Shown one piece after another: positions 1 to 64,000 of a stretch of DNA of 64,000 nt. The first letter of the stretch is position 1. Each line of letters starts with the position of its first letter. A program made the position numbers and the translations under genes. The notes under the pieces are model-generated. The model was not told where the DNA came from. It made no database searches and saw only the letters and a list, made by a program, of their open reading frames with translations. The DNA is from an uncultured Pirellula sp. (GTDB lineage: Bacteria > Planctomycetota > Planctomycetia > Pirellulales > Pirellulaceae). Where the stretch lies: NCBI GenBank assembly GCA_903892355.1, contig CAITIE010000091.1:186001-250000 (forward strand). The letters run 5' to 3'.

Positions 1-303
1 CAGTTGGGTGTTCGGAGCTCCACCTCGGAAATTCACATAGAACGAATCACCATGCGCATCGCTACCGGAGTCCTCCTCGACGTAGACAGCACCAACCCAG
101 ATCGGGTCGACATTGAACATGCAACGAAGTTCCAACGACTCCAATTGCACAGACCGGGTTTTGTAAGGAGACGCGAGGGCCGCATGCAAGTAAGCACGCG
201 ATGAGGGGGCATGCGGGGCGCCGGCCAAAGCGTGGGACCTTGACTCGCTTCCGGTCCAACGTTTCCACAGGCGATAGATCGAGTCCTTTGGATTCAGGCT
301 CAT
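1..303 (-). CDS. N-terminus of a large secreted or surface protein, cut by the window edge
   Basis: The minus-strand frame from the ATG at 301-303 stays open for all 101 codons to the left edge, so the gene continues outside the window. After a basic, low-complexity leader it carries a LESLELR-C-MF motif at about residues 55-63. That matches the LExLExR-[ML]L signature that precedes the mature part of many very large planctomycete surface proteins (family knowledge). An acidic stretch follows (about residues 76-85). The start overlaps the WD40 stop codon as ATGA at 300-303, so the two genes are probably translationally coupled. The function of the missing part cannot be read. Confidence 0.72.
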   Translation of the reverse strand, partial: MSLNPKDSIYRLWKRWTGSESRSHALAGAPHAPSSRAYLHAALASPYKTRSVQLESLELRCMFNVDPIWVGAVYVEEDSGSDAHGDSFYVNFRGGAPNTQL

Positions 304-1517
304 CGTACACTCTCCTGGGCGCTGGAATCTTCGAATTGGGCGGCGACCGGGTGCATAAAGCGGCCTGCGTTATCGACTTTGGAGATCGCGTGCGCGATGT
401 TCCAGGTCCGGATCGTGGTGTCAAAGCTGCCCGAGATCAATTGCGATTGGGTCCGCCGCAGCACGCTTATCGATCCATCGTGCCCTACCAACTTGGACGC
501 AACCGTCGAATCTTTCGTGTTGATGATACGAATGGTGTTATCGCTGCCCGATACGGCAATTAATTCGTTGTCGAGTGGCGTGATCGCCAACAGTTTTCCA
601 GCGGAAAGGTCCAACTGGGATACCACCGACTTGGATGCAACATCGAATCGAATCAGTCGTCGATCTTCCGAGACGCTAAAAATGCTTTTGTCATCCGAGG
701 AAAAGCAAAGCCCTCGGATTCGGTCGAAGTGGATCGGTTGGCTCGCGTAGCTGGTGGGCTGGTCGACGTCTGTGGATGATTCGTCCGATGTTGCCTCGAT
801 CGCGGGCATTTTGCTCCCGGGCAGCTCGACGAGGCGAAGGATGCCATCTCGACCCGCAAAGGCGAGCTTGTCGTGTTGGTTTGACAGAACAAGTGCTCGA
901 ATATCCCTGCAATCGGATCGAAGGTGGACGGATAGCAAATTGCGATCGATATCAAGTCGATACACTGAATTGTGGAACCCTGCCGCAAAAAGGTCATCTT
1001 CGCTATTGAATGCTAAGGCAAACAGCGCATGGGGCACTCGGGTGCGGACCGGTTCCATCCGTCCATTATCCTGAGTGGCAATAGCGATTTTGGAGGAAGG
1101 CAAATTCCACAGGCATAGAAGTCCATCGTTTCCACACGAGGCAATACGGTTACCCTTTGGAGAGAACTCGATAAACTGCACCCAATCGCGGTGGCCCGTT
1201 AGAACGCGGATGATCTTTCCCTCGGGAATAGAAATCAAACGGATCGCATGGTCATCCCCTGCGGCGGCCATCAATGTCCCATCAGGAGAAATGGCCATCG
1301 CCGTGACCACCGGACGCTCCGATTCGTTGGGTAAAGGATCCAAGTGGAGAACGGGTGGGAGAAGATCTTCTGTCTCGCTGTTGGTTCGCGAAATCGGATC
1401 GGTCTCACCCCTTCGATCCGGAGCTTGCTGGGCAATGGAGGCGGAGAAAAGGAGTGAAAACGAAATCGCTAGGGCTTGGAAAATGGGATTCATCGTATGA
1501 ATCCTAGATGTCAGCAT
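300..1517 (-). CDS. Secreted WD40-repeat beta-propeller protein
   Basis: 405 aa. I chose the ATG at 1515-1517 because a GGGAGG ribosome-binding site lies 8 nt upstream and the protein then opens with a signal peptide (basic start, hydrophobic core at about residues 11-28, cleavage near SIAQQ). A start further out would add a polar leader before it. The body holds about seven WD-type repeats, for example around GHRDWVQFIEFSP, then CLWNL, LVGHDGSIS and TIRTWNI, enough for one seven-bladed propeller. Such proteins usually act as protein-interaction scaffolds; no catalytic residues are visible. It lies directly upstream of, and overlaps by 4 nt, the truncated surface-protein gene, which suggests a joint role at the cell envelope (inference). 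Confidence 0.82.
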   Translation of the reverse strand: MLTSRIHTMNPIFQALAISFSLLFSASIAQQAPDRRGETDPISRTNSETEDLLPPVLHLDPLPNESERPVVTAMAISPDGTLMAAAGDDHAIRLISIPEGKIIRVLTGHRDWVQFIEFSPKGNRIASCGNDGLLCLWNLPSSKIAIATQDNGRMEPVRTRVPHALFALAFNSEDDLFAAGFHNSVYRLDIDRNLLSVHLRSDCRDIRALVLSNQHDKLAFAGRDGILRLVELPGSKMPAIEATSDESSTDVDQPTSYASQPIHFDRIRGLCFSSDDKSIFSVSEDRRLIRFDVASKSVVSQLDLSAGKLLAITPLDNELIAVSGSDNTIRIINTKDSTVASKLVGHDGSISVLRRTQSQLISGSFDTTIRTWNIAHAISKVDNAGRFMHPVAAQFEDSSAQESVR

Positions 1518-1726
1518 GAAACGATCCTCCCTGACCGCCCTCGCTCGAATTAGACTATCCCCACGGTCTGTCCTATCGACAGGTCCAGGTGAGCTCTTTT
1601 GGGAATCCATTGCAGTATTGGTAGCGTGGTGAAGGGATTCCGATTGAGAGGAGTTTGCTGGCTGCAAGAAATGCTAATGCAAGCATTCGCATGGAGTTTC
1701 AAGACGGAGATCCGGAGTACTTAGTA

Positions 1727-1784
1727 AGTAGCAACACGTAGGCAGTAGCAGCACGCAGGCAGTAGCAGCACGCAGGAGTAGCGG
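1727..1784. repeat. 17-bp tandem repeat, about 3.4 copies
   Basis: The unit AGTAGCAGCACGCAGGC repeats at 1727-1743, 1744-1760 and 1761-1776, with a broken copy to 1784. It sits between the divergent WD40 and kinase genes and ends about 11 bp before the ribosome-binding site of the kinase, so it probably lies in its leader or promoter region. The outermost copy differs at two positions. The rest of the 1518-1807 gap shows no gene. Confidence 0.9.
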
Positions 1785-1807
1785 AGTTCGGAATTAGGAG
1801 AGTGTGG

Positions 1808-3262
1808 ATGGGCCGCGGGTCGTTGAGGAGCCAGTTCTTAGTTCCCTTGATTGGGACTCTCGTGCTGGTCTGCGCCTTGATCGCGTCGATCTCGTGGGTG
1901 TATGCCGATACATCGGCTCGCAAGAACATACGGATGCGATTACAAAACATCGGGGAATTGTGCCGTGCCGCTCCCTTTCCGCTTACCGAAAGTGTCTTGA
2001 AACAGATCCGTGGGTTCTCTGGGATCGACCTACTGATCTATGATCGGGCCAAGAAGGAATGGGTTGGGTCTACGGATCGGGCGCTTGTGAATGTACGGTC
2101 CGCGCTCGCACTCGTCGATCGTATAAAGACGAGCGGAAGCGGTGATGACGATACTCGTAAAGACATGTTGTTCACAGTACCGGTGGAGGGACATGCGTAT
2201 GATGCTCTAGCGCTACCGATGGGTGCTGTTTCATCGCGCTCGGAGGGGCGAGATACAATTTTGGTAGCCTTGATCGACGCGAGTGAACGGCAGCGAGCGG
2301 TACAGCAAGCGTTTTGGCTACCGGCACTCACCGGGATTTGCGCTACAATAGCGTTAGCGTTTCTCTCTGCCTCCATTGCGTCTCGGATGGTGTCACGTTT
2401 GGATCGACTGGAACGCCAAGTGAATCGCATTTCCATGGGTTCCTACGAAACCGCTGCGATCGATGGACCGCACGACGCGATTTTCAATCTCGCGGTTTCC
2501 GTCAATAAAATGAGTCAACAATTGGAGCGTGCACGCGACGAAGTGGTGCGTTCGGAACGGACACGTTTGATCACAATGATCGCGAGCGGCATGGCGCATC
2601 AATTGCGCAATAGTTTAGGGGGGGCTATCCTGTTGCTGCAAACGTTTCAGCGAAGCCATCCACACTCGGCGGAAAAACGTGCAGGAGATCTCGATGAGAT
2701 CCAAATGGCGTTGAATCAAATGCGGTTGGCGGAGGAGTCGATCCGACGGTTGATGACGATGAGTCAGCAAGGGATGGTCGTCAAAGATCGACCGATGTCG
2801 ATTTCCGAGGTTCATGATCAGCTGCGATCGTATCTCGAAGCCTTGGCAGAGCACCATAGGGTGGAATTGAGTTTTCACTGTGGACCCCATAACGCATCCT
2901 ATACGATCCGATCGGGTGAGAGTGTGGTAGGGGCGTTGCTCAATCTCATCATGAACGCAATTGAGGCTGCGGGGGCTGGGGGAACGGTCACGTGCACTTG
3001 TGGTATCGAAACAACGGGTTCGGTTGCGCAGGATTCACCCTTAGCGAGAATCTGTTGGGAGATCCGGGATTCGGGGCCGGGCCCTGCCCCCGAAATCGCA
3101 GCTACGATTCTTGAGCCTTTTGTGACATCGAAGCCTGAGGGAGTGGGGTTGGGGTTGCCGACCTCCGCTCGCATTGCTGAAAATCTAGGTGGGAGTTTAA
3201 CTTGGGTGCGCGAGCCCAATGCGACGGTATTTCGATTCTGTATCGAGGAGAAGCCAGCCTGA
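1808..3262 (+). CDS. Membrane-bound sensor histidine kinase, NtrB-like
   Basis: 484 aa. The ATG at 1808 has AGGAG about 8 nt upstream; the in-frame GTG at 1802 is too close to that site. Order of parts: transmembrane helix at about residues 9-32, a periplasmic sensor region of about 140 aa, a second helix near 170-192, a HAMP-like linker, the dimerisation domain with phospho-acceptor His264 in GMAHQLRN, and an ATPase domain with an N-box (NLIMNAIEAA), a DSGPGP G1 box and a GVGLGL G2 box. It should autophosphorylate and pass the phosphate to the regulator that starts inside its stop codon (TGATG at 3260-3264). The sensor region is unlike any domain I recognise, so the signal is unknown. Confidence 0.92.
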   Translation: MGRGSLRSQFLVPLIGTLVLVCALIASISWVYADTSARKNIRMRLQNIGELCRAAPFPLTESVLKQIRGFSGIDLLIYDRAKKEWVGSTDRALVNVRSALALVDRIKTSGSGDDDTRKDMLFTVPVEGHAYDALALPMGAVSSRSEGRDTILVALIDASERQRAVQQAFWLPALTGICATIALAFLSASIASRMVSRLDRLERQVNRISMGSYETAAIDGPHDAIFNLAVSVNKMSQQLERARDEVVRSERTRLITMIASGMAHQLRNSLGGAILLLQTFQRSHPHSAEKRAGDLDEIQMALNQMRLAEESIRRLMTMSQQGMVVKDRPMSISEVHDQLRSYLEALAEHHRVELSFHCGPHNASYTIRSGESVVGALLNLIMNAIEAAGAGGTVTCTCGIETTGSVAQDSPLARICWEIRDSGPGPAPEIAATILEPFVTSKPEGVGLGLPTSARIAENLGGSLTWVREPNATVFRFCIEEKPA

Positions 3263-4707
3263 TGAGTACAGTTTGGATCATCGACGATGAACCCGCGATC
3301 TGTTGGGCATTGAGAAAAAACCTCGAGGTTGAGAAGCACGATGTGCATGTGTACTCTTCCGCAGAGCCGGCGATTGCAGCGATTGGACGTGGGGGAGATC
3401 CCGATCTAGTGCTCCTCGATGTTCGGCTACCTGGCATGGATGGTTTGAAGGCCCTATCGGCGTTCAAAGAACGCATTCCTCAACTTCCTGTCATCATCAT
3501 GACCGCGTTTGGGGATCTAGAGACTGCGGTCAACGCCGTTCAGGGAAAGGCTTTCGAATACTTGACAAAGCCATTTGATCTCGAGGAAGCCCTGCAAACC
3601 GTTCGACGCGGGTTGTACCAAAGCCAATTGCAGATCGCATCGACATCGGATTCAACCGGGGTAACACGGAGCGGGTTGCTGCTGGGACAATCGCAAGCCA
3701 TGCAGGCGATCTATAAGCAGATTGCGATTGCTGCGAAGACGGATTCGACGGTGTTGATTGAGGGGGAACAAGGGACAGGTAAGAGTTTAGTGGCTGCGAT
3801 GATTCATCGATTTAGCAGTCGGCAAGCGAGTCCTTTTCTTCCCGCATTAACAATGACGGATCGCGACCTGGATTTCGATGCGGAATTGTTTGGAGAACGC
3901 AACAGCGATCGTTCGGTCACACTTACCCGAACAGGACTGCTGGAATTAGCCGCGGGTGGAACGGTACTCATCGAAGAGATCGGTAATCTGGCGCCGGCGA
4001 CCCAAGCGAAGTTATTGCGAGCTTTAGAGACTCGCGAGTATTATGTTGTGGGAAATTCGGAAGCGAAAGCGCTAAGTTGTCGGATGTTGTTTACGACCAC
4101 GTTGGAGTTAGAGCGGCTTATCGATGATAAAGAGATCGATTCTCGATTAGCGTCTCAGTTGGGAGTGCATCGGATACACCTTCCTTCATTGCGCGAGCAT
4201 CGTGAAGATATCCCGGAGATGGTGACGTCGTTTTTGATGGCACATCCCAACATGCGGGGTATTAAAATAACGGACCGTGCAATTCAGGAATTGCAGCAAC
4301 GCGATTGGATGATTGGGAACGTGCGGGAGTTGAAGCAAGCCTTAGAGAAATCGGCTATTGTTGCGACTGGCGGGGTGATCCAGGTAGAGGATCTACCTGA
4401 GGAACGGAATGACTTCGGAATGCGTCAGCATGGCTCGACACGCCAGGGGCAGCTCGAGGAAGCGGTCCGAAGTTGGGTGGCGGAGCGGTTGGCTGCAACT
4501 GCTTCCGAAAAGACTTTGAATCCAAGTGACCTGGGAACCACGGGCATCCTCTATGACGATTGCCTAACAGTGGTAGAGCCACCACTGCTGCGAAGCGTGC
4601 TGGAGTATTACCATGGCAACCGAGTTGCCGCAGCCTCGCATTTGGGTCTTCACCGTTCAACCTTGCGACAAAAGATGAAACGTTACGATATTGATCCGGG
4701 ACCGTAA
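3262..4707 (+). CDS. NtrC-family response regulator without a GAFTGA motif
   Basis: 481 aa. A receiver domain (residues 1-120) carries the phospho-acceptor Asp53 in LLDVRLPGMD. An AAA+ domain follows, with Walker A GEQGTGKS near residue 168 and a Walker B variant VLIEEIG. A Fis-type helix-turn-helix closes the protein (about 448-479). After ELFG (about residue 207), where sigma-54 activators have GAFTGA, this protein reads ERNSDRSVTLTRTG. The loop that contacts sigma-54 is therefore missing. By analogy with TyrR-like regulators it may work with sigma-70 or as a repressor (inference). The start overlaps the kinase stop by one base, so the pair is co-translated. Confidence 0.9.
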   Translation: MSTVWIIDDEPAICWALRKNLEVEKHDVHVYSSAEPAIAAIGRGGDPDLVLLDVRLPGMDGLKALSAFKERIPQLPVIIMTAFGDLETAVNAVQGKAFEYLTKPFDLEEALQTVRRGLYQSQLQIASTSDSTGVTRSGLLLGQSQAMQAIYKQIAIAAKTDSTVLIEGEQGTGKSLVAAMIHRFSSRQASPFLPALTMTDRDLDFDAELFGERNSDRSVTLTRTGLLELAAGGTVLIEEIGNLAPATQAKLLRALETREYYVVGNSEAKALSCRMLFTTTLELERLIDDKEIDSRLASQLGVHRIHLPSLREHREDIPEMVTSFLMAHPNMRGIKITDRAIQELQQRDWMIGNVRELKQALEKSAIVATGGVIQVEDLPEERNDFGMRQHGSTRQGQLEEAVRSWVAERLAATASEKTLNPSDLGTTGILYDDCLTVVEPPLLRSVLEYYHGNRVAAASHLGLHRSTLRQKMKRYDIDPGP

Positions 4708-4836
4708 GGAATTTGGGTTAGTAGAATGGTAGTTGCCTGATGAGCAACCCGATGATTTGATCATGCTAGTGTTCGGGGAAATCGGATTCCAGGTTCCATT
4801 CGCCAATTGCTGAAATTCGCGATACGGATGGAGGTG

Positions 4837-5301
4837 CTAGCGAACCCGAAAAAGTTTTCGAATGAGCAATAACTGTTGGTTACCGAATAACTCGACTCTT
4901 CCAATATGGCCTTTGTGTTCTGGTGGAATCTTGAAAAAGAAGGCGAACAAGAAGGTGCCGGAATCTTTTTCGTACACAAATTCCGGAGTGTAGCTCACAA
5001 TCGCGTTCTCCTGCGGATCGAGAATTTGCACGCGAACAAAGGGAGCAGTCATCCCTTCGATAATTTCTTCATCTCCGCCGAACATGAGATGAACGGGAAC
5101 CCATCCAGTAGAAACGATGGCGGGTGGCGATCCCAGTGTGCATGGCTTGTCGATTAGGACTTCCTGGATGGATACTGTACGCTTTTGGTAGTCCGGCTCA
5201 GCGTAATCGATAGCCGGTTTATCACATCCCATCCAGGAACTCCACGTCATTGCAAACAGCAACAGCATCGATACGGACGCGATGGGACGTTGGTTGTCCA
5301 T
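4837..5301 (-). CDS. Putative lipoprotein of unknown function
   Basis: 154 aa from the ATG at 5301. A hydrophobic segment ends in WMGC (Cys at about residue 25), a plausible lipobox. The frame is open up to 5403, but that longer version would run through the terminator hairpin at 5331-5374, so the shorter start is preferred. No clear ribosome-binding site precedes it. The mature part is a compact domain rich in beta strands and aromatic residues, without a family I know. It is convergent with the two-component regulator gene. Between them (4708-4836) there is only a weak dyad, GGTAGTTGC/GCAACCC, without a T-tract. Confidence 0.65.
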   Translation of the reverse strand: MDNQRPIASVSMLLLFAMTWSSWMGCDKPAIDYAEPDYQKRTVSIQEVLIDKPCTLGSPPAIVSTGWVPVHLMFGGDEEIIEGMTAPFVRVQILDPQENAIVSYTPEFVYEKDSGTFLFAFFFKIPPEHKGHIGRVELFGNQQLLLIRKLFRVR

Positions 5302-5330
5302 TTGGATGAATCCGGGAAGTTTGATAGGGA

Positions 5331-5374
5331 TAAAAAACAAGGGACACTGCGATGAGAATCGCGGTGCCCCTTGT
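5331..5374 (-). terminator. Strong intrinsic terminator with a GAGA loop
   Basis: On the minus strand a 17-bp stem (5337-5374, one mismatch and one G-U pair) closes on a tetraloop, GAGA on the plus strand at 5354-5357, and is followed at once by a run of six T (5331-5337 region). It lies about 80 nt after the stop of the small basic protein gene at 5452-5808 and ends that transcript before the lipoprotein gene. Confidence 0.88.
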
Positions 5375-5451
5375 AAGTTAAGTTCTTGCGACTTGTTTTC
5401 CAAGCGATCGTTTCGAGCTAATCGCCTGGATTGATCCGCGAGGCTGATCCT

Positions 5452-5808
5452 CTATTGGAACAACGCCGAAATCTTTTGGTAAGTTCGAATCGCTGCAACG
5501 GCATCGTCAGCCGAACCATGCAACTTGATAAAGTCCGCGGCGGCTTTGATCGACTGAACATTCAATTCTCCAACAACTGCCTTTGCAACAGTTGCCTTGC
5601 TGCCTGGCTTGCGACCGCGTTTGCTCGGCTTGCGTTTCTTTGCAGAGGCGGAACCTCGCAATGCTTGACTGACCAATGCCGGATACGCCTTGTGCCCTTG
5701 GGCAACCAAATCTTTAGCGATTTGAGTGGGGCCTAGTCCTGGATTCTTTTCCGCATACTCGCGAATAGCCTGGGACATGTTTCCGTTTTTCTTTGTACCT
5801 TTTTTCAA
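5452..5808 (-). CDS. Small basic AT-hook-like protein
   Basis: 118 aa, very rich in Lys and Ala. The first part (residues 11-50) reads like a compact helical domain, possibly helix-turn-helix-like (GLGPTQIAKDLVAQG). The middle is a basic tract with KRGRKPGSK, close to the RGRP core of AT-hooks. A short helical tail follows. The TTG at 5806-5808 has GGAG 9 nt upstream; an ATG at 5778 is the alternative. A near-consensus promoter and a strong terminator flank the gene, so it is a stand-alone and probably well-expressed unit. A nucleoid-associated or DNA-binding role is likely by composition but not proven; I do not recognise a named family. Confidence 0.75.
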   Translation of the reverse strand: MKKGTKKNGNMSQAIREYAEKNPGLGPTQIAKDLVAQGHKAYPALVSQALRGSASAKKRKPSKRGRKPGSKATVAKAVVGELNVQSIKAAADFIKLHGSADDAVAAIRTYQKISALFQ

Positions 5809-5847
5809 CGCTGCAATCTCCTGAAAGTTTACGAATGGGCAAATAGA

Positions 5848-5876
5848 AGTATAGATCGATTTATCACAAGTGACAA
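5848..5876 (-). promoter_or_regulatory. Sigma-70-type promoter of the AT-hook-like gene
   Basis: Read on the minus strand: TTGTCA (5876-5871), a spacer of exactly 17 bp, then TATACT (5853-5848). Each hexamer matches five of six consensus bases. The start point would fall near 5841, giving a leader of about 33 nt that contains the ribosome-binding site. The surrounding 5809-5984 region is AT-rich and has no gene. Confidence 0.72.
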
Positions 5877-5984
5877 ATGGAAGTCTTCCTTTTATTTTAA
5901 TCCCAAACTATTCCAACGCTTAAAGTGGTACTCGATTAGAAAAAAAATTACTACAAGCCTGTTTAACAAAGGGTTATCTGATGA

Positions 5985-7427
5985 TTAAGGATGCACATAA
6001 AAGGGGCTGGTTATCACCCAAATGCGTGGTTCATTATTCGCTCTTAGCCAAAGTTCAACCCGATAGATACCAGCGGATTCGATTTTAATATTCATGGCTT
6101 CCCCCTCCCATTCGGCGATGTTTTCTCCGTTTCGAATAATTTTCCAATGGGCGGATAATGGGGATTTTCCGACGAGTTGCAGTTCGTCGCGAAACGGTAT
6201 TTGGCTTCCGATTTCGTACTGCTTTGCGCCGGCAGGGTTTTCTTTCGAATCGCGGATCGCTACTTCGACACCTTTCGAATCCGCAAGCCAATCAAACCCC
6301 ACAAAGGTACGGCCTTGTTCCAAGGCATCCCAGACCGCATCTTTGGTGAGGTCATCGACGAGCAGGTGAGTCCCTGCGTGTCGAAGGCTGATTTCGTAAG
6401 GATCGAGCTGCATGCTAAAAACCAGATCGCCCGGTTTTGCATCTTTAGGAATCGAGAGCAGGGGGGCGACGAGGAGACGGTTTACTTTCACGAGTGGGTC
6501 TTCATTGGGATCCTCGATCGAGACTTCGGTATCGCTGGCGATTTTGATCCGGATACCAACGTTTTGATGGGCATCGTTTGCTGCGACGCCCGCATGAGGA
6601 AATTTTTGGCAGAGTTGATCCCAACGTTGTAAATAATCTTCAGGGTAGGTTTGCAGAGCTGAAAAAACCTCCTGAGGGTATTTCTTAATCAACTCTGTCG
6701 TCTTGATAATCCACAATGGATTCTTCATCGACTCGACAAGCTTCTTTTGCTTTTTAAAATCGGCGTGAGTGTTGTAAATCTCGACACCGGAGAGACCGGC
6801 GATCTCCCAATCCATCCGTTCTTCGAGATGCGATAAGAAAACATGACCGCCGCGATTGCGGACCAGTTGGGTGATTTCTTGAGAGTCGGCCGATTCGAAG
6901 GGTCTCATGCTCATCGTCGGGTAGACGAGCATGCCTTTCATCTCCGCACCTGGGATTAGGAGCACTCCATCGCGCATACCGTTATGCCCATCGAGGAAAA
7001 AGTCTTTTTCCTTTGAGGGGTGTTCGGTGAAGAGCAGAATTTCAGTTCCAACCTTCTTGGCGGCCGCAACAATGTCATCGATCTTGCCACGGCTATCGTG
7101 AGACAGTTCGGAATGGACATGAAGGTTGGCACGTACTTCGCGGTAAGGGCCGCTTCGGGGGACTTCTTTGCGTTCCGCCGCATACCGCTGGATCGCTTGT
7201 CGGGTTCCCTCGAGGTACTTTGGCCGGATCCGATCAACTGCGTCTTGGGCTTGTGCCGTGTCTTGGGCTTGTGCCGTCAAACCGGCCAGCATGCAAACCA
7301 GCGTGCAGAGCTTGGTGCGTTTCGCGATGCGGACGGTGCGCGCCAAAGCTCGTGTTTGAGCGCACTGCATTTTGCTGGTACGCGGGTTGATGATTCGCAG
7401 GAGGGAGGAGGGGATGGCGTGTTGCAT
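5985..7427 (-). CDS. Secreted PHP-domain metal-dependent phosphoesterase-like protein
   Basis: About 480 aa from the ATG at 7427; an ATG at 7370 is nearly as likely, and neither has a clear ribosome-binding site. A basic leader and hydrophobic segment (KLCTLVCMLAGLTAQAQ) form the export signal. The PHP signature starts with NLHVHSELSHDS, followed by LLFTEHPSKEKD and HVFLSHLEER, giving the His and Asp ligands expected for a metal centre. Downstream ANDAH fits a further ligand. The C-terminal 130 residues look like a beta-sandwich. Exported PHP proteins are common in planctomycetes with unknown substrates. The end of the signal region is duplicated (18 bp, 7242-7277). The gene follows glnS on the same strand. 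Confidence 0.82.
   Translation of the reverse strand: MQHAIPSSLLRIINPRTSKMQCAQTRALARTVRIAKRTKLCTLVCMLAGLTAQAQDTAQAQDAVDRIRPKYLEGTRQAIQRYAAERKEVPRSGPYREVRANLHVHSELSHDSRGKIDDIVAAAKKVGTEILLFTEHPSKEKDFFLDGHNGMRDGVLLIPGAEMKGMLVYPTMSMRPFESADSQEITQLVRNRGGHVFLSHLEERMDWEIAGLSGVEIYNTHADFKKQKKLVESMKNPLWIIKTTELIKKYPQEVFSALQTYPEDYLQRWDQLCQKFPHAGVAANDAHQNVGIRIKIASDTEVSIEDPNEDPLVKVNRLLVAPLLSIPKDAKPGDLVFSMQLDPYEISLRHAGTHLLVDDLTKDAVWDALEQGRTFVGFDWLADSKGVEVAIRDSKENPAGAKQYEIGSQIPFRDELQLVGKSPLSAHWKIIRNGENIAEWEGEAMNIKIESAGIYRVELWLRANNEPRIWVITSPFYVHP
7242..7277. repeat. 18-bp in-frame duplication in the PHP protein signal region
   Basis: GTCTTGGGCTTGTGCCGT occurs twice without a difference (7242-7259 and 7260-7277). 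It doubles a six-residue AQAQDT/AQAQDA unit next to the predicted signal peptidase site. Confidence 0.92.
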
Positions 7428-7515
7428 GGGTTCACCGCACAGGGAAGGGATGACCAAGCACCATCCGTGGCGCGGGAAGCCGTGGCGACTACAAACATCG
7501 TCACGGCAACGTCGG

Positions 7516-9216
7516 CTATTTCGCGGCTATTTTCGCCCAAGAATCGCGCAGGGTTACGATGCGATTGAAGACGGGTTCACCAGGTTTGGAGTCTTTTTCG
7601 TCGATGCAGAAGTAACCATTGCGCTCGAATTGCACGCGTGTGCCTGGTGGCAGGGTAGCGAGTGCAGGTTCGATAACAGCGGTAATGGTGGTGACGCTGT
7701 TGGGATTGATGTTGTCGAGGAATGTTTTTCCTTCGGCGGCTTCTTCGGGGGATTCCGACTGGAACAGTCGGTCGTAGAGGCGCACTTCGACGCAGTGTGC
7801 TGTCGAGGCGCTCACCCAATGGATGGTACCTTTGACCTTACGTTCGCTCGCGGAACCACTACCGCTGCGGGTCTCGGGGTCGTAGGAGCATTTGAGTTCG
7901 ACGACTTTGCCCGAAGCATCTTTAATCACTTCATCGCATTTGATGATGTACGCATAGCGGAGTCGGACTTCGCCACCTGGTTTGAGCCGAAAGAACTTCG
8001 AGGGTGGATTTTCCATGAAATCCTCACGTTCGATGTACAAGGTGCGAGAGAAGGGCAGGGATCGAGTGCCTGCGGTCGGATCTTCGGGATTGTTGACCGC
8101 TTCGAGTTCCTCGGTTTGCCCGTCCGGATAATTCGTGAGTGTGACTTTGATCGGATCGAGGATCGCCATGTAGCGGTTGGCGATTTTGTTCAAGTGATCG
8201 CGCACTGCGTTTTCCAGGACTAGGACATCGATGGTCCCATTGAAGCGAGCAACGCCGATGGTTTCGCAGAAGTTGCGGATACTTTCTGGCGTGTAGCCTC
8301 GACGACGCAAGCCGCTGATCGTTGGCATGCGGGGGTCATCCCAACCGGCAACATGTCCTTCGGTGACCAGTTGCAGCAACTTGCGTTTGCTCATGACCGT
8401 ATACGAGAGATTGAGTCGAGCGAATTCGATTTGGCGAGGGTGGAAGATCCGGAGCGTTTTGCAGAACCAATCGTAAAGCGGGCGATGGTTCTCGAACTCG
8501 AGCGTGCAAATCGAATGCGTGATGCCTTCGATGGAGTCCGATTGGCCGTGCGCCCAATCGTACATCGGATAGATGCACCAATCGTCACCCGTCCGATGGT
8601 GATGCGAGAACATGATGCGATATAGGACTGGATCGCGCAGGTTGAAATTGGGAGCGGCCATATCGATCTTGGCTCGAAGAGTCCGAGTCCCTTCGGGGAA
8701 CTCACCTCGTTTCATGCGTTCTAAGAGGTCGAGGTTTTCTTCGGCTGAGCGGTCTCGGAAGGGGCTGTTGCGGCCGGGCTCGGTGAGGGTGCCGCGGTAT
8801 TCACGCATTTGCTCCGCGTTCAAATCGCAAACATAGGCGTGGCCTTCGCGGACCAATTGGACGGCCCAGTCATGCAATTGCTGAAAGTAGTCGGAGGCGT
8901 AGAACAAACCGTCCCAGTGGAAACCGAGCCACTTGACGTCGGTCATGATCGAATCGACGTATTCCTGGCTTTCTTTGCTAGGATTGGTGTCGTCAAACCG
9001 AAGATTGCATTTACCATCGTACCGCTGCGCTAGCCCAAAGTTCAGGCAGATACTTTTGGCGTGCCCGATATGGAGGTAGCCGTTCGGTTCTGGCGGAAAA
9101 CGAGTTTGGATCGAGCGTCCCTGCAAGGAGGCTTTGCTGGCAAAATCTCGCTCGACCTCGACTTGGATAAAGTTCTTGTGGTCGGATTCGTTTGGGGTTT
9201 CCGCTGGTTGATTCAC
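7516..9216 (-). CDS. glnS: Glutaminyl-tRNA synthetase
   Basis: 566 aa, normal length for a bacterial GlnRS. It charges tRNA-Gln with glutamine in the cytoplasm. The class I HIGH motif is at residues 49-52 (YLHIGHAKS), the Rossmann fold follows with FDDTNP, and the second signature appears as VMSKRKL near residue 275. The C-terminal two beta-barrels for the anticodon are complete ([17 protein letters not shown]). The start is the ATG at 9216. rsmG runs the other way from 9357, so the 140-nt gap should carry both promoters. Having GlnRS points to direct glutaminylation rather than only the transamidation route. Confidence 0.97.
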
Positions 9217-9356
9217 GTTGTTGAAAACTCTCTCTTAGGTTTGCATGGCCGGTAGCAGGCATTGCACAAGCCCCCTTATTATGCAGTTTCTCTGAAAAAA
9301 TACAGCAGCAGAATGCCTCTGGGGTTTTATCGCGAGGGAGTTACACTGGATGTTCT

Positions 9357-10127
9357 ATGAGTGAAATCGATCCCCGGAATGAAAATGTGTCGAAACCCAC
9401 CCCCGGCTTGCGAGGTTCTCGGAAATCCGAGGAACTGGAGCGGTTTACTGGAAGCGAATCGGAATTGATTGCGGCCCTTCGGCAAGTCTCCCGCGACATC
9501 GCGTTGGAGGGGGTGCCGGAGGAGGCTTGGCCCCTTCTGGCCAAATACTGCTTGCTGGTTTGGGATTGGAATGAAAAGCTCAACTTGACCCGGCACACGA
9601 CTCCCGAACTTTTCGTCAAGCGGGATCTTTTGGACAGTGTTTCTTTAGCGGCATTGCTCCGGCCCGAGGAAGAAGTTCTCGACGTTGGAACTGGGGGAGG
9701 GGTACCAGGAATTTTGGTGGCGATTTTACGTCCTGACATCCAAGTCACCTTGTGCGATAGCGTGGCCAAGAAAGCAAAAGTCGCTCAGGAAATCGTCGAT
9801 CGACTTGGCTTGGAGATACCGGTCTACCCAATAAGCTTGATCAAAGTGCTGGATGAGTTCCGTTATGACACCGTCTTTGCACGGGGTGTTGGGCCGCTCG
9901 AGCGTTTGTGTACATGGCTCCGGAACGAGTGGCACAAGATTGGACGATTGCTCGCGATCAAGGGCCCGCGTTGGGTCGAAGAGCGAGGCGAAGCGAGGCA
10001 TCGTGGGTTGCTCAAAGGTGTCGATTTACGGAGGCTGGTTTCTTACAACATGCCCGATACCGATTCGGAGAGCGTCATCCTGCAACTGTCGCGGCAGATG
10101 GGTGCCAAAGAAGTAGACGAATCGTAG
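9357..10127 (+). CDS. rsmG: 16S rRNA m7G527 methyltransferase RsmG
   Basis: 256 aa. It methylates N7 of G527 in 16S rRNA using S-adenosylmethionine. The SAM motif I is LDVGTGGGVPG (about residues 109-119), preceded by the family-typical NWNEKLNLT-like segment (WDWNEKLNLTRH) and followed by FARGVGPL and a KGPRW segment. About 45 extra residues at the N-terminus are polar and not conserved. The ATG at 9357 has GGAG about 14 nt upstream. It is divergent from glnS and alone; the 10128-10427 gap after it shows no gene and no terminator. Confidence 0.95.
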   Translation: MSEIDPRNENVSKPTPGLRGSRKSEELERFTGSESELIAALRQVSRDIALEGVPEEAWPLLAKYCLLVWDWNEKLNLTRHTTPELFVKRDLLDSVSLAALLRPEEEVLDVGTGGGVPGILVAILRPDIQVTLCDSVAKKAKVAQEIVDRLGLEIPVYPISLIKVLDEFRYDTVFARGVGPLERLCTWLRNEWHKIGRLLAIKGPRWVEERGEARHRGLLKGVDLRRLVSYNMPDTDSESVILQLSRQMGAKEVDES

Positions 10128-10427
10128 CGATTGGCGTTCAGTTCGGAGTGTCGCGAACGGGAAGCGAGGACGGGTAGAGAGCGGCTGGGGTTCAGTAGCG
10201 ACGCCGGATTTCGAAAGGTTTGCCCCTGGAATTTTGCCCGAAGGATTGGTCGAATCGCCGTCGCGGTATGCTAAACTTAGGAGACCCCAAAACACTGGGG
10301 TGCTCCGCGGTTGTGATGATTGAACCTCGGAACCCTACCTCAGCGCGGCCACGCGTGCCCATCGGCGTTGCTACCTTAACTCGTGTTTTCTTCCCTCGTT
10401 GGTATCCCTCCTTGGAATCGTGCGAAC

Positions 10428-13352
10428 ATGGTTCGGCTGGCTCGTTCAAAATCGACGAATGATTTGCCGTTGGGTTTTGTGCCGCCCCATCGCTGGCCTC
10501 AGCATGCTTGTATCGATTTTCTCCGATGCGTTGTCGCGGTTGGTTCTATCATCATTGCGCTAGGCTCGATTTCGATTGCGTACCAAGAGACAGGTGCAAC
10601 GGAGCAGATCGAGTTTTTTGAAAAGCGCGTGCGTCCGATTTTGGTGGAGCGGTGCTACGAGTGCCATGGGGCGAACGAAGCGAGCGGTGGTTTGCGATTG
10701 GACCATCGCGACGGGTTGCTTCTGGGGGGAGACAGTGGCGCGGCACTGGTACCAAAGAACCCCGAAGCGAGTTTGATTGTTCGTGCGGTCAAATACCACG
10801 ATGCTGATTTGCAGATGCCGCCAACAGGTGCGATCCCTGCGGCTGAGGTTGCTGTGCTCGAGGAGTGGATACGTTCTGGGGCCGTGGATCCGAGGGAAAG
10901 CATTCCTGAGCTGGACAACAATAAGCCGAACGGGATGAGTATTGCGGATGGGAAGGAGTTCTGGTCGATGCGACCACTCGCCGATCCCGCGATTCCTAAA
11001 GTCCAGAATGCGGAATGGGTACAAACGCCGATCGATGCATTTGTCTTAGAGCGACTGGAAGAATTGGGGATTGCCCCAGCACCGCGTGCATCCCGCAGGG
11101 ATTTACTGCGCCGAATGACTTTGGATTTGATCGGCGTGCCTCCAACGCTGGAGGAGCTTCAAGCGTTGGAAGTGGACGGTTCCGAAGATGCGATCGAACG
11201 ATGTGTCGATCGGCTATTGAGTTCGCCGCAGTACGGAGTCCGGTTCGGCCGGCATTGGCTCGACGTAGCTCGTTATGCCGATTCCAACGGCCTCGATGAG
11301 AACATCGCGTACGGGAATGCTTGGCGGTATCGCGACTATGTCATCGACTCGTTCAATGCCGACAAACCATTCGATCGTTTTCTTGAGGAACAGATCGCTG
11401 GGGATTTGCTTCCCGATTCTAATCGGGAGACCGTGACCGGTACCGGCTTCCTGGTGCTCGGAGCCAAAGTCCTCGCGGAACCGGACCGGGACAAGCTGGT
11501 GATGGACACCATCGACGAACAACTTGATGCGATCGGAAAGTGCTTCATGGGGATGACACTCGGTTGTGTTCGATGCCACGATCACAAGTTCGATCCGATC
11601 AAGCAGCGTGACTATTACGCGCTTGCTGCCATCTTTAAGGGAACAAAAACGTTCGGTGATTCCAATTTTGGAGCGATCAAGCATTGGAATGAGATTTCCT
11701 ATGCATCGGCCGAGGAAAAGACATCTTTGAATGCGGTGAATGCAACGATTGCTGAAAAGCAGGGGGCATTCAGCACTGCGAAAAATACCACAATGCAAAA
11801 GCTGCGAGAACGCGTTCGTTCGCAGGCTGCGTTGTATTTAGCGACTGCATCGAGGCTTGACTCGTCAGCGACATTGAATGAATGGGCAGAGGCTGGTGCG
11901 GAACACGGATTGCATTCGCGAGTCTTGGCCCATTGCCGAAAGCATTTAGAGTTCCACACCGACGATCCTTTGTTCGAGGCGTGGCGAGACATGGCATCGC
12001 GAGGGGAGGTTGATTCGATCCTTTGCCATTACCAATCGCTATTCGATACATCCCAAAAAGCGTGGGCGGAAGCCAAGAACGCCGATCCGAAGGTCACAGC
12101 GCTTGTGGATCCCATGCAGGAGCGAGCAAGAGTTGCCCTCGGTGATGTCGGTGGATTCTTAGCGATTCCCGCAAAGATGGAGCATGCGCTCGATGAGGAA
12201 ACCCTTGAGAACCTCCATGCGCTAGCGACCGAGGCGAGGCTGATCGAAAGTTCGGCGCCGGACGAAACCGCAGTGATGGGAGTTTCCGATCGCGGGGTAA
12301 TCGAAGGGATTCCAATCCACATCCGAGGAAGCCACCGCAATCTTGGGGATGTTGTCCGCAGAGATTTTCCGGAAGTCATGCGCACGTACGGCGAGCATCC
12401 CGTCTTCAATCGGCGCAGCAGTGGCCGTTTGGAGCTGGCGCGATGGTTATCGAGCCCTAATCATCCATTGACTGCCCGCGTGATCGTCAATCGAGTATGG
12501 CGTTGGCACTTTGGAAGAGGATTGGTCCCATCCACCGAAAACTTTGGCAGGCTCGGTGATCGTCCATCGCATCCTGAGCTTCTTGATTTTTTGGCCCGTT
12601 GGTTTATCGAGTCGGGCTGGTCGATCAAAGAACTGAATCGATTGATCATGAGTTCGAGTGTGTATCAAATGGCCAGTCAGCATGAGTCCACCGAGCAAGC
12701 GGTAGCGATCGATCCAGAGAACCAATCGCTTTGGCGATTACGTACTCAGCGATTGTCCGCTGAGCAAATCCGAGACTCGATCCTGTTCGTTGCTGGCAAT
12801 CTCGATTTGAGGCTGGGCGGGAAATCGGTACCTCTTCGGAATCGCCAGTTTGTTTTCGACCACACCTCCATCGATCATACTCGTTACGATAGCATGCGAA
12901 GGACCGTTTACCTGCCAATCATTCGAAACCATCTCTTCTCGCATTTGGAGCAGTTTGATTTCCCGGACCCAACCATGCCGGGAGGAGATCGGCAGTCGAC
13001 CACAGTGGCGCCACAAGCGCTTCTGCTCATGAACTCGGAGTGGGTTCTCGATGCGTCGGACAATCTTGCTCGAGCATGTTTGGATTCAGCGACTACTTCC
13101 GACGGCCGTTTGCAGTGGTTGTACCACCAAGTGCTCGGCCGGGAGGCAACCGATTCGGAGAGGAACAAGTCCCTTGCCTTTGTCGAGTCCCTCATCGCGT
13201 CCGGTGATGCTTCGCCGGACAGCATGGTTTCAACGCCAATCGACCCATTGCAAACGGCTGGAACGCGGGCAGTGGATTCCCTCGAGCGGAAAGCTTGGGG
13301 GCTTTTGGCGCAGAACTTATTAATCTGCAATGAGTTTTTCTTTGCACGGTAA
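10428..13352 (+). CDS. PSCyt1/DUF1549/DUF1553 cytochrome-type protein
   Basis: About 974 aa from the ATG at 10428 (an in-frame GTG lies at 10383). A hydrophobic export segment sits near residues 35-52. The PSCyt1 part holds a haem c site C76-YE-C79-H80. The DUF1549 part contains a second CxxCH (C380-VR-C383-H384) in the family motif CHDHKFDPI. The C-terminal DUF1553 part has the typical NRVWRWHFGRGLV and TDNFG-like (TENFGRLG) segments. These proteins are a planctomycete hallmark and almost always precede a DUF1501 gene, as here, 20 nt downstream. They are thought to act outside the cytoplasmic membrane in polymer breakdown; the reaction is not known. Confidence 0.93.
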   Translation: MVRLARSKSTNDLPLGFVPPHRWPQHACIDFLRCVVAVGSIIIALGSISIAYQETGATEQIEFFEKRVRPILVERCYECHGANEASGGLRLDHRDGLLLGGDSGAALVPKNPEASLIVRAVKYHDADLQMPPTGAIPAAEVAVLEEWIRSGAVDPRESIPELDNNKPNGMSIADGKEFWSMRPLADPAIPKVQNAEWVQTPIDAFVLERLEELGIAPAPRASRRDLLRRMTLDLIGVPPTLEELQALEVDGSEDAIERCVDRLLSSPQYGVRFGRHWLDVARYADSNGLDENIAYGNAWRYRDYVIDSFNADKPFDRFLEEQIAGDLLPDSNRETVTGTGFLVLGAKVLAEPDRDKLVMDTIDEQLDAIGKCFMGMTLGCVRCHDHKFDPIKQRDYYALAAIFKGTKTFGDSNFGAIKHWNEISYASAEEKTSLNAVNATIAEKQGAFSTAKNTTMQKLRERVRSQAALYLATASRLDSSATLNEWAEAGAEHGLHSRVLAHCRKHLEFHTDDPLFEAWRDMASRGEVDSILCHYQSLFDTSQKAWAEAKNADPKVTALVDPMQERARVALGDVGGFLAIPAKMEHALDEETLENLHALATEARLIESSAPDETAVMGVSDRGVIEGIPIHIRGSHRNLGDVVRRDFPEVMRTYGEHPVFNRRSSGRLELARWLSSPNHPLTARVIVNRVWRWHFGRGLVPSTENFGRLGDRPSHPELLDFLARWFIESGWSIKELNRLIMSSSVYQMASQHESTEQAVAIDPENQSLWRLRTQRLSAEQIRDSILFVAGNLDLRLGGKSVPLRNRQFVFDHTSIDHTRYDSMRRTVYLPIIRNHLFSHLEQFDFPDPTMPGGDRQSTTVAPQALLLMNSEWVLDASDNLARACLDSATTSDGRLQWLYHQVLGREATDSERNKSLAFVESLIASGDASPDSMVSTPIDPLQTAGTRAVDSLERKAWGLLAQNLLICNEFFFAR

Positions 13353-13372
13353 ACCGAAGGGGCCTCAAATTT

Positions 13373-14815
13373 ATGAACGACTTATGGAATAGCCAAGAGA
13401 TCGCAATGGAGCTTGCCTCCCGACGGAGGATGCTCAAGTCGACTGCGCTCGGGTTTGGCTATTTAGCGTTTGAGTCGTTGCTGAGTTCCCTGGCAATGGG
13501 TGGCGAATCGGCCGTTCGGACCAATCCGCTAGCTCCTAAAACGCCGCATTTTTTGCCTCGTGCCAAGCGTATTGTTTTCATGTTTATGAAGGGTGGGCCT
13601 TCTCATGTCGATACGTTTGATCCGAAACCATTGTTGACTCGTGATGATGGCAAGCCACCTCCGTTTGAGTTGCCGCGAGTGGTATTCGCTCAGCAGGGCA
13701 ACCTGTTGAAATCCCCTTGGAAATTTCATCAGCATGGAGAGTCTGGTTTGCCCGTCAGCGAGTTGTTTCCTAATGTCGCGAAACATGTTGACAAGCTTTG
13801 CGTGCTGCGATCTCTGCATGGGAGCAATCCCGCTCACGGTGGTGCGCTGCTCAAGATCCACACGGGGAGCGACCAGTTTGTCCGGCCTAGTCTCGGGGCG
13901 TGGGTTACCTATGGCCTAGGTACTGAGAATCAGGATCTGCCCGCGTTTGTCACCATTTGTCCTACGTTGGCCCATGGCGGAGTGAACAACTGGGGGGCGG
14001 CATTCCTGCCCACCTACTGCCAAGGAACACCGATCGGAAACGCGAGCCAACAAGTCGTCCAGGCGTCTGTCCAGCATATTGCGAATCCGAAAATTGGAAA
14101 GTCGGAACAACGCAAACAACTCGATCTGCTCGAGGACATGAACCAGTCCTATGCGCAGGCCAATCCATTCGATGCGGCAATCGAAGGACGACTCGGCGCG
14201 TTTGAACTCGCTTATCGCATGCAGACATCGATGCCGGAGATTCAGGACCTTCGATCGGAAACGGAGGCGACGATGCGATTGTATGGAATCGATGATCCCG
14301 TCACCGAGAATTTTGGACGCGAATGTTTGATGGCGCGTCGTTTCTTGGAACGGGGCGTGCGTTTTGTACAAGTCACCCATAGCGATAGTGAAGTGCAATG
14401 GGACCAGCATAGCGATCTGTACCACGGGCATACAAAGAATGCAGCCGAGGTGGATAAACCCATCGCAGGCTTTTTAACCGACTTGGAGCAAAGAGGATTG
14501 TTGCAGGACACCCTCGTCCTATGGGGTGGTGAATTCGGTCGGACGCCGACTTCCCAAGGCAACGGCCGAGATCACAATCCCCATGGGTTCTGCATGTGGA
14601 TGGCAGGCGGAGGGGTTAAGGGTGGATATGCCTATGGTGCGACCGATGACTATGGGTACTATGCGGCGGACAACAAAATGCACATCAACGATTTGCATGC
14701 GACCATCCTGCACCTGCTAGGTTTGGACCACGAGCGTCTCACGTATCGCTACGCAGGCAGAGATTTTCGGTTGACGGATGTCGCTGGTCGCGTCGCTACG
14801 GATATCTTGGCGTAG
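13373..14815 (+). CDS. DUF1501 Tat-exported protein
   Basis: 480 aa, full length for the family. The N-terminus has a twin-arginine-like signal (SRRRMLKSTALGFGYLAF), so it is folded before export; the ATG at 13406 is a possible shorter start. Family motifs are present: MKGGPSHVDTFDPKP, an alkaline-phosphatase-like core with WDQHSDLYHGH, and near the end GGEFGRTP and GRDHNPHGFCMWMAGGGVKGG. The fold belongs to the alkaline phosphatase/sulfatase superfamily. It is the usual partner of the preceding PSD1-type gene and is very probably co-transcribed with it. Confidence 0.93.
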   Translation: MNDLWNSQEIAMELASRRRMLKSTALGFGYLAFESLLSSLAMGGESAVRTNPLAPKTPHFLPRAKRIVFMFMKGGPSHVDTFDPKPLLTRDDGKPPPFELPRVVFAQQGNLLKSPWKFHQHGESGLPVSELFPNVAKHVDKLCVLRSLHGSNPAHGGALLKIHTGSDQFVRPSLGAWVTYGLGTENQDLPAFVTICPTLAHGGVNNWGAAFLPTYCQGTPIGNASQQVVQASVQHIANPKIGKSEQRKQLDLLEDMNQSYAQANPFDAAIEGRLGAFELAYRMQTSMPEIQDLRSETEATMRLYGIDDPVTENFGRECLMARRFLERGVRFVQVTHSDSEVQWDQHSDLYHGHTKNAAEVDKPIAGFLTDLEQRGLLQDTLVLWGGEFGRTPTSQGNGRDHNPHGFCMWMAGGGVKGGYAYGATDDYGYYAADNKMHINDLHATILHLLGLDHERLTYRYAGRDFRLTDVAGRVATDILA

Positions 14816-14831
14816 GGGACAGAAAGTCCAT

Positions 14832-14872
14832 AAAAAAAGCCATGGTATGTCGCTCCATCGCCATACCATGGC
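14832..14872 (-). terminator. Intrinsic terminator between convergent genes
   Basis: A perfect 11-bp stem, GCCATGGTATG and its complement (14839-14849 and 14862-14872), with a 12-nt loop. On the minus strand a run of seven T follows (14838-14832). It serves the minus-strand gene ending at 15047 and lies only 17 nt after the DUF1501 stop, where its stem could also help end the plus-strand transcript. The remaining 14873-15046 spacer shows no gene. Confidence 0.85.
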
Positions 14873-15046
14873 CCAATTGTCGGTTGGCCCACTCTCTCGA
14901 GCGGGTCGACTAACCAATCCGTGCTACCTTTGTTATCGGCAAGTTTGATTGGTTTATAAGAGTCCGTTGTCGATGCTGTTACAGATTACCTAGGAGGAAC
15001 TGCCAACTAGCCGCTCGTTCAAAATCGCGCAAAAGAAACGAGCCGT

Positions 15047-15772
15047 TTACCTGGAGATACCCACTGGGGCATTTGCCGCCATTGGTGGAATCGATGGAAT
15101 CGCATAAATCTGGCTTGGGGCAGCCAAACGATTGGAGGGAGTGGGTACCTGCGTTGCATTAAACGCTGGGGCTGCTGCAGGAGCGGCGGTTGGGATGGCA
15201 GTATCGCAAGTGGGAGCGGGTTTGAATAGTTTGTGGACTCCGAGTGGCTTACAACCGGTGGAGCACGCCGTCGTCGGTTCGCTGTACAGGCTCGAAAAGG
15301 TTGCTTTTTTAGCGAGTCCTTGATGGGTCCGGTAGCGGTTGAGGCGAGTTGAGGCAGTATCGCAGTCTGTGCCATTGGACGCGGTACCATTACCGCAATT
15401 AGCGTCGCCACAAATGGTAGAAGGATGAGAATGAAGTCCTCGCTTGGCATCGAGGCAATCGCAACCGTTCAGATGATGATAAAGGTGGTTCAGCCGTGCG
15501 GCCCGCTCCGCTGGGTAGCTTGACCAAAGGTTGGGATGGCAGGGGTCTGCATCCATCAGGAGGGCCAAGGGAGAATGGGAGTCTGCATTGCCTTGCGGAT
15601 TTCCACAGGGAATCATCTGCTGTGTCGCAAACATCGGCTGCGGTGAATAGTTGGACGCGACAGCCGTCGCGTCGTTAACCTGGGCAGAAGTTGCGAGTTG
15701 TGCCGAAGCTGCGGTAGAGAGCGAAACGGAACCGGCAGCGAACAAAACAAACGCTTGCATCATGCGGCGCAT
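15047..15772 (-). CDS. Cys-rich secreted protein of unknown function
   Basis: 241 aa. The signal peptide is clear (MRRMMQAF, then a hydrophobic core, cleavage after ASA at about residue 24). The mature protein has about a dozen Cys, many next to Gly or Asp (NGCDCLDAKRG, ICGDANCGNG, ACSTGCKP), and a His-rich stretch around residues 95-115 (LNHLYHHLNG). The C-terminal 50 residues are Ala/Pro-rich. Metal binding or disulfide cross-linking fits the composition but is inference; I know no named family. GGGA lies 8 nt before the ATG. A dyad GGCTGGG/CCCAGCC (15808-15836) lies in the likely leader. Confidence 0.75.
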   Translation of the reverse strand: MRRMMQAFVLFAAGSVSLSTAASAQLATSAQVNDATAVASNYSPQPMFATQQMIPCGNPQGNADSHSPLALLMDADPCHPNLWSSYPAERAARLNHLYHHLNGCDCLDAKRGLHSHPSTICGDANCGNGTASNGTDCDTASTRLNRYRTHQGLAKKATFSSLYSEPTTACSTGCKPLGVHKLFKPAPTCDTAIPTAAPAAAPAFNATQVPTPSNRLAAPSQIYAIPSIPPMAANAPVGISR

Positions 15773-16338
15773 AGCAAATCCCTTTATTGGTCATCCTTGA
15801 TCGGCATGGCTGGGGCAGCCAAAGGCTATCCCAGCCCATCATTTCCTATAAATATCGATCCCAAGTGGGGTAGGCGAGAAACCCTTTGAGCGTGACGACA
15901 TATAGTCACTTTCACCGAGCGCGATCCTCTCGGCGGGTTCGCTACCTCCACTTGTCTGGTCGACACTACTACTTTGCACCCGGGTGGATGGCACGCAAAC
16001 CAGCGGAAGGAATTTCCCAAGCTGTTGGCAGGATTCGGTGCGATGGGCGACGGGAATACACGAGAAACCGATCGCGGGGGAGTTGCTGGAATTGGTGTGT
16101 TTTACGACTGCGCAAACAGATTCGCCCGGTCGTTTTCTTAGATTTTGACAATCGGCCGTTCGGAATCAGACTAGAAAGCTATCCTATTCGGAATAGCTTG
16201 CCTAACAGTTAAAATAGCACAGCAATTAGAACGCATGGCGGCAATGGCTCGCGTTGCCTATCGGGCGAATTTCGCAGCGGAGTGGCGGGTTGCGAATCGA
16301 GTGCTCAATCCCCTTGAAACCAACAACCAGGAAAAATT
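15773..16338. other. Gene-free spacer between divergent genes
   Basis: 566 nt between the Cys-rich protein and the M1-type peptidase gene. It holds two dyads near the left gene (GGCTGGG/CCCAGCC at 15808-15836 and the nested TGGCTG/CAGCCA) and a small one, AGCTAT/ATAGCT, near 16178-16200. A plus-strand frame at 15886-16212 has arginine-rich, non-protein-like composition and no ribosome-binding site. I see no RNA gene. Confidence 0.6.
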
Positions 16339-18876
16339 ATGTTTTTTGAGAATCGAGTCCCAGATGCCATCGCGTCGGTTTTCGCGATCTTATTCAGCGG
16401 GTTCGTGGGTGGCGGCATCGTGAACGCGCAGCCATTCCCCAATCGCAAGCTAGGACAAGAAGACAAGTTTCGACAGCTTGAGGAGATCCTCCCGACCCCA
16501 AACTCATACCGTTCTGCCGCGGGTGAACCTGGGCCGGATTATTGGCAGCAGCGTGTCGACTACAGCATCGACGTAACATTGAATGATTCCGATCAGTCGA
16601 TTGCAGGGTCCGAGACGATTCGCTACCGCAATCAGTCGCCGCATACGCTCCGGTATTTCTGGGTGCAAATCGATCCGAACTTGTTTGCTCCCGATAGCGA
16701 CGCCAACCGCACGCGTGGGATGCGAGGCTCATTCTCGAATCGCGTATCCACGGCGGAAATGGAATCGATTCAAGAACGCCGCCGGTTTGATGGGAGCTGT
16801 AAGATTGAATCGGTGACCGACTCCCTCGATCGGCCGCTGAAGACTTTTGTCGTCGACACGATGATGCGGATCGATCTCGCCGAACCGCTCCTTACCGGAG
16901 AAGAGTTTTCGCTCAAAATTCGTTGGTCGTACAAGATCAACAATGCGAAACTCCTCAACGGAAGAACCGGTTATGAGTTTTTTGAAAAGGATGGGAATTA
17001 CATTTACGAGATTGCCCAGTGGTTCCCACGCCTGGCCGCATACACGGATGTTACCGGTTGGCAGCATAAGCAGTATTTGGGACAGGGTGAATTTACACTC
17101 GAGTTTGGCGACTATCACGTTCGGATTACGGCGCCCGCCGACCATATCGTCGCATCGACAGGAGAATTGCAGAACCCGAACGAGGTTTTAACTGCGGAGC
17201 AACAAGCGAGGTTGGTCACTGCGCAGTCCGCCGAACGCCCCGTTTTCATTGTGACTCCTGAGGAAGCGAAGGAGAACGAGAAGGAAGGGACAGACGCCAC
17301 TAAGACTTGGATCTTCAGGGCGGAAAACGTCCGTGATTTTGCATTCGCGTCGAGCCGAAAATTCATCTGGGATGCGCAAGGCCACCAAGTGAACGACCAT
17401 CGCGTCATGGCGATGAGCTACTACCCCAACGAAGGAGAACCCCTTTGGAGCAAATACTCCACGCACGCGATTATCCATACTCTTAATGTTTATAGCCGTT
17501 ACACATTCGATTACCCTTACCCTGTCGCCATCAGTGTGAACGGACCCGTCGGTGGTATGGAATATCCAATGATCTGCTTCAATGGACCTCGTCCCAAAGA
17601 AGATGGTACCTACTCGGCGAATACCAAATACGCGTTGATTACGGTGGTGATCCACGAGGTGGGGCATAACTATTTTCCGATGATCGTCAACAGCGATGAG
17701 CGGCAGTGGTCTTGGATGGACGAAGGGCTCAATACGTTCCTGCAGTACTTGGCCGAGCAGGAATGGGAGGAGAATTATCCATCGCAACGCGGGGAGCCCG
17801 AATTGATTGTGCCTTACATGCAAAGCACGAATCAAGTGCCGATCATGACCAATAGCGACTCCATCATTCAATTTGGCCCCAATGCCTATAGCAAACCGGC
17901 AACCGCTTTAAATGTTTTGCGGGAAACGATCCTCGGACGCGAGTTATTTGATTTCGCGTTTAAGGAATACGCGCGACGCTGGAAATTCAAACGACCGATG
18001 CCAGCCGATTTTTTCCGAACCATGGAAGATGCGACCGGCCGGGATCTTGATTGGTTTTGGCGCGGCTGGTTCTACACGACGGATCATTGCGATATCGCTC
18101 TCGATAAAATCGAGGTCTTCATGCTCGATGGCCGAACACCTGACGAGGCAGCTCAGGAGTTGAAAGACAAGAAAGAGGCTCGTCTCCCAACCCTATCGCA
18201 GCAGCGCAATAAGGAATTGCCGAAACGAGCCGATCAGTATCCAGAGCTCAAGGATTTTTATAACGAATACGATCCCAATGAGGTCACCGATGAGCAGCGT
18301 CGCGCGTACGAAAAAGGTCTCAGCGAGCTGAGCGAAAAAGACAAAGCGTTGCTGGATACAACCGATCGTTTTTATCGCATTCAATTCAAGAATGTCGGCG
18401 GTTTGATCATGCCCGTCATCTTGCTAGTTACCCTCGAAGATGGCAGCACCCAAGAGATTCGAATACCAGCGGAGGTTTGGCGCATGGACACAAACCAGTG
18501 CGACACACTGGTTGTCACCGAGCAACCTATCGTGAAATTTGAGCTGGATCCCTATCGAGAGACTGCGGATGTGAATCGGGACAACAATCATTTCCCAACA
18601 GTGATCGAACCATCTCGGTTCCAGCTGTTCAAAGGCCAACGCCGCTCCTCAGACGATAATCCGATGGCAAAAGCAAAACGGGCTGCGGAAGCGGCACAGA
18701 AGGCAAAGGAAGCTGAAGAGCAAAAAGAATCGACAGAAAAGAAAAACACGGCTGAGGATACGACCAACCCGACCGATCCGGAGAAGAAGGTTGATTCGGA
18801 TAAGAAGGTAGAGACCGACAAGAAGAAGGAAAAGAAAGAAAAGAAGGCCAAGAAACGGAGCCTTCTGAATGTTTAA
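16339..18876 (+). CDS. M1-family (gluzincin) metallopeptidase, exported
   Basis: 845 aa. An export signal covers residues 1-30 (cleavage near VNAQ). The peptidase unit contains the zinc site H439-E440-VG-H443, with the third ligand Glu462 in WSWMDEG, the exact HExxH-N18-E spacing of family M1. The exopeptidase GxMEN motif appears as GGMEYP about 55 residues earlier, so substrate-end recognition differs from classical aminopeptidases. The last 75 residues are a Lys/Glu/Ala-rich, probably disordered tail. AGGAA precedes the ATG. The next gene starts 8 nt before its stop, so the two form an operon with the DUF6702-like protein. Confidence 0.92.
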   Translation: MFFENRVPDAIASVFAILFSGFVGGGIVNAQPFPNRKLGQEDKFRQLEEILPTPNSYRSAAGEPGPDYWQQRVDYSIDVTLNDSDQSIAGSETIRYRNQSPHTLRYFWVQIDPNLFAPDSDANRTRGMRGSFSNRVSTAEMESIQERRRFDGSCKIESVTDSLDRPLKTFVVDTMMRIDLAEPLLTGEEFSLKIRWSYKINNAKLLNGRTGYEFFEKDGNYIYEIAQWFPRLAAYTDVTGWQHKQYLGQGEFTLEFGDYHVRITAPADHIVASTGELQNPNEVLTAEQQARLVTAQSAERPVFIVTPEEAKENEKEGTDATKTWIFRAENVRDFAFASSRKFIWDAQGHQVNDHRVMAMSYYPNEGEPLWSKYSTHAIIHTLNVYSRYTFDYPYPVAISVNGPVGGMEYPMICFNGPRPKEDGTYSANTKYALITVVIHEVGHNYFPMIVNSDERQWSWMDEGLNTFLQYLAEQEWEENYPSQRGEPELIVPYMQSTNQVPIMTNSDSIIQFGPNAYSKPATALNVLRETILGRELFDFAFKEYARRWKFKRPMPADFFRTMEDATGRDLDWFWRGWFYTTDHCDIALDKIEVFMLDGRTPDEAAQELKDKKEARLPTLSQQRNKELPKRADQYPELKDFYNEYDPNEVTDEQRRAYEKGLSELSEKDKALLDTTDRFYRIQFKNVGGLIMPVILLVTLEDGSTQEIRIPAEVWRMDTNQCDTLVVTEQPIVKFELDPYRETADVNRDNNHFPTVIEPSRFQLFKGQRRSSDDNPMAKAKRAAEAAQKAKEAEEQKESTEKKNTAEDTTNPTDPEKKVDSDKKVETDKKKEKKEKKAKKRSLLNV

Positions 18877-19582
18877 ATATGGGAGGAATCACTCCCTAAC
18901 TGCGATAGGGGCGATGCTCAGTATACTTTTGTGCGCGATGACATTGGCGAGCCTAAGCGGTTCCTCGATGGCGTTCTTCCCTCATCCGTTTCACGTTTGT
19001 ATCGGGCAAATGGAATGGAATGACTCCGATCGCTGGGAAGTCGCATTGCGAGTTCATCCTCAGGACCTGGAGAAGGAGCTGTCAAAGGTTGTCGGGAAGT
19101 CGATTTCGATTGAGGATCAACAGTTTCCGCAGCTCGTTACCAATTTCCTGAACGATCAATTCTTCGTGTTGCGATTACCGGTGGATCTTGTTCAACAAGA
19201 AGTTGATCAACGCATCTCCGAGATATCGAAAGGGGCTCTCCGCGAAGCGGGAACAAGTGCTACGGACAAAACCGCTACAGAGGAGACTTCGGACGTAATA
19301 TCTCGCGAGGATCCGACGCGTTCGAGGTTGAAGTGGATCGGTATGGAATCGGAACGCGGATGGATTTGGATCTATCTTGAGATGTATCCTCCCCGGTTAG
19401 AAGCAACCGACCGCTTGCGAGATTGGCTCGTTCATCAACTTTTTCTAGAGACCGTTGAGAGGCAGGAAAACTCGGTTGTTATTTATCCCCAACCGAGGAC
19501 AACATCCTCGAGGAAGTACTCCTTGCAGTTCAAAAAGGGACAGCCGTCTGCGATGATGAGGCCCTCCGAGGATATCAAATAA
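18869..19582 (+). CDS. DUF6702-like secreted protein, partner of the M1 peptidase
   Basis: 237 aa. A signal peptide (residues 1-36, ending near SSMAFF) is followed by HPFHVCIGQMEWN and a segment ending RVHPQDLEKEL, which resembles the HPFYVSV...DDFEK pattern of DUF6702. In Bacteroidetes that family is also found beside M1 peptidases (from memory). A second half (about residues 150-205, KWIGMESERGWIWIYLEM) continues the domain after a polar insert. The start lies inside the end of the peptidase gene (8-nt overlap, different frame), so translation is coupled. It may assist or localise the peptidase; this is inferred from context only. Confidence 0.7.
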   Translation: MFKYGRNHSLTAIGAMLSILLCAMTLASLSGSSMAFFPHPFHVCIGQMEWNDSDRWEVALRVHPQDLEKELSKVVGKSISIEDQQFPQLVTNFLNDQFFVLRLPVDLVQQEVDQRISEISKGALREAGTSATDKTATEETSDVISREDPTRSRLKWIGMESERGWIWIYLEMYPPRLEATDRLRDWLVHQLFLETVERQENSVVIYPQPRTTSSRKYSLQFKKGQPSAMMRPSEDIK

Positions 19583-19898
19583 CACCAAACTCGCCAAACG
19601 GATGGAAGGTGAGTCGGAAACCGCACCGAGTGTTAACGAATAGTGTCTTAACGAATAGTCTTCAACAATAGCAACCAGTTGCATGCCCCATAACTTCATG
19701 CAAAGGGTTCGCTGTTTAACGCAGCAACTGTTGTGTTAAAACGGCGATTTTGTTGGGATGCGACAGAGTGGCGGTTGGGAAACCCACAGTTTGTCTTGTT
19801 TGGAATCCGTTTGGATTCGATGATAAAGGGATACGAGAAGTCTGTGAGAAAAACTTCGGATTTGAATCCGTTCAATGCAACTGATAGTTGAAGCGATC
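19583..19898. other. Spacer with duplication and dyads upstream of ccoG
   Basis: No gene seen. It contains a 15-bp duplication (GTGTTAACGAATAGT and a one-base variant, 19630-19659), an imperfect palindrome around GTTTAACGCAGCAACTGTTG (19714-19741), and closely spaced GAATCC/GGATTC inverted pairs between about 19800 and 19872. The palindromes lie where an operator for ccoG would be expected, but none matches the FNR consensus TTGAT-N4-ATCAA. Confidence 0.6.
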
Positions 19899-21335
19899 AT
19901 GTCGTCCCAAAGCTCATCGAGCGAACCGCGTCCCGATTCCCCCCCCCAAACGCAACTGGATAGTCCTCTGATTCCGGCGGGCGAGATGGTACTTCCCACC
20001 TTGCACGGGGATGGGAGTCGTCGGTGGATCAATCCTGCCTTGGCCCAAGGTAAGTATTGGCGACGGCGGCGGAATTTGGCTTACGCCTTGATCGCGTTTT
20101 TCGTAACGTTGCCCCATTTGCGCTATGGCGGGAAGCCGATTGTGCTACTCGACATCGCTGCCCGTGAGTTTACCTTTTTCGGGCATACGTTTTATCCAAC
20201 CGATACGCCGTTGGTAGCACTGTTGATGCTGACCGTGTTTTTCACGGTGATGTTTATCACAGCGGTTGGAGGGCGATTGTGGTGTGGTTGGGGTTGCCCT
20301 CAAACGGTTTACTTGGAGTTTCTGTTCCGTCCGATCGATCGTTTGTTTGCGGGGACTCGAGGTAAAGGGGGAACGCCCAAGCGTTCGGTGAATGCGTTCT
20401 TGCAGGTAGCTAGGTTGCTAGTCTATTTGGCATGCAGTTTATTCCTCGCTCACACCTTTTTAAGTTACTTCATCGGCACCGAAGAGTTATCAAAATGGAT
20501 GCAGCTATCTCCATTAAAGCACCCCCAGGCATTTGGGGTGATGGCCGTCGCGACCGCAGCGTTGATGTACAACTTCCTATTCTTCCGAGAGCAGCTTTGC
20601 ATGGTGGCTTGTCCTTACGGGCGATTCCAATCGGTGATGCTGGACCGAAAAAGTTTGATTGTGACGTACGATATTCATCGTGGCGAACCGAGGCACAAGG
20701 GTCGTTTGGTTACCGGAACGGGGGGTGACTGCATTGATTGTGGCCACTGCACCGCAGTTTGCCCGACAGGCATCGATATCCGAAACGGCTTGCAGATGGA
20801 ATGCATCCACTGCACACAATGCATCGATGCGTGCAACGATGTGATGGAGCGGGTCAAGAAACCATTGGGTTTGATTCGCTACAGCAGCCAGGATGCACTT
20901 GATGGGAACTCGAAAGGATGGTTTCGACCGAGGACATTTATCTATCCTGCATTGGCGTTGGTAACAAGCACGTTGTTCGTCCTGGTGTTGTGGACAAAGT
21001 TCTCGTTCGACGCACGGGTTCTGCGTAGTCCAGGGGTACCATATACGGTGCTCAGTTCGCGAACGTTGCAAAACAATTTTCGGATTCGATTGGTGAATCG
21101 ATCGCAGCAACGAGAAACATACCAAGCCAGGATTTTGGTTCCTGAAGGGGCGACAGCGCAGTGGAGCGATGTCGAACCAGAGTTGAATCCAGGGGAGAAC
21201 GCCTTGATGCCTTTGGTGATCACAGGCCCGGTCGGCCTAACATCAGGAACCGGAAGTGTGGACGGAACGCTTGAATTGTCCGATAGCTCGGGCAATAAAA
21301 AGCTGCTGCACTTGCGCCTGTTGGGGCCTCACTGA
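19899..21335 (+). CDS. ccoG: Cytochrome c oxidase accessory protein CcoG
   Basis: 478 aa from the ATG at 19899 (an earlier in-frame ATG lies at 19875). A polytopic membrane protein needed to supply copper to cbb3-type oxidases, probably by reducing Cu(II). It has the membrane segments WRRRRNLAYALIAFF, FFTVMFITAVGG and VARLLVYLACSLF, the conserved WCGWGCPQTVYLEFLFRPID, and two ferredoxin-type [4Fe-4S] sites (CIDCGHCTAVCP and CIHCTQCIDAC). A periplasmic Ig-like C-terminal domain follows a membrane helix near residue 355. No oxidase genes (ccoNOP) or copper ATPase lie beside it here, so they must be elsewhere. Confidence 0.96.
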   Translation: MSSQSSSSEPRPDSPPQTQLDSPLIPAGEMVLPTLHGDGSRRWINPALAQGKYWRRRRNLAYALIAFFVTLPHLRYGGKPIVLLDIAAREFTFFGHTFYPTDTPLVALLMLTVFFTVMFITAVGGRLWCGWGCPQTVYLEFLFRPIDRLFAGTRGKGGTPKRSVNAFLQVARLLVYLACSLFLAHTFLSYFIGTEELSKWMQLSPLKHPQAFGVMAVATAALMYNFLFFREQLCMVACPYGRFQSVMLDRKSLIVTYDIHRGEPRHKGRLVTGTGGDCIDCGHCTAVCPTGIDIRNGLQMECIHCTQCIDACNDVMERVKKPLGLIRYSSQDALDGNSKGWFRPRTFIYPALALVTSTLFVLVLWTKFSFDARVLRSPGVPYTVLSSRTLQNNFRIRLVNRSQQRETYQARILVPEGATAQWSDVEPELNPGENALMPLVITGPVGLTSGTGSVDGTLELSDSSGNKKLLHLRLLGPH

Positions 21336-21445
21336 GAGGGCCAAAGCCATCGGCATGGAGATCGACCGACGGGAATGCCAACGCGTGCTGAAGGGTGCCA
21401 CTCTATGCAGACGTGCGTTTGAGCAAAAGACGCACAAGCACCGGA

Positions 21446-21886
21446 TTAGCGTCCACGGATCGCTTTTTCGATCAGCAGAAAATTGCTCGATTCGTACTCG
21501 GTAATTTTCCCGTTCACCACCCAAACCAAGCGTCGATCTTCATCCGAAAGGTACGACGCCACGCGCTGCAGCATTTGGTTTTCCAGGCAGATGAAGGACC
21601 GCGTTGAGCCATCTTCTTGGAAGACCAATCGGTCTTTCACGATCCGAAATTTCCCCTTTGCCTCAACGACCGAAGATCCTTCACGGAGGAGAGACCTCTC
21701 CTTGGTTGTGGATGCGATTTGAGGCGTGTCCTCTGCGAGAACCGCATTCGACCAAAGTCCCCTGGCTGCGTTGGGGTTCGAATCCACCTTCAAGTTCACA
21801 AAGATCATCGTCGAACTAACGATGACGAAAACCCAAAACGATGCTGAGTGAGCGATGCGATTAAGCGTCCGATGTACTTTGGACAT
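21446..21886 (-). CDS. Single-pass membrane or secreted protein, unknown function
   Basis: 146 aa. One hydrophobic segment near the start (about residues 14-30, SASFWVFVIVSSTMIFV) can be an anchor or uncleaved signal. The rest is a small mixed domain ending with DRRLVWVVNGKITEYESSNFLLIEKAIRG, which reads like an OB-type or beta-barrel fold. I do not recognise the family. It is followed on the same strand upstream by another small membrane protein (53-nt gap), probably one operon, convergent with ccoG. Confidence 0.68.
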   Translation of the reverse strand: MSKVHRTLNRIAHSASFWVFVIVSSTMIFVNLKVDSNPNAARGLWSNAVLAEDTPQIASTTKERSLLREGSSVVEAKGKFRIVKDRLVFQEDGSTRSFICLENQMLQRVASYLSDEDRRLVWVVNGKITEYESSNFLLIEKAIRGR

Positions 21887-21939
21887 GATTGTACCCTGGA
21901 CACGAATGCGGAGACTGCGAGTTAGGGTTGAGAAAGTCC

Positions 21940-22230
21940 CTATTGCCGTTTAGGGAGGACCATCGCATGTAGTGACATGACGCCGCCGGCAGTTAGCAGA
22001 ATAAAGCCTAGCCAATTGGGTGGCTTCACGGTCTTCTTCGGGGAGGGAGCGACTTGCATGTATGCGTTGGTCGCTCCGTTCGCGTCGGCCACTTTGGCTT
22101 GTTTCGCGATTTTGTGGAGAGCACGGGTGCTGCTCTCATTCAGTACGAACGAATCCACAAAGCGGAACTGCAGCCCTAAAAAGAAGAGGACCACTCCGAA
22201 CATAAAGTAGCGATTACGATCGAATTCCAT
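21940..22230 (-). CDS. Small two-helix membrane protein
   Basis: 96 aa, two predicted transmembrane segments (about residues 8-25 and 73-90) joined by a polar loop of about 45 residues. The ribosome-binding site AGGAA lies 9 nt before the ATG. It is the first gene of a likely pair with the 146-aa protein. No family recognised. Confidence 0.7.
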   Translation of the reverse strand: MEFDRNRYFMFGVVLFFLGLQFRFVDSFVLNESSTRALHKIAKQAKVADANGATNAYMQVAPSPKKTVKPPNWLGFILLTAGGVMSLHAMVLPKRQ

Positions 22231-22394
22231 GACTCGATTCCTTTTAACAAGCGAACGACACTTTGTTGTTCATCGGATGGAGTCAGGGTTACACCGGGAC
22301 AAAAACAGAGTTCGTCCTTTGGTAACGCTTGTGCGGAGAGTGCCCAGCAGGTGACTTCTAACGGCAAGCCGAGTGGAGGGGGCCGCGAGTCCAA

Positions 22395-22421
22395 GAAAAA
22401 AGCACGGCATAAGCCGTGCTT
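22395..22421 (-). terminator. Intrinsic terminator after rpsT
   Basis: A perfect 9-bp stem AAGCACGGC/GCCGTGCTT (22400-22408 and 22413-22421) with a four-base loop, followed on the minus strand by six or seven T (22401-22395). It lies about 130 nt after the rpsT stop and ends that transcript. Confidence 0.88.
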
Positions 22422-22488
22422 GGAACGATAATTTTAGGGTGTCACCAGATCAGCGGCACGCAACTTGGACCTGATTTGAAGGGTGGAC

Positions 22489-22518
22489 CCGGTGCGATGT
22501 ACACCGGTGCGGTGTACT
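22489..22518. repeat. 15-bp duplication in the rpsT 3' region
   Basis: CCGGTGCGATGTACA at 22489-22503 is followed by CCGGTGCGGTGTACT at 22504-22518 (two differences). It sits between the rpsT stop and its terminator, so it is transcribed. Confidence 0.8.
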
Positions 22519-22552
22519 CCTTCAAAATCTCTCCGGAAGGCCGTGTCCTGCA

Positions 22553-22822
22553 TTAGGCAACGGAAGCCTTGCGGATGAGGTTGCTCAATCGGCTCTTGGT
22601 ACGCGAAGCCTTGTTCACGTGAATGATGCCCTTGGAAGCAGTCTGGTCGAGCAACTTGCAAAGCGCTGAAAAATGAGTTCTCGCCGTATCAAACTGCTTG
22701 GCTTGAACAGCGGAATGCAGTTTCTTGATCGACGTTTTCAACGAGGACTTCGCAGCACGGTTGCGAGCGCGGCGCTGGAGCGACTGGCGAAGCCGCTTCT
22801 TGGCACTCTCGATATTTGGCAC
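22553..22822 (-). CDS. rpsT: 30S ribosomal protein S20
   Basis: 89 aa, the usual size. It binds 16S rRNA early in small-subunit assembly. The Arg/Lys-rich first helix starts PNIESAKKRLRQS, and the KASRTKSRLSNLIRKA end is typical. The start is a GTG at 22820-22822 with AGGAG 8 nt upstream. It is monocistronic, ending at the hairpin at 22395-22421. Confidence 0.96.
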   Translation of the reverse strand: MPNIESAKKRLRQSLQRRARNRAAKSSLKTSIKKLHSAVQAKQFDTARTHFSALCKLLDQTASKGIIHVNKASRTKSRLSNLIRKASVA

Positions 22823-23015
22823 GACAACTACTCCTGAATAAGCTTTGGAATATAGGCATTCGGTTTTTCGGGCCAGTTATGATGGCGACGGCAGGGTATT
22901 TTGTCCAGTGCTATTTCGGCCAGAAGTCTGTGGAGTCTAGAAGTCTGGGAAGTATCGTGGGTTGTACGGGTTCCTGGCTGATTTTCCGGTTTTTGGCCTT
23001 AGGGGTAGCATCAGG

Positions 23016-24026
23016 ATGGTTTCTTTGAGCATTCGTGAACGATTTCCTGGGCTTACCCCGGCTGGCTCGAGGCTGGTATTGATGGCTTTATCCTTTTTTG
23101 GGGGGCTAAATCTAGGATTTGGGGGGCTAAGCGCAGGGGGAGGCGGGTTGGTAATTGCCGTTGAACCTTCGCTCCGCATTGTTTTTGTCGGGGATATCAT
23201 GCTGGACAATGGCCCTGGCCACAGGGTCGGGCTTGAGAAAGATCCATTTGAACGCTGCAAGGGATTGCTCGAGGGTGCAGACCTGCGGGTTGGCAACTTG
23301 GAGTGCGTTCTCGGCGATGAGGGTTCCAGGCGGAGCAAGCCTTACGTATTTCGGGCTGCGGGTGGGTCGGAGCGGTTTCTTAAGCGGCATTTCGATGCCG
23401 TGAGTTTGGCCAACAATCATTCGCTGGACTACGGTCCCGAGGGACTGGTTGGCTGCATGAAAATCCTTGAAAAGGTGGATTTGCCGTATTTCGGGGGTGG
23501 TGCGAATCTCAAGGAATCCCGACGTCCTTTGGTTTTGGAACGGAAGGGGAAACGGATCGCGTTGCTGGGATTCAACGAGTTTTACGCCGAGGAGTACGCC
23601 GCCAAGAAAAAACAAGCTGGCAATACCCCACTGAACCCTGACTGGGTGATCGCCGACATCAAGAAATCACGCAACGAGCTCCATTGCGACGTTGTCATCC
23701 CGTTCTTTCATTGGGGCGAGGAATTGGAGTCTCAGCCTCGTCCCGATCAGCGGGAATTGGCACGGCGTTGCATCGAGGCGGGGGCCACGGCGGTGATCGG
23801 GGCTCATCCTCATATCCCGCAAACGATCGACTACCATGAAGGAAAACCGATCGTTTACAGTTTGGGGAATTTCGTGTTTGACTACTACGCGGGGGATCCC
23901 GAAGTGTGGCTCGGCTGGGTAGCGACCCTCGACATCTCAGACTCTGGGGATGTGGGCTTGCGGATCGATGCCGTTGAGATGGATCCGGCCGGCATCCCAA
24001 CCCCCGTTGTCCCATCCTCCCCCTGA
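23016..24026 (+). CDS. CapA-type metallophosphoesterase-like protein
   Basis: About 336 aa from the ATG at 23016, which puts a hydrophobic export segment at residues 18-45. The CapA/PGA_cap signature is complete: VGDIMLDNG, VGNLECVLGD, SLANNHSLDYG, PFFHWGEE and GAHPHIPQ supply the His, Asp, Asn and Glu ligands of a two-metal calcineurin-like site. In Bacillus CapA works in poly-gamma-glutamate capsule export; most other members have unknown substrates. No capsule genes lie nearby, so that role cannot be assumed here. It appears to be a single-gene unit; the 24027-24347 region after it has no gene. Confidence 0.88.
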   Translation: MVSLSIRERFPGLTPAGSRLVLMALSFFGGLNLGFGGLSAGGGGLVIAVEPSLRIVFVGDIMLDNGPGHRVGLEKDPFERCKGLLEGADLRVGNLECVLGDEGSRRSKPYVFRAAGGSERFLKRHFDAVSLANNHSLDYGPEGLVGCMKILEKVDLPYFGGGANLKESRRPLVLERKGKRIALLGFNEFYAEEYAAKKKQAGNTPLNPDWVIADIKKSRNELHCDVVIPFFHWGEELESQPRPDQRELARRCIEAGATAVIGAHPHIPQTIDYHEGKPIVYSLGNFVFDYYAGDPEVWLGWVATLDISDSGDVGLRIDAVEMDPAGIPTPVVPSSP

Positions 24027-24347
24027 AAATCATCTCCCAAAACGCAAAGCTGCAAACGCAAATCCGTTAGCGTCCGAATAATCGACAGTTTCCGCACGAT
24101 CGGAGCAAACGTCAGGCGAGAATGCTTGGCGGGTTTTCGAAAGGTGGCTCTATCAAGTTTTTCCTGGATCCCGACGGGGATGCCGTGGGATGGGGAGGTC
24201 GGCAGGTGGGGCCAGCGGAAAACTTCCCGGGTTTTTGATGAGCTTGTCTGAGAACAATAGCTAGAATCTAGAGGTTGCGTAGACTAGTGTAGTAGAGAGT
24301 TTGGTCGTCGCCTTTTCAGTGTTTCCTCGTCGGAGTAATGGTCCGGA
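24027..24347. other. Gene-free spacer upstream of the HTH membrane protein
   Basis: 321 nt. I see no gene and no clear terminator for the CapA-type gene. A small dyad CTAGA/TCTAG lies near 24261-24272. This region should hold the promoter of the following gene. Confidence 0.5.
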
Positions 24348-25574
24348 ATGTCAAACTACGTATCGCTTGACGAAGCCGCCAAGATTTTGGGTATTTCGAC
24401 AGACGAATTGATCGAGATGCGTTCGCGCGGAGAGATCTTCGGCTATCGCGACGGCCCCAGCTGGAAGTTCAAGCAGGAAGAAATCGAACGGGTTCAAGGG
24501 GAACTCGCCGGGGATGCGCTCGATGAAGATGCCGGTGGCTCGTCGATTCTGGTTTCTGAACGGGAAGTCGGATCCAGTGGTGGCAAGTCCGGTGCGACCA
24601 TAGGAAGAGAGTCAAGCGATCTCGGACTGGGATCGGATTTGAAGATTTCGGACGATAACGAGGGGAGCGACGTTGCGCTCGTACCGGATCCCAATAGCGG
24701 TAGCGGCGTCAAGCTGGTCCAAAAGAGTCCAAGTGATTCAAGCAGCGACCTCGATCTTGGAAGTGATCTAAATCTTTCCGTCGATCCAGCCGAGGCCAGC
24801 GGTATCGACTTGGTAGGCCGTCAACCCGATTCCAACGTGCTCGGTTCCGATCTTCGATTGCAATCAGGCTCTGCGGGTGGTACGCCCGTTGCCAGTGGCA
24901 GCGGCAGTCTCGACCTCGGTGGGGATTTGGAATTAGCAACGGACGACGAAGACGATTTGGTATTGGGATCCGATTCAGGCATCGGCCTCGGTTCTGAAAG
25001 CGGGATCAATTTGATGAGCCCGTCAGATAGCGGGTTGTCGCTCGAAGACGAACCTCTAGATCTCGCAGGCACCGGCATTTCCGGTCTCGATTTGGGAGCC
25101 GATGCGGGCTCGGATGTTGGCGGTTCCAAACCCAACGCTAGCGGGATCAGCGGACTCGGAAGTGGTGCGTTGGTCGATTTCAACCAAGGCGAAGAGTTTC
25201 AACTGACTCCGTCAGGAGGAATCGAAGCGGACGACGACAGTGGTTCCCAAGTCATCGAATTGGAAGACTCAGGAAGTTATGGCGACGGAGTCGGAATGCC
25301 GGAAGCCGCCGGCCTGGTCATGGAGGATGGGGCTGAGTTTGGTTCCGAAGTCGCTGACGCAACGGCTGCAGGTGGAATGGTGGCCCTCCGCGGTGCACCA
25401 GAAACCCCCTACACGGGCCTTCAAGTTGGCATGTTGGCCATGGTTCTGTTGCTGATGGGATTGTGTGGAATCCTAACCTCCGACATCCTTCGTAATCTTT
25501 GGGGTTGGGATGGTGAGACCGATTACTCGACCAGTTTGACATCGGCGTTGGTCAAAGCGATCGGTTCGAAGTAG
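24348..25574 (+). CDS. Membrane-tethered helix-turn-helix protein with acidic linker
   Basis: 408 aa. Residues 1-50 form an excisionase/MerR-like DNA-binding domain (SLDEAAKILGISTDELIEM, then a WKFKQEEIERV wing). About 300 residues of Ser/Gly/Asp/Leu-rich, highly acidic sequence follow, with repeated SDLxLGSDL-type motifs. One transmembrane helix lies near residues 359-380 (VGMLAMVLLLMGLCGILTS). The DNA-binding end should stay in the cytoplasm, tied to the membrane by a long disordered linker. There is no signal peptide. Related planctomycete proteins exist but I know of no assigned function. Confidence 0.82.
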   Translation: MSNYVSLDEAAKILGISTDELIEMRSRGEIFGYRDGPSWKFKQEEIERVQGELAGDALDEDAGGSSILVSEREVGSSGGKSGATIGRESSDLGLGSDLKISDDNEGSDVALVPDPNSGSGVKLVQKSPSDSSSDLDLGSDLNLSVDPAEASGIDLVGRQPDSNVLGSDLRLQSGSAGGTPVASGSGSLDLGGDLELATDDEDDLVLGSDSGIGLGSESGINLMSPSDSGLSLEDEPLDLAGTGISGLDLGADAGSDVGGSKPNASGISGLGSGALVDFNQGEEFQLTPSGGIEADDDSGSQVIELEDSGSYGDGVGMPEAAGLVMEDGAEFGSEVADATAAGGMVALRGAPETPYTGLQVGMLAMVLLLMGLCGILTSDILRNLWGWDGETDYSTSLTSALVKAIGSK

Positions 25575-25633
25575 TTGTCTGAGGTTCCCATTTAAGGTAG
25601 CCATTTACACGGAATGTTCTTTCACATGTTGCT

Positions 25634-25655
25634 CCAGAAGCCACTTGGCTTCTGG
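25634..25655. other. Perfect 9-bp inverted repeat between genes
   Basis: CCAGAAGCC-ACTT-GGCTTCTGG. It lies 60 nt after the stop of the HTH membrane protein and 20 nt before the AlkD-like gene. There is no T-tract on either strand, so it is either a weak terminator, an RNA hairpin or a protein-binding palindrome. Confidence 0.7.
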
Positions 25656-25675
25656 CTCTCGGAGACGAATGAGTC

Positions 25676-26638
25676 ATGGCAGGCTCCAACTCCAGCCGCG
25701 ATGATGCGAGCTGTGACAAGTCCCATCGGGTTAAACCCAATCGGGTTAAACCGAAGCATCAGCCACCCAAACGCGTGTCAACGCATCGCGGCAATCCCAC
25801 GCCGGATCAGCTAGTCCAGTGGGAATCTCGCAAGGCCCCTCGGAGCAGGAGCGACATCCCCGACGAGATTTTAGGGGCGCTCAATTCGGGTTGGATTGAG
25901 ACCAAGACCCTTGTCGAATGGTTGTCCGTGGATCGAGTTCGCTTGTTTCTTTCTCTGGCGAACGCATGCGAATTACCATTAGAACCAGAGGATCGCAAGG
26001 AACTTCAAGACGTGCGAGGCCTAAGCGCGCTCAAGCAATCGTGGGGGGTGGCACGCGTCTTATCGCGGCATGTCGCTTTAGGAGACGCTGCCTACGCGCA
26101 ATTGGTAGAGCATCGCAGCGATGTTGTTCGCGAGTGGTGCGCTCTGCTGGTCGGGATGGTTGCCGAACTAAAATTTTCTCGTCGGTTGGCCTGGATGAAG
26201 ACCTTGGCAGACGATCGCAACTCCGCCGTTCGGGAATTGGCTTGGATGGGACTGAGGCCGCATGTTGCCGCGGATCCTGTGGCGACTATCGGGTCGCTGG
26301 TCCCATGGACGGGTAGTCGCAATGAACGGCTGCGACGGTTTGCGTCCGAGGTCACGAGACCTAGGGGAGTCTGGTGCGAGCACATCTCGCTATTGCGTGA
26401 TGCGCCTGAATTGGGGCTGCCGATTCTCGAACCCCTTCGTTCCGACACATCGCTTTATGTCCGAAATTCGGTCGCAAATTGGCTGAACGACGCGAGCAAA
26501 ACAGCACCGGACTGGGTGATACAAATCACTTCCCATTGGCTAAGGTCCTCGAAGTCTCGAGAAACCGAATACATTGTTCGACGAGCCCGTAGAACGCTCG
26601 AAAAGTCGTCAAAGACACGCCAAAATAAAGTGCGTTAA
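25676..26638 (+). CDS. AlkD-like DNA alkylation repair protein
   Basis: 320 aa. The last two thirds are helical HEAT-like repeats, with the family-typical sequence from RPRGVWCEHISLLRD through YVRNSVANWLNDASK to WVIQITSHWL. AlkD-type enzymes are DNA glycosylases that remove bulky or cationic alkylated bases by holding the lesion against a curved helical surface. The first 60 residues are basic, low in complexity and contain a 15-bp duplication (25726-25755), so the true start could lie later. I could not align the catalytic Asp with certainty, so activity is not assured. Confidence 0.75.
   Translation: MAGSNSSRDDASCDKSHRVKPNRVKPKHQPPKRVSTHRGNPTPDQLVQWESRKAPRSRSDIPDEILGALNSGWIETKTLVEWLSVDRVRLFLSLANACELPLEPEDRKELQDVRGLSALKQSWGVARVLSRHVALGDAAYAQLVEHRSDVVREWCALLVGMVAELKFSRRLAWMKTLADDRNSAVRELAWMGLRPHVAADPVATIGSLVPWTGSRNERLRRFASEVTRPRGVWCEHISLLRDAPELGLPILEPLRSDTSLYVRNSVANWLNDASKTAPDWVIQITSHWLRSSKSRETEYIVRRARRTLEKSSKTRQNKVR
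25726..25755. repeat. 15-bp in-frame duplication
   Basis: ATCGGGTTAAACCCA followed by ATCGGGTTAAACCGA, in the basic N-terminal region of the AlkD-like protein (repeating a five-residue RVKPN/K unit). Confidence 0.88.
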
Positions 26639-26864
26639 CCCTACTAATGGTGTGTCGGACCCTCAGTGCTTCGCATTGAATCTAAGGTTACTTGTGCGGT
26701 TTGTAGGGGTTGAATCGATCCGACAGAGTGGACCGTCGACTTTATTCTGATGACGGATTTGTGAGTTAGGCCGGACGGCGAATTGCACCCTACGGTTTTC
26801 TCAAGGGTGGATTTGCTCCTTTCGAGCAGCCTTAAATCCATATAGTTCCAAGCTTGAGGTTGCA

Positions 26865-27647
26865 ATGATGGTCCGAAAATCCGTTTTTGTTGCTCTATGG
26901 TCGATGATAGGTTTATCATCGGTGATCGCTGGTTCGCCAGCGACCCCACAAGCCACACCGTTGCCTCAAAACATCCCAGTGATTGGCAATGTCCAGGTGT
27001 CGGGATCGGATGCGAGGGCTGCCGCCTTCAATCAGCAATGGATGCCAAAATTCCAGGCGATCATCGATAAGAATTTGGCCGAACAAGTCGTGTTCGTCAA
27101 CGCTTCAGGATTTAAACTCGACTCCGACCGTTTTTTTCTCAGGCAGGCAGCAAACCAGACGATCCGTGTCTATTTCCTAGCCGAAGGTGCTGGATATCAG
27201 AATGCACTTGGGTTTACATTTTCACCTGCCGGCAGCACCACTCCCGGGACACCTCGTTTGCTATTTCCAAACGCATCGATCCAAGGTGGCACGGTTCGCA
27301 ACATCGACAATCCGCTGAAGCCTGGAGATTTTGTGGAGATCGGAACAGGAGGAAACGGTTGGCAGCTAGATTTCTTTCTGCTCCCAAACGGCTTCCAGAG
27401 TTGGAGGTCCTTCAATGGCCAAGGGACCCCGCCCTACATTCCTTGGTTATGGAATGACATCAACAAGAACTGCGACAACTTTCAGCATGTCGTTGCGTTC
27501 GTCATGCCGGACTCTCCCTTCATTTTGGTCGGATTTGAGGACCTGATTGGGGGTGGTGACCGCGACTACAACGATGCTCTTTTCGTAGTCGACGTTGGGA
27601 TTGAGAACGCAACGAACTTAATCGACGAGTCCACACTCCCTCAATGA
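26865..27647 (+). CDS. Secreted DUF4114 protein
   Basis: 260 aa. Signal peptide at residues 1-23 (cleavage near VIAGS). The C-terminal region carries the DUF4114 signature: VVAFVMPDSPFILVGFEDL followed by GGGDRDYNDALFVVD, where the Asp-rich DRDYND loop is a likely calcium site. The middle is a beta-rich domain. GAGG lies 6 nt before the ATG. It opens a run of four genes with TadE-like and VWA-Tad proteins; its stop overlaps the next start as ATGA (27644-27647). A surface or pilus-associated adhesin role is suggested by this context only. The 26639-26864 gap upstream has no gene. Confidence 0.85.
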   Translation: MMVRKSVFVALWSMIGLSSVIAGSPATPQATPLPQNIPVIGNVQVSGSDARAAAFNQQWMPKFQAIIDKNLAEQVVFVNASGFKLDSDRFFLRQAANQTIRVYFLAEGAGYQNALGFTFSPAGSTTPGTPRLLFPNASIQGGTVRNIDNPLKPGDFVEIGTGGNGWQLDFFLLPNGFQSWRSFNGQGTPPYIPWLWNDINKNCDNFQHVVAFVMPDSPFILVGFEDLIGGGDRDYNDALFVVDVGIENATNLIDESTLPQ

Positions 27648-28141
27648 ATGAAGATACCTTCCGTTCTCGCCCGATGGACACTCTTTCAAGCGACTTGGTA
27701 ACACGTGAGTTTATGGCTTGTTCGAACCGAACACGGCAACGGAGGGGAATGCCCCACCCAAAGCGGCGTCTTGGGGTCGCCAGTATTGAGTTGGCGATCG
27801 TTCTGCCAGTCATATTGACCTTCGTTCTTGGAACGATCGAGGTTTGCCAACGTATCTTTTTGAGGCAATCGGCTGTGTTGGCCGCCTATGAAGGAGCAAG
27901 GCTTGCAGTTCGCAACACGTCGGATAACGCCAAAGTGGTAGCTCGATGCAATGCACTGCTACGGCAACGAAAAATTTTGGATGCTACCGTCGCGGTGACG
28001 CCAGCCAACTTGATGGAGGTCCCTGCAGGGACGGAAATCACCATCCGAATCGAAGTTCCTTGGGCACAAAATTCTCCGACACGTTTTGTGCTTAGGGATC
28101 AAGGTGTTTTAGCAGTGAATGCTACGATGTTGCGGGAATAG
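27644..28141 (+). CDS. TadE-like pseudopilin-type protein
   Basis: 165 aa from the ATG overlapping the previous stop; an ATG at 27749, just after GGAGGGG, is an alternative that would give a 130-aa protein. The TadE motif is clear: VASIELAIVLPVILTFVLGTIEV, with the conserved Glu in the first turns of the membrane helix, then a periplasmic domain. Tad minor pilins are processed before the helix and join Flp-type pili. No tad ATPase, secretin or prepilin peptidase is nearby. Confidence 0.85.
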   Translation: MNEDTFRSRPMDTLSSDLVTREFMACSNRTRQRRGMPHPKRRLGVASIELAIVLPVILTFVLGTIEVCQRIFLRQSAVLAAYEGARLAVRNTSDNAKVVARCNALLRQRKILDATVAVTPANLMEVPAGTEITIRIEVPWAQNSPTRFVLRDQGVLAVNATMLRE

Positions 28142-28149
28142 AAATCCAA

Positions 28150-29406
28150 ATGCTGATAACTACAACAGAAACTAGCCTCCAATCCCTTTCTAGCTTGGCC
28201 TCGCACCTGGCGGATCGATTGCTTCAAACTGGATCTCTGGCGAACCGTCGGCGCAGTCGAAGCCGTCGGGGAGCCTTGGCTCCATTGGCATGCATTGTTC
28301 TTTTCGCCATGCTCGGCGTCATGGGGTTGAGTATTAACATCGCGTACATTGAACTTGTGCGTACCGAGCAACGCCTAGCAACCGATGCTGCTGCTAAAGC
28401 CGCATTGGTCGTCCTCGGTCAAACACAGTCGGCAGCATCTGCTCGAGCCGCAGCGATACGGATCGCATCACTGCATCGCGTAGGGGGACAACCCTTGAAG
28501 CTGACGGATGCAGAGATCGAGTCCGGTAGCTCTGTGTTGCAAAGCAGTGGTACGTACGCTTTCACGCCAGTGGTTGACGCCAACAACACAGCAGTCATCA
28601 ACTCGATCCGTATCAATTCCAATCTGTCTCGGATGAACGGCGGAGGTGTTTCGCTCGTGATGATGCCTCAGTTGATGGGGATGAATACGTACACTGCATC
28701 GCAATCGGGAATTGCGACCCGGATCGATATGGATGTCTGTCTGGTGGTGGATCGGTCCGGTTCCATGGCTTGGGACCTCAGTTCCAAACCATTCTCGTAC
28801 CCTGGAACGCTGAATGGAAAATCGGCGATGCAGAATTACTTTCAATTGCCCCACCCGACGTTGAGCCGATGGGCTGCATTACGAAACTCAGTGGATATCT
28901 TCATAACGGTATTGAACGAGAACCCGATCAAAACCCGAGTATCACTCGCATCCTATTCCAGCAATTTCACATTCGGCGTCTATTCCTCGTCCGTCGCATC
29001 GCTCGATCAATCACTAACGACGAATTATGCGTCGCTTACGGCGGCCATGAAGAAGATTTCGTCGCAACCATTGATCGGAAACACCAACATTGCAGCGGGG
29101 TTGCGAGAGGGGATCAGCTCCCTGACAGACCCTAATCTCGCCAAGCGAACCTCGTTCAAGACGATCATCTTGCTAACCGATGGTGTTATGTCCCAAGGAG
29201 ACGACCCTGTGGGGTTGGCAGCTTCCGCGAGAACTATGAATATCCGAACTCACACCATCGCATTCAGCGCCCAAGCCGACGTCAACTTGATGCAAAAAGT
29301 CGCTCAAGCGGGAGGAGGGCAGTCCTATGTGGCTCCGGATGCGGCATCGTTGAAGACTACATTTAAGACCATTGCGGCGACATTGCCGAACATGCTCACC
29401 AATTGA
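28150..29406 (+). CDS. Tad-associated VWA-domain membrane protein (TadG-like)
   Basis: 418 aa. A basic stretch (RRRSRSRRG) precedes one membrane helix at about residues 42-66, with the TadG-like pattern of a helix followed by ATDAAAKAA. The C-terminal half is a von Willebrand A domain with the metal-ion site D201-x-S203-x-S205 (VVDRSGSM) and a later TDG loop (LLTDGVM). Such proteins sit in the membrane with the VWA domain outside and bind partners through the metal. It is flanked by two TadE-like genes 8 nt upstream and 39 nt downstream, so the set is one operon. Confidence 0.88.
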   Translation: MLITTTETSLQSLSSLASHLADRLLQTGSLANRRRSRSRRGALAPLACIVLFAMLGVMGLSINIAYIELVRTEQRLATDAAAKAALVVLGQTQSAASARAAAIRIASLHRVGGQPLKLTDAEIESGSSVLQSSGTYAFTPVVDANNTAVINSIRINSNLSRMNGGGVSLVMMPQLMGMNTYTASQSGIATRIDMDVCLVVDRSGSMAWDLSSKPFSYPGTLNGKSAMQNYFQLPHPTLSRWAALRNSVDIFITVLNENPIKTRVSLASYSSNFTFGVYSSSVASLDQSLTTNYASLTAAMKKISSQPLIGNTNIAAGLREGISSLTDPNLAKRTSFKTIILLTDGVMSQGDDPVGLAASARTMNIRTHTIAFSAQADVNLMQKVAQAGGGQSYVAPDAASLKTTFKTIAATLPNMLTN

Positions 29407-29445
29407 TGAGTGCGATTCGCACTGTTGATTGCTACAGGAGACCGC

Positions 29446-29988
29446 ATGGTAGATCGACCCAAGGAACAAGAGCCCATGAGCCACACAAGCCTCACGAATC
29501 GAAGAGACTCGCACGGAAAACCGATGAATGCGGGAAGACGGCAGGTTCGGAACCGGCGGGGCGCATTTACCGTTGAGTTTGCGCTTTGCAGCGGTTTATT
29601 CTTTATGATCCTGTTGGCTGGTTTTGAGTTCAGCCGATTTATGTATGCGCGTCACAGTGTTGATCAAGCGGCTTATGAAGCGGCGAGGATCGGAATTGTT
29701 CCAGGGCAATCCCCGGCCCAGGTCATCGCGCGAGCGCGCCAGATCCTCAATGCGACGGGAATACGGTCGGCTACGGTAAATGTTCAGCCTGCGGCTTTTG
29801 ATGGTAACACGGAAACAGTTACGGTGAGCATCACCGCACCTTACGCAGATAGTTCGTGGCTTCGCCCCGTTTTCCTGGCAGCTACAAACTTGTCGGCTAC
29901 GATTACGCTCGATCACGAAAACCAAGCGTACTTGCAGGCACAGACGATCAATATCGGAAACAACAATTTCGAGCCGATCGACAAGTAA
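29446..29988 (+). CDS. Second TadE-like protein
   Basis: 180 aa from the ATG at 29446, which has GGAG 5 nt upstream; the frame is open to a GTG at 29410. The motif FTVEFALCSGLFFMILLAGFEF gives the TadE-type helix with its conserved Glu, followed by SVDQAAYEAARIGIV and a beta-rich periplasmic domain. It resembles the 165-aa TadE protein earlier in the operon in layout, but the sequences are diverged. It ends convergent to the FmdB gene, with only a weak 6-bp hairpin between them. Confidence 0.85.
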   Translation: MVDRPKEQEPMSHTSLTNRRDSHGKPMNAGRRQVRNRRGAFTVEFALCSGLFFMILLAGFEFSRFMYARHSVDQAAYEAARIGIVPGQSPAQVIARARQILNATGIRSATVNVQPAAFDGNTETVTVSITAPYADSSWLRPVFLAATNLSATITLDHENQAYLQAQTINIGNNNFEPIDK

Positions 29989-30034
29989 GATCGATTGGTC
30001 ATTGCGATCCGTTCATGAGTCTTGTGCGGAAAGA

Positions 30035-30385
30035 CTACTCCGACCCCTTTTTCTTTGTTTTCGACGGGGTTGATTCGCTCGATTTCGAGGGAGCGGGTTT
30101 GGAGTCTGATTTGCTAGCCGCAGTGTCACTCGATGTCGAGTTGCTACCGGAACTGCTATCGCTCGGGGTTTTATCGGCAGCTGCTGATTTCTTGTAGGAG
30201 TCGCTTCTGTAATCCGTTTGATAGAACCCGGAGCCTTTGAACATGACCGCTGCTCCAGTTCCAATCAGTCGACGCAACTTGAGCTTTTTGCACTTAGGGC
30301 ATTTCTTCTCTGGGTCCGCCGAGATCGATTGAAAGAGCTCGAACGTGTGCCCGCAGGCATCGCATTCGTAGTCGTAGGTTGGCAT
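30035..30385 (-). CDS. FmdB-type zinc ribbon protein
   Basis: 116 aa. A single zinc ribbon occupies the first 55 residues: MPTYDYECDACG, then CPKCKKLKLRRLIG, with two CxxC pairs. The last 50 residues are Ser/Lys-rich and disordered. The family was named for a putative regulator of formamidase genes; the role of most members is unknown. It is the last gene of the grpE/dnaJ cluster here, 43 nt after grpE, which points to a link with protein quality control. Confidence 0.88.
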   Translation of the reverse strand: MPTYDYECDACGHTFELFQSISADPEKKCPKCKKLKLRRLIGTGAAVMFKGSGFYQTDYRSDSYKKSAAADKTPSDSSSGSNSTSSDTAASKSDSKPAPSKSSESTPSKTKKKGSE

Positions 30386-30428
30386 AGTGTAGTGGCTCCG
30401 ATAAAAATCGCTGGAGGTAGCGCTAGCA

Positions 30429-31022
30429 TCAAGACGGGGAAGCAGGGCCTTTCGAGACGATGACCATGCTGGGACGAATTACTCGGTCATGCATCATGAA
30501 TCCAAGACTTGTTTCCATCATCACCGTTCCCGCAGGGTACTGATCGCTCGGTTGCTGCGCGATGGCTTGATGGATATTTGGATCAAACGGTTTCCCAAGC
30601 CCCGCGATCGGTTTGCAGTGATGCTTGGCCAGGACATTCGCAAATTGCTGCTGAACCATGCGAACCCCGGCCACGATTCCGTCGGCGTTTGTCGCCCCGG
30701 ATACAGACTCAGTTGCACGATGCAGATTGTCGACGACCTCGAGCAAATCGCTGACCAATGGCAATGCGGCGTACTTTAATTGCGTTTCCACATCGCGGGT
30801 GATGCGACGACGAAAGTTCTCTAGTTCCGCTTGGGCTTTCAGCTCGCGGCTTCGCAACTCGACGACTTGTTGCTCCAGTTCATCGATCAGTTGCTCTGGT
30901 GTTTCCGACGATGGATCGGAAGCGGTGGATTCGTTTTCGGCAAAAACGGCGTCTTTCGGGTCCCTTCCTCGCTCGGAGTCTTGCGAGGATCCATCGGAAT
31001 TTGAATCGTTATTTGAGTTCAT
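30429..31022 (-). CDS. grpE: Nucleotide exchange factor GrpE
   Basis: 197 aa, normal length. It releases ADP from DnaK and acts as a dimer through its long N-terminal coiled coil (about residues 38-80). The GrpE core follows: LLEVVDNLHRA, then PIAGLGKPFDPNIHQAI and the beta domain MMETSLGFMMHDRVIRPSMVIVSKG. The first 40 residues are acidic and disordered. It lies 79 nt downstream of dnaJ. No dnaK is in the window. Confidence 0.96.
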   Translation of the reverse strand: MNSNNDSNSDGSSQDSERGRDPKDAVFAENESTASDPSSETPEQLIDELEQQVVELRSRELKAQAELENFRRRITRDVETQLKYAALPLVSDLLEVVDNLHRATESVSGATNADGIVAGVRMVQQQFANVLAKHHCKPIAGLGKPFDPNIHQAIAQQPSDQYPAGTVMMETSLGFMMHDRVIRPSMVIVSKGPASPS

Positions 31023-31101
31023 GCGTGTTACCTACGAGATTGAATATTGGGTGATTGCATGGTTGCGAGGACGAGTTCGCATCGAGTTGCTGGTTGATTT
31101 T

Positions 31102-32235
31102 CTAGGAGGCGGATTGCCCTTGAAAATAAGCCATGATCCGGTCCATGAAACCTTTCCGTTCGGGCGATATATTTTTGTCGTCGAGTTCGGCCAGTTCCCG
31201 CAACAACTCCTGCTGTCGTTTGCTGAGTTTCTTAGGAACTTCGATGAGTGTTTGAACGAGCAGATCCCCCTTGGCTCCCGTATGCGGATCGGGCATTCCT
31301 TGACCCCGCAATCGGAACACGGTACCGCTTTGCGTTCCAGCAGCGATATCGAGGGACTTGCGACCTTCGAGCGTAGGGACCTCGATACTCGAACCCAGGG
31401 CCGCTTGGCTGAAGGCAATCGGCAATTGCAGGATGAGGTCGTGCCCATCCCGTTTGAAGATCGGGTGGGCTTTGACGTGAATAAAGCAATAGGCGTCACC
31501 TCGCGGCCCGCCATCTGGACTCGGTTGTCCCTCGCCCTGCAAGCGAACGCGCATGTCGTCGTCGACCCCAGGGGGAATTTTGACTTCGAGTTTTACCTCG
31601 TGAGGCTTTAGGCCCTGGCCGTCGCATGTCTTGCAAGGGTTGCTGATGGTTTTGCCGCTGCCTCGGCAAATAGGGCAGGTCGTCTGGACCCTGAGTACTC
31701 CTGTCGCTTGCACGACTTGACCTCGGCCTTGGCATCGCCTACAGCTTTCAGGTTGTGAACCTGCTGCCGCACCGGAACCGCTGCATCCATCGCAGGTTGC
31801 GTGACGGGTCAAGGAGACGGTTTTAGTCACCCCTCGTGCAGCTTCTTCAAGATCGAGCGTTACGTCGCAACGAAGATCGGCACCTCGTCGCACTCGAGAA
31901 CGAGACCTTCCGCCCCCAAAAAAGTCTTCGAAGATGGTTCCGCCAAAGACATCTCCAAAAGCTTCGAAGATATCGCCAACGTCGCGGAAGCCACCCGAGG
32001 ACTCTGCCCCCGCATGCCCATAACGATCGTATTTGGCTCGTTTCTGGGGATCGCTAAGGACTTCGTAGGCTTCGGCGGCCTCTTTGAACTTGTTGATCGC
32101 CGCATCATCACCTTGATTGGAATCAGGGTGATACTTTAAAGCGAGCTTGCGGTACGCCTTGGCGATCTCGTCTTGGGAAGCCGATTTCTCGACTCCGAGG
32201 ACTTCGTAAAAATCTCGTTTGGCGTCCGCTGGCAC
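31102..32235 (-). CDS. dnaJ: Chaperone DnaJ
   Basis: 377 aa, canonical type I. J-domain with HPD in KYHPDSNQG (about residues 36-38), a Gly/Phe linker, a zinc domain with all four CxxCxGxG motifs ([32 protein letters not shown]), and the two substrate-binding beta domains. It presents unfolded proteins to DnaK and stimulates its ATPase. The start is a GTG at 32233-32235. An intrinsic terminator ends 38 nt upstream, so dnaJ either has its own promoter in the 32302-32460 spacer or depends on read-through from groEL1. Confidence 0.97.
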
Positions 32236-32272
32236 GATGGCAGGCTTTCCACAGTGGGTTCGATCGAATCAG

Positions 32273-32301
32273 AAAAAAAGGCCACTCGCTAACGAATGAC
32301 C
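32273..32301 (-). terminator. Intrinsic terminator between groEL1 and dnaJ
   Basis: On the minus strand GGTCATTCG pairs with CGAGTGGCC (9 bp with two G-U pairs, loop TTAG), followed by seven T (32279-32273). It separates the chaperonin genes from dnaJ-grpE, fully or as an attenuator. It sits in the leader of dnaJ if transcription starts upstream of it. Confidence 0.8.
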
Positions 32302-32460
32302 CTTGGCATGTTCAGGCTTATTGATCCTATCAAGCTCCAGGTGTGGATAATTCACGTTCATTCGGAGCCAGTAACCGCGAAGACTAGTCAACGACTAGCT
32401 CCGCGGGGCTTGAGTTCAGTGATCTTTCTTTCCACCCCAGTTGGCGTCGGTTCTGAGCGA

Positions 32461-34080
32461 CTAGCGGATCGAACCTTCGACCTTGCGCTTCTTCTTATCG
32501 TCCTTATCGAGGTTCGTGACGAGTGCTTCGGTGGTCAACAAAAGACCTGAGATACTTGCAGCATTCGCCAACGCGGTTCGGACGACTTTCACAGGATCGA
32601 TGATGCCAGCCTTGAGCATGTCAACATACTGACCCTTGTTTGCATCGTAACCGGTCGACAGAGGCTTTTGACGGACCTCATCGGCAACCACGCTACCGTC
32701 GATACCTGCGTTGTCAGCGATTTGACGAAGGGGAGCTTCGAGGGCTCGGAGGATGATCTCTGCGCCTGTTCGTTCATCGCCTGACAAATCGCTTGCGACC
32801 TTCGCCACGGTATCACGGCATCGGAGAAGAGCCACACCACCACCGGGAAGAATACCTTCTTCGACGGCAGCTCGTGTTGCGTGCAAGGCATCTTCGACAC
32901 GAGCCTTCTTTTGCTTCATGTCCGCTTCGGTTTCGGCACCGACGCTGATCACAGCAACACCACCAGCGATCTTCGCGAGTCGTTCTTGGAACTTCTCCTT
33001 GTCGTATTCGCTGTCGGTTTGCTCGAGTTGAGCGCGGATCTGAGCCACGCGTTGATCGATGGACTTACGATCCCCACCACCTTCAACGATGGTGGTGTTG
33101 TTCTTGTCAACAACGACCTTCTTTGCACGTCCAAGGTGTTCCAGAGAAATCTTCTCGAGCTGAACACCGAGATCTTCGCTGATGAACGTACCGCCGGTGA
33201 GGACTGCAATGTCCCCGAGCATTGCCTTGCGACGATCGCCGAAGCCAGGAGCCTTTACCGCACAAACATTCAGCGTGCCGCGGAGCTTGTTCACGACGAG
33301 CAGCGTCAACGCTTCTGCATCGACGTCTTCAGCGACGATCAACAGTGGCTGGCCAGCGGTGCTGACTTTTTCCAAGACCGGGATCAGATCGCGAATGTTG
33401 CTGATCTTCTTGTCGTAAAGAAGAATGAGCGCGTTCTCGAACGTGCAGCTCATGTCCGATGGGGTATTGATGAAGTACGGGGAGATGTATCCCTTGTCGA
33501 ACTGCATCCCATCGACATATTCGACGGTCGTATCTGCTGTTTTACCTTCTTCGACGGTGATCACTCCGTCTTTGCCGACGCGTTCAAGCGACTCGGCCAG
33601 GAGCGAACCGATCGACATGTCGTTGTTGGCGGAGATGGCTCCGACATTGGCGACTTCGTCTCGGTGGCTGACAGGTTTGGCAAGTTCTTGAAGCTTCGCA
33701 ACGGCAGCGTCAACAGCCTTGTCGATTCCTCGACGGATGGCCGACGGATTGCTACCAGCAGCGATGTTTCGCAAGCCTTCCTTGAAAATCGCACGCGCCA
33801 AAACGGTTGCGGTGGTCGTTCCATCACCGGCCAAGTCGCTGGTTTTTTGAGCGACTTCGACAACCAACTTGGCTCCCATGTTCTCGAAACGGTCTTCGAG
33901 TTCGATTTCTTTGGCGACCGTCACGCCGTCTTTGGTGACGGTTGGACCACCAAAGCTTTTGTCGATGATGACGTTGCGACCGGTTGGTCCCATGGTCACG
34001 GCAACAGCATCAGCGAGTTTCTCTACGCCCTGCAGCATCCGCGCACGAGCTTGATCATCAAAAAGAAGTTGCTTAGCCAC
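32461..34080 (-). CDS. groL: Chaperonin GroEL, paralogue 1 (basic tail)
   Basis: 539 aa. The 60-kDa chaperonin that folds proteins in a closed cage with GroES. The ATP site ([12 protein letters not shown]) and the GGGVALLRC equatorial motif are intact, and the apical domain is full length. The C-terminus does not have the usual Gly-Met repeats; it ends with a lysine-rich KDDKKKRK stretch, which should change the cavity floor. It lies 42 nt after groES. The start is a GTG at 34078-34080. It differs widely from the second GroEL encoded on the other side of groES, so this is an old paralogue rather than a recent copy. Confidence 0.97.
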
Positions 34081-34122
34081 GCTTCGCAGTTCCTTATCTA
34101 AGGGTTAATTGCAGGGATGAAA

Positions 34123-34419
34123 TTAAGCGAGCTTGGCGAGAACATCGCTCTCGCGAAGGATCTTGTACTCAACGCCGTCGACTTCGACTTCGCTTCCGCC
34201 GTACTTGCCGAAGATCACTTCGTCGCCAACGCTAACGCTGAGAGCGGCGCGAACGCCGTTATCGAGCAACTTGCCCGGTCCAACTGCGACGACCTTTCCA
34301 CGTTGTGGCTTTTCCTTGGCACTGTCTGGCAAAACGATACCACCAGCGGTGGTTTCTTCTGCTTCGAGAGGCTGAACAACGACACGATCATCGAGAGGAC
34401 GGAGATTTACCTTAGCCAT
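34123..34419 (-). CDS. groES: Co-chaperonin GroES
   Basis: 98 aa from the ATG at 34419 (GGGTGA about 6 nt upstream; a frame extension to 34428 is open). Lid of the GroEL cage. The family pattern is complete: [10 protein letters not shown], the mobile loop [23 protein letters not shown] with its GGIVL anchor, and [15 protein letters not shown]. It is the only groES visible and lies between two groEL genes, so one lid may serve both. Confidence 0.97.
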
Positions 34420-34478
34420 TTCAATCACCCTTGTTTCTATGTATTTGAATGTATTCGAAGTTGTTTTTTAGTGCTGAA

Positions 34479-34509
34479 GCGTGCTCCCTGCATTTGCCGG
34501 AGAGCACGC
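34479..34509. other. 8-bp hairpin between groEL2 and groES
   Basis: GCGTGCTC and GAGCACGC (34479-34486 and 34502-34509) with a 15-nt loop. In the minus-strand transcript it is followed by a purine-rich run, not U, so it does not look like a terminator. It could be an mRNA processing or stability element that sets the relative amounts of groEL2 and groES. Confidence 0.5.
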
Positions 34510-34535
34510 GAATCAATCGCGTATGCAGGTATGGA

Positions 34536-36233
<1,698 letters not shown>

Positions 36234-36296
36234 GTTGAACTCCTTGAATGTGATTCAGCCCGATTTGGCAGTCGAACTTTGTGTGGCCCGCTTCCG

Positions 36297-36313
36297 AGCA
36301 ACCCGCGTGCCAA
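36297..36313 (-). promoter_or_regulatory. Full-consensus sigma-54 promoter of the chaperonin operon
   Basis: On the minus strand: T-TGGCACG (36313-36306), CGGG (36305-36302), TTGC-T (36301-36297). This matches YTGGCACG-N4-TTGCW at every position, with exact spacing of the -24 GG and -12 GC. Transcription should begin near 36286, giving a leader of about 53 nt before the groEL2 GTG. No CIRCE element (TTAGCACTC-N9-GAGTGCTAA) is visible. A large inverted repeat lies just upstream (36328-36360). Confidence 0.75.
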
Positions 36314-36327
36314 CGGAATTGTTTTTT

Positions 36328-36368
36328 ACCGCAAGTCTATTTGAGGCAGAGACTTGCGGTGTTTTTTT
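36328..36368 (+). terminator. Inverted repeat with T-tract upstream of the groEL2 promoter
   Basis: ACCGCAAGTCT and AGACTTGCGGT (36328-36338 and 36350-36360), a perfect 11-bp stem with an 11-nt loop, then GTTTTTTT on the plus strand. It has the form of an intrinsic terminator for plus-strand transcription, yet no plus-strand gene ends here. It also lies 15-47 bp upstream of the -24 element of the sigma-54-type promoter, where an activator-binding palindrome could be. Both readings are possible. The rest of the 36369-36504 gap has a small CAGCCC/GGGCTG hairpin and no gene. Confidence 0.6.
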
Positions 36369-36504
36369 CAGCCCCGACAGGGCTGACACCTGCCAAAAAG
36401 AGCGGAGGAAGTCGCGCAGGCGAATCGGGAGACATGGCGGCCGTTAGTGGCTCCCAGAACCATTCGCGCCTCCCAGGAGTAGCCGCTCCACCCGCCACCC
36501 GCGG

Positions 36505-37389
36505 TCAGACTTCCGACTGCCAGCGGTATTGAGCTCGCTCCACCCACCAAGCAGCGATGGCAAGGAGAAGTGCGGAGCCGAGGAGCAGGCACAGGATATG
36601 GATCCAGCTGGGGGTTTGCGAGGCGAGCATTTCCGGGTTTTCGAGGAAATCGACCATGGGAAGCTCGAGCCACTGGAAATAAAGAGAGCGAAGTCGGAAT
36701 GCGACGGTGAATTTGTTGATAACCGCCGGTATCCATCCTAGAACAACCTCAACGAGAATCGTGTAGGTAAACGCGAGTACCATCGCTCGCCGCTGGAACA
36801 TGACCCCGATGAATGCAAACAACGCGCCGTGGGCGATCGAGGACAAAATGCATAATGCCACCAGAGCGAGCCAAGTGTAGAGCGGGGCGGCGAGATTGAG
36901 CATGGGGACTGCGAGTGTGGAGGCAACAGCGCCACAGGAAGAAGTCCAAAGAACGGCGATCACATATTTACCGAGCAGCATCGCCTGGCGGCCTCCTGGC
37001 CGGACGATGCTGTAGATCCAACTTTGGCTCTCCAGCTCCGAGTTTACGATCGGGGTCGCCCAAAGAAGCATCCCGAGCATTGTGATGGCTTGAGGCATCA
37101 GCACGTACAGCATCCATGCAAATGCCATTTGGACATTGGGCTCGCTGCTAAGTGAGCCACGCAGTAGGTACGCTACCGTGCCGGTGAGTGCGACAGGAAT
37201 GGCGATCATGAATCCCCAGAGCGCTATTCGCCAAGGTGTAATCGATCGGCGTAATTCATAGGCGACAACACCGACAACGGCATTGCAGCGCTGAACAAGC
37301 AGACCTGCGCGAGGCTGGGTGAGCGGAGCGAGTACGCTGGACTGATAAGGCGTCTCCAGATTCGTCGTGGATTTTGGCAATGGGTTCAC
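36505..37389 (-). CDS. ABC transporter permease (ABC-2 type)
   Basis: 294 aa with about six predicted transmembrane segments (around residues 57-78, 90-115, 140-165, 168-195, 200-225 and 265-285). Layout and length fit the ABC-2/NatB-like membrane subunits that pair with a single ATPase. Its ATG overlaps the stop of the ATPase gene as ATGA (37386-37389), so the two subunits are co-translated. The substrate is unknown. Confidence 0.85.
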   Translation of the reverse strand: MNPLPKSTTNLETPYQSSVLAPLTQPRAGLLVQRCNAVVGVVAYELRRSITPWRIALWGFMIAIPVALTGTVAYLLRGSLSSEPNVQMAFAWMLYVLMPQAITMLGMLLWATPIVNSELESQSWIYSIVRPGGRQAMLLGKYVIAVLWTSSCGAVASTLAVPMLNLAAPLYTWLALVALCILSSIAHGALFAFIGVMFQRRAMVLAFTYTILVEVVLGWIPAVINKFTVAFRLRSLYFQWLELPMVDFLENPEMLASQTPSWIHILCLLLGSALLLAIAAWWVERAQYRWQSEV

Positions 37390-38414
37390 GAGGTCGTTCC
37401 TGAGAGTTGATACGCGCGTTCGCCGCGATGCTTTGAAACCAGCAACCGGAAGAGCGTGCTGATATCACCATCGCTTCCCGTCAGTCGCTCAATGGTGATT
37501 GGGTCGTCGCCATTGGACCATTGTGCCAGGCATTGATAGAGTTCGAGGGGACGGTCGGCGGTGATGATCAGTTGATTGCTTTCAACAGTGCGATGAAGTG
37601 CTCGCACCCAAGGCTGACCGCTGAGTTTCGATGCGAGTCGATCGCGGTCCGGCGACTCCAAGATGATGTCTTGGGGGAGATCGGCAAGCAATCGTCGCAG
37701 TTCGCCCGCAGTCCCACTGGCTAGCAACCTACCTCCGAAGATGAGCATGAACGATTGGGTGACTTGCTCCACTTCATGAAGTACATGGCTGGCCAGCAAC
37801 AAGCTTTTTCCTTGGTTTTTCCAAGCGACGAGCATCTCGGTCATCTGATGTCGACCAATGGGATCCAAGCCATTGAATGGTTCGTCGAGAATCAGTAGCT
37901 CCGGATCGTGCGAGATCGCTTGAGCCAGTTTGCATCGCTGTCGCATGCCGAGAGAAAACGTGTTGATCGCGCGATGCTGGGCATCGGCCAAACCGACGAA
38001 CTCGAGGGTTTCGTCGACTCGTGCGATCGCTTGTTTGGTCGACAAACCGATCAGTTGCAATTGGAGCTTCAACCATTGCCTTGGGGTGACACCGTGCACC
38101 AATAAATCCGACGCGGGGCAAAGGCCGATTTGTCGCAGGACATGACGCGAATTGCAGGGATTCTTGCCGAATACTTTGACGTGACCCAAGGTTGGGCGAA
38201 GAGCGCCTGTGATGAGACCGATCAAGGTGGATTTGCCTGCCCCGTTTGGCCCGACTAGTGCATAGGCACCGCGAGGAAGATCCAGGTGAACGTCGTTCAC
38301 TCCGAGCACGGTACCATACATCAACGAGGCATGCTGGAGTTCGACAAGCGGTGCATTGCTGTCGATTATCTCGAGATCGGTTCGGTGTTCGAATGGAGGG
38401 GCTGTTGTCATCAC
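37386..38414 (-). CDS. ABC transporter ATP-binding protein
   Basis: 342 aa. Walker A GPNGAGKST, signature FSLGMRQRCKLAQ, Walker B LLILDEPFNGLDP and the switch His in LLASHVLHEVEQ are all intact. The 100-residue C-terminal extension is typical of ABC-2 ATPases for antibiotics, lipids or sodium. It partners the permease that overlaps its stop. The 106-nt gap before it, after the first ABC pair, has no clear terminator, so all four genes may be one operon. Confidence 0.93.
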   Translation of the reverse strand: MMTTAPPFEHRTDLEIIDSNAPLVELQHASLMYGTVLGVNDVHLDLPRGAYALVGPNGAGKSTLIGLITGALRPTLGHVKVFGKNPCNSRHVLRQIGLCPASDLLVHGVTPRQWLKLQLQLIGLSTKQAIARVDETLEFVGLADAQHRAINTFSLGMRQRCKLAQAISHDPELLILDEPFNGLDPIGRHQMTEMLVAWKNQGKSLLLASHVLHEVEQVTQSFMLIFGGRLLASGTAGELRRLLADLPQDIILESPDRDRLASKLSGQPWVRALHRTVESNQLIITADRPLELYQCLAQWSNGDDPITIERLTGSDGDISTLFRLLVSKHRGERAYQLSGTTS

Positions 38415-38520
38415 TGGTTCATTTTATGTCAAAACGGAGTGGGGTAATGGAATTACATTGCGAGCCATTTCGGTCGTTCCATGAGGTAGTCCAACGAAAT
38501 GAGGTTGCCTAAGGAACCGA

Positions 38521-39525
38521 CTAAGCCTTGAGCATCCCAGCGACGCGTCGGTAGGCGATCGTGTAACCGACGATGGAAACCACCGCGAGCAAGACCCACG
38601 GGCTCCATGCGGCAGCTTCTTTCGGAACGAGCCCGAAGATTTGTTGCTGCACGTTGCCGAGCGTATCGTAGGGAGACAATAGCATCCACGACGAGAAGCT
38701 CTCCATTTCTTCCATTCGAATCCTGCGACCTCGCGAACCAAACCCGCCATTTCGAGCTTGTTCGGCAGCCCATAGGATTCGGAATGCAATGCTTCCGAGG
38801 ACCCAAAGAGCAAACCACGCGAAACCCGCAAATCGACTTTCTTGAGTCAAGCTCGAAAGGGCCAAGGCGACCGCAGTCGTCGGTAGGATCAGCACCAAAG
38901 CTGCGGCCAGGATTCGCAGCGGAAGATCCCATGTGTGTGAAATGGCCCACGGATCCGTGGAAAGAAATAGCCCTACAACATAGACCAGCAAAGCGGGTAC
39001 TGCCGACATCATGAACAATAAAAAATAAACGATGCCCGCTTTGCCGAGCACGTACTCGAACGGTGTCAGTGGGCGAGATAAGTACAGCAGATACCCGCGA
39101 CTGCGCAGATCGTAGCTGATGAGCCGAGGTGCCACGAGCCCGATCAGCACGATCATACCAATGGATTGCGGGTATCGAAGCAATCCAAACAGGACATACG
39201 ACCAGGAGAAATGCCTCAGCGTCTCGGGCTGGTCCAGGACGGTGTCCAAGTCGATATCTCTCGCATTTGCTGCTTGTTTCACTGCCGGGGAACGAAAAGC
39301 TCCTTTGAGTGCAGTCCGCGCCTCTGGCCGTTCAATCGTTTGCTCGAACGTTCCTACGATGAATGCAGCGACGGCGGCTGGAACCACCATGAACAGCAGC
39401 ACCCGCTTGAGCCAAGTTCCTTGCCAGACCAAGTGGATACCAGTGCTAGCGATAATCGCTGCCCGCGTCCAACGAGGAGTTCGATGGCCTTCCCAGTTGC
39501 GATAACCAACGTCGAGAATTGGCAT
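38521..39525 (-). CDS. ABC transporter permease
   Basis: 334 aa. A soluble start (PILDVGYRNWEGHRTPR, common in these planctomycete permeases) is followed by a membrane helix at about residues 42-60, a periplasmic segment, and five or so further helices (from about residue 113 on). A loop near 255-275 is Arg/Gly-rich. It begins 6 nt after the stop of the ATPase gene at 39532. Substrate unknown. Confidence 0.87.
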   Translation of the reverse strand: MPILDVGYRNWEGHRTPRWTRAAIIASTGIHLVWQGTWLKRVLLFMVVPAAVAAFIVGTFEQTIERPEARTALKGAFRSPAVKQAANARDIDLDTVLDQPETLRHFSWSYVLFGLLRYPQSIGMIVLIGLVAPRLISYDLRSRGYLLYLSRPLTPFEYVLGKAGIVYFLLFMMSAVPALLVYVVGLFLSTDPWAISHTWDLPLRILAAALVLILPTTAVALALSSLTQESRFAGFAWFALWVLGSIAFRILWAAEQARNGGFGSRGRRIRMEEMESFSSWMLLSPYDTLGNVQQQIFGLVPKEAAAWSPWVLLAVVSIVGYTIAYRRVAGMLKA

Positions 39526-39531
39526 GGAGCC

Positions 39532-40494
39532 TCACTTGTATTCCGGTAAAGGTACCTTGTTATCGATCGCCATCGGATTGCCCTTGGTTATTCGCGACGA
39601 ATCCCGAATGGCATCGAGGAAAGCTTGCTCGAGGGAATTGCGAGCTTGATCGATTCGCTGGATTGGAATCCCCGTTTCGTGGCTCGTGCTCCAGATCCGT
39701 TTCACAATTTCAGGCCCATCTCCGAGGACTTGGATCTCACATTCGCCGGTGCGCCTGGATTGGATTCCACCATGCGTAAGTGCAACCATGAATCGCTCCG
39801 CATCGGAGATAACTCCGACTTGCAATCCCGCTTGGGTCGGTTGCTGCAACCGGGCCAACGTATCGACCAACCGTATCTCCCCCTTGGCGAGGATTACGAC
39901 GTGGTCGCAGACCCGCTGGACATCGTGCAGAATGTGAGTCGACAGGAGAATGGATTTCCCCTTTTCTTTCGCCAAGGTATCGATGCGACTTAGGAATTGC
40001 TCGCGCTGGGATGGATCCAGGCCCGTCGTCGGTTCGTCCAGGATCAACCATTGTGGGTCATGAACAAGGGCTTGTGCGAATTTTAACTTCTGCCGCATTC
40101 CCGTCGAATAGGTCTCCACGTTGCGATAGCGCTCTTGATCGAGATCGCATAGGTCGGCGACTTCGTGCGAGCGTCTCAGCGCTTCGGTGCGGTGCAATCC
40201 CGACAATCTCGCCATCATCTGAATCGATTCGATCCCTTGGAGGCCCTGGAGATAGCAATCGTCCTCGGGCAGGTATCCAATCTGATCTCGCAAGGCCCTC
40301 GATTGCTCTGGCCAGCGAAACTGCAGAATGCGCCCCCGTCCGGAATCGACCGAGACCAAACCGAGGATGGCTTTGATCAAGGTGCTTTTGCCGGAACCAT
40401 TCGGCCCGAGCAAACCAACCACACCCGGCGGAAGTGTCAGGTTGATGTTGCGAAGAACGCGGTGGGACCGATAGCTTTTGTGGATCCCTTCCAC
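39532..40494 (-). CDS. ABC transporter ATP-binding protein
   Basis: 320 aa. Walker A GPNGSGKST, signature YSTGMRQKLKFAQ, Walker B LILDEPTTGLDP and STHILHDVQ are present, followed by a C-terminal regulatory region of about 100 aa. The only usual start in frame is the GTG at 40494, which gives a very short first strand. Sequence like the family's N-terminus (PILEVEGIHKSY) continues in frame upstream of it, up to a stop near 40603, without ATG, GTG or TTG. So either a rare codon is used or the start was lost and the GTG took over. The C-terminus ends 6 nt before its permease gene. Confidence 0.9.
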   Translation of the reverse strand: MEGIHKSYRSHRVLRNINLTLPPGVVGLLGPNGSGKSTLIKAILGLVSVDSGRGRILQFRWPEQSRALRDQIGYLPEDDCYLQGLQGIESIQMMARLSGLHRTEALRRSHEVADLCDLDQERYRNVETYSTGMRQKLKFAQALVHDPQWLILDEPTTGLDPSQREQFLSRIDTLAKEKGKSILLSTHILHDVQRVCDHVVILAKGEIRLVDTLARLQQPTQAGLQVGVISDAERFMVALTHGGIQSRRTGECEIQVLGDGPEIVKRIWSTSHETGIPIQRIDQARNSLEQAFLDAIRDSSRITKGNPMAIDNKVPLPEYK

Positions 40495-40557
40495 TTCAAG
40501 GATGGGTTCGAGGGATTGGATGGGGCGCTCCTTTTGAGTTCGGCGGTTTGGCGGTGA

Positions 40558-40602
40558 CTGGCTGTAAAGTTTCTGGCTGTAAAGTTTTTAGCAGTAAAGT
40601 TT
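40558..40602. repeat. 15-bp tandem repeat, three copies
   Basis: CTGGCTGTAAAGTTT twice (40558-40572, 40573-40587), then TTAGCAGTAAAGTTT (40588-40602). It lies directly upstream of the ABC operon, within the open frame that precedes the GTG start. Confidence 0.9.
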
Positions 40603-40680
40603 CTACAGGGGCGATCGCTACTTCACCGTAGTCCCATGATAATCTGCGGATTCGTCGCAGGTAGAATTACGTCCGCGGTT

Positions 40681-40743
40681 AGTGTACATGAAGGATCGCC
40701 TAGTTTACGGGAAGGATCGTCTAGTTTACGGAAAGGATTGTCA
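40681..40743. repeat. 21-bp tandem repeat, three copies
   Basis: Three diverged copies of AGTTTACGGGAAGGATCGTCT at 40681-40701, 40702-40722 and 40723-40743, in the spacer between the ABC operon and the protease operon. Each copy contains a GAAGGAT or similar purine run. Confidence 0.88.
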
Positions 40744-40949
40744 GTGGGGATGGATGGCATCTGGATCTTTGAGGGCCGGGATCTATGAGGGCCGTCGATA
40801 TTTTGGTTTCCGCAGCAGAAGCTTGAAAAAAACGGCGGGGCACTCTACGGATGTTGGCGTTTGCGATGAATCCAAAGTGCCAACACTGCTACAATGCGGT
40901 GGTAATTGATTTAGCGGTACTGAATGCGGTGTCACTCAGGGGTGTCGTG

Positions 40950-41019
40950 CTCGGGGTAATGGACTCGGGGTAATGGACTCGGGGTAATGGACTCGGGGTA
41001 CTGGACTCAGGGTACTGGA
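40950..41019. repeat. 14-bp tandem repeat, five copies
   Basis: CTCGGGGTAATGGA three times without change (40950-40991), then two variants with TACTGGA (40992-41019). The unit length of 14 is not a multiple of three, as expected outside genes. It ends 51 nt before the HtrA-like gene, so it probably lies in the promoter or leader. The whole 40603-41070 spacer is otherwise without a gene. Confidence 0.92.
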
Positions 41020-41070
41020 CACTTCCCGCTGCGGTACGATAGTCACTCTTCGTAAGGGGCCTAAGCGATC

Positions 41071-43053
41071 TTGGAAAAATCGATCAAAACGTCGATCGCA
41101 TGCACAGCGTCTGCGCGATGCCTTGGGTGCCCCCTCGGATCCCGGGTAGCCATCGCTTGGCTTTTGGTGTTCAGCTCGCTGGTGCTCGAGTGCACCCGTT
41201 CCCAAGCGATCGGGCAACCACCCGTCGGAGGCCCTGCCCAAATACAGCCTCCCCAAATACAGCCTGCCCAAATACAGCCAGCCCCGCCGGAACCGGCTCC
41301 AGAGGTTTTGGAAGCACAGAAACAACGCATTGAAGCCATGCGAGTGGCGGCGCAAGCCACCGTCGGCGTTTTTGGGGTGGATGGCCAAGGTGGCGGGAGT
41401 GGTGTTTGCATCACACCGGATGGCTATGTGCTGACCAATTTTCACGTATCAAGCCCCTTCGGACATCGGATGCGATGCGGTCTCAACGATGGAAAGATGT
41501 ACGAAGCAGTCGTCGCGGGTATCGATCCGACCGGCGATTTAGCCGTGATCAAAATGTTCGGGCGAGATGATTTTCCGGTTGCGAAGATTGGTGATAGCGA
41601 CCGCGTGCGAGTCGGGCAATGGTGTTTTGCGGCCGGAAATCCTTTTGTTTTGGCAACCAACCTGCAGCCGACGGTTACCTACGGATTGATCAGCGGTGTG
41701 CGCCGTTATCAATATCCAGCCGGGACGATCCTCGAATACAGCGACTGCATTCAAACCGATGCTGCGATCAATCCTGGGAACTCAGGTGGACCTCTTTTCA
41801 ACGCCCAAGGGGAATTGATTGGGATCAATGGAAGATGTTCGTTTGAAAAGCGAGGGCGTGTCAACGTGGGTGTCGGTTATGCGATCTCGATACGACAAGC
41901 GATGAACTTCTTTTGGCATTTGCGATCCGGCCGTGTCCTCGACCATGCGACTCTCGGTTTTACCGTGGCAACTGACACTAAAGGAAAAGTCACCGTTTCC
42001 AATATTCTGGAATCGAGCGACGCTTATCGTCGCGGTTTACGGTACGGCGATGAGATCTTGAGACTCGACGATCGGCAGATCGGTACGACGAACCAATTGA
42101 AAAACGTCACCGGGATTTTCCCGCCGCAGTGGCGAGTCGCACTCCGTTTCCGAAACGAGACAGACACCATCGATACAGCCATCCGTTTGCAAAATCTACA
42201 CCTGCCAATCGAACTTGAGGAAATCGTGAAAGGGGAATCGAGCGAAGAACCCAAGGCCCCTCCGAAAAGCCCGCAGGAGGAACCGGAGGAAAAATCTGAT
42301 GCCGAGGAACCTGCCCCAGGCGACCCACCTCAAGGTAAAGGATTGCGCAAAAAAGAGGGCCCTGCGCGAAAAGAAAAAGACACACTTAAAGATGCGCTTG
42401 CGGATCGCTATGAAACCAAACGAGGCTTTAGCAACTACTACTTCAATCGCGTCGAGCTCGATCGGATCGTCGGACTTCAGAAGTCTCGCAATCAATGGCC
42501 CAAATCCGAGGAGGCGTGGGTACTGGCTGGTACCGTTGTCGGGGAAACGACCAACGTACAAATCCGGGTCACCGATAGCTCGCTCGGTTTCGCGCTCGGT
42601 GACAAACCGGAATCGGTGGATGCGAAGCGAGGTTGGACTCCGTGGATTCAGCAGCAGTCACTCGTTTCACTCGCGTTCGCTATCCGAACGTGGCAGCAGT
42701 GGCATCAGTCTGGCCCTCGCATGATGGGTGAAGCTATCTACGTCGGACGAAGTCCGCTCGTCGGACGAGCCGGCTTGTTCGATACAACGCGAATCACGCT
42801 GGGAGAAGTCGACGCGGTTGTTTACACCGCTCCCGAGACAGGGACCATCGAATGCATCGAACTTTTCACCGACAACCAATCCGATCCCGCCGAGATTTAC
42901 TTCGAAAAAGTTCAACAGAACAATGGCAAAGAGATTCCTGAGCGAATCCGGTTGGCCTACGGATTGGAAACACGATTGGTCGTCGATGTCGTGCGATCGG
43001 AGTGGGAGCCAGCAGCGGTGATTGAGTCTGGCAAAGAGAAGGGAGGCGACTGA
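41071..43053 (+). CDS. HtrA/DegP-like serine protease with PDZ domain, active-site complete
   Basis: 660 aa, beginning with a TTG at 41071 (no ATG in frame before residue 90), so the exact start is uncertain. Export signal at about residues 25-46, then a Pro/Gln linker built from a 15-bp repeat. The trypsin-like domain has the full triad: His125 in LTNFHVSS, Asp156 in GDLAVIKM and Ser238 in NPGNSGGP. One PDZ domain follows (about 295-375), then an acidic/Lys-rich linker and a C-terminal domain of about 210 aa that I do not recognise. It should act on misfolded or specific proteins outside the cytoplasmic membrane. It leads an operon with two triad-less relatives. Confidence 0.92.
   Translation: MEKSIKTSIACTASARCLGCPLGSRVAIAWLLVFSSLVLECTRSQAIGQPPVGGPAQIQPPQIQPAQIQPAPPEPAPEVLEAQKQRIEAMRVAAQATVGVFGVDGQGGGSGVCITPDGYVLTNFHVSSPFGHRMRCGLNDGKMYEAVVAGIDPTGDLAVIKMFGRDDFPVAKIGDSDRVRVGQWCFAAGNPFVLATNLQPTVTYGLISGVRRYQYPAGTILEYSDCIQTDAAINPGNSGGPLFNAQGELIGINGRCSFEKRGRVNVGVGYAISIRQAMNFFWHLRSGRVLDHATLGFTVATDTKGKVTVSNILESSDAYRRGLRYGDEILRLDDRQIGTTNQLKNVTGIFPPQWRVALRFRNETDTIDTAIRLQNLHLPIELEEIVKGESSEEPKAPPKSPQEEPEEKSDAEEPAPGDPPQGKGLRKKEGPARKEKDTLKDALADRYETKRGFSNYYFNRVELDRIVGLQKSRNQWPKSEEAWVLAGTVVGETTNVQIRVTDSSLGFALGDKPESVDAKRGWTPWIQQQSLVSLAFAIRTWQQWHQSGPRMMGEAIYVGRSPLVGRAGLFDTTRITLGEVDAVVYTAPETGTIECIELFTDNQSDPAEIYFEKVQQNNGKEIPERIRLAYGLETRLVVDVVRSEWEPAAVIESGKEKGGD
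41236..41280. repeat. 15-bp in-frame tandem repeat, three copies
   Basis: GCCCAAATACAGCCT with single-base variants at 41236-41250, 41251-41265 and 41266-41280. It encodes a run of QIQPA-type pentapeptides between the signal peptide and the protease domain. Confidence 0.92.
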
Positions 43054-43055
43054 TC

Positions 43056-44237
43056 GTGAAGCTTTGCGTGCCAATATTTCTTGCCGTTACCATAGCCGTG
43101 GTGCTGGCCAATGGCCCATTACCATCGCTCGCGCGCGGTCCCCTCGATGCCTGCGAGAAAGTGGAACCTACGTCAGCTCCCAGCGATTCGGATTCTATCG
43201 GTGCCGATCCCCTTCGTGGGGATCCGCTTCACAACAACGCAGCGATAAAAGTTGACGGAGCCCTGGACACAGCGGCAATCGCCGACACCAAAGTGCCACT
43301 GGAGGAAACCGATCTCGAAGTACTACTTGGTCGCGCGGAACGCTCGGTAGTCAAGCTCTATGGGGCGGGAGGTGCTCGCGGATTGGAGAGCTATCAGAGC
43401 GGCGTGGTCATCGGAGACGGCTCGTTGATCTTGACCAGCTGGAGCACGGTGCTCGATGTGGACAAGGTTCGCGTGGTTACATTCGATGGTCGCCGGCTCG
43501 ATGCTGAGATTGCAGGAGTGGATCCTCAGTGCGAATTGGCTTTGTTGCGAGTGCCCAATTCGGGGCTCCTTGGGTTCGAATTGGATCCGCAAAACATCGC
43601 CAAAATTGGGCAGCGCGTCTTTGCCATCACCAATCTGTTCGGGATTGCTGCGGGAAACGAAGCGTGCAGTTCTCAAAAGGGAGTCGTGATGGCGATGTCT
43701 CCGTTGACAACGCGCAAGGGGGCCATGAAAACGTTGTATCAAGGCCGCGTTATTGTGGTGGACGTGATGACCAACAACCCTGGGGCGACCGGCGGTGCGC
43801 TGATCGATTTGTCGGGAAGATTGGTCGGGATCGTGGGTAAAGAACTGCGCGACGAACAAGCGGGGATTTGGCTCAACTATGCATTGCCGATGGATGTTGT
43901 TAAGAACTCGGTCGACCGCATTTTGTCCGGGCAAGCCAATATGGCTGCAGCGAACACGCAAGCGGTCCCGCAACCCCATCGATTGAACGATTTAGGAATG
44001 GCGCTGATCCCTGATGTTATTCCGAAGACCCCCGCTTTTATCGATTGGATTCGCGAGGACTCCATCGCTGCCAGATCGGGACTCAAGTCGAACGATCTAA
44101 TTCTGCTGGTCAACGATTCTCGCGTCGATTCCAGAAAAGGATTGGAGCGTATCTTGTCCACGATCAATCGCGGCGATTCGTTCGCGGTGCTCGTGCAAAG
44201 GGGCCAAGAGCTGATCAAGATTCAGGTGCGACCATGA
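43056..44237 (+). CDS. HtrA-like pseudoprotease with PDZ domain
   Basis: 393 aa from a GTG at 43056 with GGAGG upstream, 2 nt after the preceding stop. Signal peptide at residues 1-26. The trypsin-like fold aligns with the upstream protease, but all three catalytic residues differ: LTSWST replaces LTNFHV (His to Ser130), CELALLRV replaces GDLAVIKM (Asp to Glu160), and NPGATGGA replaces NPGNSGGP (Ser to Thr245). The PDZ domain at about 305-390 is intact. It is therefore most likely a binding or regulatory partner of the active protease. The fold and gene order are seen; the partnership is inferred. Confidence 0.88.
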   Translation: MKLCVPIFLAVTIAVVLANGPLPSLARGPLDACEKVEPTSAPSDSDSIGADPLRGDPLHNNAAIKVDGALDTAAIADTKVPLEETDLEVLLGRAERSVVKLYGAGGARGLESYQSGVVIGDGSLILTSWSTVLDVDKVRVVTFDGRRLDAEIAGVDPQCELALLRVPNSGLLGFELDPQNIAKIGQRVFAITNLFGIAAGNEACSSQKGVVMAMSPLTTRKGAMKTLYQGRVIVVDVMTNNPGATGGALIDLSGRLVGIVGKELRDEQAGIWLNYALPMDVVKNSVDRILSGQANMAAANTQAVPQPHRLNDLGMALIPDVIPKTPAFIDWIREDSIAARSGLKSNDLILLVNDSRVDSRKGLERILSTINRGDSFAVLVQRGQELIKIQVRP

Positions 44238-46351
44238 TGCGTATGACGACCAAGGGTGCGGTAGATTTCCGGAGGGTTGGAGTTGCTTATATGCATCGCT
44301 TATGGCATTCGTTTTGCCGATGGATTCGATCGATGAGTTTGGCGGTTGTCGCGGTGATGTCGACGACGGTTGTCGCGGTGATGTCGACGACGGTTGTCGC
44401 GGTGATTGCAGCGGCGCCACCGTTGTCGGAATTGGAGCAAGCGGCCTTTCAAGCGGCGACGCTGTATGCTCAGGATTCCGTGGTGCAGGTGGAGACCTTT
44501 GGTGGTTCCGAGATTGTGAATCAGCAGCTGGCTGCAAAAGGTCCGTCGACCGGTACTGTTCTGTCAGCGGACGGATGGATTATTACGAGCACGTTTCAAT
44601 TTCGAGGCCAACCGGCATCGATCACCGTCGTTTTGCCCGACCAACAGCGCAAGCCCGCGAAGTTGGTCGCTCGGGACTTGAGCCGTGAGTTGGCTTTGCT
44701 CAAGATCGATGTCGATAGCCCGCTCAAACCAATTTCGGTGAGCGATCCAGCGGGTTGGCAGGTTGGTGAATGGGTGATGGCCTTGGGCAAGACCTTCGAT
44801 CCTCAGAGTTCGAGTTGCAGTGTCGGGATTTTGAGCGCGACTGGCCGCGTGTGGAACAAAGCCATCCAAACCGATGCAAAGATTTCACCGCAAAATTACG
44901 GTGGTCCTGTGATTGATCTGCGCGGTCGAGCGATGGGGATCTTGACGCCGCTGAACCCCGGAATTGTGACCGAAGGAGAAGTCGAGCAGTGGTATGATTC
45001 CGGGATCGGGTTTGCGATCCCTATCCAAGACATCCTCGACCGACTGCCTCGCATGCAGCAAGGAGAAGACATCCATCCTGGGCGCATCGGTTTTCGTTGG
45101 CGAGGGAGTAATGAGTATTCCGAGCCGGTGGTGTTGCAAGGTGTGACGCCTGGCTCTCCTGCGGCAAAAGCTGGGATCATGACGGGTGACAAAATCGTCG
45201 AGCTCGGGAACCGCTCAGATCGGTTGCAACCGATTGAAAACCATTCGCAGCTCAAGCATATCCTGGGACCCTTGGATGCCGGACAAACCATGGCGATCGT
45301 CGTGGATCGCAATGGAGAACGGAAATCGTTCGAGTGCCTGTTGATCAAGGAGCTGCCGACGTACCGCGAACCCTATTTGGGGATTTTGGTTGAGCCCATC
45401 GCATCGGAGAAGGTTGGTGCCAATGGATCGGCGCCGCGGATCAGCGGGTTGATTCCAGAGTCGCCGGCGAAGGAATCGGGGCTGTCGGAGGGTGATGAGA
45501 TTTTGGAAATCGGAGGAGAGGTCATCGACGGCTCGCATCCGATCGAATCCCGATTGGCATCGAAGGACTACCGAGAGCGTATCATGCTCAAAGTTCGGGG
45601 TGCGGACCAATCAGAGCGAACGGTGGATTTGCAGTTGAAGGCGAGGCCTGAAAGCGATCTCGAATGGGATTATCGACCGAAGTTACCGGAGGAAAGCAAG
45701 CCTGCGGATTCTAAGGAAACGAATCCAGGCAAGGAAACGAGCAAGGGGACGGTGCAACTGCCACTTGGCGATGTCAAAAACAAAGCCTTTGCGATCGTGC
45801 CGACGAACTATCGAGAGGATATTCCTCACGGTGTGTTGGTCCTGTTCGGTGAAGCCGGCGTACAGAATCAAACGCAATGGTCGAATGCGTGGGATGTTTT
45901 CGCACGGGAACATCGCTGGATTGTGGCGGTTGCGCAATCGGCCGATGAAAAAGGCTGGTCGTTCGATGAGATCGAGATCGGGCAGCGACTCCAGTCGTAC
46001 CTGACGCAGAACTACAACATTGATCCGAGGCGGATCGCGTTTGGTGGTGTCGAATCCGGTTCGTTGCTTGCGTACATCACTGCGGTCCAAAACCCCGAGT
46101 TGGTGCGAGGGGTATGGCTGTGCAATCCAAAGCTTCCTCAGCAGATACGCATTCCACCGTGCGAGCCGTTCAAAGCGATTCAGTTCTTCGTGAACGGGAA
46201 AGAAAAGTCGCTCGATCGGTTTGTCGAGGTTGCTCGCGGCGCGGGGTATGCCGTGCAGCGCAGCAGCACCGAGGTCGAGGTGGCAAAGATCGCTGAGTCC
46301 CCGGTGCTGGGACCACTCCAGAGGTGGCTTCGATTGTTAGAGGCGTACTGA
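44234..46351 (+). CDS. HtrA-like pseudoprotease, two PDZ domains and a hydrolase-like tail
   Basis: 705 aa from the ATG at 44234 that overlaps the previous stop (ATGA). The export signal (about residues 36-61) is largely built from a 24-bp repeat. The protease-like domain has lost the triad: Phe121 for His (ITSTFQ), Glu152 for Asp (RELALLKI), Tyr222 for Ser (SPQNYGGP). Two PDZ domains follow (about 285-370 and 385-480), then a Lys/Glu linker and a C-terminal alpha/beta-hydrolase-like region (about 515-705). Its elbow reads GVESG where GxSxG is expected, so the nucleophile is Glu and this domain is probably inactive too. It looks like a pure scaffold for peptide binding. Confidence 0.85.
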   Translation: MMRMTTKGAVDFRRVGVAYMHRLWHSFCRWIRSMSLAVVAVMSTTVVAVMSTTVVAVIAAAPPLSELEQAAFQAATLYAQDSVVQVETFGGSEIVNQQLAAKGPSTGTVLSADGWIITSTFQFRGQPASITVVLPDQQRKPAKLVARDLSRELALLKIDVDSPLKPISVSDPAGWQVGEWVMALGKTFDPQSSSCSVGILSATGRVWNKAIQTDAKISPQNYGGPVIDLRGRAMGILTPLNPGIVTEGEVEQWYDSGIGFAIPIQDILDRLPRMQQGEDIHPGRIGFRWRGSNEYSEPVVLQGVTPGSPAAKAGIMTGDKIVELGNRSDRLQPIENHSQLKHILGPLDAGQTMAIVVDRNGERKSFECLLIKELPTYREPYLGILVEPIASEKVGANGSAPRISGLIPESPAKESGLSEGDEILEIGGEVIDGSHPIESRLASKDYRERIMLKVRGADQSERTVDLQLKARPESDLEWDYRPKLPEESKPADSKETNPGKETSKGTVQLPLGDVKNKAFAIVPTNYREDIPHGVLVLFGEAGVQNQTQWSNAWDVFAREHRWIVAVAQSADEKGWSFDEIEIGQRLQSYLTQNYNIDPRRIAFGGVESGSLLAYITAVQNPELVRGVWLCNPKLPQQIRIPPCEPFKAIQFFVNGKEKSLDRFVEVARGAGYAVQRSSTEVEVAKIAESPVLGPLQRWLRLLEAY
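44345..44407. repeat. 24-bp in-frame tandem repeat in a signal peptide
   Basis: A 24-bp unit starting GTTGTCGCGGTGATGTC occurs at 44345-44368 and 44369-44392 without change, with a partial third copy (to 44407). It encodes an eight-residue VVAVMSTT unit, so the hydrophobic core of the export signal is itself the repeat. Confidence 0.93.
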
Positions 46352-46695
46352 TGGTGAGCCCACGGTGGTTGGCATTTGGGATAGGCGTGACCTTCCTGGT
46401 CTTAGGACTATCCATGCGATTTGCGCCTATGGTTTGGGATGGGCAGCGTTGGCTGGCTTCGGATACCTTTGGCAAAGTTGGCTTGGTATTGATCTGCATG
46501 TGGTTGGCGTGGCCAGGGCTGGAGGCGATTCGTCGCGCTCCTGGGGGGGCCATGCTCTTGGTGGCTTGCACCGTGGCGGTCGGACTCTTTCTTTACCAGC
46601 GAAAGACTATATGGATCACCGGCCCATTCCTTTTGATCGCGATCGGTATTGCATTGTTCCGAGGTTGGCTCGGGAATATCAACCGACGTCACTGA
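46351..46695 (+). CDS. Small polytopic membrane protein of the HtrA operon
   Basis: 114 aa from the ATG at 46351 that shares a base with the previous stop (TGATG). Four hydrophobic segments, at about residues 6-25, 43-60, 66-82 and 87-107, fill nearly the whole protein. No motif or family recognised. Its coupling to the pseudoprotease gene suggests a membrane partner of the protease system. The 3' end overlaps the convergent recG gene by 17 nt. Confidence 0.75.
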   Translation: MVSPRWLAFGIGVTFLVLGLSMRFAPMVWDGQRWLASDTFGKVGLVLICMWLAWPGLEAIRRAPGGAMLLVACTVAVGLFLYQRKTIWITGPFLLIAIGIALFRGWLGNINRRH

Positions 46696-48901
46696 TCTCG
46701 AGTGTAGCGCCGTGCTTGGCGACGACCTGGCGACGCAGTTTCGCATGTTCCGGCAAATTCAACAGTGGATCGGTCGCGATGATCTCGCATGCGATTGATC
46801 TCGCCAATTGAAGGATCTCGGCATCGCGTGAAAGGTCTGCAATGCGGAGGGTTGGAAGGCCTGTTTGGCGCGTGCCGAGCAATTCACCGGGACCTCGCAG
46901 TTTGAGATCGAGCTCAGCGAGGGCAAAGCCGTCGTGATTGGAGGCGAACAGCTTGAGGCGCTCGAGTTCTTCATCCCCGATGTCCGAGCGTGGGAACAAG
47001 CACACATAGCCCGGAAATCGGCCTCGGCCAACACGGCCTCGCAATTGGTGGAGTTGGGCTAATCCCAATCGATCTGCATCCAAGATCGTCATCACCGACG
47101 CATTGGGAACGTCAATACCAACCTCGATGACCGTCGTTGCAACCAGCACCTGGATCTTACCAGAGACAAAGTCGTCAAGCTTTTGCTGCTTTTCGTCTCC
47201 ATCCATACGACCATGCACCAACCCGACTCTCAATTCAGCAAGTGGACCTTGGGAAAGGAGCTCCCATTGCTGAATAGCGCCTGCCGATTCACCTGCAGCA
47301 TCCTCTTCGCTCGTCGCTTCGACTCGAGGTGCAACCACGAACGCTTGTCGTCCCGAGTGGACTTGTTCCAAGACAAATTTCCACCAACGCTCCTGCTGGC
47401 CTGGTTCGGAAACATAGGTTTGAACGACCGATTGGCCGGGTGGTCGCTGCCTCAAGATGGAAACATCGAGATCTCCAAAAACGGTCATGGCGAGCGTGCG
47501 AGGTATCGGTGTGGCGGTCATCACCAAATAGTGGGGAACCGTGCGAGACTTTCTTAAACTAGCGCGTTGCTCCACACCAAAACGGTGCTGCTCATCGATA
47601 ACGAGGAGACCTAGCTTCGCAAATTCAACATGTTCACCGATGAGGGCTTGGGTGCCGACGACGATATCAACGGTTCCTATCGCAATCCGTTGAAGCAGTT
47701 CTCGCTTGTCTTTGCCGGAAATAGAACCGACCAGCAGTTCGATCATGACCTTGCTGTCTTTGAGTTGTTCGCAAAGCTTACGGTGATGCTGCCTAGCGAG
47801 CAGTTCCGTCGGGACCATCATCGCGGCTTGATAGTGATTCGCGACCGCGCTGAGCATGGCATACTGTGCGAGAGCCGTTTTGCCGGTGCCTACGTCTCCT
47901 TGGATCAAACGATTCATCGGTATTTCGCGAGCCATATCTCGGCGAATGTCTTCGATGGCGAGGGTTTGATCTCCGGTCAAATCGAATGGGAAGCGTTTCA
48001 AGATACGTGCGTGCACCATCGCGTTCGAAGGGATGCTCGGTGCAGGTTTCGAATATTGAGTCTTGTGGCGATGCATCGCAAGCGCCAACTGCAGCACAAA
48101 GAGTTCTTGAAAAATGAATCGCAATCGAGCATTGTGAGCCTCGATCATTGTCTCCGGTTGGTGGATCATGCGGAGAGCATCATGGATCGCGAGCAATTTC
48201 GGTGGGGCGGATGCGGCAAGATCCCCGTCGAACAAGGGGAGCCCTACTGACGCTGATTCCGAGTTGAGTAGGGTTGAATTGCCAGAGCTTGAGGTTGCCG
48301 AGAGCATGAAGGCAAGTTTCTGTGCGGCGCGTTCGCGCACCTCCAACGGCAGTGCTTCCTCAACGTGCTCGATCAATGGTATGACGGCAGCCATTGATTG
48401 GGCCACGTTCCGCTGCTGGAGCCCCTCGGTCAGCGGGTAGATCGGTATCGGTTTTGCGGGAGGTGGTTCCTCGCCGTCGGCCAACAGAAGGACTTCGGGG
48501 TGTCGCATCTGTAATGCGACACCGCTCGATTTGACAACCCCGGTCGCCAATACTCGCCTGCCGATCGAAAACTGCTCTCGTCGGAACGGTTGGTTGTACC
48601 AAACGCATCGGAGGTAGCCGCCCCCTTCGATCTCAAGCAACACGCCAACGGAACTGCGGCCATCGAAGCCGAATCGCGAATCCATATCGATCACGGTGCC
48701 GAGCACGCAGGCACGCGTATTTTCTGTCAGTTCCAGGGCTGTGCTCCAGGGCTGTACATCCTGGTAGGTTCTCGGGAAGAAAAAAAGCAAATCGATGGCG
48801 CGGCGAAGCCCTAGGCGTTCCAGAAGGCTGGCTTTTTGCGCGCCGATTCCCGGAACGAGTTGCAATGGCGTCTTGCTGTCAATTCCAATCGGCGAGGCCA
48901 T
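46679..48901 (-). CDS. recG: ATP-dependent DNA helicase RecG
   Basis: 740 aa. It remodels stalled replication forks and Holliday junctions. The wedge (OB) domain is in the first 200 residues (LQLVPGIGAQKASLLERLG, FFPRTYQDV). Superfamily 2 motifs follow in order: Walker A GDVGTGKTALAQ near residue 308, DEQH (LLVIDEQHRFG), VMTATPIPRTLAMT, VATTVIEVGIDVPNA and QLRGRVGRG. The family-typical C-terminal GPGELLGTRQTG is present. A Ser-rich insert lies near residues 195-220. The start at 48901 faces the isomerase gene across a 104-nt divergent spacer. Confidence 0.96.
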   Translation of the reverse strand: MASPIGIDSKTPLQLVPGIGAQKASLLERLGLRRAIDLLFFFPRTYQDVQPWSTALELTENTRACVLGTVIDMDSRFGFDGRSSVGVLLEIEGGGYLRCVWYNQPFRREQFSIGRRVLATGVVKSSGVALQMRHPEVLLLADGEEPPPAKPIPIYPLTEGLQQRNVAQSMAAVIPLIEHVEEALPLEVRERAAQKLAFMLSATSSSGNSTLLNSESASVGLPLFDGDLAASAPPKLLAIHDALRMIHQPETMIEAHNARLRFIFQELFVLQLALAMHRHKTQYSKPAPSIPSNAMVHARILKRFPFDLTGDQTLAIEDIRRDMAREIPMNRLIQGDVGTGKTALAQYAMLSAVANHYQAAMMVPTELLARQHHRKLCEQLKDSKVMIELLVGSISGKDKRELLQRIAIGTVDIVVGTQALIGEHVEFAKLGLLVIDEQHRFGVEQRASLRKSRTVPHYLVMTATPIPRTLAMTVFGDLDVSILRQRPPGQSVVQTYVSEPGQQERWWKFVLEQVHSGRQAFVVAPRVEATSEEDAAGESAGAIQQWELLSQGPLAELRVGLVHGRMDGDEKQQKLDDFVSGKIQVLVATTVIEVGIDVPNASVMTILDADRLGLAQLHQLRGRVGRGRFPGYVCLFPRSDIGDEELERLKLFASNHDGFALAELDLKLRGPGELLGTRQTGLPTLRIADLSRDAEILQLARSIACEIIATDPLLNLPEHAKLRRQVVAKHGATLEISDVG

Positions 48902-49005
48902 TTACTGGTTTACTGCTGAAACGAGGGGGTATAGTTGCCAGTTTGGTGCATCCGGGGATAATAGGGGCTGGTTCGGACTTGTTTGCTCAAAGGAGTGTCT
49001 CTCGC

Positions 49006-49752
49006 GTGTACGTCGCAGCATCCACTGGTTGTTTCCCAGAACTTTCTTTTTCCGAAGTGATCGAGATTCTCAATGATCTCGAGTTCACCGCAGTTGAAAT
49101 CGTTCTCGATGATGGCGGACCAATGACCGCTTCGCAGTTGGTCGACAATTTCGAGGAGTCGCTTCGGCTGATCCGCGATACCCACCGCCTTGATATTTGC
49201 AGTTATAACGTCAAGATCGAAGGGGAGGGGGAACAGTACTACACTCGATTTGAAAAAGTCTGTGATCTGGCCAAGGCCACCAAGGTCGTCACGCTGACGA
49301 TCCCTAGCGCTGTTCACGGAACCCCCTTCAATCAGGAAGTCGAACACCTTCAACGATTGGTAGCAATCGCCGACTTGCGAGGCGTCCGGATCGGCATCAA
49401 GAGCCAAATCGGTTGTTTGACCGAAGACCCAGATACAGTGAAAAACCTCTGCGATTATGTGCCAGGTGTAGGGCTGACACTTGATCCCAGCCATTATCTT
49501 TGCAGCAACAATCGGAACAAGAATTACGAAAAGCTGCTCAAATACGTTTACCATGTCCATTTGCGGGATTCCAAGAAAGACAAATTGCAGGTTCGAGTCG
49601 GGCAAGGTGAGATCGACTACAGCCGTTTGATCACCCAGTTGCAGAACATCGGGTACGATCAAGCCCTCAGCATCGAAATGCAACCCGATGAAGGAATCGA
49701 TATGCGTCAGGAGTTGCGTAAGCTCCGTTTGCTACTCGATTCTTTGCTTTAA
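49006..49752 (+). CDS. Sugar phosphate isomerase/epimerase-like TIM-barrel protein
   Basis: 248 aa from the GTG at 49006 with AGGAG about 11 nt upstream; the frame is open further, but the added residues do not fit the family. The sequence begins VYVAASTGCFPELSFSEVIEIL, the first barrel strand of the AP-endonuclease-2/xylose-isomerase-like fold. Metal-site candidates are Glu in VEIVLDD, His/Asp in LTLDPSHYL, His in YHVHLRDSK, and Glu in LSIEMQPDEG. The substrate is unknown. It leads a run of four plus-strand genes with purU, an EEP hydrolase and a methyltransferase. Confidence 0.85.
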   Translation: MYVAASTGCFPELSFSEVIEILNDLEFTAVEIVLDDGGPMTASQLVDNFEESLRLIRDTHRLDICSYNVKIEGEGEQYYTRFEKVCDLAKATKVVTLTIPSAVHGTPFNQEVEHLQRLVAIADLRGVRIGIKSQIGCLTEDPDTVKNLCDYVPGVGLTLDPSHYLCSNNRNKNYEKLLKYVYHVHLRDSKKDKLQVRVGQGEIDYSRLITQLQNIGYDQALSIEMQPDEGIDMRQELRKLRLLLDSLL

Positions 49753-49835
49753 TCGGTTCCGGATGATCCTGGATGGGCCGGGCGAGAACGCTTCACCAAC
49801 AAATCCCTCTTGCCCCCTTCTTGCTGCCGTACGCC

Positions 49836-50696
49836 ATGGAAATAGTCATCACAGCTGTTGGCCCAGACAATGTTGGATTGGCCGACCCGATTATTCACGA
49901 TGTCACTCGCCGAGGTGCCAACATCGCCGAGATCCAAATGTATGACCACGACGAAGCGGCGGTCTTCGCGATGATGTGCCGGTTGCATTTGGATCAATCG
50001 CAATTCCATGGACTCCAGGAATCGATGCGATCGACAGCCACCGAAAAACAATTGGAAATCCGGGTTTGGAGCCCCGAAGAGCGCGCCAGCAAACCCAATC
50101 TGGCGATATGTACGACCCTTTTGGAGTACACACCTCGGGCCATCCTAGAGGCAATTCGCGATGGCCAACTCAATGCAAATCCCGTCGTAATCATCGGCAA
50201 TCGCCGGAAATGCGAAGGGATGGCAAAGGAGTTCGGTATCCCGTTCGAGTTTATCGGTCGCGAAGATGGATCTGCGGACGATGATGCCATGGTTCGCGTC
50301 ATCGATCGCTATCAAGCGGATTACGTGGTATTAGCCAGGTACATGAGAGTCCTGCCACCAGATACCTGCTGGAAGTTTGCAGGTGGGCGGATTATCAACC
50401 TGCACCATGGCCTTCTTCCAAGTTTCCGAGGATTGCGGCCCTATCACGATGCGTACGCTGCACGGATGTTAACGTTTGGTGCGACATGCCACTTCATCGT
50501 TCCCGAATTGGATGCGGGAAATCAAACCATCCATCAGACGACCTTCAGCGCTCAACCAGGCATGAAGCTCGAGGAAGTGATTCGGATTGGCCAGCAGCAT
50601 AACGAGCCGGATTGCCTCGTTGAAGGAGTACGCCGCGTATGCGATCGCGAGGTCCAGTTGCACTTCCACCGAGTCATCGCAAGGTCTAAGCCATGA
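49836..50696 (+). CDS. purU: Formyltetrahydrofolate deformylase
   Basis: 286 aa from the ATG at 49836. It splits 10-formyl-THF into THF and formate, balancing one-carbon pools and feeding formate to purine synthesis. An N-terminal ACT domain (residues 1-75, MEIVITAVGPDNVGLADPI) is followed by the formyltransferase fold with the conserved INLHHGLLPSF (Asn188, His190/His191) and the catalytic Asp in ELDAGNQTIHQ (near residue 225). YMRVLPPDTCWKF before the motif is also family-typical. The stop overlaps the next start (ATGA at 50693). Confidence 0.92.
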   Translation: MEIVITAVGPDNVGLADPIIHDVTRRGANIAEIQMYDHDEAAVFAMMCRLHLDQSQFHGLQESMRSTATEKQLEIRVWSPEERASKPNLAICTTLLEYTPRAILEAIRDGQLNANPVVIIGNRRKCEGMAKEFGIPFEFIGREDGSADDDAMVRVIDRYQADYVVLARYMRVLPPDTCWKFAGGRIINLHHGLLPSFRGLRPYHDAYAARMLTFGATCHFIVPELDAGNQTIHQTTFSAQPGMKLEEVIRIGQQHNEPDCLVEGVRRVCDREVQLHFHRVIARSKP

Positions 50697-51859
50697 TCAT
50701 TTCAACGAATAACGCGACGGGTGCTGTTTGTGGTGGGTTATCGATGTCCAGATTATCGGTAGCGAAATTTTTATTGCCCAAACGATCTGTGCTGAAAGCA
50801 CTCTGGAGCATCCTGGTTGCGATGCCAATGCTATTGGCGGTAATGCTATTGGCGGTAATGCTATCGACGCCAATGCTATCGACGCCAATGCTATCAGCGC
50901 AACAATGGTCCGCAGACCGCGCTCCGAAAGCATTGACCGTTGCGACATGGAATCTGGAATGGTTCTTCGACGATGAAACGCAAAATAATCGGAGTGCCGT
51001 GGCCAAGGAGCAATCGGCTCCGAGTCGCGAGGAGTGGGATTGGCGAGTGGCAATGTTCGCTTCGGCCATAGCCAATTTCGAGCCAACAATTCTGGCCGTG
51101 CAGGAAATCGAGGACCGAAACTGCATGCAGGCACTGACCAAAGTGCTCAAAGACCGCCATGACCTGTCCTACCGTGTCGCATTCATCGATGGCTACGACA
51201 GCGGTACGGAACAAGATGTAGCCATATTGTTCCGATCGGGATTGGTGGAGTTTTCCCGCCGCGAGCAAAGCTACAGCATGTTCAACTCCAAGGAGTTCTA
51301 TAACCTATCCAAGCATTTAATCGCACGGTTTGAGTGGCAAGCTGGCGATCGCACGATTCCTTTAACGTTGATGGTGATGCATCTCCGAGCGACCGCCGAT
51401 GCAGCCGAACTGCGGTCGAAACAAGCAAGGTTGGCTCACGAATGGATGAGGCGGCAAATCGCAAGTGGGGAGAACGTCATCATCATAGGGGATTTGAATG
51501 TCGAGGAACCCGCTGGTGCTATCCTGCCAGACGGAGATGGAATGCATCTGCTGCTGGGCAAAGGGACCCCTGAAGCCAACGATGACCTCATCGATTTACT
51601 GGAACGAGCACCCGTCGATTCCAGAAGAACCCATTTGATTCTCGACAAGCAGTTCGATCGAATCCTCGCGTCCTCATCGTTAGTCCAAGGTTCTGGCGGT
51701 TATCGATTTGAGAAGATCGAGGTATTGTCGCAGCACAACATTCGAGGTGAAGGTCCCGATGCAGACCATTGGGACACTCGCTACACCAAGGATCGGAAGG
51801 AACGTGACCTGAGCGACCATCATCCCGTGATGGCGACGTTGGAATTGGTCCAGCCATAA
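50693..51859 (+). CDS. Exported endonuclease/exonuclease/phosphatase-family protein
   Basis: 388 aa. An export signal (about residues 33-68) has a core made almost wholly of a 15-bp repeat. The EEP fold is complete: TWNLEWF, the metal Glu in VQEIEDRN, MVMHLRA, the IIIGDLNVEEP motif and the final His in LSDHHPV. Members hydrolyse phosphodiesters in nucleic acids, lipids or small molecules; an exported one most likely scavenges phosphate or nucleotides (inference). A start at 50744 is also possible. It overlaps purU by 4 nt and precedes the methyltransferase gene by 7 nt. Confidence 0.88.
   Translation: MIISTNNATGAVCGGLSMSRLSVAKFLLPKRSVLKALWSILVAMPMLLAVMLLAVMLSTPMLSTPMLSAQQWSADRAPKALTVATWNLEWFFDDETQNNRSAVAKEQSAPSREEWDWRVAMFASAIANFEPTILAVQEIEDRNCMQALTKVLKDRHDLSYRVAFIDGYDSGTEQDVAILFRSGLVEFSRREQSYSMFNSKEFYNLSKHLIARFEWQAGDRTIPLTLMVMHLRATADAAELRSKQARLAHEWMRRQIASGENVIIIGDLNVEEPAGAILPDGDGMHLLLGKGTPEANDDLIDLLERAPVDSRRTHLILDKQFDRILASSSLVQGSGGYRFEKIEVLSQHNIRGEGPDADHWDTRYTKDRKERDLSDHHPVMATLELVQP
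50827..50901. repeat. 15-bp in-frame tandem repeat, five copies, in a signal peptide
   Basis: AATGCTATTGGCGGT twice, AATGCTATCGACGCC twice, and AATGCTATCAGCGCA once, back to back. Two waves are visible: the base unit was duplicated, changed, then duplicated again. It encodes MLLAV and MLSTP pentapeptides and forms the hydrophobic core and cleavage region of the export signal. Confidence 0.95.
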
Positions 51860-51866
51860 GCGTCGC

Positions 51867-52811
51867 ATGACAACAGGGAACGAAACAGAAAGCTCACGAC
51901 CCGGCGATCCCATCAAAGCCGGTGATCCCATCAAAGCCGGTGATCCCATCAAAGCCGGTGATCCCATCAAAGCCGGTGATCCCATCCAAGGAGACAACGG
52001 GAGGAACCGTCCCGCTTGGCAATTGCCTCCGGGAGTGTCCAGGGGAACGTGGGATTATGTCCATGAAGTGAGTATTGCTACCCAATACGATGGCTTCCAT
52101 CACGGCCACCCGCTGCTTGAATTGGATCGCAACCTGGTGATGAGTGTGGCCGATGAGATCTCGTCGAGCCATAGAGGTCAAGCTGGTGTGGCGGTCGACT
52201 TAGCGTGTGGCACAGGTAGGTGTTCCATCCCGTTGGCAGAACGTGGCTGGAAGGTGATCGGGATCGATTTGAGCCAGTCGATGTTGAGCGAGGTCGCGGC
52301 GAAGAAAAACGCCAATGCTGCGGTTTCAGAGCGAGTCGCATTGGTTCGAGGGAATCTAGTCCAATTGGCATTCCTCTCCGACGAGCAGATCGACCTAGCG
52401 TATTGCCTGTACAGTTCCATCGGGATGATCCAAGGACGGAACAATCGCATTGAGCTACTGAGGCATGTGCACCGGGTGCTGCGTCCCAATGGGCGGTTCC
52501 TGGTGCATGTCCATAATCGTGGAACGTGGCTGCGGGATCCCGGTGGGGTGCGTCGATGGATCGCGGATTGGTGGAGGAGCGTTCGAGATTCCCAATGGGA
52601 GTTCGGAGACCGGGTTTATGCATACCGCGGACTTCCGAGCATGTTTTTACATATTTTCTCAGAGAGGGAATTGAAGCGGGATTTGCACCGAGCGGGATTT
52701 CGGCTCGATCGCTGGATTCGATTGAATCGAACATCCAGCGGGTTGCTCACTTCGCCGTGGTGCAGCGGGTTGCGTGCAGGCGGATATATCGCCGTTGCTA
52801 AGAAGGCTTAA
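51867..52811 (+). CDS. Class I SAM-dependent methyltransferase with GDPIKA repeat leader
   Basis: 314 aa. The first 45 residues carry nearly five copies of a GDPIKA hexapeptide from an 18-bp repeat. The catalytic domain starts near residue 60, with SAM motif I VDLACGTGRCS, acidic VIGIDLSQSML, and later motifs LAYCLYSSIGMI and HRVLRPNGRFLVHVHNRGTW. The substrate is unknown; small-molecule or ubiquinone-type methylation would fit the fold. It is the last gene of the isomerase-purU operon and is convergent with the 85-aa protein gene. Confidence 0.87.
   Translation: MTTGNETESSRPGDPIKAGDPIKAGDPIKAGDPIKAGDPIQGDNGRNRPAWQLPPGVSRGTWDYVHEVSIATQYDGFHHGHPLLELDRNLVMSVADEISSSHRGQAGVAVDLACGTGRCSIPLAERGWKVIGIDLSQSMLSEVAAKKNANAAVSERVALVRGNLVQLAFLSDEQIDLAYCLYSSIGMIQGRNNRIELLRHVHRVLRPNGRFLVHVHNRGTWLRDPGGVRRWIADWWRSVRDSQWEFGDRVYAYRGLPSMFLHIFSERELKRDLHRAGFRLDRWIRLNRTSSGLLTSPWCSGLRAGGYIAVAKKA
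51903..51992. repeat. 18-bp in-frame tandem repeat, about five copies
   Basis: GGTGATCCCATCAAAGCC in four near-identical copies (51903-51974) and a partial fifth to 51992. Copies two to four show no difference, so the array is young or kept uniform. Confidence 0.95.
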
Positions 52812-52827
52812 ATCGAGCCTTTGAATG

Positions 52828-53085
52828 CTAGAGTTTCTTCTCCAGGAGTTGAGCGATAATCTCAGGCTTGCGTTCTTTTTTGATCCGCTCGAGTTGGTCA
52901 GCGGGGACACCGATGCGCTCGAGATTGGTGAAGAGGGATTCCCAAACCTTCTCCCTCTTTTTTCCTTCGGACAGATACAAATCCGTCAGCAACTCTTGGG
53001 CCCGTTGAAACGCGACATCATCGCGATTCTTGTAATAGTTCTTGATGATCGACTGTTGATGCTTGGTAAAGTTCTCCATGGGCAT
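52828..53085 (-). CDS. Small charged helical protein, unknown function
   Basis: 85 aa (ATG at 53085 or 53079). Almost entirely helical and charged: NFTKHQQSIIKNYYKNRDD, then a Lys/Glu-rich middle and RIKKERKPEIIAQLLEKKL. I do not recognise a named family, but the even, protein-like composition and clear end support a real gene. The 53086-53247 spacer has no gene. Confidence 0.7.
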   Translation of the reverse strand: MPMENFTKHQQSIIKNYYKNRDDVAFQRAQELLTDLYLSEGKKREKVWESLFTNLERIGVPADQLERIKKERKPEIIAQLLEKKL

Positions 53086-53247
53086 GATGGCCTATTTCCC
53101 TATAAGTAAGAGCTGGGGTCGGAAAAAAAGTTGCGATCGAACCGAGTTTCGGACGACATGATCCTCGGCTGACATGATCTAAACCGCCGTAGTCTCGGCA
53201 GCATTGTGGCTGAGGGACGCGGCGCCTGTGCGTGCAGGGCGAGCGCT

Positions 53248-53601
53248 TCATCTGGCCAGTTCATCGAGGATACTGTTGAGTCCGGGTATATCGAGTCCAC
53301 CGGTCAGTTCCCGCACGCCATGAACATGCATCTCTTTTGCCTGGGCAACAGCGTGGTTCATCGATTCCAAAATGAGTCGCTGTGCGGTGGACTTGTGTTC
53401 TGGATGGAGCAAACTATCGGAGATTTCGACGGTTTGGACGACCCCAAGGCCATTGAGCTCCACGAGGACTTGATGGTCCCCTTCGCAGGCTCTGCCGCGG
53501 ACACGGCGATGTTCCATGTCCGATTTTAGCTTTGAAAGCCGCTCGCCCATGCTACTGGCGGCTTTCATCAGGTTGGCCATCTGAGTTAGGTTTTTGAACA
53601 T
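53248..53601 (-). CDS. YbaB/EbfC-family nucleoid-associated protein
   Basis: 117 aa. The family pattern is present: MFKNLTQMANLMKAASSM, GDHQVLVELNGLGVVQTVEIS, and a last helix with RLILESMNHAVAQAKEM. YbaB proteins form dimers that bind DNA with little sequence preference. In many bacteria the gene follows dnaX; here it lies 10 nt after a secreted protein gene instead, with which it is probably co-transcribed. Confidence 0.85.
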   Translation of the reverse strand: MFKNLTQMANLMKAASSMGERLSKLKSDMEHRRVRGRACEGDHQVLVELNGLGVVQTVEISDSLLHPEHKSTAQRLILESMNHAVAQAKEMHVHGVRELTGGLDIPGLNSILDELAR

Positions 53602-53611
53602 TGCTATCGCT

Positions 53612-55537
53612 TTAGCGCAATTGGAGTTGCATCCAGCCGTCGTCGATTGCTAGCGACGCGAGTTGCAAGTCTCGGAATTGGTCGGGAAGTCGTTCGGACC
53701 AACGGAATGGCTTATCGAGCAATTCCGGGCGGAACAATTGCTCAAATTTGTTTCTGAGGAATGTTCTGAGAGTCACGGCTTCAACGCCTCGTTGTTCTTT
53801 GCCGCTAAATTCGACATTGACATCACCGTCTCGGACCAATTGAACGGCTCCATCGGCAATATCAACCCGGTACGAAGCCTCGATTGTGGCAGCCTTGTTG
53901 AGCCCTTGCTCTTCTTTTCTCAGTTTCAAGGTTCGAATGCGGAAACGGATCCGAGAATCATCGAGATGGAGTTCCACAGGTTGGAATCCATTCAACGTGA
54001 TGGCCCATGGGCCATCTTCTTCTTTTCGAGGAATACCTTTGGCGGCGTCACCGAATTGGGAGATATAACCGTCCATATCTTCGCTGCGGAGGATTCGACC
54101 TGCCAGGATCGGGTCGAGGAGATTTCCAAGGGCCGATTGGTGGATTTGTACCGTTACTCCTGAGGATTCCATGGGGAGGGGGCAGGAACTGGTTGCTGCC
54201 AATTGCACCCCGTTCTGAATGTTCCATTGAACGGCTAGGTTATCGGTCGTACTCCATGAACTCCTGGAAGGCTTCGTGATACCCAATCGCGAGAGGGTCG
54301 GAGCTCCCAGCGAATTGATTTTGCTGTTAGCCTCGGCGAGTTGACCATTTAGCTGCTCATGAAACTGACTACGAATCCGATTTTCTAGTCGGGATTCACC
54401 GATGGCATCTGCTAGCGGCTTTTGTTTAGCAGCCTGTTTCGCTGCGATCTTTCGAACGATACGAAGACGGTGCTCAATACTATTGATGACGGTTTTTAGA
54501 TCCGCATCGACGCCCGTGTCCCCGAGCGATGCCAGCCCGTAATCGGTCAGCGCAATCGATTCGCTAGCAGCGATATTCGCGGACCCTTGCGTGTTTAACA
54601 CCACGGAGCGATTGTAGCCTCGATTGAAGCTTGCAAAATCCGCGTTCAAGTTCAATCGAACGGCAGCATTCGATGGGCTGTCGAGGAGTTGCGGAGAGAC
54701 GACTCCTCGCAGAACGCTTTGACCGAGAATGGTCGTACCGAGAATCAACTCGTTGACCGGATTGGATTCGTCCACTGGTCGAGCCAAACGGCGTTGCAGG
54801 AAGTCGCCGGACGCAAGGACTCGTAGGTTCGGGTAAGAGAAGGCACTTTTTACCGAAGACACAACGTCGGGAAGCTGGTTCCCTTGATGGAGGTAGGCAA
54901 CTGTTTGTGCCAAATCGTGCATCGCATTGGCATCGGATAGCATGCCCGGAGCCTGCATTCTCTCCGAGAGCTTGTTCAACCGGTTTCGCAAAATCTCAAA
55001 CGTGGTTTCGGGGTTGGAACCGAATCGCTGCGATTGGATGTACTTGGACAGCGTCTCCCGCACATTCACAAACTGAGCAAACTCGAGACCGTAGTAATTC
55101 TGCCGGAACGTCTTCTCGATATCGTTCAAAACTTCCAGGTTGGGAGTCGGTTGCGACAACTCCTCAGCAATCGTGTCGAGCTTGAGAAAGCGTTGCCAAA
55201 GGGGCCCTTGGGCTGGGCTTGAAGCTAAAAAGGTACGCAGTTGGCCTAACGCTTGGTCGAGCGACTGCCGAGCCGTGGGGACCTGAGGGAGTGTTTTCGC
55301 GTCGAATCGGCTCGATGCGGATCGAACCCGTTCCAGCAGTTGGGTATTCGACAGCGGGTCTTGGCCCGCCCAAAGGGTCGGTTGGGGAGCCGACTCGGAA
55401 GCTTGCCCAAATGCCACTGCGGAGAAGGGAGCAGTAAATAACGCGGCAAAGAACGCTACGGCAACTAATGCTGCTGGTAGTAAATCTGTGTGGATTGCAG
55501 CAAACGCAGTTCGTTTGGCGAATTGTTTTTTACGCAC
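53612..55537 (-). CDS. Large secreted protein of unknown function
   Basis: 641 aa from a GTG at 55535-55537, which has a perfect AGGAGG 8 nt upstream; the frame is open to 55579 but without a start of that quality. The export signal covers residues 1-45 (basic start, hydrophobic AALVAVAFFAALFTAPF, cleavage near AFGQA). The mature part is helical and polar (about 45-400), then a beta-rich region near 455-600 with VTVQIHQSALGNLLDPILAGR. No catalytic motif or named family is seen. The YbaB gene follows after 10 nt. Confidence 0.8.
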   Translation of the reverse strand: MRKKQFAKRTAFAAIHTDLLPAALVAVAFFAALFTAPFSAVAFGQASESAPQPTLWAGQDPLSNTQLLERVRSASSRFDAKTLPQVPTARQSLDQALGQLRTFLASSPAQGPLWQRFLKLDTIAEELSQPTPNLEVLNDIEKTFRQNYYGLEFAQFVNVRETLSKYIQSQRFGSNPETTFEILRNRLNKLSERMQAPGMLSDANAMHDLAQTVAYLHQGNQLPDVVSSVKSAFSYPNLRVLASGDFLQRRLARPVDESNPVNELILGTTILGQSVLRGVVSPQLLDSPSNAAVRLNLNADFASFNRGYNRSVVLNTQGSANIAASESIALTDYGLASLGDTGVDADLKTVINSIEHRLRIVRKIAAKQAAKQKPLADAIGESRLENRIRSQFHEQLNGQLAEANSKINSLGAPTLSRLGITKPSRSSWSTTDNLAVQWNIQNGVQLAATSSCPLPMESSGVTVQIHQSALGNLLDPILAGRILRSEDMDGYISQFGDAAKGIPRKEEDGPWAITLNGFQPVELHLDDSRIRFRIRTLKLRKEEQGLNKAATIEASYRVDIADGAVQLVRDGDVNVEFSGKEQRGVEAVTLRTFLRNKFEQLFRPELLDKPFRWSERLPDQFRDLQLASLAIDDGWMQLQLR

Positions 55538-55887
55538 GGAAACTTCCTCCTGGTTCAATCTCTCGAAATCCCCTCGCAACCATCCTGCATTTGGGATACT
55601 GCCTAGTCTAATAGAGGTTGGAGCGATGTCCTAGCACCCAAGCTTCTCTAGTTTACCGGGTTTACCCTTTTGCTGAGGCCGCCCGCTGGAGATGCCTGGA
55701 ACTGGCGATTTCCACCAAGTAGCCCCATTAGGCGTGCGGATTGCATACAAACTCGTTTTCTGGAACGGGGTGCCGCACTGCTCAATCCACTATTGCTCCA
55801 TCTATCCCCCAATTGCTACTGTTCGGCGACAAAGCTCGCGCCGAGATTTGGGTGTGAGCGACTGGATGAATTTTTAGGCGAACAATT

Positions 55888-57345
55888 ATGCGCGGAAAAT
55901 GCCTTTTCAACTTACTCTTCGTCGCGATCCAAATCCAAAGCGCACTGATGAGCGAAAGCTCCTTTGGGCAAATATCGGGCGGTTCCGCGCAACCGGTTGC
56001 GTACTACGGCCAAGGGTACGTGCTGTTGCAGCACGGTAGTGTGCTTCATGGGTTCGTGAAGCCACAAGCCGATCGATTAACCATCGTTTTGGATAAAGGG
56101 AATGAAGTGACATTGCCTAACCGGCAAGTCCTCTCGGTGGGTAAGACGATGGAGTCGTTGTACAACTATCAAGTCAAAGCGATCCGAGCGTGGAGTACGG
56201 GCGAACATTGGCATTTGGCGCAGTGGTGCCTTCAGAATGGATTGTTGGATCAAGCCATCGAACATTACCTGGCGCTGGAAAACGTCGCTGCCGACAATCC
56301 GAAATTTAAGCAACTCGATCATCAGATCAAGCAAGCTTTGCTGGCGGATGAGGATTTACGACAAGCGATGGTGGAGCGAGGGATAGCGATCCCGGAGACA
56401 AATGCGGGCGCGTCGGCTCAACGAGCTTCCTCGGATGCTTTTGCGTCTGGAAACAATTCGGCGAATCCAAAGCGACCTGCGTTAATGAACTCGCAGTTTG
56501 CTGCGGCAGCGGTTGACGGTGACGTCCGAACTGCCGGCGATGTACAAACTGCCAGTGCAGTCCAAACCGATGACCTACGTGGAGGTGTGGTAAAGGCGGG
56601 AGGGAGTGTTCTCATCAACGATTCCAAGTTAATTCCTGGAGCACCGCAACTGATTCCCGGTTATCTTCGCCGCAGCTTCCAGACCGAGGTGACTCCGGTG
56701 GTGGTTTCGCGATGCGGCCAGTCTGGTTGCCACGGCATGTTGGCAAAAAACGATTTTCAAATCTTCCAACCTGTTGGCGAACAAGCTGCAACGATCACGG
56801 AAACAAATCTAGAAAACTTGCTCCGTTACATCGATACCGATACCCCCAGGCAGTCCGTCTTTCTGAGTTATGCGACTCGTCCACACGGCACGCAACGCAA
56901 CGCGAGCATCAATCCGAGTCGCGATGAAGACCGTGTTTTGCTCGACCGAATCCTCAGGTGGCTCCAATCGCTATCGGATACATCCAAAGATGGAGCAGAA
57001 GGATCAAGTGTTGTGGCAGCATCTTCGAATGCTCAAGGTAAAGACTTGAGCGGATCGCAGGTCGAACCGGCGATCGCGCTAGTGCCGAAGAACACCTTGC
57101 AAAAGTCCAATCAGCGGAAACGGATGATGGGTGAGCCGGTGGTCGGCGACAGAAACGCTAAGCTTTCTAAACCCGCGAAATCTGCACCACCCGCTGCCGT
57201 CTTGAACGCGGCAGAGATTCAAGAACTCGAGGATGCGATCGCTAAGCTTGAGCGGATCGAGGCGGGGGGCAAACCGAATCGGGACCCGCTAGACCCTAGT
57301 GTATTCAATGCCAAGTACTCGAGTGGTTCGGCCAGACCTAACTAG
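55888..57345 (+). CDS. Secreted protein with a CxxxxCH site
   Basis: 485 aa. Signal peptide at residues 1-27 (cleavage near SSFGQ). A beta-rich start (about 38-90) is followed by a TPR-like helical stretch (AQWCLQNGLLDQAIEHYLALENVA). A cytochrome-like part has Cys276-GQSG-Cys281-His282, which resembles the CxxxxCH variant haem-binding motif, with FQIFQP as in planctomycete PSCyt domains. The ends are low-complexity (Lys/Ala/Pro). It probably sits outside the cytoplasmic membrane. Haem attachment is inferred from the motif only. The 55580-55887 spacer before it has no gene. Confidence 0.75.
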   Translation: MRGKCLFNLLFVAIQIQSALMSESSFGQISGGSAQPVAYYGQGYVLLQHGSVLHGFVKPQADRLTIVLDKGNEVTLPNRQVLSVGKTMESLYNYQVKAIRAWSTGEHWHLAQWCLQNGLLDQAIEHYLALENVAADNPKFKQLDHQIKQALLADEDLRQAMVERGIAIPETNAGASAQRASSDAFASGNNSANPKRPALMNSQFAAAAVDGDVRTAGDVQTASAVQTDDLRGGVVKAGGSVLINDSKLIPGAPQLIPGYLRRSFQTEVTPVVVSRCGQSGCHGMLAKNDFQIFQPVGEQAATITETNLENLLRYIDTDTPRQSVFLSYATRPHGTQRNASINPSRDEDRVLLDRILRWLQSLSDTSKDGAEGSSVVAASSNAQGKDLSGSQVEPAIALVPKNTLQKSNQRKRMMGEPVVGDRNAKLSKPAKSAPPAAVLNAAEIQELEDAIAKLERIEAGGKPNRDPLDPSVFNAKYSSGSARPN

Positions 57346-57350
57346 GCCGC

Positions 57351-58397
57351 TCAATGAGGCTTCTTGATTCGAGATGACACGCATCGCCTTAGCCGCTCTG
57401 GTTCGATGAATGCGAGATTGGCGACGATCATCATCCATCCAAAGGTGATCATTCCTAGAAAGATCGCGATGCCTGCATGGACCATTCCCGCCATTGCTAA
57501 TACGAGTGGACGAGTCTGTTTAGGCCATACCAAGGCGAAGTAGGTCACTTCCCAGAATAAGGTGACATGGGTCAAAATGGCTCCGAGGATCGGATAATAG
57601 CCGATCCAGGTTAGGTCGAGCGATTGGTACTCGTAGGATGCAGCGGAGAACCACATCGCTGTACCATCCCACCACATGCCACCACGCAACTTCCCGAGGC
57701 CACCGAAGAAGTAGATCACGCATAAGTGAAGTTGGACCAAACGGGTCGCGAGTGTATTGCTCCAGCATGCCCGACCATCATCGTCCCAGCCCATCCACTG
57801 CGAGAACTTCGCAGAACGCACCGGCAAAATCACACCGTGCACTGGAACTGCCGCCGAACCATCGGATGGCTTGATCGCACGTCGCCTTAGAGCCCCGATC
57901 CACGCATCGATACTCCAGCAACTCCCCGATCGGCCGATGCATAAGTACAGCGCCAACATCAGAGTTATCTGATCGAGACCAAACAGAAAGGGAGTTAGTC
58001 GGTGCACGGTCATCAAGGTTAAAAACCAAGCCGCGATTGAGGTCCAACGGGTCGCGAATCCAAAGGCTAGCAAGACACCAGCAATCGCGGCAAGGATTTC
58101 GTGGATGAACGCTACCGCTAACGAGTCCATGCTGGCGAGGTAGGTCCATTTGTAGGTTTTGGCATGCAAGGCATCGAGAACGTCTAAGCTCAGCAGAGCG
58201 TTGGCTCCAAAGAAGGATGTCAGGTCGAAGATCCAGATGCAGTGGATGTAGCAGAGCATCGCTCCGGTTGCGATACGCAGGATGGCGAGTGTCTCTGCAG
58301 TACGAGGCGTTAGGAAAAAATTATCGAGGTTCGAGAATACCTTTCGCAGCCCGGTTTTCAGACTCGACTCGTTTTTGGAAACGGCTACTTTGCTCAT
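57351..58397 (-). CDS. HTTM-domain membrane protein
   Basis: 348 aa from the ATG at 58397, 13 nt after the stop of the preceding gene. At least six transmembrane helices from residue 37 on, beginning with TAETLAILRIATGAMLCYIHCIW. The HTTM (horizontally transferred transmembrane) layout shared with vitamin K-dependent gamma-carboxylases is clear: FGFATRWTSIAAWFLTL, LVQLHLCVIYFFGGLGKLRGGMWWDGTA, and a late FWEVTYFALVW. Whether it carboxylates anything is unknown; the family is common in planctomycetes. The gene is convergent with the 485-aa protein (6-nt gap). Confidence 0.88.
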   Translation of the reverse strand: MSKVAVSKNESSLKTGLRKVFSNLDNFFLTPRTAETLAILRIATGAMLCYIHCIWIFDLTSFFGANALLSLDVLDALHAKTYKWTYLASMDSLAVAFIHEILAAIAGVLLAFGFATRWTSIAAWFLTLMTVHRLTPFLFGLDQITLMLALYLCIGRSGSCWSIDAWIGALRRRAIKPSDGSAAVPVHGVILPVRSAKFSQWMGWDDDGRACWSNTLATRLVQLHLCVIYFFGGLGKLRGGMWWDGTAMWFSAASYEYQSLDLTWIGYYPILGAILTHVTLFWEVTYFALVWPKQTRPLVLAMAGMVHAGIAIFLGMITFGWMMIVANLAFIEPERLRRCVSSRIKKPH

Positions 58398-58410
58398 CGC
58401 GGATCCTCGC

Positions 58411-59316
58411 TCACAGTTTCCCTGAAGGTCGTGGAGGAAGCGTGAGGCGTTGAGGCTGGATCGCTTCGCCGCTTGGAACACGAAGGATCTTGTTCTCTGT
58501 TGAAACGCCAGAAGCGACCGATGGAATACTGGCGGGTGCGCTCATCGTGAGGCCGTTGCTGAGGCCGGGGGCTTGATGGCTGAGGCCGGGGGCTTCGGGC
58601 AAAACTTCGAGAGCTCTCGAATCATTCAGTCGAATCCCCTGCTTCAATATTTGCTCTACGGACGGGAGAGGGCGTTCCAGACGGATCAGGTCGATGCTGG
58701 GTCGTTGAGGTTGACCAAGCTCGGGATTGGATTCGGACAGTCGGTGCGAGATGGAGTTAGCAATCGAGTTTTGGAGCGACGAGTAAAACTGGCGATCTCG
58801 CGTCCAACGCGCAACAAACTCAGGATCTTGTCGGTCTTCCTCCAGGAGTTCCGAAGGAGCAAAAACGTTGTTGTAAAACTCGGATAGCATGAAGTAACGG
58901 TGGTAGAGTAAGCGTGGCCATTGTCGCGTTCGGTCGGGGAACAGGTAGGCGATTTCCCCAATCGAGAGTTCGTTCTCGCTGGCCTCGGCAGTGCCCGTTT
59001 GAGTCGTGCTAGTTCCGGAATTTGCAGCAAGCTTCGCGGCGACCAGGTGGCTTGGGCCGGGGTTGGGTGCAAAGAAAAAATACCCATGGTCCAGATAGAG
59101 CCATTCCACGTAGGGAGCAAGTGTCCGGCGAAGGGCCGCAAACTCAGGAGACGTTTGTACCTCGCTCCGGGAAAAAAAGTGAAGCGGTTCTGCGAGGACC
59201 GCTAGCAAATGGAATCCGACCAACACCAGAACGACTGGAACGATTTTTCTTGGGCAACGTCGACCTGGACCCTCTGCATGGTCGGCATCTTGGTTCGGAC
59301 GACTGGATATTGCCAT
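58411..59316 (-). CDS. Single-pass membrane protein paired with the HTTM gene
   Basis: 301 aa from the ATG at 59316. One helix near residues 25-43 (VPVVLVLVGFHLLAVLAEPLHFF). The outside part includes YLDHGYFFFAPNPGPSHLV, typical of the soluble partner encoded beside HTTM genes in this phylum, then a charged helical domain and a Pro-rich tail with a 21-bp duplication. It probably forms a complex with the HTTM protein (inference from pairing). Confidence 0.75.
   Translation of the reverse strand: MAISSRPNQDADHAEGPGRRCPRKIVPVVLVLVGFHLLAVLAEPLHFFSRSEVQTSPEFAALRRTLAPYVEWLYLDHGYFFFAPNPGPSHLVAAKLAANSGTSTTQTGTAEASENELSIGEIAYLFPDRTRQWPRLLYHRYFMLSEFYNNVFAPSELLEEDRQDPEFVARWTRDRQFYSSLQNSIANSISHRLSESNPELGQPQRPSIDLIRLERPLPSVEQILKQGIRLNDSRALEVLPEAPGLSHQAPGLSNGLTMSAPASIPSVASGVSTENKILRVPSGEAIQPQRLTLPPRPSGKL
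58558..58599. repeat. 21-bp in-frame duplication
   Basis: GCTGAGGCCGGGGGCTTGATG at 58558-58578 and a variant at 58579-58599. It doubles a seven-residue APGLSN/HQ-type unit in the Pro-rich tail of the HTTM-partner protein. Confidence 0.88.
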
Positions 59317-59454
59317 GAACGAGCGGGAGTTGGAACGAAAAGGAATCGAAGGCGGGGGAGCCCGCACGGGTTTCGGAGTTAGTTGTGGTGGGCTACTGGC
59401 TGGAAATCGCCAATGGCAATAACCCTTTCCTTTGCCAGGATGATGGTGCCACGA

Positions 59455-60018
59455 TTATGCCCTAGCCGAGCGTTTGGACAGCATCGTTACCCCGATAAAA
59501 CCGAGCAGCGACACCACGCCGCAGGTCAACGCCCCGACCATCCACGGTTTTTGGTTCTCGAAGACTTTGCTAATGACAAAGTAGGGCGGCGGATTGTGGT
59601 CTGGAACCCCTGTTTCCACGATGTATTGCCAGTGATCCCAAGCGCGTGCAGGGGGATCCTCAAGGGCCCTTTGCCGCAGGTCGCTATAGAACTCGTCTTC
59701 CGTATGCCCGAACTCGATAGGAGCGTTGTACCGCAAGTAGGCCAAGTAGCCGCCGTAGCTGAATCCCCAACAGGTTGCAATCAACAGGAGTGCGGCAAGG
59801 GCCCGTGCAAGAATGGCACCTAATCCGGTGGGCTCGAGCCCCGACACTTTTGTCGCAGTGGTTGCTTGATCGGGAACCAAAGGAAGCATCCGTAGCTGCT
59901 TGGTACCGGGGACATCGATGGACTTTCCGCAGCCGGGACAAGTCATCGAGGCACCCGCTTGGGCGACCCCGACTGGAATAACGGCCCCACAATCGCAAGT
60001 GAGTTGGTACTTTGGCAT
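59455..60018 (-). CDS. Zinc-ribbon membrane protein
   Basis: 187 aa. A small zinc ribbon opens the protein (Cys8, Cys10, Cys27 and Cys30, in TCDCG and CPGCG), followed by a linker, a membrane helix at about residues 68-92, an external loop of about 65 aa and a second helix near 160-180. Proteins with this layout are frequent in planctomycetes; the function is unknown. It lies upstream of the HTTM pair on the same strand with a 138-nt gap. Confidence 0.78.
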   Translation of the reverse strand: MPKYQLTCDCGAVIPVGVAQAGASMTCPGCGKSIDVPGTKQLRMLPLVPDQATTATKVSGLEPTGLGAILARALAALLLIATCWGFSYGGYLAYLRYNAPIEFGHTEDEFYSDLRQRALEDPPARAWDHWQYIVETGVPDHNPPPYFVISKVFENQKPWMVGALTCGVVSLLGFIGVTMLSKRSARA

Positions 60019-60036
60019 GATTTGCTATACGGTTTT

Positions 60037-60078
60037 TGTGGCAGGGAATTTGAGTTTTGTGACAGCGAATTTGAGATG
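60037..60078. repeat. 21-bp duplication
   Basis: TGTGGCAGGGAATTTGAGTTT at 60037-60057, and a diverged copy TGTGACAGCGAATTTGAGATG at 60058-60078. It lies just upstream of the zinc-ribbon protein gene. Confidence 0.8.
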
Positions 60079-60160
60079 CAGGAAACAGGATGGGGAGTAC
60101 GGTTCTACACCCGCAGGTACCAACCGCGATACCATTGGCAGCTCGGATGGCGTCAGTATT

Positions 60161-60200
60161 GTAAGAGCGATATTGGTAGGAGCGATATTGTAGGAGCGAT
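60161..60200. repeat. 14/15-bp tandem repeat, about 2.7 copies
   Basis: GTAAGAGCGATATTG, GTAGGAGCGATATT and GTAGGAGCGAT follow each other in the spacer. Confidence 0.85.
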
Positions 60201-60633
60201 GAAGAAACTCACCGAACCACTCACAGAACTATTCGGGCGCCAACGGTTTCGCTCAGCAGATAGCTTGCTCAATCCCTTTCCTCGAAATAGACCTGCCGTT
60301 TCTGCCAGTCTAATCACCTTGGGTTGCGAGGCCACAGAAGTTCGAGCCCCGTGGCGATTTGCCCCCAAATCGGTGCTTTGAAAAGGGGCCAGGACCGCAG
60401 ATTTGCTGACAAGTTCTCCAGCAAAAATGTCCATGACCCGATAGTGACCGCTCGAAAGCGGAGGCGTTTGGCGATTTGTCGCAATGGGGCTTCGGTATTG
60501 CATGGTAGGAAGATGTTGCCGGAGGACTTTTGAAGCGGGATGTTAGGATCGAGCCCTAGACCGCCGTCTGCCGGGAGTTAGAATGGTGAGGCTCTCGTCA
60601 AGGGGTAAACCGAGGTTTCCAACTTGATGACCG

Positions 60634-60669
60634 ACGTTTGTCGGAGGAAACACGTTTGTCGGAGGAAAC
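60634..60669. repeat. 18-bp perfect duplication
   Basis: ACGTTTGTCGGAGGAAAC occurs twice without a difference (60634-60651, 60652-60669). Confidence 0.93.
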
Positions 60670-60868
60670 CCTGAGCAAACAGTTCTTGAACACGGTGGAC
60701 TGAACATCATTACGCAGAAAGTGGCATGGTGTTCAGGAATCGTCCCTGGATTGGATCGAATTCATTCGCGTCACATAAAGCACCCGGCATCAAAACATCT
60801 ACCGGGTTATCGCAAACGGACACGACCGATGGATTTGGCGATCCCCAAGGGGCAAAATCGTGTTCGGG

Positions 60869-60927
60869 GTTTAGCGACATGGATGGTTTAGCGACATGGA
60901 TGGTTTAGCGACATGGATGGTTTAGCG
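60869..60927. repeat. 17-bp tandem repeat, 3.5 perfect copies
   Basis: GTTTAGCGACATGGATG at 60869-60885, 60886-60902 and 60903-60919, plus half a copy. No differences between copies, so it is recent or kept uniform. Confidence 0.95.
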
Positions 60928-61014
60928 GTCGTGTTCCCTCGTGCGATAAAGTGATCTCCACCCAACGGATTTTCGTGACTTTGCCGGCAACGGCAAATAG
61001 ACTGAGTTCGGATG

Positions 61015-61068
61015 GGCCCCGTGGTATTTAGGCCCCGTGGTATTTATGCCCCGTGGCATTTAGGCCCC
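61015..61068. repeat. 16-bp tandem repeat, about 3.4 copies
   Basis: GGCCCCGTGGTATTTA at 61015-61030 and 61031-61046, a two-base variant at 61047-61062, and a partial copy. Confidence 0.93.
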
Positions 61069-61347
61069 GGAGCGGTTGGGTATCGGAGCGTTATTGTGCA
61101 AAGGTTCGGCAAGGTTGATTGATTTCGACCGTGTCGCACTCGGGCTCGATCGATTGGTTGCCACGGTAGGCTTTCGTTATTCGTAAAAATTTACCATTTA
61201 TTCCTGGATTCGAGTTCGTAATCAGTTTGGTGCTACACTTCCTTTGCCTCGCTCGGGACGCGCTATATGTCGCCCGGAAGGGGGTTGGAGATCACAACGC
61301 TGGTAACCACACTCCCGTCCTCCATTCATTTCGTGGTTTGAGGAACT

Positions 61348-62919
61348 ATGACCTTGTTCGACGGCCTGTTGGATTTCGATGATGATTTGCCTCGCAGTGC
61401 TGATGACTTGGATGGCCTACGCAAACTTTCGTTAGAAGAAGAAGGCGATGAGCTAACCGATACTGTGGTGGACGTGGTGGTCCCCGAGGATCAAGTCCAA
61501 TTGGAGAGCAGCGAAGACGATTTGCTCTCTGCGATTGATGACGTTGAGACTTGGTCGGACGACCCCGTGCGGATGTATTTGACACAGATGGGAGAGATTC
61601 CTCTCCTGACACGCCAAGAAGAGATTCGTTTGGCCAAGAAGATCGAAGTCACTCGACGACGATTTCGAACCAAACTGCTCGAATGCGATTATGTGATTCA
61701 ATACGCCTACAAGATCTTGCGTCGCGTTCACTCCGGTGAACTGCCGTTCGATCGTACCGTCCAAGTGTCGGTGACTGATCGCCTTGAGAAAGACCAGATT
61801 TTGGGTCGATTGCCCAACAATCTGAAAACGTTGGACGTATTGCTAAAACGCAATCGACGTGATTACCGTGATTCGCTAAGTCGTTCTTTGCCTTCAAAGA
61901 AACGTCACGATGCATGGCTCAGCCTGGGTCGCCGCCGCCGCAAGTCGGTTCGGTTGATCGAAGAGCTGGGTCTGCGTACGCAACGCATCGAAGCGATGAT
62001 CGGTGTTCTCGAAAGATTGTCAGCCCGTGTCGATGAGATCAAACACGATTTGGCGACTCTAAAGAGCCACCAAGTCGCACCTTCTCAGTTGGCTCAGTTA
62101 CGTCGCGAGTACCGCCAAATCCTGGTTGCTACCCAAGAATCCCCGACCTCATTGCGCAATCGCGTGAACATGGTCAAGCGGGTTTTCTCGGAGTACCAGC
62201 AAGCGAAGAAGCAACTCAGCGAAGGGAACTTGCGTCTGGTAGTTTCGATCGCCAAAAAGTATCGCAACCGCGGTCTGAGCTTCTTGGATCTGATCCAGGA
62301 AGGGAACGCGGGGTTGATGCGAGCGGTCGATAAATTCGAGTACCGTCGCGGTTTTAAGTTCTGTACGTATGCGACCTGGTGGATTCGCCAAGCGATCACT
62401 CGCGCGGTAGCCGACCAGAGCCGAACCATTCGGATCCCCGTCCACATGGTGGAAACCATGTCCCGGGTTCGGAATGTTTCGCGTCAATTGCTGCAGGAGT
62501 TGGGCCGTGAACCTACCCTCGAAGAAACCGCCCGCCGCGCAGAGACAACCGTTGAGGAAGCACGACGCGTGCTCGCGATGAGCCGATACCCAATATCGCT
62601 CGATCGTCCAGTCGGTAACAGTGAAGACAGCCAATTCGGGGATCTCCTCCCCGATGGTACCGCCGAAAGCCCCGCGATCGGCGCCGGTCAAGAAATGCTT
62701 AGAAATCGCATCAACTCGGTACTGAAAACCCTCAGCTACCGTGAACGCGAAATCATCAAGCTCCGCTATGGTCTCGGTGATGGATACAGCTACACGCTGG
62801 AAGAAGTGGGACACATTTTCAAGGTGACCCGCGAACGGATCCGTCAGATCGAAGCCAAAGCAGTGCGCAAGCTTCAACAACCAAGCCGCTCGCAAGAGCT
62901 GGTCGGATTCCTGGACTAA
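61348..62919 (+). CDS. rpoD: Primary-type RNA polymerase sigma factor (RpoD/SigA)
   Basis: 523 aa. Directs RNA polymerase to housekeeping promoters. An acidic N-terminus of 70 aa replaces a clear region 1.1. Region 1.2 is [23 protein letters not shown] charged non-conserved insert of about 160 residues follows. Region 2 is complete ([35 protein letters not shown]), region 3 follows with HMVETMSRV, and region 4 ends with the helix-turn-helix [24 protein letters not shown]. The full set of -10 and -35 recognition helices fits a primary sigma factor; planctomycetes may carry several, so rank is not certain. Confidence 0.92.
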
Positions 62920-63004
62920 CCTGTTTTGAGACTAATCCAAGTCGCATCCTGCGAACGATGAACTCGGCTGCGTCAGAGCAAACTGCCGCCGCCGACATGA
63001 AACC

Positions 63005-63050
63005 AAAGAACCTCGCGTCGACCTGTTCCTCGCGAGGTTCTTTCGTTTTA
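63005..63050 (+). terminator. Intrinsic terminator of rpoD
   Basis: A perfect 13-bp stem, AAAGAACCTCGCG and its complement (63005-63017, 63031-63043), with a 13-nt loop and then CGTTTTA. It lies 85 nt after the rpoD stop. Confidence 0.88.
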
Positions 63051-63101
63051 GAACTTCGGATTTCGCACAGTCGGTCGAACGGGTTTCGTGGGCCCGCCCC
63101 G

Positions 63102-63176
63102 CCTGGACCCGGCCTACCTGGACCCGGCCTACCTGGACCCGCCCTACCTGGAAACGGCCTACCTGGAAACGGCCTA
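63102..63176. repeat. 15-bp tandem repeat, five copies, between convergent genes
   Basis: CCTGGACCCGGCCTA at 63102-63116 and 63117-63131, a one-base variant at 63132-63146, and two copies with GGAAACGG (63147-63176). It lies between the rpoD terminator and the stop of the sulfatase gene, so it is outside both coding regions. Confidence 0.94.
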
Positions 63177-63200
63177 CCTTTCCCGATTGGCCAAGCACTA

Positions 63201-64000
63201 TCAGTCGGGAGCAGTGAGTGTCGGCGCCCAGTTCATCGGACGAACCTCAGGTGTTCCCCCTGTAGACGGATAGGTCCCCGCGACCGCTTGGCGCAATTGG
63301 CTCGATAACGCCTCCATCGTTTCACGGTGTTCCGAAGCAGACGCTAAATTGGTCCTCTCACCTGGATCCACGCGATGGTCATACAATTCGCGGCCCCGTT
63401 TGCCCTCGTCCCATTCGGTGTACCGCCAATCTTCCGTCCGCAAGGAATATCCGAGGAACTTGTTATCGGCACCACCACGTGTCACTTGAGTGAGCGCCCA
63501 GCCACGACCTGCATTCGACGGATCACGCATCAATGGGAGCAAGCTCTGGCCATGAAGCGTTGCATCGGTTGTTTGCCCGGTGAACTCAAGCACGGTCGGA
63601 TACAAATCGATATGAGAGACCGGTGTGGTCACCACCGTTCCCGGACGTCCGATATTTGATCCGACCATGAGAAGTGGAACTCTGGCACTCTCCTCAAACA
63701 GACTCATTTTCTGCCAAAGACCGTGCTCACCGAGATGATACCCGTGATCGCTTGTGAAAACGATCAGCGTGCTATCGGTCAACCCAAGTCGATCCAACGC
63801 ATCGATCACTTTGCCCACCTGGGCATCCATGAAGCTGATGCTCGCGTAGTAGGCTTGGAGCGCCTCGCGAGTCGTCTCCGGTGACATTTCGTCTTGCTCT
63901 TTCTTTCCACTGGCAAGCGCCGGTGCCGGAATATCTTTTCGATCTTCCTCGACATCGTTCACGATTTCCATCGATTCCAGATCGTGCAGATCAAAGTAGG
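63201..64000 (-). CDS. Sulfatase, C-terminal part, cut by the window edge
   Basis: Codons before the ATG at 63971 continue in frame to the edge and read YFDLHDLES, typical of iduronate-2-sulfatase-like enzymes, so that ATG is internal. At least 266 residues are visible. They contain VFTSDHGYHLGEHGLW with the metal-binding Asp-His, SARVPLL, SHIDLYPTVLEF and a C-terminal domain ending RELYDHRVDPGERTNL. The formylglycine-forming Cys/Ser motif lies outside the window. Such enzymes remove sulfate from polysaccharides and are very numerous in planctomycetes. Confidence 0.92.
   Translation of the reverse strand, partial: YFDLHDLESMEIVNDVEEDRKDIPAPALASGKKEQDEMSPETTREALQAYYASISFMDAQVGKVIDALDRLGLTDSTLIVFTSDHGYHLGEHGLWQKMSLFEESARVPLLMVGSNIGRPGTVVTTPVSHIDLYPTVLEFTGQTTDATLHGQSLLPLMRDPSNAGRGWALTQVTRGGADNKFLGYSLRTEDWRYTEWDEGKRGRELYDHRVDPGERTNLASASEHRETMEALSSQLRQAVAGTYPSTGGTPEVRPMNWAPTLTAPD

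Follow-up and report, generated by a model that had tools for sequence, protein, structure and literature searches.

Introduction

Heat-shock control in bacteria is usually taught as a matter of sigma-32 or of HrcA, HspR and CtsR. One system that depends on sigma-54 is that of HsfA in Myxococcus xanthus. Here a histidine kinase, HsfB, and an NtrC-like response regulator, HsfA, directly regulate the heat-shock gene lonD (PMC9109919). The HrcA/CIRCE system covers groESL and dnaK in many bacteria, including Chlamydia, which belongs to the same superphylum as the planctomycetes (PMC8762339). GrpE and GroES of Bacteroides and Flavobacterium, which belong to a different phylum, are sigma-54-dependent according to work cited in PMC12316311.

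For the planctomycetes themselves, sigma-54 promoters were found enriched at the COGs of GroEL, GroES, GrpE, DnaJ, DnaK, and IbpA in Planctomycetia and less so in Phycisphaerae (PMC12316311, published in 2025); the same paper refers to work from 2004 on the activators of Pirellula strain 1. When the main text of PMC12316311 was searched by term, neither an upstream activator site nor a palindrome nor HrcA came up, and no activator assigned to the chaperones was seen there. In Rhodopirellula baltica, the genes annotated as GroEL (RB8970), Cpn10 (RB8969), Cpn60 (RB8966), DnaJ (RB8972), and GrpE (RB8974) have close locus numbers and were all induced by a shift from 28 to 37 C, and DnaK, Hsp20, and ClpB were likewise heat-induced (PMC2754498). 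No regulation of the rpoN transcript was observed on heating (PMC2754498), which is as expected if control works via an activator.

We followed up a preliminary description of a 64-kb stretch of DNA (the window), in which a sigma-54 promoter had been placed in front of a groEL-groES-groEL operon. Compared to PMC12316311, the promoter was traced orthologue by orthologue, and activator-like sites and a candidate regulator were added. The novelty that the preliminary description implied does not extend to the sigma-54 enrichment at planctomycete chaperones, which had already been published. The activator-like site, the regulon logic, and the candidate regulator appear to be new; our literature search found no report of the palindrome described below, its phasing, a downstream element, a single-site chaperone regulon or a planctomycete chaperone activator. 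We propose, with a probability of roughly 0.55, that groESL, dnaK, clpB, and hsp20 form one sigma-54 regulon in Planctomycetota and some lineages beyond, under a single dedicated two-component activator that recognizes TGYCA-N3-TGRCA and replaces HrcA/CIRCE, and that this site has moved downstream of the start in the window's genus.

A Sigma-54 Promoter Motif Precedes groEL2

The minus strand from 36313 to 36297 was re-read as TTGGCACG-CGGG-TTGCT, which fits the sigma-54 consensus YTGGCACG-N4-TTGCW with its fixed spacing. The motif is thus of full consensus as first described, and it is intergenic and correctly placed in front of groEL2, the GTG start codon of which (36233) was found 63 nt further on rather than 64 nt. 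No second perfect copy of TGGCACG-N4-TTGC occurs in the window; the 23 further places listed deviate by one or two nucleotides each, which is chance level. With a first-order Markov model of the window, 0.049 matches to the 11-base core and 0.0027 to all 13 bases were expected per 64 kb on both strands, and 6e-6 full matches in 300 nt of upstream DNA. Throughout the window's genome the perfect 11-base core was found six times compared to two times for the reversed-pattern control. The core sequence alone is therefore no proof, and the weight comes from position and conservation.

The gene order groEL-groES-groEL was confirmed, with a small correction to the extent of the unit. A strong terminator (32304-32277) after the second groEL sets off dnaJ, grpE, and the zinc ribbon gene, so that the transcript probably ends as groEL2-groES-groEL1 (Table 1).

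Table 1. Positions of genes and sequence elements at the chaperonin locus of the window.
Feature	Position	Strand	Basis or remark
Remaining half of activator-like palindrome, CTTTTTGGCAGG; left half degenerate in the window's genus	36389..36400	minus	70/108 orthologues carry it in full
Perfect inverted repeat, ACCGCAAGTCT-N11-AGACTTGCGGT	36328..36360	minus	Centred 31 bp upstream of -24; half-sites 21 bp apart
Sigma-54 promoter core, -24 TTGGCACG / -12 TTGCT	36297..36313	minus	Motif match; kept in 108/108 orthologues
Predicted transcript start, about 12 nt past the GC of -12	36286	minus	Inferred from sigma-54 -24/-12 geometry
Downstream element, CTGCCAAATCGGGCTG, about +15 to +30 of predicted transcript	36256..36271	minus	Half-site shared with the palindrome found upstream in relatives
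groEL2, first operon gene, 565 aa, GTG start	34536..36233	minus	Cpn60_TCP1 (Pfam)
groES	34123..34428	minus	Cpn10 (Pfam)
Second groEL of operon (groEL1)	32461..34080	minus	Cpn60_TCP1 (Pfam)
Intrinsic-terminator-like hairpin after second groEL	32277..32304	minus	12-pair stem, then T run; folded region -18.8 kcal/mol
dnaJ	31102..32235	minus	Pfam
grpE	30429..31022	minus	Pfam
Small protein, FmdB-like zinc ribbon (Zn_ribbon_8)	30035..30385	minus	Pfam

Conservation of the Promoter among groEL2 Orthologues

The family sampled was the Pirellulaceae, with 149 genomes of 60 genera including Blastopirellula and Rhodopirellula, and a groEL2 orthologue was present in all 149. Upstream DNA was taken for 110 orthologues, two of which were truncated by contig ends. 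The remaining 108 were scored for the best -24/-12 site within 400 nt upstream of groEL2, counted as matches out of the 11 core bases.

The motif was found to be kept upstream of the orthologous groEL genes, the point on which the preliminary description had staked its case. Nine or more of the 11 bases matched in all 108 regions, with 9 matches in 13 regions, 10 in 65, and 11 in 30, compared to shuffle expectations of 9.2, 0.5, and 0.05 for exactly these numbers. Cumulatively, 108 regions were observed against 9.8 in shuffles at nine or more matches, and 95 against 0.6 at ten or more. The GG of the -24 element and the TTGC of the -12 element were invariant. The distance from site to gene ranged from 79 to 394 nt, so the conservation is not passive sequence similarity. 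A chance match in GC-rich intergenic DNA, for which the low ratio of core matches to reversed controls in the genome could be quoted, is refuted by this conservation at variable distance and has a negligible probability. Overall, we consider it likely that the site at 36313-36297 functions as the sigma-54 promoter of groEL2-groES-groEL and belongs to a chaperone regulon.

Presence and Absence of Other Regulators

HrcA was not found in any of the 149 family genomes with a search that was positive in 7 of 14 named control genomes. CIRCE had been noted as not visible, and indeed no match to TTAGCACTC-N9-GAGTGCTAA with three or fewer mismatches was present anywhere in the 64-kb window. On these two grounds HrcA/CIRCE control was rejected; the control proposed here would, unlike that of HrcA/CIRCE, be positive and enhancer-dependent. 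RpoN is encoded once in the window's genome (PF04552, G000:C106:33296-33769, E 3.7e-62) and was found in 290 of 294 genomes of the phylum. The window's genome also encodes nine NtrC-type proteins, of which eight are strong and one is divergent with respect to PF00158. Conservation of the promoter, absence of HrcA, and the presence of RpoN together with bona fide enhancer-binding proteins all support the suggestion that chaperonin production is under sigma-54 control with an ATP-driven activator.

In the window, the DNA ahead of groEL2 showed no pair of sigma-70-type hexamers, and no other upstream feature is as conserved across the 108 genomes as the -24/-12 site. Both observations speak against basal chaperonin transcription from an unrecognized promoter of the sigma-70 family (including sigma-32-like or ECF), with the sigma-54 promoter being auxiliary. 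Such a promoter would agree with chaperonins being essential, for which some constitutive expression is expected, and planctomycete sigma-70 promoters are poorly known. There are tandem promoters at hrcA-grpE of Chlamydia (PMC8762339), and rpoH, rpoE, and rpoN genes are stated to be present in R. baltica (PMC2754498). We regard an auxiliary role of the sigma-54 promoter as possible but on the whole unlikely.

Conserved Elements around the Promoter

Word counts upstream of the 108 aligned promoters exposed a palindrome, CTGYCA-N3-TGRCAG. Of the 108 regions, 70 had an exact TGYCA-N3-TGRCA at a distance of 54-136 bp ahead of the -24 element, compared to 0.0 expected. The palindrome centres cluster at -94/-95 and at -104 to -107 relative to the -24 element, with a few at -84 and at -115 to -118, and they are helically phased (Rayleigh R = 0.70 at 10.5 bp, a statistic that takes related genomes as independent). 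Since the palindrome is phased at distances of 84-118 bp and shifts by whole turns are tolerated, it behaves as the site of an enhancer-binding protein, and we infer that TGYCA-N3-TGRCA is the site of the activator.

The window's genus, with 10 members, has kept the promoter and a downstream CTGCCA, while the upstream palindrome is reduced to its right half, TTTTTGGCAG or TTTTTGACAG. At 80-150 bp upstream, where an activator site was looked for, the window accordingly has a half-site only, against the exact palindrome in 70 of 108 relatives. The strict palindrome-plus-promoter pattern had no match in the window's own genome, and it is therefore the downstream copy that was recognized as the conserved one in this genus. 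Across the family, CTGYCA was found at +39 to +49 from the first T of TGGCAC, just past the predicted start, in 85 of 108 orthologues (0.2 expected); it recurs at +39 to +43, which is about +15 of the predicted transcript. Other sigma-54 promoters of the window's genome have the downstream element as well, namely those of hsp20, a yqgE-like gene, and a second groES-groEL. The hsp20 copy is a perfect palindrome, CTGTCACATTGACAG.

The inverted repeat between palindrome and promoter has 11-bp arms and an 11-bp spacer, which places its half-sites two helical turns apart, and its distance from the -24 element is fixed in several relatives. The AA(-42)/TT(-21) pair of the dyad was found in 45 of 108 orthologues compared to 1.1 at other offsets. 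The repeat (36360-36328) was rejected as an activator site because the fixed -31 centre in relatives is too near the -24 element for a typical enhancer, and as a terminator because it is not followed by a T run on the minus strand.

Elements fixed in this manner could also be taken for operators. The palindrome and its downstream copy would then bind a repressor overlaying the sigma-54 promoter, i.e., a protein unrelated to HrcA with a similar role, and the sigma-54 activator would act elsewhere. CTGYCA does lie just past the predicted start, a common place for repressors to bind, and the inverted repeat at -31 is likewise fixed in place. Only the downstream copy is well preserved in the window's genus. 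However, the upstream palindrome is phased and tolerates whole-turn shifts as enhancer-binding sites do, and sigma-54 promoters require an activator in any case. We find repressor operators improbable and retain the palindrome as a putative activator site.

A YqgE/AlgH-like gene behind a sigma-54 site carried CTGTCA downstream at two loci (L178, which is G000:C106, and L179) and the palindrome upstream at a third (L209). This gene may belong to the same regulon.

A Putative Chaperone Regulon across Genomes

A scan of the 149 family genomes for the palindrome together with the promoter gave matches in 89 genomes, usually one to three per genome, and none with the reversed pattern. We read 31 such places other than groEL2, assigning genes by reading translations. 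Twelve preceded dnaK (usually followed by clpB), 10 hsp20, and four a second groES-groEL, while the remaining five preceded other genes.

A wide scan, restricted to TGCCA-first sites, covered 84,980 species with one genome each and gave at least 118 stretches. Among the listed matches, 111 had enough DNA for assignment by tblastn, and 89 of these precede chaperones: GroEL/GroES in 45 cases, DnaK in 32, Hsp20 in 10, and ClpB in two. Since the pattern made no reference to chaperones, this is an independent test of the regulon. The hosts of the listed chaperone matches included Planctomycetota (Pirellulales, Phycisphaerae, and Kuenenia) as well as genomes with the labels Lentisphaerae, Verrucomicrobia, Poribacteria, and Gemmatimonadota.

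That groEL, dnaK-clpB, hsp20, and a second groES-groEL share one activator-like site strengthens the idea of a signal-gated stress response, which had been suggested from the window alone. As judged from these sequence patterns, a sigma-54 promoter with its own activator-like site, present ahead of almost all the major chaperone genes looked at, probably replaces the usual heat-shock controls in these planctomycetes.

One deep-branching family (L447, L448, and L449) was found to have two tandem palindromes, 41 bp apart, at its groES-groEL sigma-54 promoter. Between this promoter and the chaperonin genes lies a stand-alone receiver-domain gene, assigned by reading translations.

A Candidate Activator

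Activators were gathered from the window's genome, from eleven more genomes of the family, and from seven distant genomes. A tree of 110 activator proteins resolved four clear types. Type A is AAA-Fis without a sensor (PspF-like), type B is another response regulator with a receiver, type C has a GAF sensor, and type D is a two-component regulator of the form receiver-AAA-Fis (copy of the window's genome at G000:C64:117207-118655).

Types A, B, and C each form one supported clade that is found in every Pirellulaceae genome for which the activators were fully fetched, and their Fis-type HTH regions are conserved. The promoter could therefore be real and be served by one of these universal enhancer-binding proteins of the family rather than by type D. 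The distant genomes argue otherwise. No member of the A, B, and C clades was found in two small palindrome-carrying genomes (f58), and type C was found in none of the distant palindrome-positive genomes. Type D forms one clade with a member, at 44-49% identity, in every distant palindrome-positive genome with activators largely recovered (G306 being only partly sampled), and it is the only activator type common to all of those. Furthermore, none of types A, B, and C was found beside a chaperone gene, whereas type D adjoins dnaK in one family. Types A, B, and C were consequently ranked below type D, and it is doubtful that one of them is the activator.

The adjacency to dnaK was observed in one deep-branching family, where nine of ten loci have a histidine kinase gene, the type D gene, and dnaK in a row, and the tenth locus is cut off by a contig edge. 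The palindrome is located between the type D gene and dnaK in seven of these nine loci. By Pfam a HisKA-HATPase kinase, a REC-Sigma54_activat-HTH_8 regulator, and HSP70 follow in succession, which is an arrangement of the HsfBA type. The likeness to HsfBA, a kinase and a REC-AAA-Fis regulator at a heat-shock gene, is one of architecture and presumed working. Unlike the type D system, M. xanthus has a hybrid kinase in HsfB, and its HsfA also controls pilus and secondary-metabolite genes (PMC9109919). Where the type D gene and dnaK are adjacent, no strict -24/-12 site was found between them. Several Pirellulaceae have the kinase and type D genes together ahead of mutL. No activator gene was found beside the chaperone genes at any chaperone match among the 118 listed loci of the wide scan, and the adjacency was thus seen in one family only.

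In 294 genomes of the phylum, 26 of the 28 with a type D score beyond E 1e-212 were palindrome-positive. Scores beyond E 1e-190 were found for 50 of 72 palindrome-positive genomes vs. 70 of 222 negative genomes, all of them related and not independent. Two families with good type D scores (E exponents 205-212) had the strict pattern in none of 29 genomes, and the association of type D with the palindrome is therefore incomplete. Type D was not recovered in G132, a genome that is 86% complete. The sigma-54-contact loop of the Pirellulaceae type D proteins reads GAYTDA, GAFTDA or GAFTHA instead of GAFTGA. We consider type D the best candidate and rather likely to be the activator of the chaperone regulon, judging from its distribution and gene neighbourhood.

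Proposed Mechanism

In the proposed mechanism, RNA polymerase with RpoN would wait in a closed complex at the -24/-12 element. A dedicated NtrC-type enhancer-binding protein would occupy TGYCA-N3-TGRCA, which in most relatives lies about 120-130 bp ahead of the start, and would open the closed complex by hydrolyzing ATP. In the window's genus the upstream site would have decayed to a half-site, leaving the recognizable copy of the motif just past the start. The signal is presumed to be protein-folding stress.

A chaperone regulon needing an ATP-driven activator would follow a different logic, in which a tight off state is expected and the signal enters via kinase and regulator. If true, this would fit the induction of R. 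baltica chaperones on heating without a change in the rpoN transcript. Naming a short DNA site that can be tested, as well as candidates for the regulator and the kinase, makes folding-stress sensing in HrcA-less planctomycetes directly testable.

Other Activator-Like Genes

A divergent NtrC-like protein is encoded in the window itself, at 3679-4176 on the plus strand (L225). It has a receiver, an AAA domain, and a Fis-type HTH in a 508-aa open frame, and its contact loop lacks GAFTGA. It was rejected as the activator on account of this loop and its weak PF00158 score, and it may be an activator-like protein that has lost its contact with sigma-54. In several genomes (L297, L272, L295, and L296) the type A gene was found directly behind a gene of about 750-840 aa.
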